The notes below the pieces were generated by a model that searched no databases, was not told the DNA's origin, and was given only the letters and a program-made list of their open reading frames with translations. Shown here in pieces: positions 1 through 64,000 of a stretch of DNA of 64,000 bases (position 1 is its first letter; each line of letters begins with the position of its first letter). Origin of the DNA: Alphaproteobacteria bacterium (lineage in GTDB: Bacteria; Pseudomonadota; Alphaproteobacteria; Micropepsales; Micropepsaceae); assembly GCA_947462105.1 (NCBI GenBank), contig CANHNJ010000004.1, positions 1 to 64,000 on the forward strand. The letters run 5' to 3'. Made by a program: the position numbers and the translations under genes.

Positions 1-1
1 A

Positions 2-1084
2 TGGTCCTTCATGCCCAAGGAAGTGAAGGAACGTCCGCATTACCTGGTGGTGAATGCCGACGAGTCCGAGCCGGGCACCTGCAAGGATCGCGATATCATG
101 CGCCACGATCCGCACACGCTGGTCGAAGGCTGCCTGGTCGCGAGCTTCGCGATGCGGGCCCATGCCTGTTACATCTATGTGCGCGGTGAATTCATCCGCG
201 AGCGCGAGGCGCTGCAGCGCGCCGTTGACGAGGCCTATGCCGCCAGGCTGATCGGCAAGAACAACATCCATGGCTGGGATTTCGACCTTTATGTCCATCA
301 TGGGGCAGGGGCCTATATCTGCGGCGAGGAAACCGCGCTGCTGGAAAGCCTCGAAGGCAAGAAGGGCCAGCCGCGCCTGAAGCCGCCATTCCCGGCCAAT
401 GTCGGCCTGTATGGCTGCCCCACCACCGTCAACAATGTCGAAAGCATCGCGGTGGCGCCGACCATCATCCGCCGCGGCGCCGACTGGTTCGCCGGCATCG
501 GCCGTCCCAACAATACCGGCACCAAGGTGTTCTGCATCTCGGGCCATGTGAACAAGCCCTGCAATGTCGAAGAGGAAATGGGCATTCCGCTGCGCGAGTT
601 GATCGAGCGTCATGCCGGCGGCGTGCGCGGCGGCTGGGACAATCTTCTGGCCGTGATTCCGGGCGGCGCCTCGGTGCCCTTGATGCCCAAGGCAACCTGC
701 GACGACATATTGATGGATTTCGACAGCCTGAAGGCGGTGCAGACCGGTCTTGGCACGGCGGCCGTGATCGTGATGGACAAGTCCACCGACGTGATCAAGG
801 CGATCCAGCGGCTGGCTTATTTCTACAAGCATGAAAGCTGCGGCCAGTGCACGCCCTGCCGCGAAGGCACCGGCTGGATGTGGCGGGTCATGACCCGCAT
901 GGTGAAGGGCGATGCCCAGGTGTCCGAGATCGACCTGCTGCAGGAAGTCAGCAAGGAAATCGAAGGCCATACCATCTGCGCTCTGGGCGATGCGGCGGCC
1001 TGGCCGATCCAGGGCCTGATCCGGCATTTCCGTCCCGAAATCGAAGCGCGCATTGCCGCCTTCTCAAAAATGGCGGCGGAGTAA
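2..1084 (+). CDS. nuoF: NADH-quinone oxidoreductase subunit F (5' truncated by window edge)
   Basis: Frame 2 open from the edge; [32 protein letters not shown] and [15 protein letters not shown] motifs; followed by nuoG. Confidence 0.97.
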
Positions 1085-1087
1085 GCC

Positions 1088-3217
1088 ATGGCCACGCGCA
1101 AGCTGATCGTTGACGGCAGGGAAGTCGAAGCGGAAGAAACCCTGACCCTGTTGCAGGCCTGTGAACAGGCCGGCGCGGAAATTCCGCGCTTCTGTTTCCA
1201 TGAGCGCCTGTCGGTGGCCGGCAATTGCCGCATGTGCCTGGTGGAATGGGTCGGCGCGCCTAAGCCGCAGGCGTCCTGCGCGCTGCAGGTGAAGGACATC
1301 TTCCCCAACAAGGACGGCACGCCCGCCAAGATCAACACGACCAGCCCTTACGCCCGCAAGGCGCGCGAAGGCGTGATGGAATTCCTGCTCATCAACCACC
1401 CGCTGGATTGCCCGATCTGCGACCAGGGCGGCGAGTGTGATCTGCAGGACCAGGCGATGGGCTATGGCCGCGCCGCCTTCCACCGCTTCAACGAGAACAA
1501 GCGCGCTGTCGAAGACAAGTATATGGGCCCGCTGGTCAAGACGATCATGACCCGCTGCATCGCCTGCACCCGCTGCGTGCGCTTTGCCACCGAAGTGGCG
1601 GGTGTGCCCGATCTGGGCGCCACCGGTCGCGGCGAGGATGTCGAGATCACCACCTATCTCGAAAAGGCCTTTGCCAGCGAATTGTCGGGCAACGTGGTCG
1701 ATCTCTGCCCGGTGGGCGCGCTCACCAGCAAGCCCTACGCCTTCAATGCCCGGCCCTGGGAACTGAAGAAGACCGAGAGCATCGATGTGATGGACGCACA
1801 GGGCTGCAACATCCGCGTCGATACCCGTGGCCCGCAGGTGATGCGCGTGCTGCCCCGCCTCAACGAAGAGGTGAATGAGGAGTGGATCAGCGACAAGGCG
1901 CGCCATGCCTGTGACGGGCTTACCCGCCAGCGCCTCGACCGTCCCTATATCCGCGTCAACGGCAAGCTGAAGCCTGCGACCTGGGCCGAAGCCTTTGCCG
2001 CCATCGCCGCCAAGGTGAAGGCGACCGCGCCGGAAAAGATGGCCGCCGTGGTGGGCGATCTCGCCGCCGCCGAGGACATCAAGGCGCTGAAGGACCTGAT
2101 GTCGAGCTTGCGCGTCACCAACCTGGATTGCCGCCAGGACGGCGCCAAGATCAAGGGCGGCACGCGCCAGACCTATCTCTTCAACAGCAGCATCGCCGGT
2201 GTTGAAGCCGCCGACGCCATCCTGCTGGTCGGTGCCAATCCGCGCTGGGAAGCGCCGGTGCTGAACGCCCGCATCCGCAAGTCCTTGCTGGCGACTGGCG
2301 TCAAAGTCGCCAATCTGGGCCCGGCAGTTGATCTCACCTATCCGGCGGAACAGCTCGGCACCGACGTGCAAACGCTGGCCACCATCGCCAATGGCAGCCA
2401 TCCCTTTGCCAAGGTTCTGACCGACGCCAAGCGCCCCATGATCATCCTGGGTGCGGGCGCAATCACCCGTGCCGATGGCGCTGCCATCCTGGCACTGGCC
2501 GCGCGCATTGCTGGCGACACCGGCATGATCGGCCCGGCGGGCGGCCACGCCGATGGCGGCTGGAACGGCTTCAACATCCTGCACACCGCCGCCAGCCGCG
2601 TCGCTGCGCTCGACCTGGGCTTCCTGCCCGGCACCAATGGCCGCGACGTGGCCGGTATCGTGCAGGCTGCGCAGAAGGGCGAGATCGAGTTGATCTACCT
2701 GCTGGGCGCCGACGAGTTCGAAGTTGATCGCCTGGGCCGCGCCTTCGTGATCTACCAGGGCAGTCATGGCGATGCCGGCGCGCATCATGCCGACGTCATC
2801 CTGCCCGGTGCCGCCTATACCGAGAAGGATGGCCTGTATGTGAACTTCGAGGGCAGGGTGCAGCGCGGCCGCCGCGCCGCCTTCCCGCCGGGTGAGGCCA
2901 AGGAAGACTGGACCATCCTGCGGGCGCTGTCCGAAGTGCTGGGCGCCCGCCTGCCTTACGACAACCGCGCCCAGCTCGTCGCCGCCATCGTCAAGGATGC
3001 GGCCCATTTCGCCGATATTGGCGCGGCGCCTGTGCATGCCGATACCTCGGCCGCGACCTGGAACGGCATCGGTGAGAATGCCGCGCTGGACGCGTCCGTG
3101 CCGCTGACCGGCTTCATCGCCGATTTCTACCTGACCAATGCGGTGGCGCGCGCCAGCGAGACTATGGCCAGTTGCAGCCGCGAGTTCTCCGGCGCGACCA
3201 AGATGGCGGCGGAATAA
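1088..3217 (+). CDS. nuoG: NADH-quinone oxidoreductase subunit G
   Basis: N-terminal 2Fe-2S ferredoxin and Cys/His motifs (CPICDQGGECDLQDQ, CIACTRCVRF); position in nuo operon. Confidence 0.97.
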   Translation: MATRKLIVDGREVEAEETLTLLQACEQAGAEIPRFCFHERLSVAGNCRMCLVEWVGAPKPQASCALQVKDIFPNKDGTPAKINTTSPYARKAREGVMEFLLINHPLDCPICDQGGECDLQDQAMGYGRAAFHRFNENKRAVEDKYMGPLVKTIMTRCIACTRCVRFATEVAGVPDLGATGRGEDVEITTYLEKAFASELSGNVVDLCPVGALTSKPYAFNARPWELKKTESIDVMDAQGCNIRVDTRGPQVMRVLPRLNEEVNEEWISDKARHACDGLTRQRLDRPYIRVNGKLKPATWAEAFAAIAAKVKATAPEKMAAVVGDLAAAEDIKALKDLMSSLRVTNLDCRQDGAKIKGGTRQTYLFNSSIAGVEAADAILLVGANPRWEAPVLNARIRKSLLATGVKVANLGPAVDLTYPAEQLGTDVQTLATIANGSHPFAKVLTDAKRPMIILGAGAITRADGAAILALAARIAGDTGMIGPAGGHADGGWNGFNILHTAASRVAALDLGFLPGTNGRDVAGIVQAAQKGEIELIYLLGADEFEVDRLGRAFVIYQGSHGDAGAHHADVILPGAAYTEKDGLYVNFEGRVQRGRRAAFPPGEAKEDWTILRALSEVLGARLPYDNRAQLVAAIVKDAAHFADIGAAPVHADTSAATWNGIGENAALDASVPLTGFIADFYLTNAVARASETMASCSREFSGATKMAAE

Positions 3218-3220
3218 GCC

Positions 3221-4276
3221 ATGGCGCTGGTCTCCTTCTTCGAGAACACGGTTGGCTTGCCCCACGCCTGGGCCTGGTTCCTCAGCAATGCGGCGCTGAT
3301 CCTGATCTTCGACGTCGTGCTGCTGGTGCTGATCGCCTACCTGCTGCTGTTCGACCGCAAGGTCTGGGCAGCGGTGCAGATGCGCCGGGGCCCCAACGTG
3401 GTCGGCCCCTTTGGCCTGCTGCAGACCTTTGCCGACCTGCTCAAGTTCCTGTTCAAGGAAGTGATCATTCCGGCCGGCGCCAACAAGGTGCTGTTCCTGA
3501 TCGCGCCGTTCCTCACCGTGCTGCTGGCCTTTGCCGGCTGGGCAGTGGTGCCGATGGACGAGGGCATGGTGATTGCCGACATCAATGTCGGCATCCTCTA
3601 TCTCTTCGCCATGTCGTCGCTGGGCGTCTATGGCATCATCATCGCGGGCTGGGCCTCCAATTCGAAATACCCGTTCCTGTCGGCCCTGCGCGCCGCCGCC
3701 CAGATGGTGTCCTATGAAGTCTCGATTGGCTTCGTCATCATCACCGTGCTGCTGTTCGCCGGTTCGCTGAACCTGTCGGACATCGTGCGGGCCCAGGCCA
3801 CCACCGGCACCCTGGCGCTGTTCAGCTGGAACTGGTTCTCCATCCTGTTCCCCATGCTGCCGATCTTTTTCGTCTCGGCGCTGGCGGAAACCAACCGCCC
3901 GCCCTTCGATTTAGTGGAAGCCGAAAGCGAACTGGTGGCGGGCTTCTTCGTGGAATATTCCTCGACCCCGTTCCTGCTCTTCTTCCTAGGCGAATATCTT
4001 TCCATCGTGCTGATGTGCGCGATGTGCTCGATCCTGTTCCTGGGCGGCTGGCTGCCGCCGTTCAATATCGTGCCCTTCACCTGGGTGCCGGGGATCATCT
4101 GGTTTCTGCTCAAGATCGTCTTCTTCTTCTTCATGTTCGCGATGGTGAAGGCCATGGTGCCGCGCTACCGCTACGACCAGTTGATGCGTCTGGGCTGGAA
4201 GGTTTTTCTGCCCACCTCGCTGGCCTGGGTGATACTGACTGCCGCCTGGGTTCTTTTCGTCCGGCCGCATCTGTGA
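3221..4276 (+). CDS. nuoH: NADH-quinone oxidoreductase subunit H
   Basis: [47 protein letters not shown] motifs. Confidence 0.97.
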
Positions 4277-4282
4277 GGGCTC

Positions 4283-4771
4283 ATGGCTAGTCTCGACCGC
4301 ACCGCGCGCCAGATATTCTTCTGGGAATTCATCCAGAGCTTCCTGCTCTCGATGCGCTATTTCTTCGCGCCCAAGGCGACGCTGAACTATCCGTTCGAAA
4401 AGGGTCCGCTGTCGCCCCGCTTCCGCGGCGAGCATGCCTTGCGCCGCTACGCCAATGGCGAGGAACGCTGTATCGCCTGCAAGCTGTGCGAGGCGATCTG
4501 CCCGGCCCAGGCCATCACCATCGAGGCGGAGCCGCGCGATGACGGTTCGCGCCGCACCACCCGCTACGACATCGACATGGTGAAGTGCATCTATTGCGGT
4601 TTCTGCCAGGAAGCCTGCCCGGTGGATGCCATCGTGGAAGGTCCGAACTTCGAATTCTCCACCGAGACCCGCGAAGAACTCTATTACAACAAGGCCCGGC
4701 TGCTCGCGAATGGCGACCGCTGGGAACGTGAAATCGCCCGCAACCTGGAACTGGACGCGCCTTACCGTTAA
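4283..4771 (+). CDS. nuoI: NADH-quinone oxidoreductase subunit I
   Basis: Two 4Fe-4S motifs [12 protein letters not shown] and [12 protein letters not shown]. Confidence 0.97.
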
Positions 4772-4789
4772 GGCCGAACGAGAGACAAT

Positions 4790-5410
4790 ATGTTCCAAGC
4801 GATAGCCTTCTACGCCTTCTCGGCGATCCTGCTGCTCAGCGCGGTCATGGTGATCGGCGCGCGCAATCCCGTGCATTCGGTGCTGTTCCTGATCCTGGCT
4901 TTCTTCAACGCAGCCGGCCTGTTCGTGCTGCTAGGCGCCGAGTTCCTCGCCATGCTGCTGGTGGTGGTCTACGTCGGCGCCGTCGCCGTGCTCTTCCTGT
5001 TCGTGGTGATGATGCTGGACATCGACTTCGCCGAGCTGAAGAAGGGTTCGCTGCAATATCTGCCGCTGGGCGGGCTGATCGGCCTGATCCTGGTGTCGGA
5101 GCTGGTGCTGGCCGGCAGCGCCTGGGTGCTGCGGCCGGCGCATCTGGAAGCCACCGCCAGCGTTATCCCGTCGGATGTCACCAACACCAAGGCGCTGGGG
5201 CACATTCTCTATACCGACTATGTCTTCCACTTCCAAATCGCGGGCATGGTCCTGCTGGTTGCGATGATCGGCGCCATCGTGCTGACGCTGCGCACCCGCC
5301 CGGGCGTACGCCGCCAGAACATCGCGGCGCAGAACGCCCGCACCGCAGCCATGTCGGTGGACATGGTCGATGTGAAGCCGGGCCAAGGCTCCGGGCAGGA
5401 GGGCTCGTAA
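4790..5410 (+). CDS. nuoJ: NADH-quinone oxidoreductase subunit J
   Basis: Membrane protein with [29 protein letters not shown]; operon position. Confidence 0.95.
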
Positions 5411-5411
5411 C

Positions 5412-5720
5412 ATGGTCGTTGGTCTGAGCCACTATCTCACCGTTGCGGCGATCCTCTTCACCATCGGCGTGCTGGGCATCTTCCTCAACCGCAAGAACAT
5501 CATCGTCATCCTGATGTCGGTCGAACTGATCCTGCTGGCGGTCAACCTGAACTTCGTCGCCTTCTCCGCCTATCTGGGCGATCTGGTGGGACAGGTCTTC
5601 GCGCTGTTCGTGCTCACCGTGGCGGCGGCGGAAGCTGCCATCGGCCTGGCCATTCTGGTGGTCTATTTCCGCAACCGCGGCACCATCGCGGTTGAGGACG
5701 TCAACATGATGAAGGGCTGA
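5412..5720 (+). CDS. nuoK: NADH-quinone oxidoreductase subunit K
   Basis: 102 aa; [31 protein letters not shown]; operon position. Confidence 0.96.
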
Positions 5721-5725
5721 CGCGT

Positions 5726-7717
5726 ATGTATGCCGCGATCGTCTTCCTGCCGCTTCTGGGCTCCGTCATCGCTGGCTTGTTCGGCCGCCTGATCGGCGCG
5801 CGCGCGGCCGAGCTGGTCACCACCGGTCTGCTGTTCGTGTCGGCGGCCCTGTCGGTCGTGACCTTCGGCCATGTGGCGCTGGGCGAAGCCGAAACCGCCA
5901 TTGTGCCGCTCTGGTCCTGGATTCATTCCGGCGATTTCCTGGTGGACTGGACCATCCGCGTCGACACCATCACCGCCGTGATGCTGGTGGTGGTGACGGG
6001 CGTCTCGTCGCTCGTGCATCTCTATTCCATCGGCTACATGCACGAGGATCCGCATCGCCAGCGGTTTTTCTCATACCTGTCGCTGTTCACCTTCGCCATG
6101 CTGATGCTGGTGACGGCGAACAACTTCCTGCAGCTTTTCTTTGGCTGGGAAGGTGTCGGCCTGGCGTCCTACCTGTTGATCGGCTTCTGGTACCAGAAGC
6201 CGAGCGCCAACAACGCCGCGATGAAGGCCTTCATCGTCAATCGCGTCGGCGATTTCGGCTTTGCGATGGGCACCTTCGGCATCTGGGCGATCTTCCGCAC
6301 CCTGGATTTCGACGCGGTCTTCGCCATGGCCCCGGACATGGTCGGCAAGACCATGAACTTTGCCGGCTATGATCTCGATATCCTCACCACGCTTTGCCTG
6401 CTGCTGTTCGTGGGCGCGATGGGCAAGTCGGCCCAGCTCGGCCTGCACACCTGGCTGCCAGACGCGATGGAAGGCCCGACCCCTGTCTCGGCGCTGATCC
6501 ATGCTGCCACTATGGTGACGGCGGGCGTGTTCCTGGTTTGCCGCTGCTCACCCCTGTTCGAACTGGCCCCCGTCGCCACCGGCTTCGTTGTCTTCATCGG
6601 CGCCACCACCGCCTTTTTTGCCGCCACGGTCGGTCTGTTCCAGAACGACATCAAGCGGGTGATTGCCTATTCGACCTGTTCGCAGCTGGGCTACATGTTC
6701 GCCGCCGCCGGCGTCGCCGCCTACAACGCCGCCATGTTCCATCTGTTCACCCATGCCTTCTTCAAGGCATTGCTGTTCCTGGGTGCCGGCGCGGTGATTC
6801 ATTCGCTGCACCACGAACAGGACATGCGAAAGATGGGCGGCATCTGGAAGCAGATACCGTGGACATGGGCCGCCATGCTGATCGGCAATCTGGCGCTGAC
6901 CGGCGTCGGCATCCCCCTGCTGCATGTCGGTTTCGCAGGGTTCTATTCCAAGGACGCCATCATCAATTCCACCTTTGCCGCGCATACCGGCATCGGCACC
7001 TATGCCTTCATCCTGCTGGTGATCGCGGCGGGCATGACCAGCTTTTATTCCTGGCGCCAGTTCCTGATGACGTTTCATGGCCGCTATCGCGGGCTGGATC
7101 ACGATGACCATCACGGCCATGCCGCCCATGATGACCACGACCACCATGCGCCCAAGCTGGACGAGATTCATGAATCGCCGCTGGTGATGATGATCCCGCT
7201 GGCGGTGCTGTCGCTGGGTGCGCTGTTCGCAGGCGCTGGTTTCTACCAACATTTCATCGGCGAGGGCGCCCATGAGTTCTGGCGCGCGTCGATTTTCCTG
7301 GGCGAGGGCGAAGAAGGCCACCTGCCGCTCTGGGTCGAGTTCGCGCCGCTGGTGGTGACGATCATCGGCTTCCTGATCGCCTTCTACTATTACATCCTGC
7401 ATCCCAAGCTGCCGAAGATGCTCGCCGCGCGCCGGGGCATGCTCTACCTGTTCTTCTTCAACAAGTGGTACTTCGACGAGCTCTATGACCTGATCTTCGT
7501 GCGCCCGGCGCTGTGGATCGGCCGCTTCCTCTGGAAGAAGGGCGACGGCATGGTCATTGACGGCCTGGGCCCCGATGGCGTTTCCGCCCGGGTGCTGGAC
7601 GCGACACGCGGCACGGTGAAGCTGCAGTCCGGTTATGTCTATCACTATGCCCTGGCGATGCTGCTGGGTGTGGTGGCGCTGGCCACCTGGTTCGTGGTGA
7701 CGCGAGGTGGAATGTGA
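5726..7717 (+). CDS. nuoL: NADH-quinone oxidoreductase subunit L
   Basis: [42 protein letters not shown] motifs. Confidence 0.97.
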
Positions 7718-9198
7718 GCCTGCCGATCCTTTCCCTTACCACTTTCGCGCCGCTGGTCGGCGCCCTGGCCATCCTGGCGCTGCCCAAGGCCAACAGCGCC
7801 CGCTGGATCGCACTGGGCACCACGGTCGTCACCTTCGCGCTGTCGCTGGTGATGCTGGCTGGATTCAATTCCCTCGATCCCGGCTTCCAGCTGGTCGAGA
7901 AGCTGGAATGGATGGGCGGCGGCATCTCCTATCACATGGGCGTGGACGGCATCTCGATCCTGTTCGTGGTACTGACCACGGCGCTGATGCCCTTCGCCAT
8001 CGCCGCCAGCTGGGAAAGCATCGAGACCAGGGTCGCCGAGTACATGGTCGCCTTCCTGGTGCTGGAAACCATGATGATCGGCGTTTTCTGCGCCCTCGAC
8101 CTGGTGCTGTTCTACGTTCTGTTCGAAGGTGGCCTGATCCCGATGTTCCTGATCATCGGCGTGTGGGGCGGCAAGCGGCGCGTCTATGCCAGCTTCAAGT
8201 TCTTCCTCTACACCTTTGTCGGCTCGGTGCTGATGCTGCTCGCGATCATGAGCATGTACTGGTACAGCGGCACCACCGATATCCCGACCTTGATCGCCAG
8301 CAGCAACTTCCCCGCCGGGATGCAGACTTGGCTGTGGCTGGCTTTCTTCGCCAGCTTCGCCGTGAAGATGCCGATGTGGCCGGTCCATACCTGGCTGCCC
8401 GATGCGCATGTCGAGGCGCCTACAGCCGGTTCGGTGATCCTGGCCGCGATCCTGCTGAAGATGGGTGGCTACGGCTTCCTGCGCTTCTCGCTGCCCATGT
8501 TCCCGGACGCCAGCCTGCTGTTCCAGCCGCTGGTCTTCACCATGAGCGTGATTGCGATCATCTACACCTCGCTGGTGGCCCTGGCGCAGGAGGACATGAA
8601 GAAGCTGATCGCCTATTCGTCCGTCGCCCATATGGGCTTCGTCACGATGGGCATCTTCACCCTGAACCATCAGGGCATCGAGGGCGGCATCTTCCAGATG
8701 CTGAGTCATGGCGTGGTGTCCGGCGCGCTCTTCCTTTGCGTCGGCGTCGTCTATGACCGCATGCACACGCGCGAGATCGCAGCCTATGGCGGCCTGGTCA
8801 ACCGCATGCCGGTCTATGCCGCCTGTTTTCTGGTCTTCACCATGGCCAATGTCGGCCTGCCGGGCACCAGCGGTTTCGTGGGCGAATTCCTCACCATGCT
8901 GGGCGCCTACCGCGCCAACACCTGGGTGGCGATCTTCGCCGCCACCGGCGTCATCCTGTCGGCGGCCTATGCCCTGTTTCTTTATCGCCGCATCGTCTTC
9001 GGGGTGCTGGTCAAGCCTGCGCTGCAGACCATCCAGGACCTGACGCTGCGCGAGAAGGCCCTGCTGGTGCCGCTGCTGGTGGTCACCATCTTCCTGGGCG
9101 TCTATCCGAAGCCTGTGTTCGACGTCACTACGCCTGCCGTCATGAAGCTTGTTGACGGGATCAAGCTGCGCAATGCCAACCAAGGAGCAGCCAAGTGA
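7714..9198 (+). CDS. nuoM: NADH-quinone oxidoreductase subunit M
   Basis: [37 protein letters not shown] motifs; overlaps the nuoL stop. Confidence 0.97.
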
Positions 9199-10634
9199 CC
9201 CTGCAGGCCGATCTCCTGGTTGTTCTGCCCGAGTTGATCCTGGCGCTCGGCGCCATGACGCTGCTGCTGACCGGCGCCATCAGGGGCGGCAAGGCTGCAC
9301 CCCTGGTCAACTGGGGCGCCGTCGCCCTGCTGGCCGTGGCCGGTGCGGTCGCCCTCTGCGTGGTGCCGGCTGACGCCACCGCCTTTGGCGGCGCCTTCAT
9401 CGCTGATGGGTTCGCCCGTTTCGCCAAGATACTGATCCTGGCCGGCGCGGCGCTCTGCATCCTGCTGGCCGACGAATTCTTCGCCACCAGCAAGCTGTCG
9501 CGTTTCGAGCTACCAGTGCTGATGCTGATCGCCACCCTGGGCATGCTTCTGATGGTGTCGGCGGGCAGCTTCCTGTCGCTCTATATGGGGCTGGAGCTGC
9601 AATCGCTGGCGCTGTACGTGCTGGCATCCTTCAACCGCGATCACCTGCGTTCGACCGAGGCAGGCCTGAAGTATTTCGTGCTGGGCGCGCTTTCGTCCGG
9701 CATGCTGCTGTATGGCATCTCGCTGATCTATGGCTTTACAGGCAGCGTCGCATTCACCGCCATCGCCCATGTGATCGGTGAGATGGGTGTGTCGCTGGGC
9801 GTGATCTTCGGCCTGGTCTTCCTGATCGCGGGCCTGGCCTTCAAGGTTTCCGCCGTGCCGTTCCACATGTGGACGCCTGATGTTTATGAAGGTGCGCCCA
9901 CGCCGGTGACGGCCTATTTCGCCACCGCCGCCAAGGTCGCGGCGCTGTGCCTGTTCCTGCGCGCCATCCTCAGCCCGTTCCCCGAGGCGCTGGAACAGTG
10001 GCGCCAGATCATCGTCTTCATCTCGGTGCTGTCCATGGCGCTGGGTGCGCTGGCCGCCATTGGCCAGACCAACATCAAGCGCCTGATGGCCTACAGCTCC
10101 ATCGGTCACATGGGCTATGCGCTGCTGGGCCTGGCGGCTGGCACCATCATGGGCGTGCAGGGCGTGCTGATCTACCTGGCGGTCTATGTCTTCACCAACC
10201 TGGGCGTCTTCGCGGGCATCCAGGTGATGCGCCGCAATGGCCATGCGGTCGAGAGCATCTCCGACCTGGCGGGCCTGGCGCGCACCGACATCCGGTTCGC
10301 GCTGGTCTTCGCCATGCTGTTCCTCAGCCTGGCGGGCCTGCCGCCCTTCGCGGGCTTCATCGCCAAGTTCTACATCTTCCTCGCCGCGATGCAGGCAGGG
10401 CTGGTGATCCCGGCAGTGCTGGGCGTTCTGGCCAGCACGGTGGGCCTGGTCTATTACCTGCGCCTCGCCAAGATTATGTTCTTCGACGAGCCCGCGCCGG
10501 CCCTTGACGTGCGCCAGAGCCTGGCGCCGCGCGCCATCATGGTCATGGCGGGTGCGGTGACGCTGGTGCTGATCGTGGTACCGCTGCCGCTGGTCAACGC
10601 GGCGGGCGCCGCCGCCAGGGCCTTGCTTCCTTGA
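9195..10634 (+). CDS. nuoN: NADH-quinone oxidoreductase subunit N
   Basis: [30 protein letters not shown] motif; operon position. Confidence 0.97.
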
Positions 10635-11365
10635 ACCATTGGCCGCCGGGTGTCGGCCTGGTGCGGCTGAACCAGATCGATTCCACGAATGCGCAGGCGC
10701 GCCGCCTTGCCGAAGCCGGCGAGGCAGGTCCGCTCTGGATCACGGCTGATCACCAGACAGCGGGCAAGGGCCGTCGTGGCCGCGTCTGGGAAACCGGCGC
10801 AGGCAATCTCGCCGCCACGCTGCTGTTGCGTCCCGGCGCGGCCCCTGCCCAGGCGGCGCAACTGAGCTTTGCGGCGGCGCTGGCGGTGGCCGATCTGGCG
10901 GTCCATTTCGCACCGCATGCCGTCATCACGGTGAAATGGCCCAATGACGTTCTGGCCGATGGCCGCAAGGTCGCCGGCATCCTGCTGGAGGCGGGTCGCG
11001 CCGACAACGAGAATGCATGGCTGGCCATCGGCATCGGCGTCAACCTTGCGGACCATCCCGAAGGTACCGAATTTCCTGCCACCAGCCTGGTAACGCTGGG
11101 GATCGTCCCGCCCGCGCCGCAGACGGCCCTGGTCGCGCTGGCCGGCCGTTTCGCCCATTGGCAGGCCGTGTGGGCTGCGGAGGGGTTCGAGCCCCTGCGG
11201 ACCGCCTGGCTGGCGCGGGCCGAAGGGCTGGGCCTTCCCATCCGGGCCCGGCTGCCGCATGAAGAGCGGCACGGCGCTTTCGAGGGCATTGACGCCACGG
11301 GTGCGCTATTGTTGCGGGAGCCGGGCGGCGTGCGCGCCATCACGGCGGGAGAGGTGTTCTTTTAA
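10631..11365 (+). CDS. birA: Biotin-[acetyl-CoA-carboxylase] ligase
   Basis: [49 protein letters not shown] motifs. Confidence 0.93.
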
Positions 11366-12141
11366 TGCTGCTCGCGATCGATGCCGGTAACACCAATGTG
11401 GTCTTCGCGGTCTATGACGGCGACGCCGTTCGCGCCCAGTGGCGCGCCGTCACCAAGGTGTCCCGCACTGCCGACGAGTATGCGGTATGGCTGAGCCAGC
11501 TCCTGGCGCTGGAAGGCCTGTCCTTCAAGAATCTCGATGCCGCCATCATCGCCACCGTGGTGCCTGCCATCCTGTTCGACCTGCGCGACATGTGCCGCAA
11601 ATACCTGAAGGTGGAGCCGATGCGGGTGGGCGATCCGGCACTCGACCTGGGCGCCAGGCCCGATGTCGACCGGCCCGAGAGCATTGGCGCCGACCGGCTC
11701 TGCAACACGGTGGCCGCGCATGCGAAATATCCCGGCGCGGTGATCGTGGTCGATTTCGGCACCGCCACCAATTTCGACATCGTCGCCGCGAACGGCGCCT
11801 TCTCCGGCAGCATCATCGCGCCGGGCGCCAACCTGTCCATCGAGGCGCTGCACCAGGCTGCGGCGCTGCTGCCGCGCGTCGCCATCAACCGGGCCCAGAA
11901 AGTGATCGGGCGCGACACCGTCACCTCCATGCAATCGGGCATCTATTGGGGCTATGTCGGCCTGATCAGCGGCCTGGTCGAGCGCATCAAGGCCGAGTAT
12001 GGCCAGCCCATGACCGTGGTGGCGACGGGCGGACTGGCGCATCTGTTCCGGCCCGACCTGCCCATGATCGATCATGTCGATCCCGATCTCACCATGCGCG
12101 GGTTGATGCTGATCCATGCCCGCAACGCCAAGCGCGCCTAA
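11365..12141 (+). CDS. coaX: Type III pantothenate kinase
   Basis: [40 protein letters not shown] motifs. Confidence 0.95.
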
Positions 12142-13788
12142 ATGAAAAAGCAAGACGAACTGGTCTTCCTGCCGCTGGGCGGCTCCGGCGAGATCGGCAT
12201 GAATTTCAATGCCTATGGTTTTGGCCCGGAGCATGACCGCAAATGGATCATCGTCGATTGCGGTGTGATGTTCGGCCGCGAGACCTCGACGCCCGGCGTG
12301 GACATCATCATGCCGGATGTCCGCTACCTGGCGGAACAGCGCGACAACATCCTGGGCATCGTCGCCACCCATGCGCATGAGGATCATATCGGCGCCATCG
12401 CGCCGCTGTGGCCGATGCTGCGCTGCCCCGTCTATGCCACGCCCTTCACCGCCCGCATCGTCGCGGGCAAGCTGGAAGAGTATGGCCTCTCCGGCAAGGT
12501 GAAGCTGCGCGAAGTGCAGGTCGGCGGCAGCCTGACGCTGGGGCCGTTCACGCTGGATTTCATCTCCATCACGCACTCCATCCTCGAGCCCAATCTTTTG
12601 GCCATCCGCACGCCCTTGGGCGTGGTGGCACATACCGGCGACTGGAAGCTCGATCCCGATCCGCTGCTGGGCGAAAAGACCGACGAGGCCGCGCTGAACA
12701 AGCTGGGCGAGGAGGGCGTGCTGGCGATGGTCTGTGACAGCACCAATGCGCTCAATCCCGGCAGCTCCGGCTCCGAGAAGGGCGTGCGCGACAATCTGAT
12801 CTCGCTGGTGGGCACGCTGAAGGGCCGGGTCGCGGTCGCGGCCTTTGCCTCCAACGTGGCGCGGCTGGACAGCGCCGCCCGTGCCGCCAAGGCGAATGGC
12901 CGCCGCCTGTGCCTGGTGGGCCGCTCGATGCACAAGATGGTCGATGCGGCGCGCGAGACCGGCTACCTGCGCGACCTGCCGCCCATCGCCAACGAGGAAG
13001 ACGCCGCCGAACTGCCGCCGCACAAGGTGCTGTATCTCGTCACCGGCAGCCAGGGTGAGCCGCGCGCGGCGCTGTCGCGCATTGCCGAGGACAATCATCC
13101 CGGCGTGGCGCTGGCGCAGGGCGATACGGTGATCTTCTCGTCGCGCATCATTCCCGGCAACGAGATCGGCATTTACGCCCTGATGAACAAGCTGGCGGGG
13201 CGCGGCATCGAGATCATCACTGCCAATTCCGACGATATCCATGTCTCCGGCCATCCGGCGCGGGACGAACTCAGCCAGATGTATCGCTGGCTGCGCCCGA
13301 AGATCGCCATCCCGGTGCATGGCGAGATGCGCCACATGACCGAACATGCGCGGCTGGCCCGCGCGCTGCAGGTGCCGCAGGCCATCGTGCCGCAGAATGG
13401 GCAGATGTTCCGGCTGGCCCCGGGCCGCTGCGAACTGATCGACGAAGTGCCATCCGGCTACATGCATCTGGATGGCCGGGTGCTGGTGTCGGAAAGCGCC
13501 GGGCTGGCAAAGGACCGCCGTGGCCTTGGCTTTGCCGGCATCATCGTCGTCACCCTGGTCTTGGACGAAAAGGGCCGCAGCGTCGCGCCGGCCGCCATCA
13601 CCACCGAGGGTATTCCCGAACCGGTGGAGGCGGCGATCCGCAAGACCGTGGACGAACACATCGCCCGCGCCGGCAAGCGGGTCGATCCCGACGCACTGGA
13701 CGAAACGGTGCGCCGCGCGGCGCGGCGGGCGGCGAGCGATGCCTGGGGCAAGAAGCCGATCACCCGCGTCACGGTGGTGGAAGTCTGA
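12142..13788 (+). CDS. rnj: Ribonuclease J (metallo-beta-lactamase / beta-CASP)
   Basis: THAHEDHIGAIAPL, GEIGMNFNAYG, SGHPARDEL, IPVHGEMRHMTEHARLA motifs. Confidence 0.93.
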   Translation: MKKQDELVFLPLGGSGEIGMNFNAYGFGPEHDRKWIIVDCGVMFGRETSTPGVDIIMPDVRYLAEQRDNILGIVATHAHEDHIGAIAPLWPMLRCPVYATPFTARIVAGKLEEYGLSGKVKLREVQVGGSLTLGPFTLDFISITHSILEPNLLAIRTPLGVVAHTGDWKLDPDPLLGEKTDEAALNKLGEEGVLAMVCDSTNALNPGSSGSEKGVRDNLISLVGTLKGRVAVAAFASNVARLDSAARAAKANGRRLCLVGRSMHKMVDAARETGYLRDLPPIANEEDAAELPPHKVLYLVTGSQGEPRAALSRIAEDNHPGVALAQGDTVIFSSRIIPGNEIGIYALMNKLAGRGIEIITANSDDIHVSGHPARDELSQMYRWLRPKIAIPVHGEMRHMTEHARLARALQVPQAIVPQNGQMFRLAPGRCELIDEVPSGYMHLDGRVLVSESAGLAKDRRGLGFAGIIVVTLVLDEKGRSVAPAAITTEGIPEPVEAAIRKTVDEHIARAGKRVDPDALDETVRRAARRAASDAWGKKPITRVTVVEV

Positions 13789-14018
13789 TGACCCTGTCCC
13801 AGATCATCCATCCCACCGTCCTGATCAGCGCCTTTGCCGTGCTGTGGTTCCTCTGTTTCTTCTGCCTGCTGCCCATCGGGCTGGGCGATGTCGATCCGGT
13901 GACGGGTGCGCCGAAATCGCCCCGGCTGAAATGGAAGCTGCTTTGTGCCACTGCCATCGCGACGCTGCTGTTCGCGGTGTTCTATGGCTTTGTCCATTTC
14001 GGCTGGATCACGCTTTAG
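13788..14018 (+). CDS. DUF1467 family small membrane protein
   Basis: 76 aa, two predicted TM; LWFLCFFCLLPIGLGDVDPVTGAPKSPRLKWKLL; downstream of rnj. Confidence 0.75.
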   Translation: MTLSQIIHPTVLISAFAVLWFLCFFCLLPIGLGDVDPVTGAPKSPRLKWKLLCATAIATLLFAVFYGFVHFGWITL

Positions 14019-15178
14019 GCGAATGCCACTTTCGCCATGAAGGCCAGCGCGATCACCACCACGCCCGCGCTGATCTCGCGCCAGCGCCCGGTCATCAGTT
14101 TTAATGCGCAATAGGTGACGAAGCCGATGCCGATGCCTTCGGCGATGGAGAAGGTCAGCGGGATCGCCAGCGCCGTGATCAGGGCGGGCAGCGCCTCGGT
14201 CACATCGCCCCATGCGATCTCTTTCAGGTCTTTGGCGAACAGCACGGCGACGAAGACCAGCGCCGGAGCGGTGGCGTAAGGCGGCACCGCGCCCGCCAGC
14301 GGCGCCAGCACCAGCGCCGCCACGAACAGCACCGCCACCGTCACCGCCACCAGCCCGGTCTTGCCGCCCGCACCGGCCGCACTCTCGATATAGGCCGTGA
14401 CCGGCGAAGTGCCGAGCACCGCGCCGGCCACCGTGCCGCCGGCATCGGTCACCAGCGCCTTGCGGCCATTGCGCAGCTTGCCGTCCTGCATCAGTCCGGC
14501 CTGGTGCCCGACGGCGGTCAGCGTGCCCGAGGCATCGAGCAGGTTGAGGAAGAGAAAGACCCCGATCACCAGCGCCAGCGCGCCCGCCGGTGCGCCCCCT
14601 GTGCTGAGAGGCGTGAAATGCAGCTGGGCGAAGACCGGTGCAATGGAAGGCGGCGGCGCGGTCAGGTCCGGCAGCGGCTGCAGGCCGGACGCCATCGCCA
14701 GGGCGGTGGCGGCGGCGATCCCGATCAGCACCGCGCCCGTCACCTTGCGCGCCCACAGCGCAGCGATCACGAACAGGCCAAACGCGGCAATGAGGAATTT
14801 CGGATCGGCCAGGTTGCCGGCCTGCAGCAGCGTGGCGGGCGACGCCGCCAGCATGCCCGCACCCTGGAAGCCGATCATGGCCAGGAAGAAGCCGATGCCC
14901 GCCCCGATGGCGCGCTTCTGGCTGGTGGGAATGGCGTTGACCAGCGCCTCGCGCGCCGGGCTGGCCGACAGCGCCGTGAACAGGATGCCCGCGATGAAGA
15001 CGCAACCCAGCGCCAGCCGCCAGTCGCCCGCCAGCAGCGGCACGGCGGTGAAAGCGAAATAGGCGTTCTGGCCCATGCCCGGGGCCAGCGCGACCGGCAG
15101 GTTGGCCCACGGGCCCATCGCCAATGTGGTGATCGCCGCCGACAGCGCCGTCGCCATGATGACGGCGCCGCGATCCAT
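14015..15178 (-). CDS. NCS2 family (AzgA/GhxP-like) nucleobase permease, apparently lacking the canonical N-terminus/TM1
   Basis: GMDRGAVIMATALSAAITTLAMGPWANLPVALAPGMGQNAYF, YIESAAGAGGKTGLVAVTV, YATAPALVFVAVLF; starts where the conserved region after TM1 begins. Confidence 0.8.
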   Translation of the reverse strand: MDRGAVIMATALSAAITTLAMGPWANLPVALAPGMGQNAYFAFTAVPLLAGDWRLALGCVFIAGILFTALSASPAREALVNAIPTSQKRAIGAGIGFFLAMIGFQGAGMLAASPATLLQAGNLADPKFLIAAFGLFVIAALWARKVTGAVLIGIAAATALAMASGLQPLPDLTAPPPSIAPVFAQLHFTPLSTGGAPAGALALVIGVFLFLNLLDASGTLTAVGHQAGLMQDGKLRNGRKALVTDAGGTVAGAVLGTSPVTAYIESAAGAGGKTGLVAVTVAVLFVAALVLAPLAGAVPPYATAPALVFVAVLFAKDLKEIAWGDVTEALPALITALAIPLTFSIAEGIGIGFVTYCALKLMTGRWREISAGVVVIALAFMAKVAFA

Positions 15179-15210
15179 GCCCGCCGCCGCACTTTCCCTG
15201 GCCGCCGCTT

Positions 15211-15483
15211 CTAGGTTTCCTGGTCTGCGGGCCCATTTGAACCGTGATTTTTTGAGTGCTCTTTTTGGCGTCCCATCCGTTCCTGCGCGCGCAGCCGCAC
15301 CAGCGCGTCGGCCAGCCGGGCCGAAGTGCCCATCAGGCGGGCGGCTTCGCGCGATTCGGCCTTGCGGATGTCCTCCGAGTATTTGCTCGCGGGTTCTGCG
15401 AAAGCGAGGCAGGAGTCCGCCGCCTCGGCGCAGCGTGCCATCTGTTTTTCCAGCAATTCTTCCTGTGGTGTCTTCATCATCAT
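15211..15483 (-). CDS. Hypothetical small protein (90 aa, charged, probably helical)
   Basis: Open frame just upstream of the permease on the same strand; amphipathic E/A/R/K-rich composition; no family recognised. Confidence 0.5.
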   Translation of the reverse strand: MMMKTPQEELLEKQMARCAEAADSCLAFAEPASKYSEDIRKAESREAARLMGTSARLADALVRLRAQERMGRQKEHSKNHGSNGPADQET

Positions 15484-15750
15484 GGTTTCATTTTACGCGC
15501 CGCGCCGGTGCCGCGATACGTGGATATGATACAGCGTCGGAATCGCATCAAGGCCCGGATGCGGCAGGCAGAAACCGGTTTGCAGCCGTGTGGATAGGCG
15601 CTTGCTGCGCTGCGACAGGGAAGCGCGGTTGATGAATTTTTGGAAAGCTGGGCTTCCGGGCCCGGATGGGCTGTGCGGGCGGGATGGTGATTGCTAGACT
15701 TGCCGCCAACCGCCGCATAAAGGGCGGAGATCTTCAGAGGGAGCACATTC

Positions 15751-16713
15751 ATGTCCATCAAGTACGGCCTTGCCGCCGCCGCCATCCTGGCGCTGTGCAT
15801 ACCGGCCTACGCCCAGTTCCTGGGCAAGAGCGCCGACGACCAGATTCCGGCCGGTGGCCGCATGGAGGGCCAGTACTGGGTGCCCAAGCCGTCGCAACTG
15901 ACGCCCTATACCGCGCCCAACAAGCCGGTCTGGCGCATCAAGGAGATCATCGCTGCGCAGAAGGGCAAGACCGACTGGGTGCAGCCCATCGTCCGCAACA
16001 AGGACCAGGAATGCGACTACAAGTCCATCGGCCCGGGCAAGAAGACCAAGGCGATGTTCTATTCCGACGACCGCATGGTGTTCTTTGTCTATGATGGTTC
16101 GCTGAAGGTGAGCATCTATGGCGTGGGCGTGGAGCCCTTCACCGCCACCAAGGGCTTCATGGTCAACGTGCCCTTCCGCCATGTCTTCACGCTGGAGAAT
16201 ACCGGCACGACGCCTGCGGTCTATTTCGAAGTCCGCCAGACCGACGCGGTGCCGGTCTATCCCGCCAGCGAAACGCCCGATCCGGTGCGCGGCCTCACCT
16301 ACACCAAGGTGACGTCCACCCCCGGCCCGGCCAAGGACCGTTCCAACAACCCGGTCTATGTCGATTTCTACAAGCAGGTCGCCAATACCGACCGCGCCTA
16401 TAGCGACAAGTTCGTCTGGGACGACCACTTCACCTCGAACATCCTGCGCGGCCGTGGCGCGCCGGTGCCGCCCGATACCAACAAGGGCCATTTCCATGTC
16501 GGCTGGACCGAGTTCTGGTACGTGATGGAAGGTTCGATCGGCATCAAGATCGAGGGCGTGCCGTACTTCAAGACCGAGTTTGGCGACATCATCACCGCCG
16601 CCCAGGGCCGCTGGCACCGCGCCGGTTTCGACCCCAGCGCGCCGTGGTCGACCCGCATCCCGGTCAATCCGCGTCCGCCGATCATGCACAATTTCGAGAT
16701 CACGGGCGATTGA
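15751..16713 (+). CDS. Secreted bicupin-like protein
   Basis: Signal-like N-terminus (MSIKYGLAAAAILALCIPAYAQ); C-terminal cupin ligand pattern KGHFHVGWTEFWYVMEG...GRWHRAGF; weaker N-terminal cupin repeat. Confidence 0.75.
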   Translation: MSIKYGLAAAAILALCIPAYAQFLGKSADDQIPAGGRMEGQYWVPKPSQLTPYTAPNKPVWRIKEIIAAQKGKTDWVQPIVRNKDQECDYKSIGPGKKTKAMFYSDDRMVFFVYDGSLKVSIYGVGVEPFTATKGFMVNVPFRHVFTLENTGTTPAVYFEVRQTDAVPVYPASETPDPVRGLTYTKVTSTPGPAKDRSNNPVYVDFYKQVANTDRAYSDKFVWDDHFTSNILRGRGAPVPPDTNKGHFHVGWTEFWYVMEGSIGIKIEGVPYFKTEFGDIITAAQGRWHRAGFDPSAPWSTRIPVNPRPPIMHNFEITGD

Positions 16714-16734
16714 GCCTGTTTGCATGGCATCGTG

Positions 16735-16770
16735 AAACGCCCCGGCTGCAAGGCCGGGGCGTTTTGCTTT
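16735..16770 (+). terminator. Rho-independent terminator
   Basis: AAACGCCCCGGC-TGCAAG-GCCGGGGCGTTTTGCTTTT: 12-bp GC stem with T-rich tail. Confidence 0.85.
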
Positions 16771-16816
16771 TGGCGCCGCCGTGCCATCCTTCCCGTCAAC
16801 AAGAAGGACCCCTGGG

Positions 16817-18061
16817 ATGAAACGCACGATCATGCTGGCGCTGGGCGCTGTGCTGTTGCTGGCCGGTAGCGTGACGGCGCAGCAGGCGCCTGTTCTCGTG
16901 CCGCTGTTCCAGCCCGATACGCGCTGGCCGCAGGCGCTGCCCAACAACTGGGTGCTGACCAACGTCACCAAGGTGTCGATAGACCGTCGCGACAATGTTT
17001 ATATCCTGCACCGGCCACGGCAGACCGCGCCGGGCAGGACGCCCGCGCCTTCGGTGGTGGTGGTGGACGCCAATGGCAAGTTCCTGCGCGCCTGGGGCGG
17101 ACCGGGCGCTGGCTATGACTGGCCCGATGTCGAGCACAACATCTTCGTCGATCATAATGACAACGTCTTTATCAGCGGCTCCAGCCCCGGCGGTGGCTCG
17201 ACCTCGCAGATCTCGGACGACGTGATCCTGAAATTCACCGCCGACGGAAAATTCCTGCGGCAGTTCGGCGGCCTCAACCGCGTCACCGGCAGCCAAGACA
17301 CGATGGCCGTCAACAAGCCGGGCGATTTCTATGTCTGGCCGAAGACCAACGAGCTGTTCGTCGCCGACGGCTATGGCAACCGCCGCGTGCTGGTGCTGGA
17401 TGCCGGTACGCTGGCCTTCAAGCGCATGTGGGGCGCGTTCGGCCGTCCGCCCACGGACGATGCCGCCTCGGGCGGGCAGGGCAACAATGGCGTGCCGGGA
17501 CGCGGCCCAAACAATCAAGTTCAGGTGCGGCCTGCGCCCGGCGCGGCGACGGTGCCCACGGGCGCGGAGCGGGAAGGCCCCGGCGCTGACCGCTTTGTCG
17601 GCGCGGTGCATGGTATCATCGTGTCGGATGACGGCATCGTCTATGTCGGCGACCGCAATGCCCGCCGTGTGCAGATGTTCACGCCGGAGGGAAAATACCT
17701 CGACCAGTTCTTCCTCAACCGGCAGGGACCGGCGGCGGGATCGGTCAGCGGCTTCGCTTTCTTCCGTGACCCGGAGCAGCGTTATCTCTACGTCTCGGAT
17801 TTCTTCAACTCGCACCTGGCGGTGTTCGAGCGCAAGACCAGGCGCTTCCTCTACCAGTTCGGCCTGCGCAACGCGGAGCCGGGAAATTTCCAGGGCCTGC
17901 ATCACATCGCGGTGGATTCGAAGGGCAACCTCTACACTTCTGAAACCGTGGGCGCGCGGGCGCAGAAATTCGAGCTCAAGGGCATGGGCAACAATTTGCC
18001 GCCCAATGCGCTGCCGGAAGGGGCGTCCGATGGCACGGTCCCGGCGGTGCCGCTGCGCTAG
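16817..18061 (+). CDS. Secreted NHL-repeat beta-propeller protein
   Basis: Signal peptide MKRTIMLALGAVLLLAGSVTAQQ; repeats such as ISDDVILKFTADGKFLRQFGG, NELFVADGYGNRRVLVLDA, HHIAVDSKGNLYTSET. Confidence 0.85.
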   Translation: MKRTIMLALGAVLLLAGSVTAQQAPVLVPLFQPDTRWPQALPNNWVLTNVTKVSIDRRDNVYILHRPRQTAPGRTPAPSVVVVDANGKFLRAWGGPGAGYDWPDVEHNIFVDHNDNVFISGSSPGGGSTSQISDDVILKFTADGKFLRQFGGLNRVTGSQDTMAVNKPGDFYVWPKTNELFVADGYGNRRVLVLDAGTLAFKRMWGAFGRPPTDDAASGGQGNNGVPGRGPNNQVQVRPAPGAATVPTGAEREGPGADRFVGAVHGIIVSDDGIVYVGDRNARRVQMFTPEGKYLDQFFLNRQGPAAGSVSGFAFFRDPEQRYLYVSDFFNSHLAVFERKTRRFLYQFGLRNAEPGNFQGLHHIAVDSKGNLYTSETVGARAQKFELKGMGNNLPPNALPEGASDGTVPAVPLR

Positions 18062-18182
18062 GCTGCGGGCGCTGGCCTGATCAGGCCGGATTGGCGAAGA
18101 CGCGGCCCATTTTCAGGGTAAGCTTAAAGGCCCGGTAACGCTTGGCCGCGCAGAGTTGCCGCGTTCATTCCGGGGCGCAAAC

Positions 18183-18329
18183 ATGATGTCTGGGGCGTGG
18201 TGCCTGTACGAGAAGCGGTCGCAGCGCTGGCTGTTCTGCCGCCGCAGGCGGGTCATCAACCCCGCCTCGGTGACTTTTCTCGCCATGGTCGCGCTCTCGC
18301 TGACGGCCTGGCTGAGTTTCATCGCTTAG
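18183..18329 (+). CDS. Putative small single-TM protein (48 aa), absent from the supplied ORF track
   Basis: Read directly: MMSGAWCLYEKRSQRWLFCRRRRVINPASVTFLAMVALSLTAWLSFIA*; 43 of 48 codons end in G/C; Arg-rich segment then a TM-like stretch. Confidence 0.5.
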   Translation: MMSGAWCLYEKRSQRWLFCRRRRVINPASVTFLAMVALSLTAWLSFIA

Positions 18330-19855
18330 TACGACCGCCCGATCAGGATTTCTTCCACACCCGGCGCGCCGGAGAAGATGCAGGCCGCGAATTCCGCCGG
18401 CTGGTCCAGCGGCGCGTTGCGGATGGTGAGCTTCAGCGCCTTCAGCTTGGTCTCCACCGCGTCCAGCGCCGCCCCGCTTGGCTTGCCCCACGAGACGCGC
18501 AGCCAGCCTTTGAACTCATCATCGCTGCCCGCGAAATAGCTTTCCACCCCCGCCCAGTCAGTGACGTCGCGCTTGATGCTGTCATCCAGCCGCGCCTTGG
18601 CCTCGGCATAGAGGCCATGCTGGATCTCGTTCAGCATCTGCAAGGCCTTTTCCTCGATGAACTCGCGGCGGGAAATTGCCACCGACTTCACCTTGTCGCC
18701 GTCGCGCAGGTCATCGCGGCGCATATAGGTGATGTTGCCGCCCGCCGCGTCGCGCGGGCCGATCTCGATGATGATGGGCGCGCCACGACGGACCCAGTTC
18801 CAGCGCTTTTCCGCCGACTTGATCTTCTTGGTGTCGAGCAGGGCGCGGACGGGATAGCCAAAGGCGCTCAGGCTGGACAGCGCTTCGACCAGCGACTTGC
18901 AGTACGCCAGGACCTCTTCGTCCTCGGGCTTGTCGCGCAGCATCGGCACCACCACGATCTGGCGCGGCGCGATGGCGGGCGGCAGGCGCAGCCCGTCATC
19001 ATCGCCGTGGGTCATGATGACGCCGCCGATCAGGCGGGTGGAAACGCCCCAGCTCGTCGTGTTGCAGAACTCCATGCCGCCGGCATCGTTCTGGAAGCGG
19101 ATATTCTGCGCCTCGGCGAAATGCGTGCCCAGGAAATGGCTGGTGCCGGCCTGCAGCGCCTTGCCGTCCTGCATCATCGCTTCGATGGAATAGGTGTTCA
19201 CCGCGCCGGGGAAGCGTTCATTCTCCGGCTTCTCGCCCGCGATCACCGGCATGGCCAGGACATGCTCGGCGAAGTCGCGATAGACCTCCAGCATCTTGCG
19301 GGTTTCCTCGATCGCTTCCGCCTCGGTGGCGTGGGCGGTGTGACCTTCCTGCCAGAGGAACTCGGTGGTGCGCAGGAACAGGCGCGGCCGCATTTCCCAG
19401 CGCACCACATTGGCCCACTGGTTGATCAGCAGCGGCAGGTCGCGATGGCTCTTCACCCAGCGGGCAAAGGCGTCGCCGATGATGGTTTCGGAGGTGGGGC
19501 GCACCACCAGCGGCTCTTCCAGCTTGGCGGCGGGATCGGGCACCAGCTTGCCGTCGATGTTCTTCAGGCGGTGATGGGTGACGATCGCCATTTCCTTGGC
19601 GAAGCCTTCGACATGCTCGGCTTCCTTGGCGATGAAGGAGAGCGGAATGAAAAGCGGGAAATAGCAATTCTCATGGCCGGTCGCCTTGATGCGGCGGTCC
19701 AGGTCCTGCTGCAGCAATTCCCAGACGCCATAACCCCAGGGCTTGATGACCATCGCGCCGCGCACGGGGCTGGTCTCGGCCATGTCGGCGTCGCGCACCA
19801 CCGCCTGGTACCAGTCCGCAAAGTGTTCGCGGGTGACATTGAGGGCGCGCTGCAT
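18326..19855 (-). CDS. proS: Prolyl-tRNA synthetase, archaeal/eukaryal-type architecture
   Basis: RPTSETIIGDAFARWVKSHRDLPLLINQWANVVRWEMRPRLFLRTTEFLWQEGHTAHAT; MTHGDDDGLRLPPAIAPRQIVVVP; C-terminal extension ending in Tyr (IGRSY). Confidence 0.93.
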   Translation of the reverse strand: MQRALNVTREHFADWYQAVVRDADMAETSPVRGAMVIKPWGYGVWELLQQDLDRRIKATGHENCYFPLFIPLSFIAKEAEHVEGFAKEMAIVTHHRLKNIDGKLVPDPAAKLEEPLVVRPTSETIIGDAFARWVKSHRDLPLLINQWANVVRWEMRPRLFLRTTEFLWQEGHTAHATEAEAIEETRKMLEVYRDFAEHVLAMPVIAGEKPENERFPGAVNTYSIEAMMQDGKALQAGTSHFLGTHFAEAQNIRFQNDAGGMEFCNTTSWGVSTRLIGGVIMTHGDDDGLRLPPAIAPRQIVVVPMLRDKPEDEEVLAYCKSLVEALSSLSAFGYPVRALLDTKKIKSAEKRWNWVRRGAPIIIEIGPRDAAGGNITYMRRDDLRDGDKVKSVAISRREFIEEKALQMLNEIQHGLYAEAKARLDDSIKRDVTDWAGVESYFAGSDDEFKGWLRVSWGKPSGAALDAVETKLKALKLTIRNAPLDQPAEFAACIFSGAPGVEEILIGRSY

Positions 19856-19873
19856 GGGAACTCCGGGAAAATG

Positions 19874-21079
19874 CTAGTGACCTTTAGCCGATGCGGGGGC
19901 CGGTAAAAAGGGCTTCAGCCGGATCGCGGCAACGAGCGCAGTCAGGCCGCATAGGCACATCAGCAGGGCCATCGGGACAGGCGTCTGGGCCGGTATCGCA
20001 CCCATCGCCAGCGAGCCCGCGAAGCCGCCGGCATAGATCATGATGCCCATCATGGCCGAGGCCATCCCGGCGCTGTGGCCGAACTCGGTCATGGCCAGGC
20101 CGCCGCCGGTGGAATTCACCACCCCGATCAGGGCGCAATAGAGGAAGGTGAAGGGCAGCAGGCCCCACAAGCCGCCCCAGCCGCCCCAGGCGAAGGCCAG
20201 GGCCAGCACGCTTGCCGCCGCCTGGATGGCGATGGCGCCGGTGAAGAACAGCCGCGCCGGGCGGCGCTTCAGCCAATGCGCCACCAGTTGCGATGTCACC
20301 ACCAGGCCGATGCCGTTCAGCAGGAAGGTGTAGCCAAAATTCTGCGGCGAGACCCCGAACATCTGGATCGCGACATGGCTCCAGCCGGTGAGCCAGACAT
20401 AGAGGCCGCAGCAGGACAGCAGCACCGGCGTGACATAGGCATAGAAATGCCGGTTCTTCAGGATGTGCCAATAGTCGCGCGCCACGGTCAGGGGATTGAG
20501 CGTGCGGTCGGAGCCGGGATGGCTTTCCGGCAGGCGGAACACCATCACGATCACCGTCAGCAGCGCGAGCAGGCATTGAATCCAGAAACCCATGCGCCAG
20601 TCCGACACCAGCAGCAGCCAGCCGCCCAGCAAGGGCGCGAACAGCGGCGACACCGACAGGATCAGCAGCATCTGGGCAAAGATGCGCGCCGCTTCGCCCG
20701 GCGGGAAGATGTCGCGGACGCAGGCGCGGGCCAGCACCGAACCGGCGCAGCCGCCCAGCGCCTGCAGCAGCCGGGCGGCGTCCAGCGCCAGCGGGCCGGG
20801 CGCCAGCGCACAGGCGGCCGAGCCCAGCGCATAGAGCAGCAGGCCCAGCAGCAGCGGCCAGCGGCGGCCATAGCGGTCGGAGAGCGGACCAATGGCCGCC
20901 TGGCCGATGGCGATGCCCAGGAAGTAGGCCGCCAGCGAATGTTCCACCGCCGAGATCGGCGTGCCGAACTCCCGCGCGATGGCGGGAAAGGCGGGCATGT
21001 AGAGATCCACCGCGATGGGGGTGAACACCGTCAGCACGCCGAACAGGACGATCAGTTCGAAACGCCGGGCGGGGGTCAT
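19874..21079 (-). CDS. MFS multidrug transporter, Bcr/CflA-like
   Basis: VDLYMPAFPAIAREFGT, GPLSDRYGRRWPLLLGL; start placed at MTPARRFELI rather than the longest ORF. Confidence 0.85.
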   Translation of the reverse strand: MTPARRFELIVLFGVLTVFTPIAVDLYMPAFPAIAREFGTPISAVEHSLAAYFLGIAIGQAAIGPLSDRYGRRWPLLLGLLLYALGSAACALAPGPLALDAARLLQALGGCAGSVLARACVRDIFPPGEAARIFAQMLLILSVSPLFAPLLGGWLLLVSDWRMGFWIQCLLALLTVIVMVFRLPESHPGSDRTLNPLTVARDYWHILKNRHFYAYVTPVLLSCCGLYVWLTGWSHVAIQMFGVSPQNFGYTFLLNGIGLVVTSQLVAHWLKRRPARLFFTGAIAIQAAASVLALAFAWGGWGGLWGLLPFTFLYCALIGVVNSTGGGLAMTEFGHSAGMASAMMGIMIYAGGFAGSLAMGAIPAQTPVPMALLMCLCGLTALVAAIRLKPFLPAPASAKGH

Positions 21080-21153
21080 GGGAGCGGAGGGCACGGGCAG
21101 GGGATAGGCCCGCCTTTGCCTCTGCGCAAGACACGAAAACACAGACCCTGCCT

Positions 21154-21182
21154 CCCCCTCGGCGCGTAGCGCCCGGAGGGGG
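21154..21182. repeat. Strong intergenic hairpin (imperfect inverted repeat)
   Basis: CCCCCTC GGCGC GTA GCGCC (CG) GAGGGGG between the divergent MFS and lolC genes. Confidence 0.6.
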
Positions 21183-21227
21183 TCATTTATATGGACGGGT
21201 TCGGGGCCGCCCCTTAGCTTGGCCGGC

Positions 21228-22493
21228 ATGGCCGACTCAAATCCCACTCGCCCGTTCGCGCCCTTCGAATGGATGATCGCCCTGCGCTACCTGCGCGCCA
21301 AGCGCAAGGAAGCCTCGGTTTCCCTGATCTCGGTCATCTCGCTGGTCGGTATCGCGCTGGGTGTCGCCGCGCTGATCATCGTCATGTCGGTGATGGGCGG
21401 CTTCCGCACCGAGTTCATCAAGAGCCTGCTGGGCTTCAACGGCCATGTCACGGTGCAGGCGGTGGGCCGCCCGCTGATGAATTACGACGCCGTGGCGGCG
21501 CGGCTGCGTACCGTGCCGGGCGTGACCCGCGTCGCCCCGATCATCGACGGGCAGGTGATGGCGACCGCCTATGGCGTCAATACCGGCATCATTGCCCGTG
21601 GCGTGCGGCGCAATGATCTGGCGACTCTCAAATCGGTGGCCGATTCCCTGACGCCGGGGGGGCTGAACCGTTTTGCCGCCGACAGCGTCATCATTGGCAG
21701 GGGGCTGGCGGACAAGTTCCAGGTCCGGGTGGGCGACAGCATCACCCTGATCTCGCCACGCGGCGACGAGACGCCCTTTGGCACCACGCTGCGCAGCAAG
21801 GCCTATACGGTGGCGGGCATCTACAAGGTCGGCAACACGCTCTATGACAGCAACTTCGCCTTCATGCCGCTGGACGAGGCCCAGGCCTTTTTCAACTGCG
21901 ACGCGAGCGTCACCGCCATCGAGGTGATGCTGGCCAGTCCCGAGAACAATATGGGCCTGCTGCCCCAGCTTGCGGGTGCGGCGGGAGCGGGCACGCGGCT
22001 GGTGCCGTGGCAGAACATCAATGCGGGCTTCCTGGAAGTGGTCAATCTGGAACGCAACGTCATGGGCCTGATCCTGTCGCTGATCATCGGGGTGGCGGCG
22101 CTGAACATCATCTCCGGCCTTTACATGCTGGTGTCCGACAAGTCGGCCGACATCGCCATCTTGCGCACGATGGGCGCGTCGCGCGGCGCCATCATGCGGG
22201 TCTTTTTGATCGCGGGCATGAGCATCGGCATCGCCGGTACGCTGCTGGGGCTGCTGCTGGGTGTTGTCTTCTGCCTCAATATCGAAGGCATTCGCCAGGG
22301 CCTGCAGTTCGTCCTGGGCGTGAAGCTGTTCGACGACAATTTCTATTTCCTGGCGCGCATGCCCGCCGAACTCGATGTCATGGAGGTGGTGTTCGTGACG
22401 CTGCTGGCGCTGGGCCTCAGCTTCATCGCCACCATCTATCCATCCTGGCGCGCGGCGCGGCTCGATCCGGTGGAGGCGCTGCGCTATGAATGA
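21228..22493 (+). CDS. lolC: Lipoprotein-releasing ABC transporter permease
   Basis: [48 protein letters not shown]; followed by lolD. Confidence 0.93.
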
Positions 22494-23181
22494 CGTGCTG
22501 CGCCTAGAAGACGTCACCCGCCGCTTCCAGGAGGGCGTGGGTGAGCTGGAAGTCTTCAGCGGTCTCAACATGAATTTGAAGCCGGGCGAGGTTGTCGCCC
22601 TGGTGGGGCCCAGCGGCGCGGGCAAGTCGTCGCTGCTGCACATGGCGGGCCTGTTGGAAGCGCCCACCAGTGGTGAAATCTACATCGAGGGTGTGGCGGC
22701 CTCGAATCTGCCCGACGGCGAGCGCACCCGCATCCGCCGCGACCGCATCGGCTTCGTCTATCAGGCGCATCACCTGCTGCCGGAATTCGACGCGCTGGAA
22801 AATGTGATGATGCCGCAGATGATCGCGGGCAAAGCCAAGGCCGAAGCGGCGGCGGAAGCGGCGCGGCTGCTGTCCGCGCTGGGCTTGGCGCAGCGTCTGA
22901 CCCATCGCCCGGCGCAGCTTTCGGGCGGCGAGCAGCAGCGCGTCGCCATCGCCCGCGCCCTGGCCAACAAGCCGAAAATCCTGCTGGCGGATGAGCCCAC
23001 CGGCAATCTCGATCCGCGCACCAGCGGCGGCGTCTTCGACGCCCTGATCGCCATCGCGCGTGAGCAGGGGCTGGCGGCGCTGATCGCCACGCACAATTTC
23101 GAACTGGCGGCGCGCATGGACCGGGCCCTGTTGCTGCATCAGGGCAAGCTGGTGCAGGGCACCGAGTTGCCGCGCGCCTAG
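22486..23181 (+). CDS. lolD: Lipoprotein-releasing ABC transporter ATP-binding protein
   Basis: [18 protein letters not shown] (Walker A), [32 protein letters not shown]. Confidence 0.95.
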
Positions 23182-23324
23182 CTATACCGTCGTATAGGCC
23201 CGGTTGCGTTTCCTCGCGGCTTCGTTTGAATCATGGTCACAAGCGGGAGCGCACCCTGTACGTCTCCCGCCCCCGTTAACCTCTGGGGTCATTTCGGTCA
23301 CGTTTTGTTCTTGCATTCCGGATG

Positions 23325-23339
23325 GAACAGAAATAGAAC
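23325..23339 (+). promoter_or_regulatory. Candidate LexA (SOS) box, GAAC-N7-GAAC
   Basis: GAACAGAAATAGAAC; direct-repeat form of the alphaproteobacterial LexA site; 12 of 15 positions match the site upstream of lexA in this window, same orientation to the gene. Confidence 0.75.
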
Positions 23340-23365
23340 AAATCTGTTCAAACCGGGAGACTATC

Positions 23366-23470
23366 ATGATGTGGGCCAAGGATGCGGCGGCGGGCGTGGG
23401 TTTGGTCCTGTTCATGGCGGGTTCGTTCGCCTTCGCCAACGGGGCCCAGGCTTTTCTCAGCCTGCTCTAG
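23366..23470 (+). CDS. Candidate SOS-controlled single-TM microprotein (34 aa), not listed in its own frame start by the ORF track
   Basis: MMWAKDAAAGVGLVLFMAGSFAFANGAQAFLSLL*; GGGAG Shine-Dalgarno-like sequence 6 nt upstream of ATG; 29 of 34 codons end in G/C; one hydrophobic helix. Confidence 0.65.
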   Translation: MMWAKDAAAGVGLVLFMAGSFAFANGAQAFLSLL

Positions 23471-23546
23471 CTGTGGATAGGGCGCCTTAGGGCGCCCATC
23501 CGTCTCGGCCCCGCGCGATACTGCGCCGACACCCTGCGGCATCCTC

Positions 23547-26500
23547 ATGGCTTCCTTCGTCCATCTGCGCGTGAAAAGCGCCTATTCGCTCCTCGAGGGC
23601 GCGGTGCGGCCCAAGGAACTGGCCAAGCTTTCGGCGGGCATTGACATGCCGGCCGTGGCCGTAACCGACAACGACAATCTCTTCGGCGTCTATGAAATCT
23701 GCGATGTGCTCTCCCGGGCGGGGGTGCAGCACATTGTCGGCGCGCTGCTGTCGCTGGAAATGGGGCCGGCGGCCCAGTCCGGCCAGCGCACCATCAAGCC
23801 GCCGCAACTGCCGCTGCTGGTGCAGAATGAAGACGGCTACCAGAACCTCTCGCGGCTGCTGTCCGCCGCCTATCTCGAGGTCGGCCCCGGCGACTGGCCG
23901 CATGTCACCGGCGAGACGCTTGTCGCCCATGCCGATGGCCTGATCGCGCTGACCGGCGGGCCGGGCGGCCCCATCAACCGCCTGCTGGTGGAAGGCCAGC
24001 GCGCGGCGGCGGAAAGCCTGCTCGACCGGCTGGCCGCGATGTTCCCCCATCGCCTCTATGTCGAGTTGCAGCGCCACGGCCTGGCCGAGGAGCGCGCCGC
24101 CGAGGATGCGCTGCTGGACATGGCCTATGCCCGGGGCCTGCCGCTGGTGGCGACCAACGATGTTCATTTTGGCGCCGCCTCGATGTACGAGGCCCATGAC
24201 GCGCTGCTGTGCATTGCCGGTGGCACCTTCGTCAGCCAGGACGACCGCCGCCGCCTGACAAAGGAGCATCGCTTCAAGACGCCGGCCGAGATGGCGGTGG
24301 TATTCGCCGACCTGCCCGAAGCAATCGAGAATACGGTGGAGATCGCGCGCCGCTGCGCCTTTGTGCCCAAGAAGCGCAAGCCGATCCTGCCGGTGTTCAC
24401 GCCGCCTTCCGGCCTGACGGCGGAAGACGAACTGAAAGCGCAGGCGCAAGCCGGCCTGAAGGCGCGCATGGCCAGTGCCAAGTCGCTGTATGCGGAAGAG
24501 GCCGCCTATCACGAACGCCTGGCCTATGAGCTGGGCATCATCAATCACATGGGCTTTCCCGGTTACTTCCTGATCGTGTCCGACTTCATGAAGTGGACGC
24601 GGGCTCAGGGCATTCCGGTCGGCGTGCGTGGTTCGGGCGCGTCGTCGCTGGTGGCCTGGGCGCTGGACATCACCAACCTTGATCCGCTGCGTTTCGGCCT
24701 GTTCTTCGAGCGTTTCCTCAATCCCGAACGCCAGTCGATGCCGGACTTCGATATCGATTTCTGCCAGGAGCGGCGCGACGAGGTCGTGCGCTATGTCCGG
24801 GGCAAGTATGGCCATGACCGCGTGGCGCAGATCATGGCGCTGGGTTCGTTGCAGGCCCGCGCGGCGGTGCGCGATGCGGGGCGCGTGCTGCAGATGCCGC
24901 TGGGCCTGGTGGATCGCATCGCCAAGATGATCCCCAACCCGCCGGGCAAATCCATCACCCTGGACGAGGCGATCGAGAGCGAGCCACGGCTGCAGCAGAT
25001 CGCCGAGACCGAGCCGCTGGCGCAGCGCCTGTTCGAGATCACCAGCAAGATCGAGGGGCTCTACCGCCACGCCTCCACCCATCCGGCGGGCGTGGTGATC
25101 GGCGACCGGCCGCTGCCGGAGATTCTGCCGCTGTATCGCGATGCGCGCTCCGACATGCCGGTGACGCAGTTCGACTATGAGGATGCGGAGAAGGCCGGGC
25201 TGGTGAAGTTCGACTTTCTCGGCCTCAAGACCCTGACCGTCATCGCCAAGGCCGAAGCGCTGCTGAGCCTGCGCGACATCACGCTGCGCACCCAGGACAT
25301 CGATTTCGACGATCCCGGCACCTTCGAGATGCTGGCGCGCGGCGACAGTGTCGGCGTCTTCCAGCTTGAAGGCGCGGGCATGCGCGACCTGCTGCGCAAG
25401 ATGAAGCCCGACCATATCAACGACCTGGTGGCGCTGGTGGCGCTTTATCGCCCGGGCCCGATGGATTCGATCCCGACCTATATCGCGCGCAAGAACGGCA
25501 AGGAGGTGGTGGAGTATCTGCATCCCTTGCTGGAGCCGATCCTGCGCGAAAGCTACGGCGTCATGACCTATCAGGATGACGTCATGCGCATCGCCCGCGA
25601 ATTGGCGGGCTACACGATGGGCGAGGCCGACATCCTGCGCCGCGCTATGGGCAAGAAGATTCCGGCGGAGATGATTCCGCAGCGCAAGAAATTCCTCACC
25701 GGCGCGGCCGAACGCAACATCGCCCAGAACGTCGCCGAGCAGATCTTCGAACAGGCGGAAAAGTTCGCCGGTTACGGCTTCAACAAGGGCCATGCCGCCG
25801 CCTATGCCCAGGTGGCGTACCAGACGGCCTATCTGAAGGCGAACTATCCGGTCGAATTCCTCGCCGCCTCGATGACGCTGGATATCGGCAACACCGACCG
25901 GCTCAACATCTTCCGGCAGGAAGCGCAGCGCCTGGGCGTGACCATCGCCGCGCCGGACGTCAACCGCTCCGAATCCGTTTTCTCGGTCGATGCGGCCAAG
26001 AACACCGTCTTCTACGCGCTGGCCGCCGTGAAGGGTGTTGGCCCCCAGGCGATGGATCATGTCGTGGTGGTGCGCCGCGCCGGTGGTCCCTTCACGTCGA
26101 TCTCCGACTTCGCCGCCCGCGTCGATCCCCGCCAGGTCGGCAAGCGCGCCTTTGAAAATCTGGTGCGGGCCGGCGCGTTCGACAGCCTCAATCCCAACCG
26201 GCGGCAACTGGTGGAGAATTCCGACCGTATTCTTTCCGGCGCACAGGCGGCGCAGCGCGAGCGCGAGACTGGGCAGAACAATCTGTTCGGCGGTGAGGCG
26301 CAGTCATCCGAGCTGCGCCTGTCGCCGATGCCGGACTGGCCGCTGCACGAACGGCTGGGCGAAGAGTTCGGCGCGATGGGATTCTATCTTTCCGGCCATC
26401 CGCTCGATTCCTATGGCAACGCGCTGAAGCGGCTGGGGGCAGTGACCTATGCCTCGCTGACCGAGGATCGCCGCCGCGCCGGTTTCAAGGCCAAGATCGC

Positions 26501-26960
26501 GGGCACGCTGATCAAGAAATCCGAACGGCGCGGCCGCAACGACCAGATGTATGCCTTTGTCTCTTTCTCCGATCCCACCGGCATGTTCGAAGTCATGCTG
26601 TTCCCCGAGGTGCTGCAGGCCAGCCGTCCGCTGCTGGAAGCGGGCAAGTCGCTGCTCGTCACCGCCTCGGCGGAATGGGATGGCGATGAACTGAAGCTGC
26701 GCGCTGCGTCCATCGTCGATCTTGATGCGGCGGCGGCGCAGGCGGGCGAGGGCATGGTGGTGCGGCTGGCCGATGTCGCCCATCTGGGCGCGTTCCAGGC
26801 GGAACTGAGACAATCGGGCAAGGGGCTGGTGAGTGTCGTGGTGCCCATCAGCGGTGGCGCGGAAGTCGAGATCGCCCTGAAGGAACGGGTGCAGGTGACA
26901 CCGCTGTTGCGCAACAAGATTGCGACGTTGCCCGGCGTGCTCGCCGTGGAAGCGGTTTAA
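23547..26960 (+). CDS. dnaE: DNA polymerase III subunit alpha
   Basis: FVHLRVKSAYSLLEGAVRPKEL (PHP), PDFDIDFCQERRDEVVRYVRGKYG, YRPGPMDSIPTYIARKNG; 1137 aa. Confidence 0.97.
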   Translation: MASFVHLRVKSAYSLLEGAVRPKELAKLSAGIDMPAVAVTDNDNLFGVYEICDVLSRAGVQHIVGALLSLEMGPAAQSGQRTIKPPQLPLLVQNEDGYQNLSRLLSAAYLEVGPGDWPHVTGETLVAHADGLIALTGGPGGPINRLLVEGQRAAAESLLDRLAAMFPHRLYVELQRHGLAEERAAEDALLDMAYARGLPLVATNDVHFGAASMYEAHDALLCIAGGTFVSQDDRRRLTKEHRFKTPAEMAVVFADLPEAIENTVEIARRCAFVPKKRKPILPVFTPPSGLTAEDELKAQAQAGLKARMASAKSLYAEEAAYHERLAYELGIINHMGFPGYFLIVSDFMKWTRAQGIPVGVRGSGASSLVAWALDITNLDPLRFGLFFERFLNPERQSMPDFDIDFCQERRDEVVRYVRGKYGHDRVAQIMALGSLQARAAVRDAGRVLQMPLGLVDRIAKMIPNPPGKSITLDEAIESEPRLQQIAETEPLAQRLFEITSKIEGLYRHASTHPAGVVIGDRPLPEILPLYRDARSDMPVTQFDYEDAEKAGLVKFDFLGLKTLTVIAKAEALLSLRDITLRTQDIDFDDPGTFEMLARGDSVGVFQLEGAGMRDLLRKMKPDHINDLVALVALYRPGPMDSIPTYIARKNGKEVVEYLHPLLEPILRESYGVMTYQDDVMRIARELAGYTMGEADILRRAMGKKIPAEMIPQRKKFLTGAAERNIAQNVAEQIFEQAEKFAGYGFNKGHAAAYAQVAYQTAYLKANYPVEFLAASMTLDIGNTDRLNIFRQEAQRLGVTIAAPDVNRSESVFSVDAAKNTVFYALAAVKGVGPQAMDHVVVVRRAGGPFTSISDFAARVDPRQVGKRAFENLVRAGAFDSLNPNRRQLVENSDRILSGAQAAQRERETGQNNLFGGEAQSSELRLSPMPDWPLHERLGEEFGAMGFYLSGHPLDSYGNALKRLGAVTYASLTEDRRRAGFKAKIAGTLIKKSERRGRNDQMYAFVSFSDPTGMFEVMLFPEVLQASRPLLEAGKSLLVTASAEWDGDELKLRAASIVDLDAAAAQAGEGMVVRLADVAHLGAFQAELRQSGKGLVSVVVPISGGAEVEIALKERVQVTPLLRNKIATLPGVLAVEAV

Positions 26961-28135
26961 AGCGCCGCCACGCCTGCCGCGATCCGCTGCAGCCCTTCCG
27001 CCAGGTTGGCGGCGTCGCGGGCAAAGCAGATGCGCACGTAACTCTCATCGCGCGGATCGGTGCCGAAGGCCTGGCCGGGCGAAACGCCGACGGCGTGGCT
27101 CAACGCCAGATTTTCCGCGAACGCCATGCTGTCCGTCAGCCCCTCGATCTTCAGGAAGCCATAGAAAGCCCCGTCCGGCTTCAGCCAGCGGATGCGGTTC
27201 TGCGTTTTCAGGAAATCGTCCACCACCGCGCGCCCCTTGGCGCAGCGCGCCAGCAGGTCGGCGCGGAACGCGTCGCCCTGCGGTGATAGCGCGGCCAGCG
27301 CGCCATACTGCAAAAAGTTGGGCGCGCCGGTGTTGTTGGTCTGGGCCGAAACCTCGAAGGCGTTCTCCAGCGATCTGGGATGCAGCAGCCAGCCCATGCG
27401 CCAGCCGGTCATGGCGAAGGGCTTGGAGAAGCCGGCGATCACGAACAGGGCATCGTCGGGATCGGCCACAGCCAAGAAGGACGGCGCGTGCTGGCTGCCA
27501 TCGTAAGTGAGCGTGCCATAGACCTCGTCGGCGATGATGGCGATGCCACGCGCCCGTGCGAAATCGAGGATGGCCTTCTGTTCGTCGCGCGTCAGGGTCC
27601 AGCCGGTGGGATTGCCGGGCGAAGCGATGAACAGCGCCCGCGTCCGCGCATCGCAGGCGGCGAACAGCTTGTCGAGATCGAGCTGCCATCGGCCCGCCTG
27701 CCAGTCTTCCTCCAGCCGCACCAGCCGGGGCTCGATCCCCATGACCCGGGCCGCATTGAAGATGTTGGGCCAGATCGGCGCGGGGATGACGATATTGTCG
27801 CCCGTATTGGCTACGCATTGCAGCGCGCTCACCACCGACAGCATCGCCGCGCCCGGCACCGTCACCCGCGCCACATCGACGGGAACACCCGTCGTGCGCG
27901 CATGCAGGTCGGCAATGGCCTGGCGCAGGGCGGGGAGCCCGCGCGCATTGATGTAGAAGGTCTTGCCGTCTTCCAGCGCAGCAATCGCGGCGTCGCGGAT
28001 GAATTTGGGCGTGACCAGATCGGTCTCGCCCAGCCAGAGCGGGATCAGGCCGGGCACGCCGCGCCCCAGCTCGAAGATGCGGGCGAGGCCGGACGGTTGC
28101 AGCGCAAGGATGTCGGGGCGAAGCGGCGAGGACAT
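26957..28135 (-). CDS. PLP-dependent class I/II aminotransferase
   Basis: ASPGNPTGWTLTRDEQ, IADEVYGTLTYDG, VIAGFSKPFAMTGWRMGWLL (PLP Lys). Confidence 0.92.
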   Translation of the reverse strand: MSSPLRPDILALQPSGLARIFELGRGVPGLIPLWLGETDLVTPKFIRDAAIAALEDGKTFYINARGLPALRQAIADLHARTTGVPVDVARVTVPGAAMLSVVSALQCVANTGDNIVIPAPIWPNIFNAARVMGIEPRLVRLEEDWQAGRWQLDLDKLFAACDARTRALFIASPGNPTGWTLTRDEQKAILDFARARGIAIIADEVYGTLTYDGSQHAPSFLAVADPDDALFVIAGFSKPFAMTGWRMGWLLHPRSLENAFEVSAQTNNTGAPNFLQYGALAALSPQGDAFRADLLARCAKGRAVVDDFLKTQNRIRWLKPDGAFYGFLKIEGLTDSMAFAENLALSHAVGVSPGQAFGTDPRDESYVRICFARDAANLAEGLQRIAAGVAAL

Positions 28136-28154
28136 GGGGCCGCTGTTTAGCAGG

Positions 28155-28505
28155 TCAGGGCCAGATTTTCAGATCGGTAACCGCAAGCCTGCCATCCCGC
28201 CGCTGCACGGTGGCGGCATAGCCATCGCGGGCATTTTCCCCGAACAGGAAATCGGCGTCGAACTGGCCCTCCACCCGCCAGCGTTTCGGACCCGCCGGGG
28301 TGATCCTGCTGTCCCGGCAGGGCGGGAACAGGGCCGTGGCCACGGATTTGAGCCGTTCCCGCACCGCCTGTTGCGCCGCCTGGCAGGCGGCTTCCACGGG
28401 GTCGGGCGGCAGGGGCGGGGCGGCAGGCGGCGGCGCCAGCCACAGCGCGGCCACCAGCGCCATCGCCGCCAGACCGGCCAATCCCAGCCATTTGCGCATG
28501 ATCAC
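28155..28505 (-). CDS. Hypothetical membrane-anchored/secreted protein
   Basis: N-terminal TM ([29 protein letters not shown]) with a compact soluble domain; upstream of and divergent from rpsB. Confidence 0.6.
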
Positions 28506-28592
28506 CGCCCTTTACGGGCCAGAATGGCAGGTTTCGCGCGGGATTTCCGGTTGCTTTTCGAAGGGTTTGGCTTATAAGCCGCGCCATCTCGC

Positions 28593-28664
28593 ATGCGCGG
28601 GTGGCTTTCGGTGGGTGTTCCATCGTCGCCGTCCGGTGGTCCCGACAGGGATTAGCCCGCGCAT
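28593..28664 (+). promoter_or_regulatory. Possible structured rpsB leader RNA
   Basis: ATGCGCGGGT (28593-28602) complementary to GCCCGCGCAT (28655-28664, one G-U) within the leader ahead of rpsB. Confidence 0.35.
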
Positions 28665-28692
28665 CTGGCCAACCGGTAAAGGAGACTATCTC

Positions 28693-29466
28693 ATGGCTTT
28701 GCCTGATTTTTCCATGCGTCAGCTGCTCGAGAGCGGCGCCCATTTCGGTCACCGCCAGCAGCGCTGGAATCCGAAGATGGCGCCCTACATCTATGGCGCG
28801 CGCAACGACATCCACATTCTCGACCTGACCCAGACCGTGCCGCTGCTGCACCAGGCGCTGGTCACCCTGCGCGAGACCGCAGCCTCGGGCGGCCGCATCC
28901 TGTTCGTCGGCACCAAGCGCCAGGCCCAGGAGCCGATCGCCGCCGCCGCCAAGCGCTGCGCCCAGTACTACATGAACCAGCGCTGGCTGGGCGGCACGCT
29001 CACCAACTGGCAGACCATCTCGCACTCGATCAAGCGCCTGCGCACCATCGAGCAGACCCTGACCAGCGCCGGTGAATCCGGCCTGACCAAGAAGGAACTG
29101 CTGGGCCTGCTGCGCGAGCAGGACAAGCTGGAAAAGTCGCTGGGCGGCATCAAGGAAATGGGCGGCGTGCCCAGCCTGCTGTTCGTCGTCGACACCAACA
29201 AGGAAGCCATCGCGATCTCCGAAGCCCGCAAGCTGGGCATCCCGGTGATGGCGATCCTCGACTCCAACTCCGATCCGGATGGCATCGCCTTTCCGATCCC
29301 AGGCAATGACGACGCCGCCCGCGCCATCGCGCTGTATTGCGACCTGGCCGCGCGCGCCGTCATTGACGGCCTTGGCCAGGGCCAGGTCGACGCCGGCATC
29401 GATGTCGGCGCCGCCGTGGAAGTCGAAGACACCGCGAGCCACGTCGAAGAGACGGTTCCGGCCTAA
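28693..29466 (+). CDS. rpsB: 30S ribosomal protein S2
   Basis: [52 protein letters not shown]. Confidence 0.98.
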
Positions 29467-29531
29467 TTCACTGCCTGACATGGCGGCGCACCAGTCTCGG
29501 TGCGCCGCCCCATAACTTCCGGAGAACACCC

Positions 29532-30458
29532 ATGGCGAACATCACCGCGACGATGGTGAAGGACCTGCGCGACAAGACCGGCGCGGGCATGATGGACTGC
29601 AAGAAGGCGCTGAACGAAACCAATGGCGATCCCGAAGCCGCCATCGACTGGCTGCGCAAGTCGGGCGCGATGAAGGCCGCCAAGAAGGCCAGCCGCGCCG
29701 CAGCCGACGGCCTGGTGGGCATCGCCGTGTCGGGCAATACCGGCGCGCTGGTGGAAGTGAATGCCGAGACCGATTTCGTCGCCCGCAACGACGAGTTCAA
29801 GGATTTCGTGAAGTCGGCCGCCCAGATCGGCCTGAAGGAAGGCGGCGACCTGGAGAAGCTGCTGGCCGCCCCGCATGGCGGCAGCAATGTCAGCCAGGTG
29901 CTGACCGAGCTGGTCGCCAAGATCGGCGAGAACATGTCGGTCCGCCGCACCGTGGTGCTGTCGGTCAACCCCGGCGTTGTCGCGGCCTATGTCCACAATC
30001 CCGCCGCGCCCGAGCTGGGCAAGATCGGCGTGCTGGTGGCGCTGAAGTCCGACGCCCCCGCCGACAAGCTGAACCCGCTGGCCAAGCAGATCGCCATGCA
30101 TGTGGCGGCCGCCAACCCGCTGGCGCTGACCGTCGAGCACATGGACAAGGCCGTGGTCGAGCGCGAATACGCCGTCCAGAAGGACCTGGCGCTGCAGTCG
30201 GGCAAGCCGGAAGCCGTCGTCGAGAAGATGATGGAAGGCCGCATGCGCAAGTTCTACGAAGAGACCGTTCTGCTGCAGCAGACCTTCGTGATCGATGGCG
30301 AAACCCAGATCACCAAGCTGCTGGAGAAGGCGTCGAAGGATTTCGGCGCCAGCGTCGCCATCGAGGGCTTTGTCCGCTTCCAGGTGGGCGAGGGCATGGA
30401 GAAGGTCGCCAGCGATTTCGCCGACGAAGTCGCCCAGATGGCCGGCACCAAGGCCTGA
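29532..30458 (+). CDS. tsf: Elongation factor Ts
   Basis: VKDLRDKTGAGMMDCKKALNETNGDPEAAIDWLRKSG. Confidence 0.98.
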   Translation: MANITATMVKDLRDKTGAGMMDCKKALNETNGDPEAAIDWLRKSGAMKAAKKASRAAADGLVGIAVSGNTGALVEVNAETDFVARNDEFKDFVKSAAQIGLKEGGDLEKLLAAPHGGSNVSQVLTELVAKIGENMSVRRTVVLSVNPGVVAAYVHNPAAPELGKIGVLVALKSDAPADKLNPLAKQIAMHVAAANPLALTVEHMDKAVVEREYAVQKDLALQSGKPEAVVEKMMEGRMRKFYEETVLLQQTFVIDGETQITKLLEKASKDFGASVAIEGFVRFQVGEGMEKVASDFADEVAQMAGTKA

Positions 30459-30515
30459 CCCTGCGGCGTCAGCCGGGGTACAAGTTGCGAGAAGAATCAG
30501 CCGCCGGAGAACCGT

Positions 30516-31253
30516 ATGCCCACGACGCCGGAATATCCCCAGACCAGATACAAAAGAGTTTTGGTCAAGGTCTCCGGCGAGGCGCTGATGGGCGATGGCC
30601 AGTTCGGCATCGATATTGGCACGGTTGACCGCATCGCCCGCGACGTGGCCGAGGCCGTAGCCACCGGCATCGAGCTCTGCATGGTGGTCGGTGGCGGCAA
30701 CATCTTTCGCGGTCTGGCCGGTTCGGCCAAGGGCATCGACCGCGCCACCGCCGACTATATGGGCATGCTGGCCACGGTGATGAACGCCCTGGCACTGCAG
30801 GCCGGGCTGGAGCGGGCAGGCGTGCCCAGCCGGGTCCAGTCGGCCATCGCCATGAACAATGTGTGCGAGCCTTACATTCGCCGCCGGGCCATCCGCCACA
30901 TGGAAAAAGGCCGGGTGGTGATCTTCGGGGCGGGCACCGGCAATCCCTTCTTCACCACCGACACGGCCGCTGCCCTGCGCGCCGCCGAGATGAACTGCGA
31001 CGCCATGATGAAGGCGACCCAGGTCGATGGTGTTTACAGCGCTGACCCCAAGAAGGACCCCAACGCAGTCAGGTACGATTCCTTGAGTTATCACGAGGTC
31101 TTAGCGCGCGATCTTAAGGTAATGGATGCAAGCGCAATCTCGGTTTCCCGGGAAAACGGCATCCCCATCCTGGTGTTTTCGCTGGGCGATGCGGGGGCCC
31201 TGGCGAAGGTGCTGGCCGGAACCGGCCGGGCAACCATTATCGAAGAAAAGTAA
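30516..31253 (+). CDS. pyrH: UMP kinase
   Basis: [51 protein letters not shown]. Confidence 0.97.
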
Positions 31254-31330
31254 GAGTTTAGCGGGCCTTGGGCCCGGCTTTGCGGTAGGCTTGCCGCAAA
31301 GCAGACCGAGAGGCAGGGTTGGAGTGACGC

Positions 31331-31890
31331 ATGGCTGACGCCTACAGCAAGGACGACATGGATCGCCGCATGAAGGGCGCGATCGCCACCTTCAAGAGCG
31401 AGCTGGGAGGTCTGCGGACCGGCCGCGCCAGCCCCGCGCTGCTCGACCCGGTCAAGGTCGAGGCCTATGGCAACATGGTTCCCATCAGCCAGGTCGGCAG
31501 CATCGGCACGCCGGAGTCCCGCATGATCACGGTGCAGGTCTGGGACAAGGGCCTGGCCAAGGCCGTCGACAAGGCCATCCGTGACGCCGGGCTGGGCCTG
31601 AACCCGCAGATGGACGGCCAATTGCTGCGCATTCCCCTGCCGGAACTGAACCAGGAACGGCGCAAGGAGCTGTCCAAGCTCGCCGCCAAATATGCCGAAG
31701 GCGCTCGCGTCTCGGTGCGCAATGTCCGCCGGGACGGCAACGACCTGCTCAAGAAGCTGGAGAAGGACAAGAAGATCGGCGAGGACGAGCAGCACACCAA
31801 GACCGAAGAGCTGCAGAAGCTCACCGACGGCCACATCAAGGACATCGACGCCGCGCTCTATGCCAAGGAGCAGGAGATCATGCAGGTCTG

Positions 31891-31891
<1 letters not shown>
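31331..31891 (+). CDS. frr: Ribosome recycling factor
   Basis: [27 protein letters not shown]; pyrH-frr-uppS order. Confidence 0.97.
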
Positions 31892-32621
<730 letters not shown>

Positions 32622-32625
<4 letters not shown>

Positions 32626-33452
32626 CACGGCTGGTATTCGGCATTCTGCTGGCCTGCGTCGTGATCGCCTCGGTCGCGCTGGGCCCCAATCCCTTCGCTA
32701 TCCTGCTGGTGCTGGTGTCGATGCTGGCGGCGCGCGAATGGCACCGGCTGGTGCGCAGCGTCGAGATGCCGGACGTGCCCTTTCATCAGAATCCCTTCCA
32801 CCTGCAGACCCTGGCCACCACCATCACGGTGGGCCTGGGCGCGGCGGCGATGCTGAACTACCTGCCGTGGCTGGCGCTGGCATTCCTGCTGCTGGGCACT
32901 CTTGGCGGCTTTGTGCTGGCGCGCATGCGCGGCGACAATGCGCTGCTGCAGGCGGTGGGCGTGCTCTATATCGGCGTGCCCGCGCTGTCGCTGCTGGCGC
33001 TGCATCTCTATCCCGTTGACCACGCGCCGCATCCCCAGCTGGTGGTGGGCTTCTTCCTGCTGGTCTGGGCCACCGATACCGGCGCGCTGATTTTCGGCAA
33101 GCTGATCGGCGGCAAGAAGCTGGCGCCGTCCATCTCGCCCGGCAAGACCATCGCGGGCACGCTGGGCGGCAGCCTCTGCGCCGCCATCGTCTATGGGCTC
33201 TATATCGGCTTCTACGGTTTCTCGATGCTGCCGGCGATGCTGTTCGCCTTCGTCTTCAGCGCCGTGGCGCATGGCGGCGATCTTCTGGAATCCTTCGTCA
33301 AGCGCCGCTTCGGGCGCAAGGATTCCGGCAGCCTCATTCCTGGGCATGGCGGCGTGCTGGACCGCGTCGATTCCACCTTCGCCGCCGCGCCGGTGATGGC
33401 CTTGCTGGTCTTCGTGGCAGGCCTCAATCCCCTGTTCGGAGGTTACCGTTGA
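32622..33452 (+). CDS. cdsA: Phosphatidate cytidylyltransferase
   Basis: ISPGKTIAGTLGG, GDLLESFVKRRFGRKDSGSLIPGHGGVLDRVDS. Confidence 0.96.
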
Positions 33453-34681
33453 AGCCTATCGCCGCCACTCTTGTGCACAATGACACGCTGCAGGCGGTGT
33501 GCGGCCGCAGCGTCACCATCCTGGGCGTGACCGGCTCCATCGGCGTCAACACCGCAGATGTCATTCTGCATGCGCGCAAGACCTATGGACCGCACGCGTT
33601 CCCGGTCACGGCGCTGACGGCAGGCGAGAATGTGGCGGAGCTGATCAAACAGGCCAAGGCGCTGAAGCCGAAGCTGGCGGTGATCGGCAATGCGGCGCTG
33701 TTCGCGGCATTGAAGGCCGGGCTTGCGGGCACTGGCATTGAAGTGGCGGCGGGCCGGGACGCGGTGATCGACGCTGCGGCACGGCCTTCCGATTTCGTCA
33801 TGGTCGCCATCATGGGCGCGGCCGCCATCGAACCGGCGCTGGCCGCCATCCGGCGCGGCGTCATCGTGGCGCTGGCCAACAAGGAATGCGTGGTCGCAGC
33901 GGGCGCGGTGTTCCGCGAAGCGATGGAAAAGTCCGGCGCGTCGGTGCTGCCGGTGGATTCCGAACACAACGCCATCTTCCAGGTGCTGGGCGGCGGCGAT
34001 GCGGGCGAGGCGGAACTCGTCACCATCACCGCCTCGGGCGGGCCGTTCCGCGAATGGCCGCTGGAAAAAATGCGGGCCGCGACGGTGGAAGAGGCGGTCA
34101 AGCATCCCAACTGGGCGATGGGCCGCAAGATCTCACTCGACAGCGCCACCTTGATGAACAAGGGGCTGGAGCTGATCGAGGCGCATTTCCTGTTCGCCCT
34201 GCCGCCAGAAAAGCTTTCGGTGCTGGTGCACCCCCAATCCATCGTCCATTGCCTGGTGTCGTATGATGACGGCACCACCATCGCGCATCTTTCGGCGCCC
34301 GACATGCGCACGCCCATCGCGCATGCGCTGGGCTGGCCGCGCCGCGTCTCCTCGCCGTCGCGGCGGCTCGACCTTGCCGCGCTGGGGCAACTGGTGTTCC
34401 AGCCGCCCGCGCATGACCGTTTCCCGGCGCTCAACCTCGCCATCGGCTCGATGCGTTCGGGCGGGCTGGCGCCGACGGTGCTGAATGCCGCCAACGAGAT
34501 CGCGGTGCAGGCCTTCCTCGACCGCCGCATCGGCTTCCTGGATATCAGCCGCGTCGTGGGGGCGACGCTGGACCTGGATGTGACGGCGGGCGCCAACGCC
34601 GTGGACCTGGAAACGGTGCTGGGCGCCGATGCCCGGGCCCGTGTCGCGGCGGAAGAAATTTGTCAGCGCGTGGGGGCATAA
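33449..34681 (+). CDS. dxr: 1-deoxy-D-xylulose-5-phosphate reductoisomerase
   Basis: VTILGVTGSIGVNTADVI, LANKECVVAAG, PVDSEHNAIFQ, ASGGPFR. Confidence 0.97.
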   Translation: MKPIAATLVHNDTLQAVCGRSVTILGVTGSIGVNTADVILHARKTYGPHAFPVTALTAGENVAELIKQAKALKPKLAVIGNAALFAALKAGLAGTGIEVAAGRDAVIDAAARPSDFVMVAIMGAAAIEPALAAIRRGVIVALANKECVVAAGAVFREAMEKSGASVLPVDSEHNAIFQVLGGGDAGEAELVTITASGGPFREWPLEKMRAATVEEAVKHPNWAMGRKISLDSATLMNKGLELIEAHFLFALPPEKLSVLVHPQSIVHCLVSYDDGTTIAHLSAPDMRTPIAHALGWPRRVSSPSRRLDLAALGQLVFQPPAHDRFPALNLAIGSMRSGGLAPTVLNAANEIAVQAFLDRRIGFLDISRVVGATLDLDVTAGANAVDLETVLGADARARVAAEEICQRVGA

Positions 34682-34689
34682 GGAACACC

Positions 34690-35820
34690 ATGCACATTCT
34701 GCAGCAATTCGCCGCCTGGGCCCCGATGGGCCTGCCCACCTTCCTCTTCTACATCACCGTCGTCGTGTTCGTGCACGAGATGGGGCACTTCCTGATGGCG
34801 CGCTTCTTCGGCGCCAAGGTGGATGTCTTCTCGGTCGGCTTCGGCAAGGAAATCGTCGGCTTCACCGACAGGCGCGGCACGCGCTGGAAGCTGTCCTGGC
34901 TGCCCATCGGCGGCTATGTGAAGTTCGCGGGCGATGCCGATGCCGCGTCCACGCCCGACCGCAATGCCGTGGCGGCGAGCGCTGCGGAACGCGTGCAGAT
35001 GATGGCGTTCAAGCCGGTGGGCCAGCGCGCGGCGGTTGCCGCCGCCGGGCCCATCGCCAACTTCATCCTGGCCATCGTGCTGTTCACGGGCCTGTTCATG
35101 TATGCGGGGCACACCACCATCGCGCCGGTGATCGGGCAGGTGAACAAGGCCAGTCCCGCCGAGATGGCAGGCATCCGCAGCGGCGATACCGTCAGCCGCA
35201 TCGATGGCCGCGTCATCACCAGCTTCGACCAGCTTCCGGAAATCATCGGCCTGTCGGCGGGCCGCACCCTGGCCATCGAGCTGACGCGCGCTGGCCAGCC
35301 CGTGACGGTGCAGGTGACCCCCCAGCTTGTGCGGGTGAAGAACTTCCTGGGCGACGAGATGGAGACCGCCGTGATCGGCGTGCGCCAGTCGCCCAACGCC
35401 CCGGTGATCACCCAGCATTACAACCCGTTGCAGGCGGTCGGCGCGGCGTGCGGCCGCACCTGGGACGTGGTCCGGCTGTCGCTGCAGGGTATCGGACAGC
35501 TGGTTCTGGGCCGGGCCAGCCTGGATCAGCTCCAGGGGCCGGTCGGAATCGCCCAGATCACCAAGAAAGTCGCGGATTTCGGCATTCTGCCGCTGTTGAA
35601 CCTGGTCGCTGTACTGTCTGTAAGCATCGGGCTGATCAATCTTTTTCCGATTCCGCTGCTCGACGGCGGGCATCTTCTATACTATGGATGCGAAGCAGTT
35701 CTGGGGCGGCCGCTTGGGGAGCGCGTCCAGGATGTCGGATTTCGGCTTGGGCTGGTCGTTGTGCTGGGACTTATGCTCCTGGCGACCTGGAATGATATAG
35801 CCCGCCTGAATCTTTTCTGA
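34690..35820 (+). CDS. rseP: RIP metalloprotease (site-2 protease)
   Basis: VVVFVHEMGHFLMARFFG (HExxH), PDZ region, LINLFPIPLLDGGHLLYYG. Confidence 0.95.
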   Translation: MHILQQFAAWAPMGLPTFLFYITVVVFVHEMGHFLMARFFGAKVDVFSVGFGKEIVGFTDRRGTRWKLSWLPIGGYVKFAGDADAASTPDRNAVAASAAERVQMMAFKPVGQRAAVAAAGPIANFILAIVLFTGLFMYAGHTTIAPVIGQVNKASPAEMAGIRSGDTVSRIDGRVITSFDQLPEIIGLSAGRTLAIELTRAGQPVTVQVTPQLVRVKNFLGDEMETAVIGVRQSPNAPVITQHYNPLQAVGAACGRTWDVVRLSLQGIGQLVLGRASLDQLQGPVGIAQITKKVADFGILPLLNLVAVLSVSIGLINLFPIPLLDGGHLLYYGCEAVLGRPLGERVQDVGFRLGLVVVLGLMLLATWNDIARLNLF

Positions 35821-35866
35821 ACCCATCGGCTTCACGCGAAGCCATAGACGAGTTTGCCGGACGGAC

Positions 35867-38275
35867 ATGCGGATCATTGCCCTGAAGAATGGCTTGCTGC
35901 GCACGACGTCGGTCTGTCTCAGCCTGGCGATGGCGGTCTCGCCGGCGGCGGCACAGATCGCCGCCGTGCCTGGTGGCCCCGCCGCGCCGCCGGCTGCTAC
36001 AGCGGCTGCGCCGGCTGCTGCCCTGGCGCCTGCCGCGCCCGCGCCGCGCATCATCCGCAACATCATCGTCACCGGCACCCAGCGCATCGAGGCCGCCACC
36101 GTCCTGACTTATGTCAACATGCGCGAGGGCGACGCCTACGATCCCAACGAGGTGGACATCGCGCTGAAGGCGCTGTTCGCCACCGGCCTGTTCACCGCCG
36201 CGACGCGGATCGATTTCGATCCCAACACCAACACCCTGACGGTGCGCGTCACCGAGAACCCCATCGTCAACCAGGTGGTGTTCGAGGGCCAGAGCAAGAT
36301 CTCGGCCAAGGACCTCACCAAGGAAACCCAGATCAAGCCGCGCGCCGTCTTCACCCGCGCCAAGGTGCAGGCCGACGTCACCCGCATCATGGAACTGTAT
36401 CGCCGCAATGGCCGCTTTGCCGCCCGCGTCGAGCCGCAGATCATTTCCCGGCCGCAGAACCGCGTCGACCTGATCTTCTCCATCACCGAAGGCCAGACCA
36501 CCGGCGTCAGCCGTGTCAATTTCATCGGCAACAAGGTCTTCAGCGACGGCACGCTGCGCAGCCAGATCGCCACCGAGGAAAGCGCCTGGTGGAAGGTTCT
36601 GTCGACCAACGACAATTACGATCCCGACCGGCTGGCCTATGACCGCGAGCTGCTGCGCCGCTATTATGTCCAGCGCGGCTATGCCGACTTCAAGGTCACC
36701 AGCTCGGTGGCGCAGCTGACCCCCGGCGCTGGCAGCTTCTATGTCACCTTCACCATCGATGAAGGCCCGCGCTTCCGCTTCGGCAAGGTCGAGGTGGATT
36801 CCAAGATTCCGGAGCTGTCGCAGGCGACGCTGATGCCGTTGCTGAAGGCCCGCAGCGGCGACTGGTACAATTCCACCCTGCTGCAGAACGGCATCGACGC
36901 TCTCACCAACGCGGCGGGCACGCGCGGCTATGCCTTTGCCCAGGTGACGCCGAAGTTCGACCGCGACCGCGAAAAGCGCATCATCAACATCTCCTATGCC
37001 ATCGAGCAGGGGCCGCGCGTCTATATCGAAAAGATTGATATCGCCGGCAACACCCGCACCCTCGACAAGGTGATCCGCCGCGAATTCCGCCTGGTGGAAG
37101 GCGACGCCTTCAACCGCGTCATGGTGGATCGTTCGCAGCAGCGCATCCGTGGCCTGGGCTTCTTCAAGGACGTCAATGTGCGCAATACGCCGGGCAGCCA
37201 GCCCGACCGCACCAACGTCACCGTCGCGGTGACCGAACAGTCCACCGGTTCGGTCGCGGTCGGCCTGGGCTATTCGTCGGCCTCCAGCCTGATCGGCGAT
37301 GTCAGCTATACCGAAATCAACCTGTTCGGACGCGGCCAGACGCTGAATGCGGTCGCGCGCATGTCCTATATCCAGAAGCAGTTCCAGCTCAGCTTTACCG
37401 AGCCGTGGTTCATGGATCGCCCACTCTCCGCCGGTTTCGACCTGCAGAAGGTCTATACCGACTATACCCAGGCCGCCTTCTCGAGCGACACCAGCGCGGC
37501 GGTGCTGCGGCTGGGCTTCCCGATTTCCGAATTCTCGGGCGTGCAGTTGACCTACATGTACAAGATCCAGTCGGTCAAAGTCACCGGCAGTGCGCCGCTG
37601 GAAATCCTGCTGTCCGGCGGCCAGCAGAACGGTTCGATCCTGGGGTATTCCTACAGCTATACCGACGTGGATGATTTCCGGAAGCCCACCGACGGCGGCA
37701 GCTTCTCCATCGCCCAGTATTTCGCGGGCTTTGGCGGCAATTTGCGGTACCTGGAATCGCAGGCGACCCTTGCCGGCTACGCCCCGTTCTTCAATGGCGC
37801 GGTGGTGGGTTCTCTGACCGGCAAGTTCAAGTACATCACCGGCTATGACGGCACCCCGGTGCCGGTCAACTCACGCTACTTCGAAGGCGGCGACAGCTTC
37901 CGCGGCTTTGCCATCGCCGGTGTCGGCCCGCGCGACGTCTCGCAGAGCGAGCAGATCTCCGCCGTGGGCGGCAATGTCTCGGCCATCGGTTCGGCGAACC
38001 TGAAATTCCCGTCGCTGTTCCCGGAAAGCTTCGGCGTCAATTTTTCGCTCTTCGCTGATTTCGGCACCGTCGGCCATCTCGACAATATCTTCGGCCGCAC
38101 CTGCACCTCTTCCAGCTGCGTGCGCGACAATCTGGCGTTCCGCGCCTCGGCGGGCCTCAGCGTGGGCTGGAATTCGCCCTTTGGTCCGCTCAATGTCGAT
38201 GTCGGCATCCCGCTCGCCAAGGCGCCCTATGATCGCGAACAGATCATCCACTTCAGCACAGGCACAGGACTGTAG
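35867..38275 (+). CDS. bamA: Outer membrane protein assembly factor
   Basis: Five POTRA-like repeats, Omp85 barrel with YFEGGDSFRGF; rseP-bamA-ompH-lpxD order. Confidence 0.96.
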   Translation: MRIIALKNGLLRTTSVCLSLAMAVSPAAAQIAAVPGGPAAPPAATAAAPAAALAPAAPAPRIIRNIIVTGTQRIEAATVLTYVNMREGDAYDPNEVDIALKALFATGLFTAATRIDFDPNTNTLTVRVTENPIVNQVVFEGQSKISAKDLTKETQIKPRAVFTRAKVQADVTRIMELYRRNGRFAARVEPQIISRPQNRVDLIFSITEGQTTGVSRVNFIGNKVFSDGTLRSQIATEESAWWKVLSTNDNYDPDRLAYDRELLRRYYVQRGYADFKVTSSVAQLTPGAGSFYVTFTIDEGPRFRFGKVEVDSKIPELSQATLMPLLKARSGDWYNSTLLQNGIDALTNAAGTRGYAFAQVTPKFDRDREKRIINISYAIEQGPRVYIEKIDIAGNTRTLDKVIRREFRLVEGDAFNRVMVDRSQQRIRGLGFFKDVNVRNTPGSQPDRTNVTVAVTEQSTGSVAVGLGYSSASSLIGDVSYTEINLFGRGQTLNAVARMSYIQKQFQLSFTEPWFMDRPLSAGFDLQKVYTDYTQAAFSSDTSAAVLRLGFPISEFSGVQLTYMYKIQSVKVTGSAPLEILLSGGQQNGSILGYSYSYTDVDDFRKPTDGGSFSIAQYFAGFGGNLRYLESQATLAGYAPFFNGAVVGSLTGKFKYITGYDGTPVPVNSRYFEGGDSFRGFAIAGVGPRDVSQSEQISAVGGNVSAIGSANLKFPSLFPESFGVNFSLFADFGTVGHLDNIFGRTCTSSSCVRDNLAFRASAGLSVGWNSPFGPLNVDVGIPLAKAPYDREQIIHFSTGTGL

Positions 38276-38279
38276 ACCC

Positions 38280-38837
38280 ATGAAGAAGCTCTTTCCGCTC
38301 GCCCTGATCGCTCTTGCCTGCGTCACGCCTGCGTTGGCCGCGCCGCCGCCCGCGCCCAAGATCGTGGTGCTGGACCGGGCCGCCCTGCTGCAATTCTCCA
38401 AGGTCGGTCAGGATGTCGCCAAGCAGTTGCAGGCGATGGGCAACCAGGCCCGCGCCGGTGTCGAGGCGCAGCAGAAGGCGTTGTCGGCGGAAGGTGCGGA
38501 GCTGCGCCAGCAGGTTGCGATCATGAGCGCCGAAGCGCGCAAGCAGAAGGAAGACGCCTTCAACGCCAAGGTGCAGGGCATCCAGGCCGGTGCCGAACGC
38601 CGCCAGGCGCAGATGCAGCAGGCGGCAGCCTCGGGCCAGCAGCAGATTGCCAAGGCGCTGCAGCCCATCATCGACGAGATCGTCAAGTCGCGCGGTGCCA
38701 ACATCGTCGTGGACAAGCAGGCGGTGCTCTTCGCCAACAACAACGCCTTTGACATCACCGCCGAAGCCATCGCTAAGCTGGACGCAAAGCTGCCGACGAT
38801 GAAGCTGACCCTGGGCGGCGCGCCCGCCAGCCCGTAA
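38280..38837 (+). CDS. OmpH/Skp-family periplasmic chaperone
   Basis: Signal peptide and coiled-coil OmpH family; located between bamA and lpxD. Confidence 0.9.
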
Positions 38838-38848
38838 AGACGGTCGCG

Positions 38849-39880
38849 ATGGCCGATCCACGCTTCTACCGCAACCAGGGGCCTTTTACGCCCGGTGTGC
38901 TGTGCGCGAAGCTGGGACTGACGCCGCCGTCCCATTCTGACGCCATCATGGCCGATGTCGCCGGGCTGGATGGTGCGGGGCCACAGCATCTTTCATTTTT
39001 CAACGGTGCCCGCAGCCAGCAGGCGGCCTTCGCCCGCTCCAAGGCCGGGTTCTGCCTGGTGCCGGAAAGCGGCGTGACGGACGCGCCGGACGGCATGACG
39101 CTGCTGCCGGCGAAATCGGTGGGCCATGCCTGGGCCGCTGCTGCCGCGCTGTTCTACCCGGAACATGGCCAGGCATTGTGGCCGCAGGCCGTGATCGATC
39201 CCACCGCCAAGATCGCCGCTGGCGCGATGCTGTCGCACAATGTGGTCGTTGGTGCGGGCGCGGAAATCGGCGAGGGCACCCGCATCGGTCCCGGCAGCGC
39301 CATCGGGCCCGGCGTCGCCATCGGGCGCAATTGCGACATCGGCGCCAATGTCACCATTACCCATGCCTATATCGGTGATGGCGTCACCTTGATGCCGGGC
39401 GTGCGCATTGGCCAGCCCGGCTTTGGTTATGCGTCTTCCGGTGCGGGGCATGTCGGGCTGCCGCAACTGGGCCGCGTCATCATCCAGGACAAGGTCGAGA
39501 TCGGCGCCAACTCTACCGTCGATCGCGGCGCCATCGGCGATACGGTGATCGGCGAAGGCACCAAGATCGATAATCTGGTCCAGATCGGCCACAACGCCAA
39601 AACCGGACGGCATTGCATCATTGTCTCGCAGGCGGGCATGGCGGGCAGCTCCGAGCTGGGCGATTTCGTCATCATCGCGGGGCAGGCGGCGGTGGCAGAC
39701 CATGTTCGTGTCGGTTCCGGCGCGCGCATCGCCGGCCAGGCGGGCCTGCTCCCCAACACCACCTATGACGCGGGCGGCGACTATGGCGGCATGCCTGCAA
39801 AGCCGCTCCGGGAATGGGTCCGTGAACTTGCCGCCGTGAAGAAGCTGGTCCGCCAACAGAAGAAAAATGATCATGACTGA
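38849..39880 (+). CDS. lpxD: UDP-3-O-(3-hydroxymyristoyl)glucosamine N-acyltransferase
   Basis: Hexapeptide repeats; [63 protein letters not shown]. Confidence 0.97.
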
Positions 39881-40331
39881 TACGACCGTTGATATCGACG
39901 CCATCCTGAAGCTGTTACCGCATCGCGCCCCGTTCCTCTTTGTCGAGCGGATCACCGATATCGTGCCGTTGGAAAGCGGCACGGGCTGGAAGGCCGTGGG
40001 GTTCAACGAGCCTTATTTCCAGGGCCATTTTCCCGGCTTCGCCGTGATGCCGGGCGTTCTGCTTGTGGAGGCGATGGCGCAGACCGCCGGGGCGCTGGTG
40101 CAGCACAGCCTGGGGCTGGGCGCCGGCAGTAAGGTCTTCTTCATGACCATCGACAAGGCGCGATTCCGCAGGCCGGTGCGTCCCGGCGAGCTGCTGCGCA
40201 TGCCGGTCAAGGCGCTGCGCCGCCGTGGCCCGGTTTTCAAGTTCGAAGGCAAGGTTTATGTCGGTGACGATCTTTGCGCCGAGGCGGAATTCAGCGCCAT
40301 GATCCATGACGGCAGCGAGAAGATGGCCTGA
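39867..40331 (+). CDS. fabZ: 3-hydroxyacyl-[acyl-carrier-protein] dehydratase
   Basis: [40 protein letters not shown]. Confidence 0.97.
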
Positions 40332-41137
40332 TGGCGGTGCATCCGACCTCGATCATCGAAGATGGCGCGGTGCTGGGCGCGGGTGTCGAGATTGGTCCTT
40401 TCTGCCATGTCGGACCGCGCGTAACGCTGGGTGAGGGCGTGCGGCTGCTCAGCCATGTCAGCATCCAGGGTGCCACCCGCATCGGCGCGCGCACCAAGAT
40501 ATATCCGCAGGCGACATTGGGCGGTGACGGCCAGATCCGCAACAGCGATTTCACCGATGGCGAACTGGCCGTGGGCGAGGATTGCGTGCTGCGCGAGATG
40601 GTGAGCATGAGCTGCGGCAGCGCCAAGGGCGGCGGCATCACCCGCGTCGGCGCGCGCGGTTATTTCATGGCCAACAGCCATGTCGGGCATGACTGCATGG
40701 TCGGTGATGATGTCACCTTCGCCAATTCGGTCTGCCTGGGCGGGCATGTCACGATTGGCGACCGCGTGATTTTTGGCGGCCTGGCGGCGGTGCAGCAGTT
40801 CTGCCGCGTTGGGCGCGCCGCGATGGTGGGCGGCCTGACCGGCGTCAACCGCGACGTCATTCCCTATGCGATGGCCTTTGGCGATCATGCCGAACTGGCG
40901 GGCCTGAACCTGATCGGCCTGAAACGCAGCGGCATGAGCCGCGATGCGATCAATGCCCTGCGCGCCGCCTTCCGGCACATCTTCTATGGCAATGGTGGCG
41001 ATCTGCGCGCCCGTGCCCGCGAAGCGCAGGCGCGCTGGGATGGGGTGCCGCAAGTTATGGAGGTTGCCGCTTTCGTGCTGGCCGTTGCGAAGCAGGAGCT
41101 TTGCCTGGCGCGGCGGCGGGGCGGGGACGCGGCATGA
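40331..41137 (+). CDS. lpxA: UDP-N-acetylglucosamine O-acyltransferase
   Basis: Hexapeptide repeats; VHPTSIIEDGAVLGAGVEIGPFC; MANSHVGHDCMVGDDV. Confidence 0.97.
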   Translation: MAVHPTSIIEDGAVLGAGVEIGPFCHVGPRVTLGEGVRLLSHVSIQGATRIGARTKIYPQATLGGDGQIRNSDFTDGELAVGEDCVLREMVSMSCGSAKGGGITRVGARGYFMANSHVGHDCMVGDDVTFANSVCLGGHVTIGDRVIFGGLAAVQQFCRVGRAAMVGGLTGVNRDVIPYAMAFGDHAELAGLNLIGLKRSGMSRDAINALRAAFRHIFYGNGGDLRARAREAQARWDGVPQVMEVAAFVLAVAKQELCLARRRGGDAA

Positions 41138-41970
41138 GTGGCGCGCTCGGCATCATCGCCGGGGGCGGTGACCTGCCGCGCGCCGTGGCGCAAAGTGTGC
41201 GCGCCGATGGCCGCAAGGTCTTTGTCATGGCGCTCGCCGGTTCGGCTTCCGGCGGCTGGATCGCCGATTTTCCCCATGAATGGGGTTCGCCCGGCGCGCC
41301 CGGCCAGGCCTTCAAGGCGTTCCGCGCCGCCGGTGTCACCGACTTCCTGCTGGCGGGCCAGGTTGACCGGCCCAAATTTTCCGAGCTGAAACTCGATGCC
41401 AGGGGCGTGCTGCTGCTGCCGCGCGCCCTGAAGGCGGCGCGCCAGGGCGATGACGGCCTGCTGCGGTTCATCGTGACGATGTTCGAGGAAGAAGGCTTTC
41501 ATGGCGTCGGCGTGGCCGAAGCCGCACCCGGCCTGCTGTGCGGCGCAGGCGATCTGGGCCATCTGTCGCCCAGCGACGATCAGCGCACCGACATGATGCG
41601 CGCGTTCGCCATCGTCAAGGCGCTGGGCGCGATGGACGTGGGCCAGGCGGCCGTGGTCTTTGATGGCTTGGCCCTGGCGGTGGAAGCCGCCGAAGGCACC
41701 GACCAGATGCTGGTGCGCGTCGGCGATTTGCGCGAGGCGATCCGTGGCACGCCGCAGGACCGGCGCGGCGTGCTGGTGAAGGCGCTGAAGCCGACCCAGG
41801 ACGCCAAGACCGACCTGCCGGTGATCGGCATCGCCACGCTGGAACGGGCGGCGGCGGTTGGGCTTGCGGGCATCGGGCTGCAGGCGGGCGGGGCGCTGAT
41901 CGTGGACAAGGCCGCCGTGGCGGCGCGTGCCGATGCGCTGGGACTGTTCGTGACGGGCGTGCCTTTATGA
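41134..41970 (+). CDS. lpxI: UDP-2,3-diacylglucosamine diphosphatase, LpxI type
   Basis: LGIIAGGGDLPRAVAQSVRADGR; C-terminal DUF1009-like region; lpxA-lpxI-lpxB order. Confidence 0.93.
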   Translation: MSGALGIIAGGGDLPRAVAQSVRADGRKVFVMALAGSASGGWIADFPHEWGSPGAPGQAFKAFRAAGVTDFLLAGQVDRPKFSELKLDARGVLLLPRALKAARQGDDGLLRFIVTMFEEEGFHGVGVAEAAPGLLCGAGDLGHLSPSDDQRTDMMRAFAIVKALGAMDVGQAAVVFDGLALAVEAAEGTDQMLVRVGDLREAIRGTPQDRRGVLVKALKPTQDAKTDLPVIGIATLERAAAVGLAGIGLQAGGALIVDKAAVAARADALGLFVTGVPL

Positions 41971-43115
41971 AAAAAATCATGCTGGTCTGTGGCGAGCCTT
42001 CGGGCGACCAGCTTGGCGCCGAACTGATGCGCGGGCTGAAGGCGCTGGCGCCTGATGTGCAGATTACCGGTGTCGGCGGCGCTGCGATGGCGCGCGAGGG
42101 GCTGAACAGCCTTTTCCCGCTCGACGCCACCGCCGTGATGGGCCTGCGCGAAGTGGTGCCGGCGATCCCGCGCATCCTGGCGCGCGTGCGGCAGGCGGTG
42201 CAGTTTGCGCTTTCGACGCGGCCTGACGTCGTGGTCCTGATCGACAGCCCCGATTTCACCCATCGCATCGCGCGCGCCCTGAAGCAGCGTGATCCAGCCA
42301 TGCGCACGGTGAACTATGTCGCGCCGCAGGTCTGGGCGTCGCGGCCCTATCGCGCCAAGGCTATGGCGCGCTATTTCGATCTGGTGCTGGCGCTGCTGCC
42401 GTTCGAGCCGCCTTTCTTCGAGACCTATGGCCTGAAAGCCGTGTTCGTCGGCCATCCCGCCATTGAGCGCGCCGCGCGCATGACCGGCGGGGCAGAGTTG
42501 CGGGCCCGGCTTGGCATCGCGCCGGACGCGCCGGTGCTGGCGCTGCTGCCCGGCAGCCGTTCGAACGAGATTCGTTTCCTGCTGCCGGCCTTTCGCCAGA
42601 CCGTGGCGATCCTGGCACAGCGCATCCCGGGCCTGGTCACGCTGCTGCCCATCGTGCCGCATGTGGCGCATAAAGTGCGCGCGGGCGTGGCAGGCTGGCC
42701 GACAACACTGCACATCATCGAAGGCGAGGCCGACAAGTTCAGCGCCTTCAACGCCGCCACCGCTGCGCTGGCGGCGTCGGGCACCGTCACCACCGAACTG
42801 GCGCTGGCGCGCACGCCGATGGTGGCGGCCTATCGCATGGGCTGGCTCACCCACAAGCTGATGAACCCGCTGATCACCGCCCGCTACATGACGCTGGTAG
42901 ATACGCTGCTGGACGCCAGGGCGGTGCCGGAATTCTACCAGGATGATGTGAAGCCGGAGGCAATGGCGGCGGCCCTGGTCCCGCTGCTGACCGATCCCGT
43001 CGCGCAGGCCAGCCAAGTCGTGCAACTGGACGAAGCAATGCGCCGGATGGGCTGCGACGAGGAATCGCCATCCTTGCGCGCGGCGCGGGCGCTGCTGGAT
43101 TTCATCGCGCAATAA
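41967..43115 (+). CDS. lpxB: Lipid-A-disaccharide synthase
   Basis: MLVCGEPSGDQLGAELMRGL, MGLREVVPAIPRIL, LLPGSRSNEIRFLLP. Confidence 0.97.
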   Translation: MKKIMLVCGEPSGDQLGAELMRGLKALAPDVQITGVGGAAMAREGLNSLFPLDATAVMGLREVVPAIPRILARVRQAVQFALSTRPDVVVLIDSPDFTHRIARALKQRDPAMRTVNYVAPQVWASRPYRAKAMARYFDLVLALLPFEPPFFETYGLKAVFVGHPAIERAARMTGGAELRARLGIAPDAPVLALLPGSRSNEIRFLLPAFRQTVAILAQRIPGLVTLLPIVPHVAHKVRAGVAGWPTTLHIIEGEADKFSAFNAATAALAASGTVTTELALARTPMVAAYRMGWLTHKLMNPLITARYMTLVDTLLDARAVPEFYQDDVKPEAMAAALVPLLTDPVAQASQVVQLDEAMRRMGCDEESPSLRAARALLDFIAQ

Positions 43116-43144
43116 GCCCGCGCATCAAGCCGCGCGACCCAACA

Positions 43145-43172
43145 AAAAAGGCGGCTCGATGGCCGCCTTTTT
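43145..43172. terminator. Bidirectional terminator between lpxB and gltA
   Basis: AAAAAGGCGGC-TCGATG-GCCGCCTTTTT. Confidence 0.85.
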
Positions 43173-43191
43173 CATGCATGGATGGAAGTGA

Positions 43192-44499
43192 TTACCGCTT
43201 GGTCACCGGCACATAGCTGCGCTCGGTCGGGCCGGTATAGATCTGGCGCGGGCGGCCGATCTTCTGGTGCGGATCTTCCAGCATTTCCTTCCACTGTGCG
43301 ATCCAGCCCACGGTGCGGGCCAGCGCAAACAGGGCGGTGAACATGGAGGTGGGGAAGCCCAGCGCCTTCAGGGTGATGCCCGAATAGAAGTCGATGTTGG
43401 GATAGAGCTTCTTCTCGATGAAATAGGGGTCGGTCAGCGCCACCTTCTCCAGCTCCACCGCCACCTTCAGCAGCGGATCGTCATGCAGGCCCAGCTCGTT
43501 GAGCACGGCATGGGCCTGGACCTGCATTGCCTTGGCGCGGGGGTCATAGTTCTTGTAGACGCGATGGCCGAAGCCCATCAGGCGGAAGCCGCTGGTCTTG
43601 TCCTTGGCCTTGGCGACGAATTCCGGGATGCGATCGACGGTGCCGATCTCTTCCAGCATCTTCAGCGCCGCTTCGTTGGCGCCGCCATGCGCGGGGCCCC
43701 AGAGACAGGCGATGCCCGCCGCGATGCAGGCGAAGGGATTGGCGCCCGACGAACCCGACAGGCGCACCGTCGAGGTCGAGGCGTTCTGCTCATGGTCGGC
43801 GTGCAGGATGAAGATGGTATCCAGCGCCTTGGCCAGCACGGGGTTGACCTTGTATTCCTCGGCCGGGACCGAGAAGCACATGCGCAGGAAATTCTCGGTG
43901 TAGCCCAGCTCGTTGCGCGGATACACGAAGGGCTGGCCGACATGGTACTTGTAGGCCATCGCGGCGATGGTCGGCATCTTGGCGACCAGGCGATGGGTTG
44001 CGATCTCGCGCTGGCGCGGGTCGGTGATGTCGGTGCTGTCGTGATAGAAGGCCGCCATCGCCCCGACCACGCCGCACATGATCGCCATCGGGTGGGCATC
44101 GCGGCGGAAGCCGCGGAAGAACGCCACCATCTGCTCATGCAGCATGGTGTGATGGGTGATGGAGTAGTTGAACTTGTCGAACTGCGCCTTGGTCGGCAGC
44201 TCGCCATACAGCAGCAGGTAGCAGCTTTCCAGGAAGGTGGAATGTTCCGCCAGGTCGCCGATATTGTAGCCGCGATACTGCAGCACGCCCTTGTCGCCAT
44301 CGATGAAGGTGATGTTGGATTCGGTCGAGGCGGTGGAGGTGAAGCCGGGATCGTAGGTGAAGATGTCTGTCTGGTCGTAGAGCTTGCGGATGTCCACGGC
44401 ATTGGGGCCCTGGGTGCCGGCATAAACCGGAAACTCGTAGCTCTTGCCCTCGACCGTCAGGCTTGCAGAACCCGCCGGCTTGATCTTGCTCTCTCTCAT
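43192..44499 (-). CDS. gltA: Citrate synthase
   Basis: [93 protein letters not shown]; start could be 44514. Confidence 0.97.
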
Positions 44500-44586
44500 G
44501 TCCCCAATCCCCATATCTTGCAGTGCAGCAATTATAGGCGGAAATTTGCCGCCGTTACCAGCTATGCACCGCCAATTGTTCCGATT

Positions 44587-46002
44587 TCATGAACCAGCGT
44601 AAGCCCTTAATCGGTTAAGAGATTCCGCCCGGCCTAACAATGCCAACATCTCGAACAGCGGCGGGGAGGAGGCCTTTCCGGTCAGCGCCGCCCTCAAGGG
44701 CTGAGCGACCTGGCCCAGTTTCAGGCCATTGGCTTCGGCATGGCTGCGGGCGGCGGCTTCCAGGGCGGGACCGCTCCAGTCGGTGGCGTCCAGAAGGGGC
44801 AGGGCGGCGGCCAGTATGGCGCGGCCCTCCGGCGTCAGCAGCTTGGCCGCGGCCTCGTCCAGGGTGCGGGGACCGTCCGTGTACAGAAATTCCGCAGACT
44901 GATTGAGTTCCAGCAGGGTCCGCGCCCGTTCCTTCAGCGACGGCATCGCGGCGCGCAGGCGTTCCTGCGCCATGCCGGACAGGGTTTGCGGCGGCGTCAG
45001 CAGGCCCAGGAAGGTGACCAGTTCGGCCGCCAGCACATCGTCCGCCGTCTGGCGGATGTAATGGCCGTTGAGATTGTCCAGCTTCTTGTAGTCCATCCGC
45101 GCGGCGCTCTTGCCGATGGCCTCGAAGTTGAACCAGGCAATCGCCTGTACGGTGGGAATGATCTCGTCATCGCCATGACTCCAGCCCAGCCGCAGCAGAT
45201 AGTTGCGCATGGTCTCGGGCAGGTAGCCCATGTCGCGATAGGCTTCGACCGCCAGCGCGCCATGCCGCTTGCTGAGCTTGGCCCCGTCGGGGCCGTTGAT
45301 CAAAGGCAGGTGGCCATAGACCGGTATGGCGGCGCCCATCGCGTCGATCAACTGCAACTGGCGGGCGGCGTTGTTGAGATGGTCGGCACCGCGGATGACA
45401 TGGGTGATGCCCATGTCGGCATCGTCCACCACCACCGCCAGCATGTAGGTTGGCGTACCGTCGGAGCGCAGCAGGATCATGTCGTCCAGCGTGCTGTTGT
45501 CGAACGTCACATCGCCCATCACGACATCCTGCACGATGGTCTGGCCGCTCTGGGGCGCACGCAGCCGTATGACATAGGGCTTGCCGTCTTCGGCGGGGCC
45601 GGGGGTGCGGTCGCGCCAGCGGCCGTCATAGCGCGGCTGCTGCTTGGCGGCCTTTTGCGCCTCGCGCATTTCGGTCAGTTCTTCCGGCGTCGCGTAGCAT
45701 TTATAGGCCTTGTTTTCGGCCAGCAGTTTTTCCGCGACTTCGCGGTGCCGCCCGGCGCGGGCGAACTGGAAGATGGCGTCGCCGTCCCAGTCCAGCCCCA
45801 TCCAGCGCATGCCGTTCAGGATGGCATCGACCGCTTCGGGGGTGGAACGTTCGCGGTCGGTATCCTCGATCCGCAGCAGGAAAGTGCCGCCGGTGTGGCG
45901 GGCATAAAGCCAGTTGAACAGGGCGGTGCGGGCGCCGCCGATATGCAGCATGCCTGTGGGCGAGGGCGCGAAGCGCAGGACAGGTTTTGTGATTTCAGCC
46001 AT
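44587..46002 (-). CDS. gltX: Glutamyl-tRNA synthetase
   Basis: [39 protein letters not shown] (KLSKR); start set at MAEITKPVL. Confidence 0.97.
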
Positions 46003-46032
46003 GATCGCAGCACTTAGAGCAGGGCAGCGAAA

Positions 46033-47342
46033 TTGGCAAACAGCCGCGCCACGCCTGTGTGGTGGCGTGGCTGGACGGCGGAAAATGACCGCCGTCCCTT
46101 GTGGCTGCCGGTGGCGCTGGGCGCGGGCGCCTGTCTCTATTTCGCGCTGCCATCGGAACCTGCCATCGCCCTGGGCTGGGCCGCGCTGGCGGCGGCCGGC
46201 GCGCTGGCGCTGCACTATCCGATCAAGAAATGGGCGGCGGCGGTGGCGCTGGCGGGCGCGGCTTTTTACCTGGTGGTCAGCGGCGCGGCGTCGCCTGCGG
46301 TGCGCGCCTTCCTGATGCTGGCGGTGGGGCTGGCGGCGGTGATGCTGGACCGGCCGGCGCTGTCGCTGCGTGGTCTGGGTCTGGCCGCAGTGGCGATCCT
46401 GTTGTGGCGGCCCGAAGCCATCACCGATCCCGGTTTCCAGATGTCCTTCGCGGCGCAGCGCTGCTGGCGGCGGCAGAGAGTGATGCCGCGCCGGGCAGGG
46501 GCATGCTGGCGCGCGTGCGCGGCGTTTTCGTCACCAGCGCGGTGGCCAGCCTGGCGACCTTGCCCTTCGCGCTGTTCCATTTCGGCCGCGCCGCACATTA
46601 CGCCGTGCTGTCCAATCTTCTCACCATGCCGGTGGTGGGCCTGGCGGTGATGCCGTTTGCGGCGCTGAGCGTGGTGGCGATGCCGTTCGGGCTGGAGGCG
46701 TGGCCGCTGACGGCGCTGAGCTGGAGCATCGGCGTGATGATCGCGATGGGGCGCTCTGTGGCGACGCTGCCGGGTGCGGCGACCGCATCGGCAGCCCTGC
46801 CGCTGGCGGCGCTGCTGCTGCTGACGCTTGGTGGGCTGTGGCTGATGCTGTGGCGGAACCGCAAACGCTGGCTTGGGCTGTTGCCGATGCTGGCGGCGGT
46901 GATCGTGGCGCTGACGGCGCGTGGGCCCGACCTGCTGGTGGGTGGGGATGCGGCGACGGTGGCGCTGCGGGCTGCGGATGGCAGGCTCTATTTTGTGGGC
47001 GCGCCAAAGGAACGCTTCGCAGGCCGCGAATGGCTGCGCCGTGACGGTGATGTGCGGCAGGTGGAAGACATGCCCGGTATCGGAAAGTGTGACGGGCTGG
47101 GCTGTGTGGTGCGAACACAGGCGGGATTGGTGGTGCTGTCGCGCCGCCCGGACGGGCTGGCCGAGGATTGCGCCCGCGCCGCTATTCTCATCAGCGCCGC
47201 ATCAGCAAAATGCGCAGGTCCGCGTCTGGTGATTGATGGGGGACGCGCGGCGCACGATCAGGGCACTGCGATACGCTTCACGCCAGAACTGAAGATCGAA
47301 ACCGTGCGGGGCTGGCGCGGGGAAAGGCCGTGGGTAAGGTGA
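46033..47342 (+). pseudogene. comEC: comEC/rec2 remnant: internal deletion plus frameshift
   Basis: Frame 1 carries [20 protein letters not shown] then [79 protein letters not shown]; frame 3 continues ALLAAAES...LATLPFALFHFGRAAHYAVLSNLLTMPVVGLAVMPFAAL to ERPWVR. Confidence 0.85.
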
Positions 47343-47348
47343 GTAACT

Positions 47349-47450
47349 TGTCATGGCCCACCGGAGTGTGGGCCATCCAGGTGACATAGCTTCGTTTGGC
47401 GAAAGCAGTGTCTGCGTCACCTGGGTGGCCCGCATTTGCGGGCCATGACA
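47349..47450. repeat. 102-bp nested palindrome (REP/BIME- or MITE-like) between comEC remnant and lexA
   Basis: Outer arms TGTCATGGCCC/GGGCCATGACA; inner hairpins GGCCCAC..GTGGGCC and GGCCCGCATTTGCGGGCC; middle arms CCAGGTGAC/GTCACCTGG; apical GCTTCG..CGAAAGC. Confidence 0.8.
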
Positions 47451-47459
47451 GCACGGATT

Positions 47460-48197
47460 TCAGTAACGCCTAATCAATCCCACCAGCTTGCCCTGCACCT
47501 TGACGCGATCCGCACCATAGAGCCGCGTTTCATAGGCCGGGTTGGCGGCTTCCAGCGCGATGGAGTCGCCCCGGCGGCGCAGCCGCTTCAGGGTCGCTTC
47601 CTCATTGTCCACCAGCGCCACCACGATCTCGCCAGTCGAAGCCGTGTCGGCTTCCAGGATGATGACGGTGTCGCCGTCCAGTATGCCGGCGTTGATCATG
47701 GAATCGCCGGTCACTTCCAGCGCGTAATGATTGCCGCGCCCGATCATGCCACCGGGCACCGGGATATCGCCGACCTTGTTCTGCAACGCCTCGATCGGGG
47801 TGCCCGCCGCGATGCGGCCGACCATCGGCACGTTGACGGCGCTCTCGCTGTCGCCGCCATGACTGCGCCGGGGCGCCGGACTGCGGCTGTCGGCGACGGG
47901 ACGGTGATCGCGGCCATGCCGCGACGGCACCGCGCGCAGTGCCTGGCTGCGGGTGGTGGCGGGGCGCAGCGTTTCGGCCATGTTGTCGGGCAGCTTCAGC
48001 ACTTCCAGCGCGCGGGCGCGCTTTTCCATGCGGCGCAGGAACCCGCGTTCTTCCAGCGCCGTGATCAGGCGATGGATGCCCGACTTGGACTTGAGGTCGA
48101 GCGCTTCCTTCATCTCGTCGAACGAGGGCGGAATGCCGGATTCCCGGATGCGCTCATGGATGAACATGAGCAGCTCGTATTGCTTGCGGGTGAGCAT
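47460..48197 (-). CDS. lexA: LexA repressor
   Basis: [47 protein letters not shown] cleavage site ([10 protein letters not shown]), catalytic GDSM and [13 protein letters not shown]. Confidence 0.97.
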
Positions 48198-48238
48198 CAA
48201 TTCCCTCCGTGCGAACAAAGCCGCAACATAATCGAATC

Positions 48239-48253
48239 GTTCTACTTTAGTTC
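48239..48253 (-). promoter_or_regulatory. LexA box upstream of lexA (GAAC-N7-GAAC on the coding strand)
   Basis: GTTCTACTTTAGTTC on + strand, 42 nt from the lexA ATG. Confidence 0.85.
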
Positions 48254-48407
48254 TATTTGAGCGTCAACCGAGGCGCCGGTCCTTTTGCGTCGTGGGTTTG
48301 TCGCGCATGCTCACGGGCTATCAGCCCGCTGCGCGCGACGCTCCTGCCCACGCCGCAAAAATCCTCGGCGCTTTCGCAGTATGCTTCATGGGAGCGTCAA
48401 CGCCTGT

Positions 48408-49193
48408 TCAGCGGAACATGTCGTCGGGCGCGACCTTCGCCGCCTTCGCCAGCCGGGCGAGGCTCTGGGCGGAAAAGCCGCGCGACTGGCCGGTGAGATA
48501 GCTCATGATCTCGCCCATCGGCACGCCCGCTTCCTTGGACCAGCTGGAGGCGCGTAGCCGGTTGCGAGTCATGAAGGCGCGGAAGGCTTCCCGGCGCGTG
48601 TCGGGGCCGCCCGCCGCACGCGGGGCGAAGACTTCGCCCATGATGAGTTTTGGCGTCGCCCGGCTGCCGCGCTGCACCGTCTGGCGGGGTGTGTCCGCCA
48701 TCGCAGCAGAGCGTGGTTTAAAATCACCGCTCTTGCCGCCTGACTTGGCCAGCAGCCGCGTGTTCTCGATCACCGCTTCCTTGTCGACCGCCTTGACCAT
48801 GTCATAGACGGTCAGCGCCGCGATGGTGGCCGCCGTCAGCGCCTCCATCTCGACGCCGGTCTTGCCCACGGTCTTCACCGTGGCGGTGATGGTGATGCGG
48901 TTGCCGGCCGCTTCAAATGCGATCTCGGCACCGGTGATGGGCAGGGGATGGCAGAGCGGGATCAGGTCGGGCACGCGCTTGGCGGCCATGATGCCGGCGA
49001 TGCGGGCTGCGGCCAGCACATCGCCTTTGGGGGCGGTGCCGTCCATCACGGCGGCAAAGGCTTCCGGTGACAGCATGATGGTGCTTTGCGCGGTGGCTTC
49101 GCGGACGGTGTCATCCTTGGCGGAGACATCGACCATGCGGGCGGCGCCCTTGTCATCCAGGTGACTTAAGGGATTTGCGGGGGGCTTGCTCAC
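48408..49193 (-). CDS. moaC: Cyclic pyranopterin monophosphate synthase MoaC with C-terminal HTH-like domain
   Basis: [67 protein letters not shown]; then about 100 extra residues with an XRE-like segment ([51 protein letters not shown]). Confidence 0.92.
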
Positions 49194-49990
49194 CGCCAGC
49201 CATTGCCCAGCAGCAGGCGCGTCGCGGCGGTGACATCTTTCTGCCGCATCAGGCTTTCACCCACCAGGATGGAGGTGACATGGGCGTCGGACAGGCGGCG
49301 CAGGTCGGCGGGCGCGGACAGGCCGCTTTCCGCCACCACATGGATATGCCGGGGGATGGTCGGCGCCAGCCGTGTCGTGACATGCAGGTCGGTGACGAAG
49401 GTCTTCAGGTTGCGGTTGTTGATGCCGATCATCTGCGGCTCCAGCGCCAGCGCCCGGTCCAGTTCTTCGTCGTCATGCACTTCGACCAGTGCGTCCATGC
49501 CCCATTCGCCCGCCGCGTCGAGCAGGGCGCGGGCCTCGCCATCTTCCAGCATCGCCATGATGACCAGGATGCAGTCGGCGCCCCAGCTGCGCGCCTCCGC
49601 CACCTGATAGGGTTCTAGCATGAAATCCTTGCGCAGGACGGGCAGGCGCACCATCTCGCGCGCGGCAATCAGGTATTCGGGCGCGCCTTGAAAAGACGGC
49701 GTATCGGTGAGGATGGAGAGGCAGGCGGCGCCGCCTTCCTCATAGGCCTGCGCCAGCGACGGCGGATCAAAATCGGCGCGGATCAGCCCCTTGGACGGCG
49801 AGGCCTTCTTGATCTCGGCGATCAGGCCGTATTCACCCGCATCCTGCTTGTCTTCCAGCGCGTCGCGGAAGCCGCGCACCGGCGCGGCGTCGCGGGCGCG
49901 GGCGATGATGTCGGTGGGCGAAATGGCGGCCTTGGCGGCGGCCACTTCCTCGCGCTTGTAGGCGACGATCTTGTCGAGAATGGTGTTCAT
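49190..49990 (-). CDS. trpC: Indole-3-glycerol phosphate synthase
   Basis: [53 protein letters not shown]. Confidence 0.97.
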
Positions 49991-50991
49991 GTGTTCGAAG
50001 CGGCGATCAGATCATTCAGTTTGTCGCCCGCCGCACCCGATGAAAGCATGCGCGCCGCGATCTCCACACCACCCCTTATATCAGAAGACGCGTCCGCCAC
50101 CATCAGCGCCGCTGCGGCGTTGAGGCAGACAATGTCGCGGTAGGGGCCGGGCGCGCCATCGAACAGCCGCCGCAGGGCTGCCGCATTGTGCGCGGCATCG
50201 CCGCCCACGATGGCGGACAGGGGGCTGCGCGCCAGCCCGGCCTGTTCCGGGGTGAGCTCGGACAGGGCGATGCCGCCGCCCGCCAGCATCGCGGTCTGGG
50301 TGGCGGCGCTGATGGAAACCTCGTCCAGCCCGTCCCGGCCATGCACAATCCAGGCGCGTTCGCTGCCCAGAATCCGCAGCGCCTGGGCATAGGGCTCCAG
50401 CCAGTCGGACGCGAACACGCCGATCAGTTGCCGTTTGACCTGTGCCGGGTTCGCCAACGGTCCCAGCAGGTTGAAGATGGTGCGGCGGCCAACGGCCTTG
50501 CGGGCGGCCCCAACATGTTTCATCGCCGGATGGTGGGTCTGGGCGAACAGGAAGACGATTCCGGTATCCGCCAGCACGCGTTCCGCATGGGCGGGTTCCA
50601 GGCCGACTTTCACGCCCAGCGCTTCCAGCACATCGGCCGCGCCGCTGCGCGAGGTGGCGGAACGGTTGCCATGCTTGGCGACAGGCACGCCCGCCGCCGC
50701 GACCACGAATGAAACGGCCGTCGAGATGTTGAGCGTGCCCAGGCCGTCGCCGCCGGTGCCGCACAGGTCGATGGCGCCAGCTGGCGCGAGGACAGGCCGC
50801 ATATGGGCCCGCATGGCGGTGACCGCGCCCACCAGTTCTTCGACGCTGGGCTTGCGGTCGGCGGTGGCCGACAGATAGGCGACGATCTGGGTGTCGTTCA
50901 GTTCGCCCCGGAAGAGGGCGTGGAACAGCGCCTCGGTATCGGCACGGCTCAGCGGCGCGCGCGCGGCGTCTATGAGGGGCGCAACGCTCAT
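49987..50991 (-). CDS. trpD: Anthranilate phosphoribosyltransferase
   Basis: [52 protein letters not shown]. Confidence 0.97.
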
Positions 50992-51563
50992 CAGGCGCGC
51001 GTCAGCTTGAGGAAATTTTCCAGCAGGGCGTGGCCATTCTCGGACGCGATGCTTTCGGGATGGAACTGGACGCCATGCACCGGCAGGGTCTTGTGCATCA
51101 CGCCCTGGATCACGCCATCCTCGCTGGTGGCGGTGACTTCCAGCACAGCGGGCATCGACGGCGGGTCGATGGTCAGCGAGTGATAGCGCGTCGCCTGGAA
51201 ATCATTGTTCAGGCCGCGAAAGACCGATTTGCCGGTGTGGTGGATGGTGCTCATCTTGCCATGCATCGGCTGCGGCGCGCGCACGATGTCGCCGCCATAG
51301 ACCTGGCCGATGGCCTGGTGGCCCAGGCAGACGCCCAGGATCGGCACCTTGCCGTCGGCCTTGCGGATCACGTCCATGCAGATGCCCGCCTCGTTGGGGC
51401 TGCAGGGGCCGGGCGACAGCACGATGCCGTCCGGCTTCAGCGCCAGCGCTTCGTCGGCGGTGATCTCGTCATTGCGGACGACTTTCACCTCTGCCCCAAG
51501 CTCGCCCAGATAATGGAAGAGGTTGTAGGTGAAGCTGTCATAGTTATCGATCAGCAGGATCAT
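50991..51563 (-). CDS. trpG: Anthranilate synthase component II (glutamine amidotransferase)
   Basis: [48 protein letters not shown]. Confidence 0.96.
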
Positions 51564-51658
51564 AACGAACTCGTTGGAAAATCTTATATATTCTCAGTAC
51601 GGGGCGGTCTGTGCTCCCATTTTCGCGGAATTGCACGCCAAATGCTAGGGAAGGGTGG

Positions 51659-54460
51659 ATGACCCTGAATCGCGCCAGCAAGATCGGTCTGGGCGTCGTG
51701 CTGTCAGTGCTGCTGGCGCTGGCGGCGCTGTGGCTGGCGCGCGCCTGGCTGGTGGCTGGCGTCGCCGAACGCTATTTCCGCCAGCATGGCGTCGCCGCCA
51801 GCGTCGAAGTGGGCGCGCTGGGCCTGTCGGGCGCGTCGGGCCGTTTCGCCCTGGGACCGCAGCATGCCCCGGACCTGGCGGCGGACAGCATCGAACTGTT
51901 TTTCGATCCGCTGCGCTGGAAGCCGTTTCTGGTGGAAGTGCGGCTGGTGAACCCTGTCGTGCGGGCGCGGGTCGATGAACAGGGCCGCGTCACGCTGCCG
52001 TCGCTGCAGGCCTGGCTGGATTCGCTTTCGACCAGCCGCGAGAAGTCGCCCTATGTCAGCGACGACCTGGCCATCACCCTGACCGGGCTGCGGGCGCTGC
52101 TGGCGACCCCGGCGGGACCGATGGAGATCAATGGCTCTGCCCGGCTGGTGCACAATTTGCCCGAAGAGCTGGCGCTGGCGCTAAAGCCCGGCGCGTTCCA
52201 CTGGCGCGGCCAGCGCGTCACGGCGCGTACCGTCAGCCTCACGCTTGCGCGCAGCGGCGCGCTGGCGGTGCGGGTAGCGGGCGACTTCGCCAATGCGCGG
52301 TCATCGGCGCAAGGCGTGACGCTGGCGCTGGAAATGGAACGCCTGCGCTTCGGTACGGATGGCCGGGTCGAGACCGGCGCGGCCAGCGCGCAAGCCAGCG
52401 CCGCGTCCATCACCGATGCAGATGTTCGCGTCACCGGTTTTACCGGCCGCATCACCGTGCCCGGCTTGCGCGTGGTGTCCAACGTGCTGGAAACGGCGAA
52501 GCTGGACGCCGTCATCAGCGCGAAAAGCGCCGAAACGGGCCTGCAGGCTTCGGATATCAGTCTTTCGCTTGCGGCTGCGAATATCCGCGCGTCTGCGGCG
52601 GAGGTGACGGGCGAGGGCGACATCGCGCTCAGCGCCGGTGCCGCATTGCCACCCATGCTGGTGCGCACGATCCGCGCCTTTCCCGCGCTGGCGATGGAGC
52701 CGCCGCTGGCCGCTGCCATCGGGCGCAACCTGGGACGGTTCGCCATCAGCCTGAAGGCCCATGCCGCGCACCGCGACGGCACGTTCGCGGCGCGCCTGAC
52801 TGCCCCCCTGACGTTGCGTGCCAGTGGCGGCGGCATTTTGCAGGTCGCGGCCCTGAACGTGGCGGGCGCGCGCGATGTGCTGACCGGCAGCCTGCGCGCG
52901 ACGCTGTCGGGCGGCGGGTTGCCGCCGCTGCGATTGGCGGTCAGCCGCTTCGCCTGGGATGGCAAGCGCCTTGCTGCCGCCACGGCACTTGATGGCCAGA
53001 TCGATTTCGCCGTGCTGCGCGGCATCCGGGCGTCGCTGAACGGCCAGTCCGTGTACGAGGCGGGCACGTTCCGCTTCACGCAGGCGGGCTGCGTGGCGGC
53101 CAGCATGGCGTCACTGGGGCCGCTGGCGCGCGACATCGCGGGCCAGATCTGTCCGGCACGCAGTCCGCTTTTCAGTTTCGGGCCGCAAGGCTGGCGCTTT
53201 GAAGCGCAGGCGCAAGGCGCCACCGGAGTTCTGCCGCTGGCCAATGCCGGGCTCACTGGCGGCGCGGCCCTGCTGTCGTTCAACGGCACCGGCGGCCTGT
53301 CGGGCGCCGTGACGGTGTCGGCGGCAACGCTGTCCGATAAGGCGACGCCTGCGCGCTTCAACCCGGAACATGGCACGGGTGAGATCACGCTGGCGGATGG
53401 CCTCTGGCGTGGGCGCTTTGCGGCCAATGACGGCGCGGGCACGGTTCTGGGTACTGTCGCCTTCCAGCACATGATGGCGAACGGACAGGGCAATGCCCAT
53501 GTCGAAGCGCCGCTGGTCTTTGCCGAAGGCAAGCTGCAGCCGGAAAAACTGTCGCCGCTGCTGGTGATGCTGCGCCAGGCGGCAGGCCGTGCCGACTTCA
53601 AGGGCGATTTCACCTGGAACAGCGGCGGGCTGGCCACGCATACCGGCACGCTGGCGGTGCGCGATTTCAGCTTCCTGTCGCCGATGGGCCGCGCCACGGC
53701 GGTCGACACGACGCTGAACCTGACTTCGCTGCTGCCGCCCGCCACGGCGCCGGGACAGGAGCTGAAGATCGGGCGCATCGCCTGGACCATTCCCTTCACC
53801 GAGATGGGATTGCGTTTCGCGTTCTCGACCACGGCCCTGCGCATCGAACAGTTCGGCACCAGTTTCGCCGGGGGGCGCGTCGCGCTGACGCCGTTCGGGA
53901 TCAATCCGGCAGCGCCGGGCACGATCACCAGCACCGCCGCGCTCACCGGCCTGTCGCTGGAGCCGCTGCTCGCCGCGTCGAACCTTGCCGACAAGGCGAC
54001 GCTGACCGGCAAGCTCTCGGGCATCGTGCCCTTCACCGCCGGGCCGGAAGGTTTTCGCATCAAGGATGGACGGCTCACAGCGGATGGGCCGGGCAAGCTG
54101 CAGCTCAGTCGCGGCCTGTGGGGCGAGGGCGCCAGATCGGTCAACGCGGTCCAGGACTTTGCCTATCAGGCGCTGGAGAATCTCGCTTTCGATTCGCTGA
54201 CCGCCGATCTCAACAGCGTTGGCGAGGGGCGGCTGCAGATCGTTTTCCACATCAAGGGCCGCAGCGATCCGCCCGCGCGCCAGGTGGCTGACGTAGCGGT
54301 AAGCGACATAATCAACGGCAGCGCCTTGCAGAAACCGGTGCCGCTGCCCAGCGGCACGCCCATCGACCTGACGCTGGATGCTTCCCTTAATTTTGACGAA
54401 CTCTTGAAGTCCTATGCCGAGGCATGGTCAAAGAGTCTCGAAGGGCTTGGAGCCAAATGA
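51659..54460 (+). CDS. ydbH: YdbH-like large envelope protein (AsmA-like, intermembrane lipid transport)
   Basis: N-terminal TM anchor then a long repetitive domain; C-terminal DGPGKLQLSRGLWGEG; followed by YnbE- and YdbL-like genes. Confidence 0.75.
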   Translation: MTLNRASKIGLGVVLSVLLALAALWLARAWLVAGVAERYFRQHGVAASVEVGALGLSGASGRFALGPQHAPDLAADSIELFFDPLRWKPFLVEVRLVNPVVRARVDEQGRVTLPSLQAWLDSLSTSREKSPYVSDDLAITLTGLRALLATPAGPMEINGSARLVHNLPEELALALKPGAFHWRGQRVTARTVSLTLARSGALAVRVAGDFANARSSAQGVTLALEMERLRFGTDGRVETGAASAQASAASITDADVRVTGFTGRITVPGLRVVSNVLETAKLDAVISAKSAETGLQASDISLSLAAANIRASAAEVTGEGDIALSAGAALPPMLVRTIRAFPALAMEPPLAAAIGRNLGRFAISLKAHAAHRDGTFAARLTAPLTLRASGGGILQVAALNVAGARDVLTGSLRATLSGGGLPPLRLAVSRFAWDGKRLAAATALDGQIDFAVLRGIRASLNGQSVYEAGTFRFTQAGCVAASMASLGPLARDIAGQICPARSPLFSFGPQGWRFEAQAQGATGVLPLANAGLTGGAALLSFNGTGGLSGAVTVSAATLSDKATPARFNPEHGTGEITLADGLWRGRFAANDGAGTVLGTVAFQHMMANGQGNAHVEAPLVFAEGKLQPEKLSPLLVMLRQAAGRADFKGDFTWNSGGLATHTGTLAVRDFSFLSPMGRATAVDTTLNLTSLLPPATAPGQELKIGRIAWTIPFTEMGLRFAFSTTALRIEQFGTSFAGGRVALTPFGINPAAPGTITSTAALTGLSLEPLLAASNLADKATLTGKLSGIVPFTAGPEGFRIKDGRLTADGPGKLQLSRGLWGEGARSVNAVQDFAYQALENLAFDSLTADLNSVGEGRLQIVFHIKGRSDPPARQVADVAVSDIINGSALQKPVPLPSGTPIDLTLDASLNFDELLKSYAEAWSKSLEGLGAK

Positions 54461-54639
54461 TGATTGCAAAGCGAATTCTCCTGATCGCCGTGCTGGGCGC
54501 GATTGCCGCCGCCTGCACCCCGACCATCCGGGTCGAGGTAGCGCCGATCAGCATCTACGCCAAGCTCGATGCCGATGTGCGCGTGCGCCTGGACCGGGAA
54601 GTCCAGACCGCGATCACCCAGAACCCCGACCTCTTCTGA
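54457..54639 (+). CDS. ynbE: YnbE-like small lipoprotein
   Basis: 60 aa with lipobox-like AAAC; TPTIRVEVAPISIYAKLDADVRVRLDREV; between ydbH- and ydbL-like genes. Confidence 0.85.
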   Translation: MMIAKRILLIAVLGAIAAACTPTIRVEVAPISIYAKLDADVRVRLDREVQTAITQNPDLF

Positions 54640-54656
54640 TCTGAAGGACAGGAAAG

Positions 54657-55007
54657 ATGACCCTCCGCAACACCATCGCCATCGCCGCCGCCGCTTTCAT
54701 GCTGGCGGTGACGCCCGTTCTCGCCGACGCCGCCAGCGACAAGGCCGCCGTCGATGCCGCCAAGGTGGCGGGCATCGTGGGCGAGCAGGGCGATGGCTTT
54801 CTCGGCATCGTCACCTCTGCTGATGGCGCGGTGATGGCTGCCGTCACCAACATCAATGCGGGCCGCGCGGCAGTCTATGCCGACACCGCCGCCAAGTCGG
54901 GCACGACGCGCGATGCGGCAGGCCAGGCGACGGCCGCGACCCTGATCGCACGCGCGCCTGCGGGCCAGTTCATCAAGCCCATCGGCGGCACCTGGACGAA
55001 AAAGTAG
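54657..55007 (+). CDS. ydbL: YdbL family periplasmic protein (DUF1318)
   Basis: Signal peptide; VGEQGDGFLGIV...INAGRAAVYADTAAKSGTTRDAAGQATA. Confidence 0.85.
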   Translation: MTLRNTIAIAAAAFMLAVTPVLADAASDKAAVDAAKVAGIVGEQGDGFLGIVTSADGAVMAAVTNINAGRAAVYADTAAKSGTTRDAAGQATAATLIARAPAGQFIKPIGGTWTKK

Positions 55008-55008
55008 T

Positions 55009-55996
55009 TCAGGCCCGCGCCGCACTGGCGCGCGCCATCAGGACGGACAGTCCCCAGCAGCCCAGGAAGGCGGCGATCACGGCGAAGCCCAGCGCGCCGA
55101 AATGCTGGTTGACGCCGCCGATCCAGCGCCAGAAGGCGCCTTCCAGCGCGAAGCGGCCCGCCAGCAGGTTCAGCACTTCCAGCGCCGCGATCACCAGCGC
55201 CACCAGGATCGAAAACAGCGTCACGGTCAAATTTGTAGACCAGCTTGCGCGAGGGCCACACCAGCGCCCAGCCATAGAGGCGGGTCATCAGGATGCCGTC
55301 GGTGGCATCGATCAGCGACATGCCCGCCGTGAACAGCGCCGGAAAGACCATGATGGTCCAGAACGGCACCGCATGGTGTGCCTGCGCCGCGCTGATGCCC
55401 AGCAGCGCCACTTCGGTGGCGGTGTCGAAGCCCAGGCCGAACAGGAAGCCCAGCGGATACATCTGCCACGACCGGCCGATCATGTTCATCACGGGCTTCA
55501 GCAACCGGCCCAGCGGCCCGCCGGGCAGGGGCGCGATGGGTGCAGACGGCTTGCGCATGGCGCGCAGGATGGCGACCAGGGTGACGATGTTGGCGGCGGC
55601 GATGATGATCAGGAAGCTGGCCGATACGGTGGTGCCGATCAGCGTGCCCAGCTCGCGCAATGGCGCGAAGCGGGCGGTGAGCGCCGCCGACAGCAGGGCG
55701 ATGCCGGCGCAGGCCAGGATCACCACGGTGGAGTGGCCCAGCGAGAAGAACAGGCCGACGCCGGTGGGCTTCTGCCCGTCCTGCACCAGCTTGCGGGTGA
55801 CGTTGTCGATGGCGGCGATATGGTCGGCATCCACTGCATGGCGCAGGCCCAGCGTGTAGGCGAGGATGGCAGTGCCCATCAGGGCGGCGTTGCCGCCGAA
55901 GATGGCGAAGGCCCAGGCCCAGGCCGCGATATTGCCCGCGATCAACCCGGCATAGATAAGGAGGACTTTGTTCGAAAAGGCGCGCGGCATGGGCAC
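55009..55996 (-). pseudogene. NiCoT-family nickel/cobalt transporter, frameshifted near 55229-55234
   Basis: LRHAVDADHIAAIDNVTRKLVQ and FGLGFDTATEVALLG in one frame to LVYK; C-terminal NLTVTLFSILVALVIAALEVLNL...FWRWIGGVNQHFG in another frame (ORF 55009-55275). Confidence 0.75.
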
Positions 55997-56077
55997 CAGC
56001 CTAGCCGCCCGTACGGCGCTGTCCAGTTTTGTGCTCGCGCCGGGAGCAAGTGTCGCGGCTGATCAAAAAATGGGCGA

Positions 56078-57076
56078 TCAGAGCGCCTTGATGGTCACGG
56101 TCTGCGGAGCCTCGGTGGCCAGCATGTTGCGCAACGGCAGCAGGAAGGCGTCGGCCTCCAGCTCGAAGACATCGCCATCCTGCGTCTTCACCCCTTCGCT
56201 GAAGGAGAGCGTGGCGGTGCCGAAGAAGTGGACATGGACATCGCCGGGGCGGCGGAAGAGCTCATATTTAAAATGATGCGCTTCCAGATTGGCGATGCTG
56301 TGGGACATGTTGTCCTCGCCCGACAGGAACGGCTTGTCCCAGATCAGCTCGTTGCCGCGCCGGATGCGCGACTGTCCTTGTACGGACGAAGGTAGGTCAC
56401 CAACGCGCAGTTCCGGGCCGAAGGAACAGGCGCGCAGCTTGGAGTGGGCCAGCCACAGATAGTTGAAGCGCTCCGTCACATGGTCGGAGAATTCGTTGCC
56501 CAGCGCGAAGCCCAGGCGAAACGGCGTGCTGTCGGGGCCGATGATGTAGAGGCCCACCATCTCCGGCTCCTCGCCGCCATCCTGCGCAAAGGCGGGCGAG
56601 GGGAACGGGCTTTCCGGCGCGGTGACGCTGGCGCCATCGCCTTTGTAGAACCATTCGGGCTGCGAGCCTTCGGCACCAGCCTTGGGCTTGCCGGTTTCCA
56701 GCCCCAGCTTGAACATCTTCATCGAGTCCGTGAGGTTCGCCGTGCTTTCCAGCGAGCGATGCATCTTGTCCCGGCCTTCCGCCGAGCCCAGATGCGTCAG
56801 GCCGGTGCCGGTGACGATCAGGTGCGCGGGATCGGTGGGATGATCGAGCGGCGCCAGCACGCGGCCTTGTGCCAGCGCGAGATGGATGTCCACCGCATCG
56901 CCGGTGCCTGCGTCATCCGCCGCCTGCGCCAATGAGGTGCCGCGCGCGATGGCGCGCATGGCGAGTTCGTAGGTGGAGGAAACCCCGGCCACCAGCCGGG
57001 CCGAACGGTCTTCGGACAGGCGGGCCACAGCGCGCGCGCCGTCGGGCAGGGTCAGTTGCAGCAGGCGCAAGGCCAT
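56078..57076 (-). CDS. AraD1/GguC-like family (FAH-related) protein
   Basis: TGTGLTHLGSAEGRDKMH, PEWFYKGDG, GGEEPEMVGLYIIGPDSTPFRLGFALGNEFSDHVTE. Confidence 0.75.
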   Translation of the reverse strand: MALRLLQLTLPDGARAVARLSEDRSARLVAGVSSTYELAMRAIARGTSLAQAADDAGTGDAVDIHLALAQGRVLAPLDHPTDPAHLIVTGTGLTHLGSAEGRDKMHRSLESTANLTDSMKMFKLGLETGKPKAGAEGSQPEWFYKGDGASVTAPESPFPSPAFAQDGGEEPEMVGLYIIGPDSTPFRLGFALGNEFSDHVTERFNYLWLAHSKLRACSFGPELRVGDLPSSVQGQSRIRRGNELIWDKPFLSGEDNMSHSIANLEAHHFKYELFRRPGDVHVHFFGTATLSFSEGVKTQDGDVFELEADAFLLPLRNMLATEAPQTVTIKAL

Positions 57077-57227
57077 TTGAAATACTCCGAGTTTAGGCGC
57101 GATACGGCGATCTAGCGCGCAACTCGCCCAATGTCATCGTTTTCCTGCTGCCACACCTGTTGCGCCCCCCGTGCAGGGCTCGGTAAGGTTCCGCAAAACA
57201 ACCAAGAATAAATCCCTGGGAGATATC

Positions 57228-59138
57228 ATGAAAAAAATCGCCGCCCTGATTGCGCCCGTCCTGCTGGGGGCGGCGCTGCTGCCGTCACAGGCGGCAGGGC
57301 CTTCGACCGAATGGCCCACCTATGGCAACGACCAGGGCGGCATGCGGTTTTCGCCCCTGACCCAGATCACGCCCGCCAATGTGGCGAAGCTGGAGAAGGC
57401 CTGGACCTTCAACATGCGCCCCGCCTATCTCGACAATCCCGCCGCCAATCCGCAGGCCGGGCGTGGCGGCCGCGGGCCTGCCGGTGGCCGCGGGTTCACG
57501 CCGCCGCGCTTCGCCGGTTCGCAGATGACGCCGCTGGTGGTGAACGGCCTGATGTTCCTGGCCACGCCCTATCGCCGCGTCACCGCCCTGAACGCCGAAA
57601 CCGGCAAGCAGGTCTGGGCCTATGACATTCCGGGCAACGATGCGCCTTCGACGCGCGGCGTCGAATACTGGGCGGGCGGCAACCGCGTCATCGTCTCCAC
57701 CCGCGACGGCAAGATCATCGCCCTCGATGCCAAGACGGGCGAACCGATCACCAGCTTCGGTGAGAAGGGCATCCTCAACACCCGCACGCCGGAAATCCTC
57801 AACGGCCTGCCCAACGCCGCCTTTGGCTATTCGACGCCGCCGCTGGTGGTGAACAATGTGCTGGTGACCGGCGGCCGCGTGCAGGAGCAGCCCACCAAGG
57901 GCGCCTCGGGCGACATTCGCGGCTGGGACATCCGCACCGGCAAGCTGCTCTGGACCTTCCATTCGGTGCCGCGCCCCGGCGAGAAGTTCAACGAGACCTG
58001 GGGCAACAATAGCTGGCAGCAGCGCTCCGGCGTGAACATCTGGACCTATCTGGTCGCCGATACGGCGCGCGATATCGTCTATCTGCCGATCGGCGCACCG
58101 GCCTTTGATCGCTGGGGCGGCGACCGTCCGGGCACCAACCTCTACAGCGATAGCGTCGTGGCGGTGAATGCAAAGACCGGCAAGTATCTGTGGCACTTCC
58201 AGACCGTGCATCACGACATCTGGGACGTGGACCTGCCCGGCATCTCGCTGATCGAGGTCAAGCGCAACGGCAAGACCATTCCGGGCGTCGCGGTGATGAA
58301 CAAGATGGCCATCCTGTTCATGTTCAACCGCGTCAACGGCGAGCCGCTCTACGAGATCACGGAAAAGCCGGTGCCGACGGCGACCGACATTCCCGACGAG
58401 AAGGCCTGGCCGACCCAGCCCTTCTCGGTGACGCCGCCGCTGGGCAAGCTGAGCTGGGAGCGCGGCGACATCTCCAACGTGACCCCGGAACACCGCGCCT
58501 GGTGCGAGAAGTTCATCGCCGACAAGAACGCCCTGCCGTCGCAGCCTTTCCAGCCGCTGCGGATCGATGGCGCGGTGGTGAGCTTCCCCGGCAGCCTGGG
58601 CGGCGTCGATTGGGGCGGGACGGCGTTTGATCCCAAGCGCGGCCTCTTGATCGTCAACACCAACAACCTGGCGCATTTCTCGGCGCAGGTGCTGCGTCCC
58701 GATGGCAGCTATGGCATGAAGGATGGCTACCAGTATTTCTGGAATGCGCAGACCAAGATGCCATGCCAGAGCGGGCCCTGGGGCCAGTTCAACGCGGTGG
58801 ACGTCAACACCGGCAAGATCGTCTGGCAGGTGCCGCTGGGCATCACCGAGGAACTGCCGGCGGGGCAGCAGAACACCGGCCGTGTCGGTCTGGGCAATCC
58901 GATGGTCACGGCCAGCGGCCTGGCCTTTGTCGGGGCCACCGATGATTTCCGCCTGCGCGCCTTCGACAGCACCAACGGCAAGGAGCTGTGGGTGGTGAAG
59001 CTGGCGGGCGGCGTCAATAGCGGCCCGATCACCTGGCGCGGCCGCAGCGGCCGCCAGTATGTCACCGCTGTTGCCACCGGCGGCGCCAATGGACCGGCGA
59101 CCTCGGACGAGGTGGTGACGTTCGCATTGCCGAAGTAG
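57228..59138 (+). CDS. PQQ-dependent quinoprotein dehydrogenase (glucose dehydrogenase-like)
   Basis: Sec-type signal; WPTYGNDQGGMRFSPLTQI, VHHDIWDVDLPG, WGGTAFDPKRGLLIVNTNN propeller motifs. Confidence 0.88.
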   Translation: MKKIAALIAPVLLGAALLPSQAAGPSTEWPTYGNDQGGMRFSPLTQITPANVAKLEKAWTFNMRPAYLDNPAANPQAGRGGRGPAGGRGFTPPRFAGSQMTPLVVNGLMFLATPYRRVTALNAETGKQVWAYDIPGNDAPSTRGVEYWAGGNRVIVSTRDGKIIALDAKTGEPITSFGEKGILNTRTPEILNGLPNAAFGYSTPPLVVNNVLVTGGRVQEQPTKGASGDIRGWDIRTGKLLWTFHSVPRPGEKFNETWGNNSWQQRSGVNIWTYLVADTARDIVYLPIGAPAFDRWGGDRPGTNLYSDSVVAVNAKTGKYLWHFQTVHHDIWDVDLPGISLIEVKRNGKTIPGVAVMNKMAILFMFNRVNGEPLYEITEKPVPTATDIPDEKAWPTQPFSVTPPLGKLSWERGDISNVTPEHRAWCEKFIADKNALPSQPFQPLRIDGAVVSFPGSLGGVDWGGTAFDPKRGLLIVNTNNLAHFSAQVLRPDGSYGMKDGYQYFWNAQTKMPCQSGPWGQFNAVDVNTGKIVWQVPLGITEELPAGQQNTGRVGLGNPMVTASGLAFVGATDDFRLRAFDSTNGKELWVVKLAGGVNSGPITWRGRSGRQYVTAVATGGANGPATSDEVVTFALPK

Positions 59139-59171
59139 GGCGCATTGCCGAAGTAGGGCGCATTGCCCAAG
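59124..59171. repeat. Short tandem repeat, 18-bp unit, about 2.7 copies, spanning the PQQ-dehydrogenase stop codon
   Basis: GCATTGCCGAAGTAGGGC at 59124-59141 and 59142-59159, then GCATTGCCCAAG 59160-59171. Confidence 0.95.
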
Positions 59172-59173
59172 AA

Positions 59174-59205
59174 AAAGCCCCCGCAGCGCAAGCTGCGGGG
59201 GCTTT
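59174..59205. terminator. Hairpin terminator between the convergent PQQ-DH and cytochrome c genes
   Basis: AAAGCCCCCGCAGC-GCAA-GCTGCGGGGGCTTT, 14-bp stem. Confidence 0.85.
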
Positions 59206-59227
59206 CGTATGACGTATCGGCTTTGGC

Positions 59228-59602
59228 CTACTGAGCCGGAGCCGGGGCTGCCGGAGCCGGGGTTGCCGGAGCCGCCGCAGCCGGGGCCGCGCCCGGCGCG
59301 GGCGGCGGGGTGGTGCCGAAATAGGTGGCGAGATAATTGACCACCTTGTCGAAGTTGGCTTCCTCAACTGGCGCGCCGTTGGTGATCATCATGGTGACGG
59401 TGTTGGCCCATTCTTCGGCCGAACGCTTCTCGGTCATGATCTGGCCGACGCCGTGACAGCCGCCGCAACCCTTCATGGTCTCTTCCATGCCGGGGCCGGG
59501 AGGCAGGGCATCCTGGGCCACGGCCGGAGCCAAAATCACGCCTGCCACGATGGCCGCACCAGCGGCGGAAATCGTCAGGGCCTTAATCAGATCGCTGCGC
59601 AT
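59228..59602 (-). CDS. Small secreted c-type cytochrome-like protein
   Basis: Signal peptide; CGGCH heme motif; TEKRSAEEWANTVTMMI; Pro/Ala-rich C-terminal tail. Confidence 0.85.
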   Translation of the reverse strand: MRSDLIKALTISAAGAAIVAGVILAPAVAQDALPPGPGMEETMKGCGGCHGVGQIMTEKRSAEEWANTVTMMITNGAPVEEANFDKVVNYLATYFGTTPPPAPGAAPAAAAPATPAPAAPAPAQ

Positions 59603-59861
59603 CAATTCCTGCCTTCTTGCTCTGTCGGGGCCGGAAGATGTCATTCACCCCCGGCCTTGTCACCTGATTTTCCGCTTTATTGCGGCAAATCAAAGACGCT
59701 ATTTCGTCGCTGGCGGGACTCCAGCCAGTGCAGCAACTCTGAACTTCCCCACATGAACGGCCCATGAATGACATGGATTTTCCGTCATGCGCCCGGCTGG
59801 AGGCTCATGCGCGGCCTTTGGCGTGGCGCGCGGCCCCATCCTTCGCATAGGTTCCGGCCCC

Positions 59862-60611
59862 ATGGAGCCCTTGATGCCGTTCGCCGTGCTGTTTCTGGCT
59901 GCCCTGTGGGCCGGTTGCCAGAACGCGCTGGCAGGCGGCGGCTCGTTCCTGACATTGCCGGCACTGATTCTCACCGGCATGGATGCCCGCGCCGCCAACA
60001 TCACTTCCACCGTGGCGCTGTTTCCCGGCCAGGTGCTGACGGGATGGCGTGGCCGCGACAACGCCACCGGCGTCAACAGCCTGAGCCTGAAGGCGCTCGT
60101 CATCATCAGCCTGGTCGGCGGCGCGCTGGGCGCGGTGCTGCTGCTGCTGACGCCGTCGCGCATCTTCGCCAGCATGGTGCCGTGGCTGGTGCTGTTCGCC
60201 ACCGTCATGTTCGCCTGGGGCAGCTTTGGTCCCAAGCGCCAGGACGGCACGCATCTCTCCGCCCTTGGTGCGGGCGCGGCGCAATTCTGCATCGCCATCT
60301 ATGGCGGCTATTTCGGCGGCGGCATCGGCTTTCTCATGCTGGCGGCGATGACGGCGGCCGGCCTGGCCATCCGCAGCTCTGCTGCCAACAAGAATGTCCT
60401 GGCGGCGGTGATAAACCTGTCGGCGGTGCTGATCTTCGTCTTCTCGCCCGAAGTGCACTGGCTGCAAATGGCCATCGCCTGTGTTGGCGCGCTGATCGGC
60501 GGCTATGCCGGTTCGCAGATGCTGCGCAATGTGAATGAGAAGCTGCTGCGCATCTTCATCGTTTGCATTGGCACGGCCCTGACCATCGGCCTGTTTTTGA
60601 GAGCGCCCTGA
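59862..60611 (+). CDS. TSUP (TauE/SafE) family permease
   Basis: GCQNALAGGGSFLTLPALILTGMDARAANITSTVALFPGQ; ISSAANKNVLAA-like second repeat. Confidence 0.88.
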   Translation: MEPLMPFAVLFLAALWAGCQNALAGGGSFLTLPALILTGMDARAANITSTVALFPGQVLTGWRGRDNATGVNSLSLKALVIISLVGGALGAVLLLLTPSRIFASMVPWLVLFATVMFAWGSFGPKRQDGTHLSALGAGAAQFCIAIYGGYFGGGIGFLMLAAMTAAGLAIRSSAANKNVLAAVINLSAVLIFVFSPEVHWLQMAIACVGALIGGYAGSQMLRNVNEKLLRIFIVCIGTALTIGLFLRAP

Positions 60612-60677
60612 GCTAACGTCTGCGCTGCGGTTGTTTTTCCGCTGTTGCTGGGGCTAGGCTGGGCGCAAGGGGGCTGC

Positions 60678-61436
60678 ATGGCACGCAAAGCACGAAAGAC
60701 GCCGCTGCGTGCGGGAAGGCGCCCGCAGGTGGATTTCACGCGCCATGCCGCCATCGCCGCCACGCTGGGCGGTGAAATCCTCACCGGCAAGCGCGCGCCG
60801 GGCAGCCGCCTGCCATCCGTCGAAGAGATGTACGAACTGTTCGGCGTCAGCCGCGTGGTCGTGCGCGAAGTGGTCAAGACGCTCACGGCCAAGGGCCTGG
60901 TCGTGTCCAAGACCAAGGTCGGCACGCTGGTGCTGGACCCCTCGCACTGGAACTGGCTGGACGCCGATGTGCTGGACTGGCGCGTGCGCATGGGGCTGGA
61001 CCGCGCCTTCCTCGAGCAGATCACCGAAGTGCGCCTGGCGGTGGAGCCGATGGCCGCCGCGCTGTCGGCGCGTCACCGCAGCCGCGCCGACATCACGCGC
61101 CTGCGCGCCTGCATCGCGGCGATGCGCGAGGCCGAAGGCGATGACCGTCTCTTTCCCGAAGCCGATCTCGCCTATCATCTCGCCATCGGCCGCGCCTCCG
61201 GCAATCCGCTGGTGCGCTCCTTCGGCGCCGTCATCAAGGTGGCGCTGGGCGGGCTGATCGCCCTCAGCAATGCCAGCGTCAAGGCCAGCGGCGGCAAGGG
61301 CCATACCGTCTCCACCGACCGCCACGTGGCGATTCTGAAGGCCATCGAAGCGCGCAACGAAGCGGCGGCCCGTGCCGCCATGCTCCGCGTCATTGTGCGC
61401 GGACGCCACCATGCCGGGCGAAAGGCCATGTCCTGA
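60678..61436 (+). CDS. GntR/FadR-family transcriptional regulator
   Basis: GEILTGKRAPGSRLPSVEEMYELFGVSRVVVREVVKTLTAKGLVVSKTKVGTLV; FCD-like C-terminus. Confidence 0.9.
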   Translation: MARKARKTPLRAGRRPQVDFTRHAAIAATLGGEILTGKRAPGSRLPSVEEMYELFGVSRVVVREVVKTLTAKGLVVSKTKVGTLVLDPSHWNWLDADVLDWRVRMGLDRAFLEQITEVRLAVEPMAAALSARHRSRADITRLRACIAAMREAEGDDRLFPEADLAYHLAIGRASGNPLVRSFGAVIKVALGGLIALSNASVKASGGKGHTVSTDRHVAILKAIEARNEAAARAAMLRVIVRGRHHAGRKAMS

Positions 61437-61564
61437 CAAGGGCTTGCTGCGTTGCTGCCGGAATGCCGCAGCGCAACGTGGCGTTCAGGACAAACTTTCA
61501 GCACAAAAAGAATAATACTATTCCGGCGCGTCCGGCCATATAAACATTTCCGGTATTCTAGCTT

Positions 61565-63733
61565 TTGATGAGGAAACAAATGCCGCCGCTTTCCAGACGT
61601 TCGATGCTCTATGGCTCCGCCGCCGCCCTGACGGCCGCGTCGCTGCCCCGCCTGGCCGAGGCCCAGCGCAGCCCCAACGGTGCGGGCTCCACCGCCAACG
61701 CCTATCCGGCTCCGCCCGCCAACGGCGCCGCCGGCGCCAATACCGAATGGACGGCCTATGCCGGCGATGCGCGCGCCAACCGCTATTCGCCGCTGGCGCA
61801 GATCAATGCGTCGAACTTCAACAATTTGCAGGTTGCCTGGCGCTTCGACGCCGCCAAGTTCGGTCCGCGTATCGAGACCAACTGGGAATCGACCCCGCTG
61901 CTCATCAAGGGCAAGCTCTTTGTCACCGCCGGGGCGCGTCGCGACGTGGTCTGCCTTGATGCCATCACCGGCGAAATCCTCTGGATGCATCGCGAAGATG
62001 AAGGCGAGCGTGGCCGCCAGGCACCGCGCGCCCTGTCGGGACGCGGCTGTTCCTATTGGACCGACGGCAAGATCGAGCGCATCGTCTATGTGACGCCCGG
62101 CTACCGCATGAAGTCGCTGGACATCGCCACCGGCATTCCCGACCCGCGCTTCGGCAAGGGCGGCGTGGTCGATCTCAAGCTCGAGAACGACCAGAACATC
62201 GACCTCGTCACCGGCGAGATCGGCCTGCAGGCGACGCCGCTGGTCTGCAACAACGTCATCGTGGTCGGTGCCGCCCATAGCGGCGCGACGCCGCGCGAGG
62301 CGGCCAGCCCGACCGGCAATGTGCGCGGCTATGACGCCCGCACCGGCCGCCGCCTGTGGATCTTCCACACCATCCCGCACAAGGGCGAATACGGCTATGA
62401 CAGCTGGGTCGAGGCGGGCCAGCCCGAGAAGACCGGCCATGCCGGTGTCTGGGGCGACATGTGCGCCGATCCGGAACTGGGCATCGTCTATTTCGGCGTC
62501 GAGCTGCCGGTGGGCGATTACCTGGGCATGCACCGCAAGGGCAACGGCCTGTTCGGCGAAAGCCTGGTTGCGGTCGACGTCAAGACCGGCAAGCGCAAGT
62601 GGCACTACCAGATGGTCCATCACGGCCTGTGGGACAGCGACGTGCCGTGCTCGGCCATGGTTGTCGATCTGCCGGTCAATGGCCGCACGGTGAAGGCCAT
62701 CGCGCAGCCGACCAAGCAGAGCTTCCTCTATGTGCTGAACCGTGAAACCGGCGAGCCGATCTGGCCGATCCCGGAAGTGGCGAAGAAGCCGGGCGATGTG
62801 CCCGACGAGTGGTACTCGCCGACCCAGCCGATCCCGTCCAAGCCGCCGGCCTATGATCGCCAGAATGTCGGCGATGACGATCTCGTGGACTTCACGCCCG
62901 CCATCAAGGCGCGCGCCATCGAGATCGCCAACAAGTACCAGCGCGGCGAGGGCATCTTCCAGGCCCCGACCATGGCGACCTATGAAGGCACCTGGGGCAC
63001 GCTGCTGCTGCCGGGCGCGCAGGGTGGCACCAACTGGCCGGGTGGCTGCTTCGATCCGGAAACCAAGATCGCCTACATCTACTCCAAGACCGCGCCTGCC
63101 GTGCATGCGGTGCGCAAGGCCGATACACCCTTCGGCTACACCAATGGTGCGCCGCCCGTTCCGGGCGCTGTGGGCCGCGGCGGTCGCGGCGGTGGCGGTG
63201 GTGGCGGCGAAGGTGCCGACATCGTGCCGGGTGGTGCAGGCCGCGGTGGCCCCGGCGCCGGTGCTCCCAGCCTGACCGGGCCGATCCAGCCGGGCAATCT
63301 CAACGTCGGTGGTCTTCCGATCATCAAGCCGCCTTACGGCCGCATCAGTGCGCTCGATCTCAAGGACGGCACGATGGCCTGGCAGGTCGCGCATGGCGAA
63401 ACGCCGGACAACATCAAGAACAACCCGCTGCTGAAGGGGCTCAACATCCCACGCACGGGTCAGGCCGGCAATATCGGCCCGCTGGTGACCAAGACGCTGG
63501 TGATCTGCGGCGATCCGCAGAACACCACCGACGCCAAGGGCAACAGCCTTGCTTGGCTGCGCGCCTACGACAAGGCGACGGGCCGCGAGGTTGGCGCCAT
63601 TCCGATGACGCAGGGCCAGACCGGCACGCCGATGACCTATGCCATGGGCGGCTGGCAATACATCGTGCTCTGCATCGCGCCCGACCGTACGGGCGGCAGC
63701 GAGATGGTGGCCTATCGCCTGCGTCAGGTCTGA
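61565..63733 (+). CDS. PQQ-dependent quinoprotein dehydrogenase with Tat-like signal
   Basis: SRRSMLYGSAAALTAASLPRLAEAQ; EWTAYAGDARANRYSPLAQINASNFNNLQVAWRF; MVHHGLWDSDVPCSAM. Confidence 0.88.
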   Translation: MMRKQMPPLSRRSMLYGSAAALTAASLPRLAEAQRSPNGAGSTANAYPAPPANGAAGANTEWTAYAGDARANRYSPLAQINASNFNNLQVAWRFDAAKFGPRIETNWESTPLLIKGKLFVTAGARRDVVCLDAITGEILWMHREDEGERGRQAPRALSGRGCSYWTDGKIERIVYVTPGYRMKSLDIATGIPDPRFGKGGVVDLKLENDQNIDLVTGEIGLQATPLVCNNVIVVGAAHSGATPREAASPTGNVRGYDARTGRRLWIFHTIPHKGEYGYDSWVEAGQPEKTGHAGVWGDMCADPELGIVYFGVELPVGDYLGMHRKGNGLFGESLVAVDVKTGKRKWHYQMVHHGLWDSDVPCSAMVVDLPVNGRTVKAIAQPTKQSFLYVLNRETGEPIWPIPEVAKKPGDVPDEWYSPTQPIPSKPPAYDRQNVGDDDLVDFTPAIKARAIEIANKYQRGEGIFQAPTMATYEGTWGTLLLPGAQGGTNWPGGCFDPETKIAYIYSKTAPAVHAVRKADTPFGYTNGAPPVPGAVGRGGRGGGGGGGEGADIVPGGAGRGGPGAGAPSLTGPIQPGNLNVGGLPIIKPPYGRISALDLKDGTMAWQVAHGETPDNIKNNPLLKGLNIPRTGQAGNIGPLVTKTLVICGDPQNTTDAKGNSLAWLRAYDKATGREVGAIPMTQGQTGTPMTYAMGGWQYIVLCIAPDRTGGSEMVAYRLRQV

Positions 63734-63757
63734 CGCGGCCTATCGGATGTAAACGGG

Positions 63758-63792
63758 AAGAGGCGCGGCGCTTGCTGCGCCTCTTTTCTTTT
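63758..63792 (+). terminator. Rho-independent terminator after the PQQ dehydrogenase
   Basis: AAGAGGCGC...GCGCCTCTTTTCTTTT. Confidence 0.75.
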
Positions 63793-63901
63793 GCGGCGCA
63801 ATATCACCTGATGAGACGCCGCCGGTTTTTCCCGTTTGACGCTATAATGTTTGCGCCTAGCGTTCCCGCAAACAACAACAGTCAAATCCAGGGGGAAATC
63901 A

Positions 63902-64000
63902 ATGTCGCCAGTATCCAGACGCGCCATGCTGTACGGGACCGCTGCCGGTTGCGCAGCCGTCATGACCACCGACCTTGCCCTGGGCCAGAACCGCAGCGCC
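63902..64000 (+). CDS. N-terminus of a further paralog, probably another PQQ dehydrogenase (3' truncated by window edge)
   Basis: MSPVSRRAMLYGTAAGCAAVMTTDLALGQNRSA resembles MPPLSRRSMLYGSAAALTAASLPRLAEAQRSPNGA of the preceding gene. Confidence 0.6.
   Translation, partial: MSPVSRRAMLYGTAAGCAAVMTTDLALGQNRSA

What the first reader, a model, noticed from the sequence alone, without database searches (positions are those of the whole stretch)
23305..23470. Candidate SOS-induced membrane microprotein (SidA-like) between lolD and dnaE
Seen directly: GAACAGAAATAGAAC (23325-23339), a perfect GAAC-N7-GAAC site, lies 26 nt upstream of a 34-codon ORF MMWAKDAAAGVGLVLFMAGSFAFANGAQAFLSLL*. The ORF has a GGGAG Shine-Dalgarno at a good distance, GC3 of 29/34 and one TM helix. 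A TTGCAT-17-TAGAAC promoter could place the site over the -10. The site has the same orientation to its gene and 12/15 identity with the site before lexA here. Established: GTTC-N7-GTTC is the alphaproteobacterial LexA box, and Caulobacter SidA is a 29-aa single-TM, SOS-induced inhibitor of division acting via FtsW/FtsN. Inference: this is a SidA analogue or ortholog. I faintly recall Caulobacter sidA lying near dnaE, but that needs checking.
Basis: partly seen in the sequence, partly recalled or inferred. Interest (0 to 1): 0.86.

Follow-up and report, generated by a model that had tools for sequence, protein, structure and literature searches.

The report
Divergent SidA-like SOS membrane microprotein gene
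Between lolD and dnaE lies a real, conserved gene for a 34-residue membrane peptide behind a LexA (DNA-damage) switch; it is a far-diverged relative of the Caulobacter cell-division brake SidA, which suggests that this damage checkpoint is spread across several families of Alphaproteobacteria rather than being a Caulobacter speciality.

Summary
In detail: a perfect GAAC-N7-GAAC site, a Shine-Dalgarno sequence and a 34-codon single-helix ORF lie between lolD and dnaE. The gene is real. It is found in 34 of 37 genomes of the genus (the misses are 58-74% complete) and is under purifying selection. All 30 loci read have a perfect LexA box upstream and dnaE downstream. Like sites in this genome precede lexA, recA, uvrA, ssb and other repair genes. 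In Caulobacteraceae, named C. vibrioides and Phenylobacterium included, the same slot holds the 29-aa SidA (NF033228). The window peptide is too diverged for that model, and direct comparison with SidA fails. LexA-boxed microproteins in the same slot of other families bridge the two: a model built only from bridges picks the microprotein as best hit in 29/30 window-genus and 29/30 Caulobacteraceae loci. Best reading: a divergent SidA ortholog, LexA-repressed, blocking late division via FtsW/FtsI/FtsN. Gene, box and homology are well supported by sequence; induction, division block and target are inferred and untested.

The parts
23366..23470 (+). SidA-like microprotein gene, 34 aa, MMWAKDAAAGVGLVLFMAGSFAFANGAQAFLSLL; either of two adjacent ATGs may be the start
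   Evidence: Conserved in 34/37 genus genomes, purifying selection, single helix 2-33 in AlphaFold2, mean pLDDT 96.6, picked blind by a model of bridge-family peptides
23325..23339 (+). LexA box GAAC-N7-GAAC (operator)
   Evidence: perfect box in 30/30 genus loci; same motif before lexA, recA, uvrA, ssb
23296..23310 (-). Possible second, degenerate LexA site facing the other way (GGTC-N7-GTTC on the + strand), abutting the -35
   Evidence: GTTC half in 30/30 genus loci, GRTC-N7-GTTC in 25, perfect GTTC-N7-GTTC in 2; binding not shown
23311..23339 (+). Candidate promoter TTGCAT-17-TAGAAC, -10 overlapping the LexA box
   Evidence: TTG at the -35 in nearly all genus loci, TTGACA in many; inference
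23355..23359 (+). Shine-Dalgarno GGGAG
   Evidence: purine-rich G/A tract at a similar place in the relatives
22486..23181 (+). lolD, upstream neighbour
   Evidence: LolD is the best-scoring NCBIfam model, TIGR02211 E 1.9e-77, though below its curated cut-off
23547..26960 (+). dnaE, downstream neighbour
   Evidence: NCBIfam NF004226, over cut-off
23471..23523 (+). Conserved CTGTGGATA (23471-23479) and CGATACTG (23516-23523): probable separate control region of dnaE
   Evidence: CTGTGGAT[AG]-like element in 27/30 loci, CGATACTG-like in 18/30, usually about 45 nt apart
47460..48218 (-). lexA of this genome, with its own box at 48239-48253
   Evidence: TIGR00498 over cut-off; box

Best explanation
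The ORF is a functional gene for a single-pass inner-membrane microprotein, a divergent ortholog of Caulobacter SidA. Without damage, LexA bound at GAAC-N7-GAAC (and perhaps at a weaker, opposite-facing site beside the -35) covers the promoter. DNA damage activates RecA, LexA is cleaved and the peptide is made. It inserts by its one helix, probably N-terminus inside, and holds the late septal complex FtsW/FtsI/FtsN in its inactive state until repair is done. Shown here by sequence: the gene, its conservation, its box among other LexA-type sites, and its common descent with SidA. Inferred: LexA binding, induction, topology, division block and target.
For: Conserved ORF in 34/37 genus genomes with purifying selection; perfect box in 30/30 and dnaE downstream; matching sites before lexA, recA, uvrA, ssb, a PcrA/UvrD-type helicase, recG and a Y-family polymerase. 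Same slot in Caulobacteraceae holds NF033228 SidA with LexA boxes and often lolD. Bridge families link the two by profile, far above permuted controls; a bridge-only model, built from neither group, finds both. Box plus TM micro-ORF before dnaE in 14 of 104 other genomes against 0 in shuffles. Function of SidA: PMC4211646, PMC12700426.
Against: No match to the curated SidA model at E<=1 and only 4% probability in direct profile comparison. The GFVWM core of SidA is not conserved in the window genus. Homology of short hydrophobic peptides rests on 11 bridge sequences, two of which (f122) were first found by a weak hit of the genus profile. No expression or phenotype data.
Confidence: 0.78

Rival explanations
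1. A LexA-controlled membrane microprotein, homologous to SidA or not, that acts differently, for example by depolarising the membrane (TisB- or DinQ-like) or by binding another envelope protein.
For: SidA core motif GFVWM is not kept; curated model misses it; small SOS-induced single-TM peptides with other actions exist (DinQ, PMC3567139, abstract).
Against: Same slot, operator and descent as SidA.
Confidence: 0.17
2. The LexA box and ORF belong to the leader of dnaE: the box makes dnaE damage-inducible and the ORF is an upstream leader peptide.
For: The ORF lies about 90-140 nt before the dnaE start region in most genus loci, so read-through is possible.
Against: A conserved separate control region lies between ORF and dnaE; four genomes have another gene inserted there; gap length varies widely (up to about 350 nt in Caulobacteraceae); amino-acid sequence is under selection; Caulobacter sidA is a known independent product (PMC4211646).
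Confidence: 0.04
3. A chance ORF behind a chance GAAC-N7-GAAC.
For: The box pattern alone is near chance in one window (3 seen, 1.05 expected).
Against: 34/37 genomes, 30/30 boxes and a purifying-selection signature.
Confidence: 0.01

Closest known systems
Caulobacter SidA (CCNA_02004; NCBIfam NF033228 div_inhib_SidA)
   Same: Slot before dnaE, often with lolD on the other side; LexA box(es) upstream; about 30 residues with one TM helix and a short charged N-terminal motif ([KR]-[DE]); linked by bridge families.
   Different: 34 instead of 29 residues; core W-x-K-D-A-x-x-G...F instead of R-[ED]...GFVWM; not matched by the curated model; one perfect box plus an opposite-facing degenerate one, whereas Caulobacteraceae often have two in the same direction.
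DidA of Caulobacter
   Same: Damage-induced single-TM division inhibitor acting on the late divisome (PMC4211646).
   Different: 71 aa, SOS-independent (DriD), binds FtsN; different locus. No sequence comparison was made.
YneA (Bacillus) and SosA (Staphylococcus)
   Same: SOS-induced membrane division inhibitors; YneA interacts with FtsW (PMC13396833, PMC6851548; titles and abstracts).
   Different: From Gram-positive bacteria; no sequence relation was tested here.

Membership tests
SidA (NF033228, curated equivalog) | Score above the curated model cut-off (35 bits) | tested here: not met
   No NF033228 match for the window peptide at E<=1 nor in the window genome at E<=0.1
SidA-like lineage (wider sense) | Common descent with SidA | tested here: met
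   Not directly (probability 4%) but through bridge families: links at or above 94% and a blind bridge-only model
SidA-like lineage (wider sense) | Gene lies just upstream of dnaE (lolD on the other side in many) | tested here: met
   Window; genus; Caulobacteraceae
SidA-like lineage (wider sense) | LexA box in the promoter | tested here: met
   Perfect box in 30/30 genus loci; binding itself not shown
SidA-like lineage (wider sense) | About 30 residues with one TM helix | tested here: met
   34 aa, hydrophobic stretch, single helix in the model
SidA-like lineage (wider sense) | Induced by DNA damage through RecA and LexA | not testable with these tools
   Known for Caulobacter sidA (PMC12700426); needs expression data here
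SidA-like lineage (wider sense) | Blocks division by acting on FtsW/FtsI/FtsN | not testable with these tools
   Known for Caulobacter SidA (PMC4211646); nothing known for this branch

The most novel reading that the evidence does not exclude
A LexA-controlled SidA-type division brake next to dnaE is an ancestral checkpoint of a large part of the Alphaproteobacteria. It has been overlooked outside Caulobacteraceae because the peptide is tiny and diverges fast while its slot and operator persist; its helix may have co-evolved with the divisome of each lineage.
Probability: 0.55. Interest if true: 0.75.

Novelty: new variant of a known kind. Interest (0 to 1): 0.62.

Why it matters
The curated SidA model passes its cut-off only in Caulobacteraceae in the sample searched, so SidA looks like a lineage speciality. 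A slot-plus-operator rule (lolD, LexA box, TM micro-ORF, dnaE) finds candidate SidA relatives in about nine families of the sample. If they do act alike, they are a natural set of variants for mapping which residues bind FtsW/FtsN, and they show that short genes too diverged for profile searches can be recovered by position and regulation.

Tried and rejected
Direct alignment to SidA: probability 4%, not usable alone; a SidA-only model does not find the genus microproteins. A model of SidA plus bridges was also weak on the genus (best hit in 16 loci), because the 40 SidA rows swamp the 11 bridges. Pfam and NCBIfam: no match for the window peptide. Most weak hits of the genus model across the class lie inside long frames and were discarded; only those before dnaE with a box were kept. 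The second GAAC-N7-GAAC inside the ORF (23410-23424, minus) was taken as chance. The original SidA paper looked up by PubMed id is not in the library. Searches for reports of SidA outside Caulobacteraceae found none, but the library holds open papers only.

Full report
What is there. The sequence read of 22900-23700 bears out every coordinate of the finding. lolD ends at 23181 and dnaE starts at 23547 (identities). Between them are GAACAGAAATAGAAC (23325-23339), GGGAG (23355-23359) and a 34-codon ORF (23366-23470). GC3 is 29/34. The box is 12/15 identical to the one before lexA, at 48239-48253 on the minus strand. By itself the pattern is not remarkable: 3 in the window against 1.05 expected, and 44 in the genome against 20 for the reversed control.

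It is a gene. A search of the window's own genome and 60 relatives found the peptide in 34 of the 37 genomes of the genus, its own included. The three misses are 58-74% complete. In 30 loci read in detail the ORF codes for 30-36 residues with invariant W, D and G and near-invariant K, A and L. A perfect GAAC-N7-GAAC lies 39-70 nt before the start in all 30. dnaE follows directly in 26. In the other four (L018, L022, L025, L026) another gene lies between; it was tested in L025 and is a DUF3788 gene, and the others look alike. Behind it dnaE was read in L018, L022 and L026; in L025 the script printed only an out-of-frame stretch there, so dnaE is inferred from its near-identical sister L026. Third codon positions vary most. 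Pooled pN/pS is 0.46 in frame against 1.04 and 1.56 in the other two frames, and close pairs differ mostly by synonymous changes.

It carries every sequence sign of LexA control. The same motif in this genome stands before lexA, recA, uvrA, ssb, a PcrA/UvrD-type helicase, recG and a Y-family polymerase. In the genus the box lies between or over the -35 (TTGACA or TTGNNN) and -10 elements. A conserved GRTC-N7-GTTC, which reads as a degenerate second LexA site facing the other way, abuts the -35: the GTTC half is in 30/30, GRTC-N7-GTTC in 25, and perfect GTTC-N7-GTTC in 2. LexA binding itself is not shown.

What it is related to. Searching the class with the genus profile gave one clear lead: microproteins of another family (f122) before dnaE with a LexA box. 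Regions upstream of dnaE were then read in 104 genomes of 72 other families, chosen by dnaE alone. Of these, 18 had a perfect box and 14 a box followed by a TM micro-ORF; shuffled regions gave 1.45 and 0 on average, maxima 4 and 0. One family (f63) had 29-residue peptides in the slot. The named scan shows such loci in Caulobacter, Phenylobacterium and Brevundimonas, and NCBIfam calls the Caulobacter type SidA (E 2e-20, NF033228). In the literature sidA is CCNA_02004 (PMC10769358) and dnaE is CC1926 (PMC1839093); that the two are neighbours is read from the named loci, not from those papers. lolD sits on the other side of sidA in many Phenylobacterium loci, as in the window.

Are the window peptide and SidA homologous? 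Not by direct comparison: the curated model and a SidA-only profile both miss it. Through the bridge families, yes. The genus profile matches the bridges at 92% and the bridges match SidA at 95%, with scores far above column-permuted controls; the chain f1 - f122 - f9/f4 - SidA has every link above 94%. As a test with neither end in the model, a profile of f82, f9, f4 and f127 peptides, found by slot and box rather than by likeness to either end, was run on six-frame translations, about 1,950 segments per group. It picked the microprotein as best segment in 29 of 30 genus loci and 29 of 30 Caulobacteraceae loci. The scores are modest (best E 0.0065 in the genus, 1.2e-5 in Caulobacteraceae); it is the consistent ranking that counts. 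A combined model over all dnaE-upstream regions gave 17 hits at E<0.01, every one with a perfect box; two of them, f18 and f124, had no part in the model.

How it most likely works. Caulobacter SidA is a 29-aa inner-membrane peptide under LexA control, early-induced, that interacts with FtsW and FtsN, and the authors propose that it holds the late divisome inactive; deleting sidA relieves the filamentation of lexA-deleted cells (PMC4211646, PMC12700426). The window gene has the slot, operator, size, helix and descent. Division inhibition through FtsW/FtsI/FtsN is therefore the best-supported function, but it is transferred by homology across a wide gap: the GFVWM core is not conserved, so the target surface may differ. 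FtsW/RodA-family proteins are present in the genome, both below the FtsW cut-off.

Limits. The window genus and the bridge families could not be named, because whole-genome handles are anonymous and the one named scan went to Caulobacteraceae. The class sample favours genomes whose dnaE is most like the window's, so the fraction of families with the gene is not an unbiased estimate. The bridge set is small (11 sequences, fewer lineages). Permuted and shuffled controls keep composition but not all features of membrane peptides. The literature search covers open papers only, so 'not reported outside Caulobacteraceae' is provisional.

Noticed in passing
window 23471-23523: CTGTGGATA directly after the microprotein stop and CGATACTG 45 nt further on are conserved in the genus (27/30 and 18/30). 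The first resembles a DnaA box; together they may be the control region of dnaE.
   Followed up: partly
window 23296-23310: Conserved GRTC-N7-GTTC facing the LexA box and abutting the -35, perfect GTTC-N7-GTTC in two relatives: a possible second, degenerate LexA operator. Families f117 and f57 also have a GTTC pair before the GAAC pair.
   Followed up: partly
L018, L022, L025, L026, between the microprotein and dnaE: A gene is inserted between microprotein and dnaE in four genomes of the genus; in L025 it is a DUF3788 gene.
   Followed up: partly
L326 (G000:C15:24500-26500), minus strand: A 59-aa ORF (MTDLGFELLETHGG...) starts shortly after GTTCTTGATTTGTTC and has no Pfam match: possibly another small LexA-controlled gene.
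   Followed up: partly
L079, L136 (f117), L105 (f91), L111 (f57), L068 (f138): Micro-ORFs with a hydrophobic helix in the same slot before dnaE, mostly with LexA boxes, too diverged for the SidA-like model: further members or replacements.
   Followed up: no
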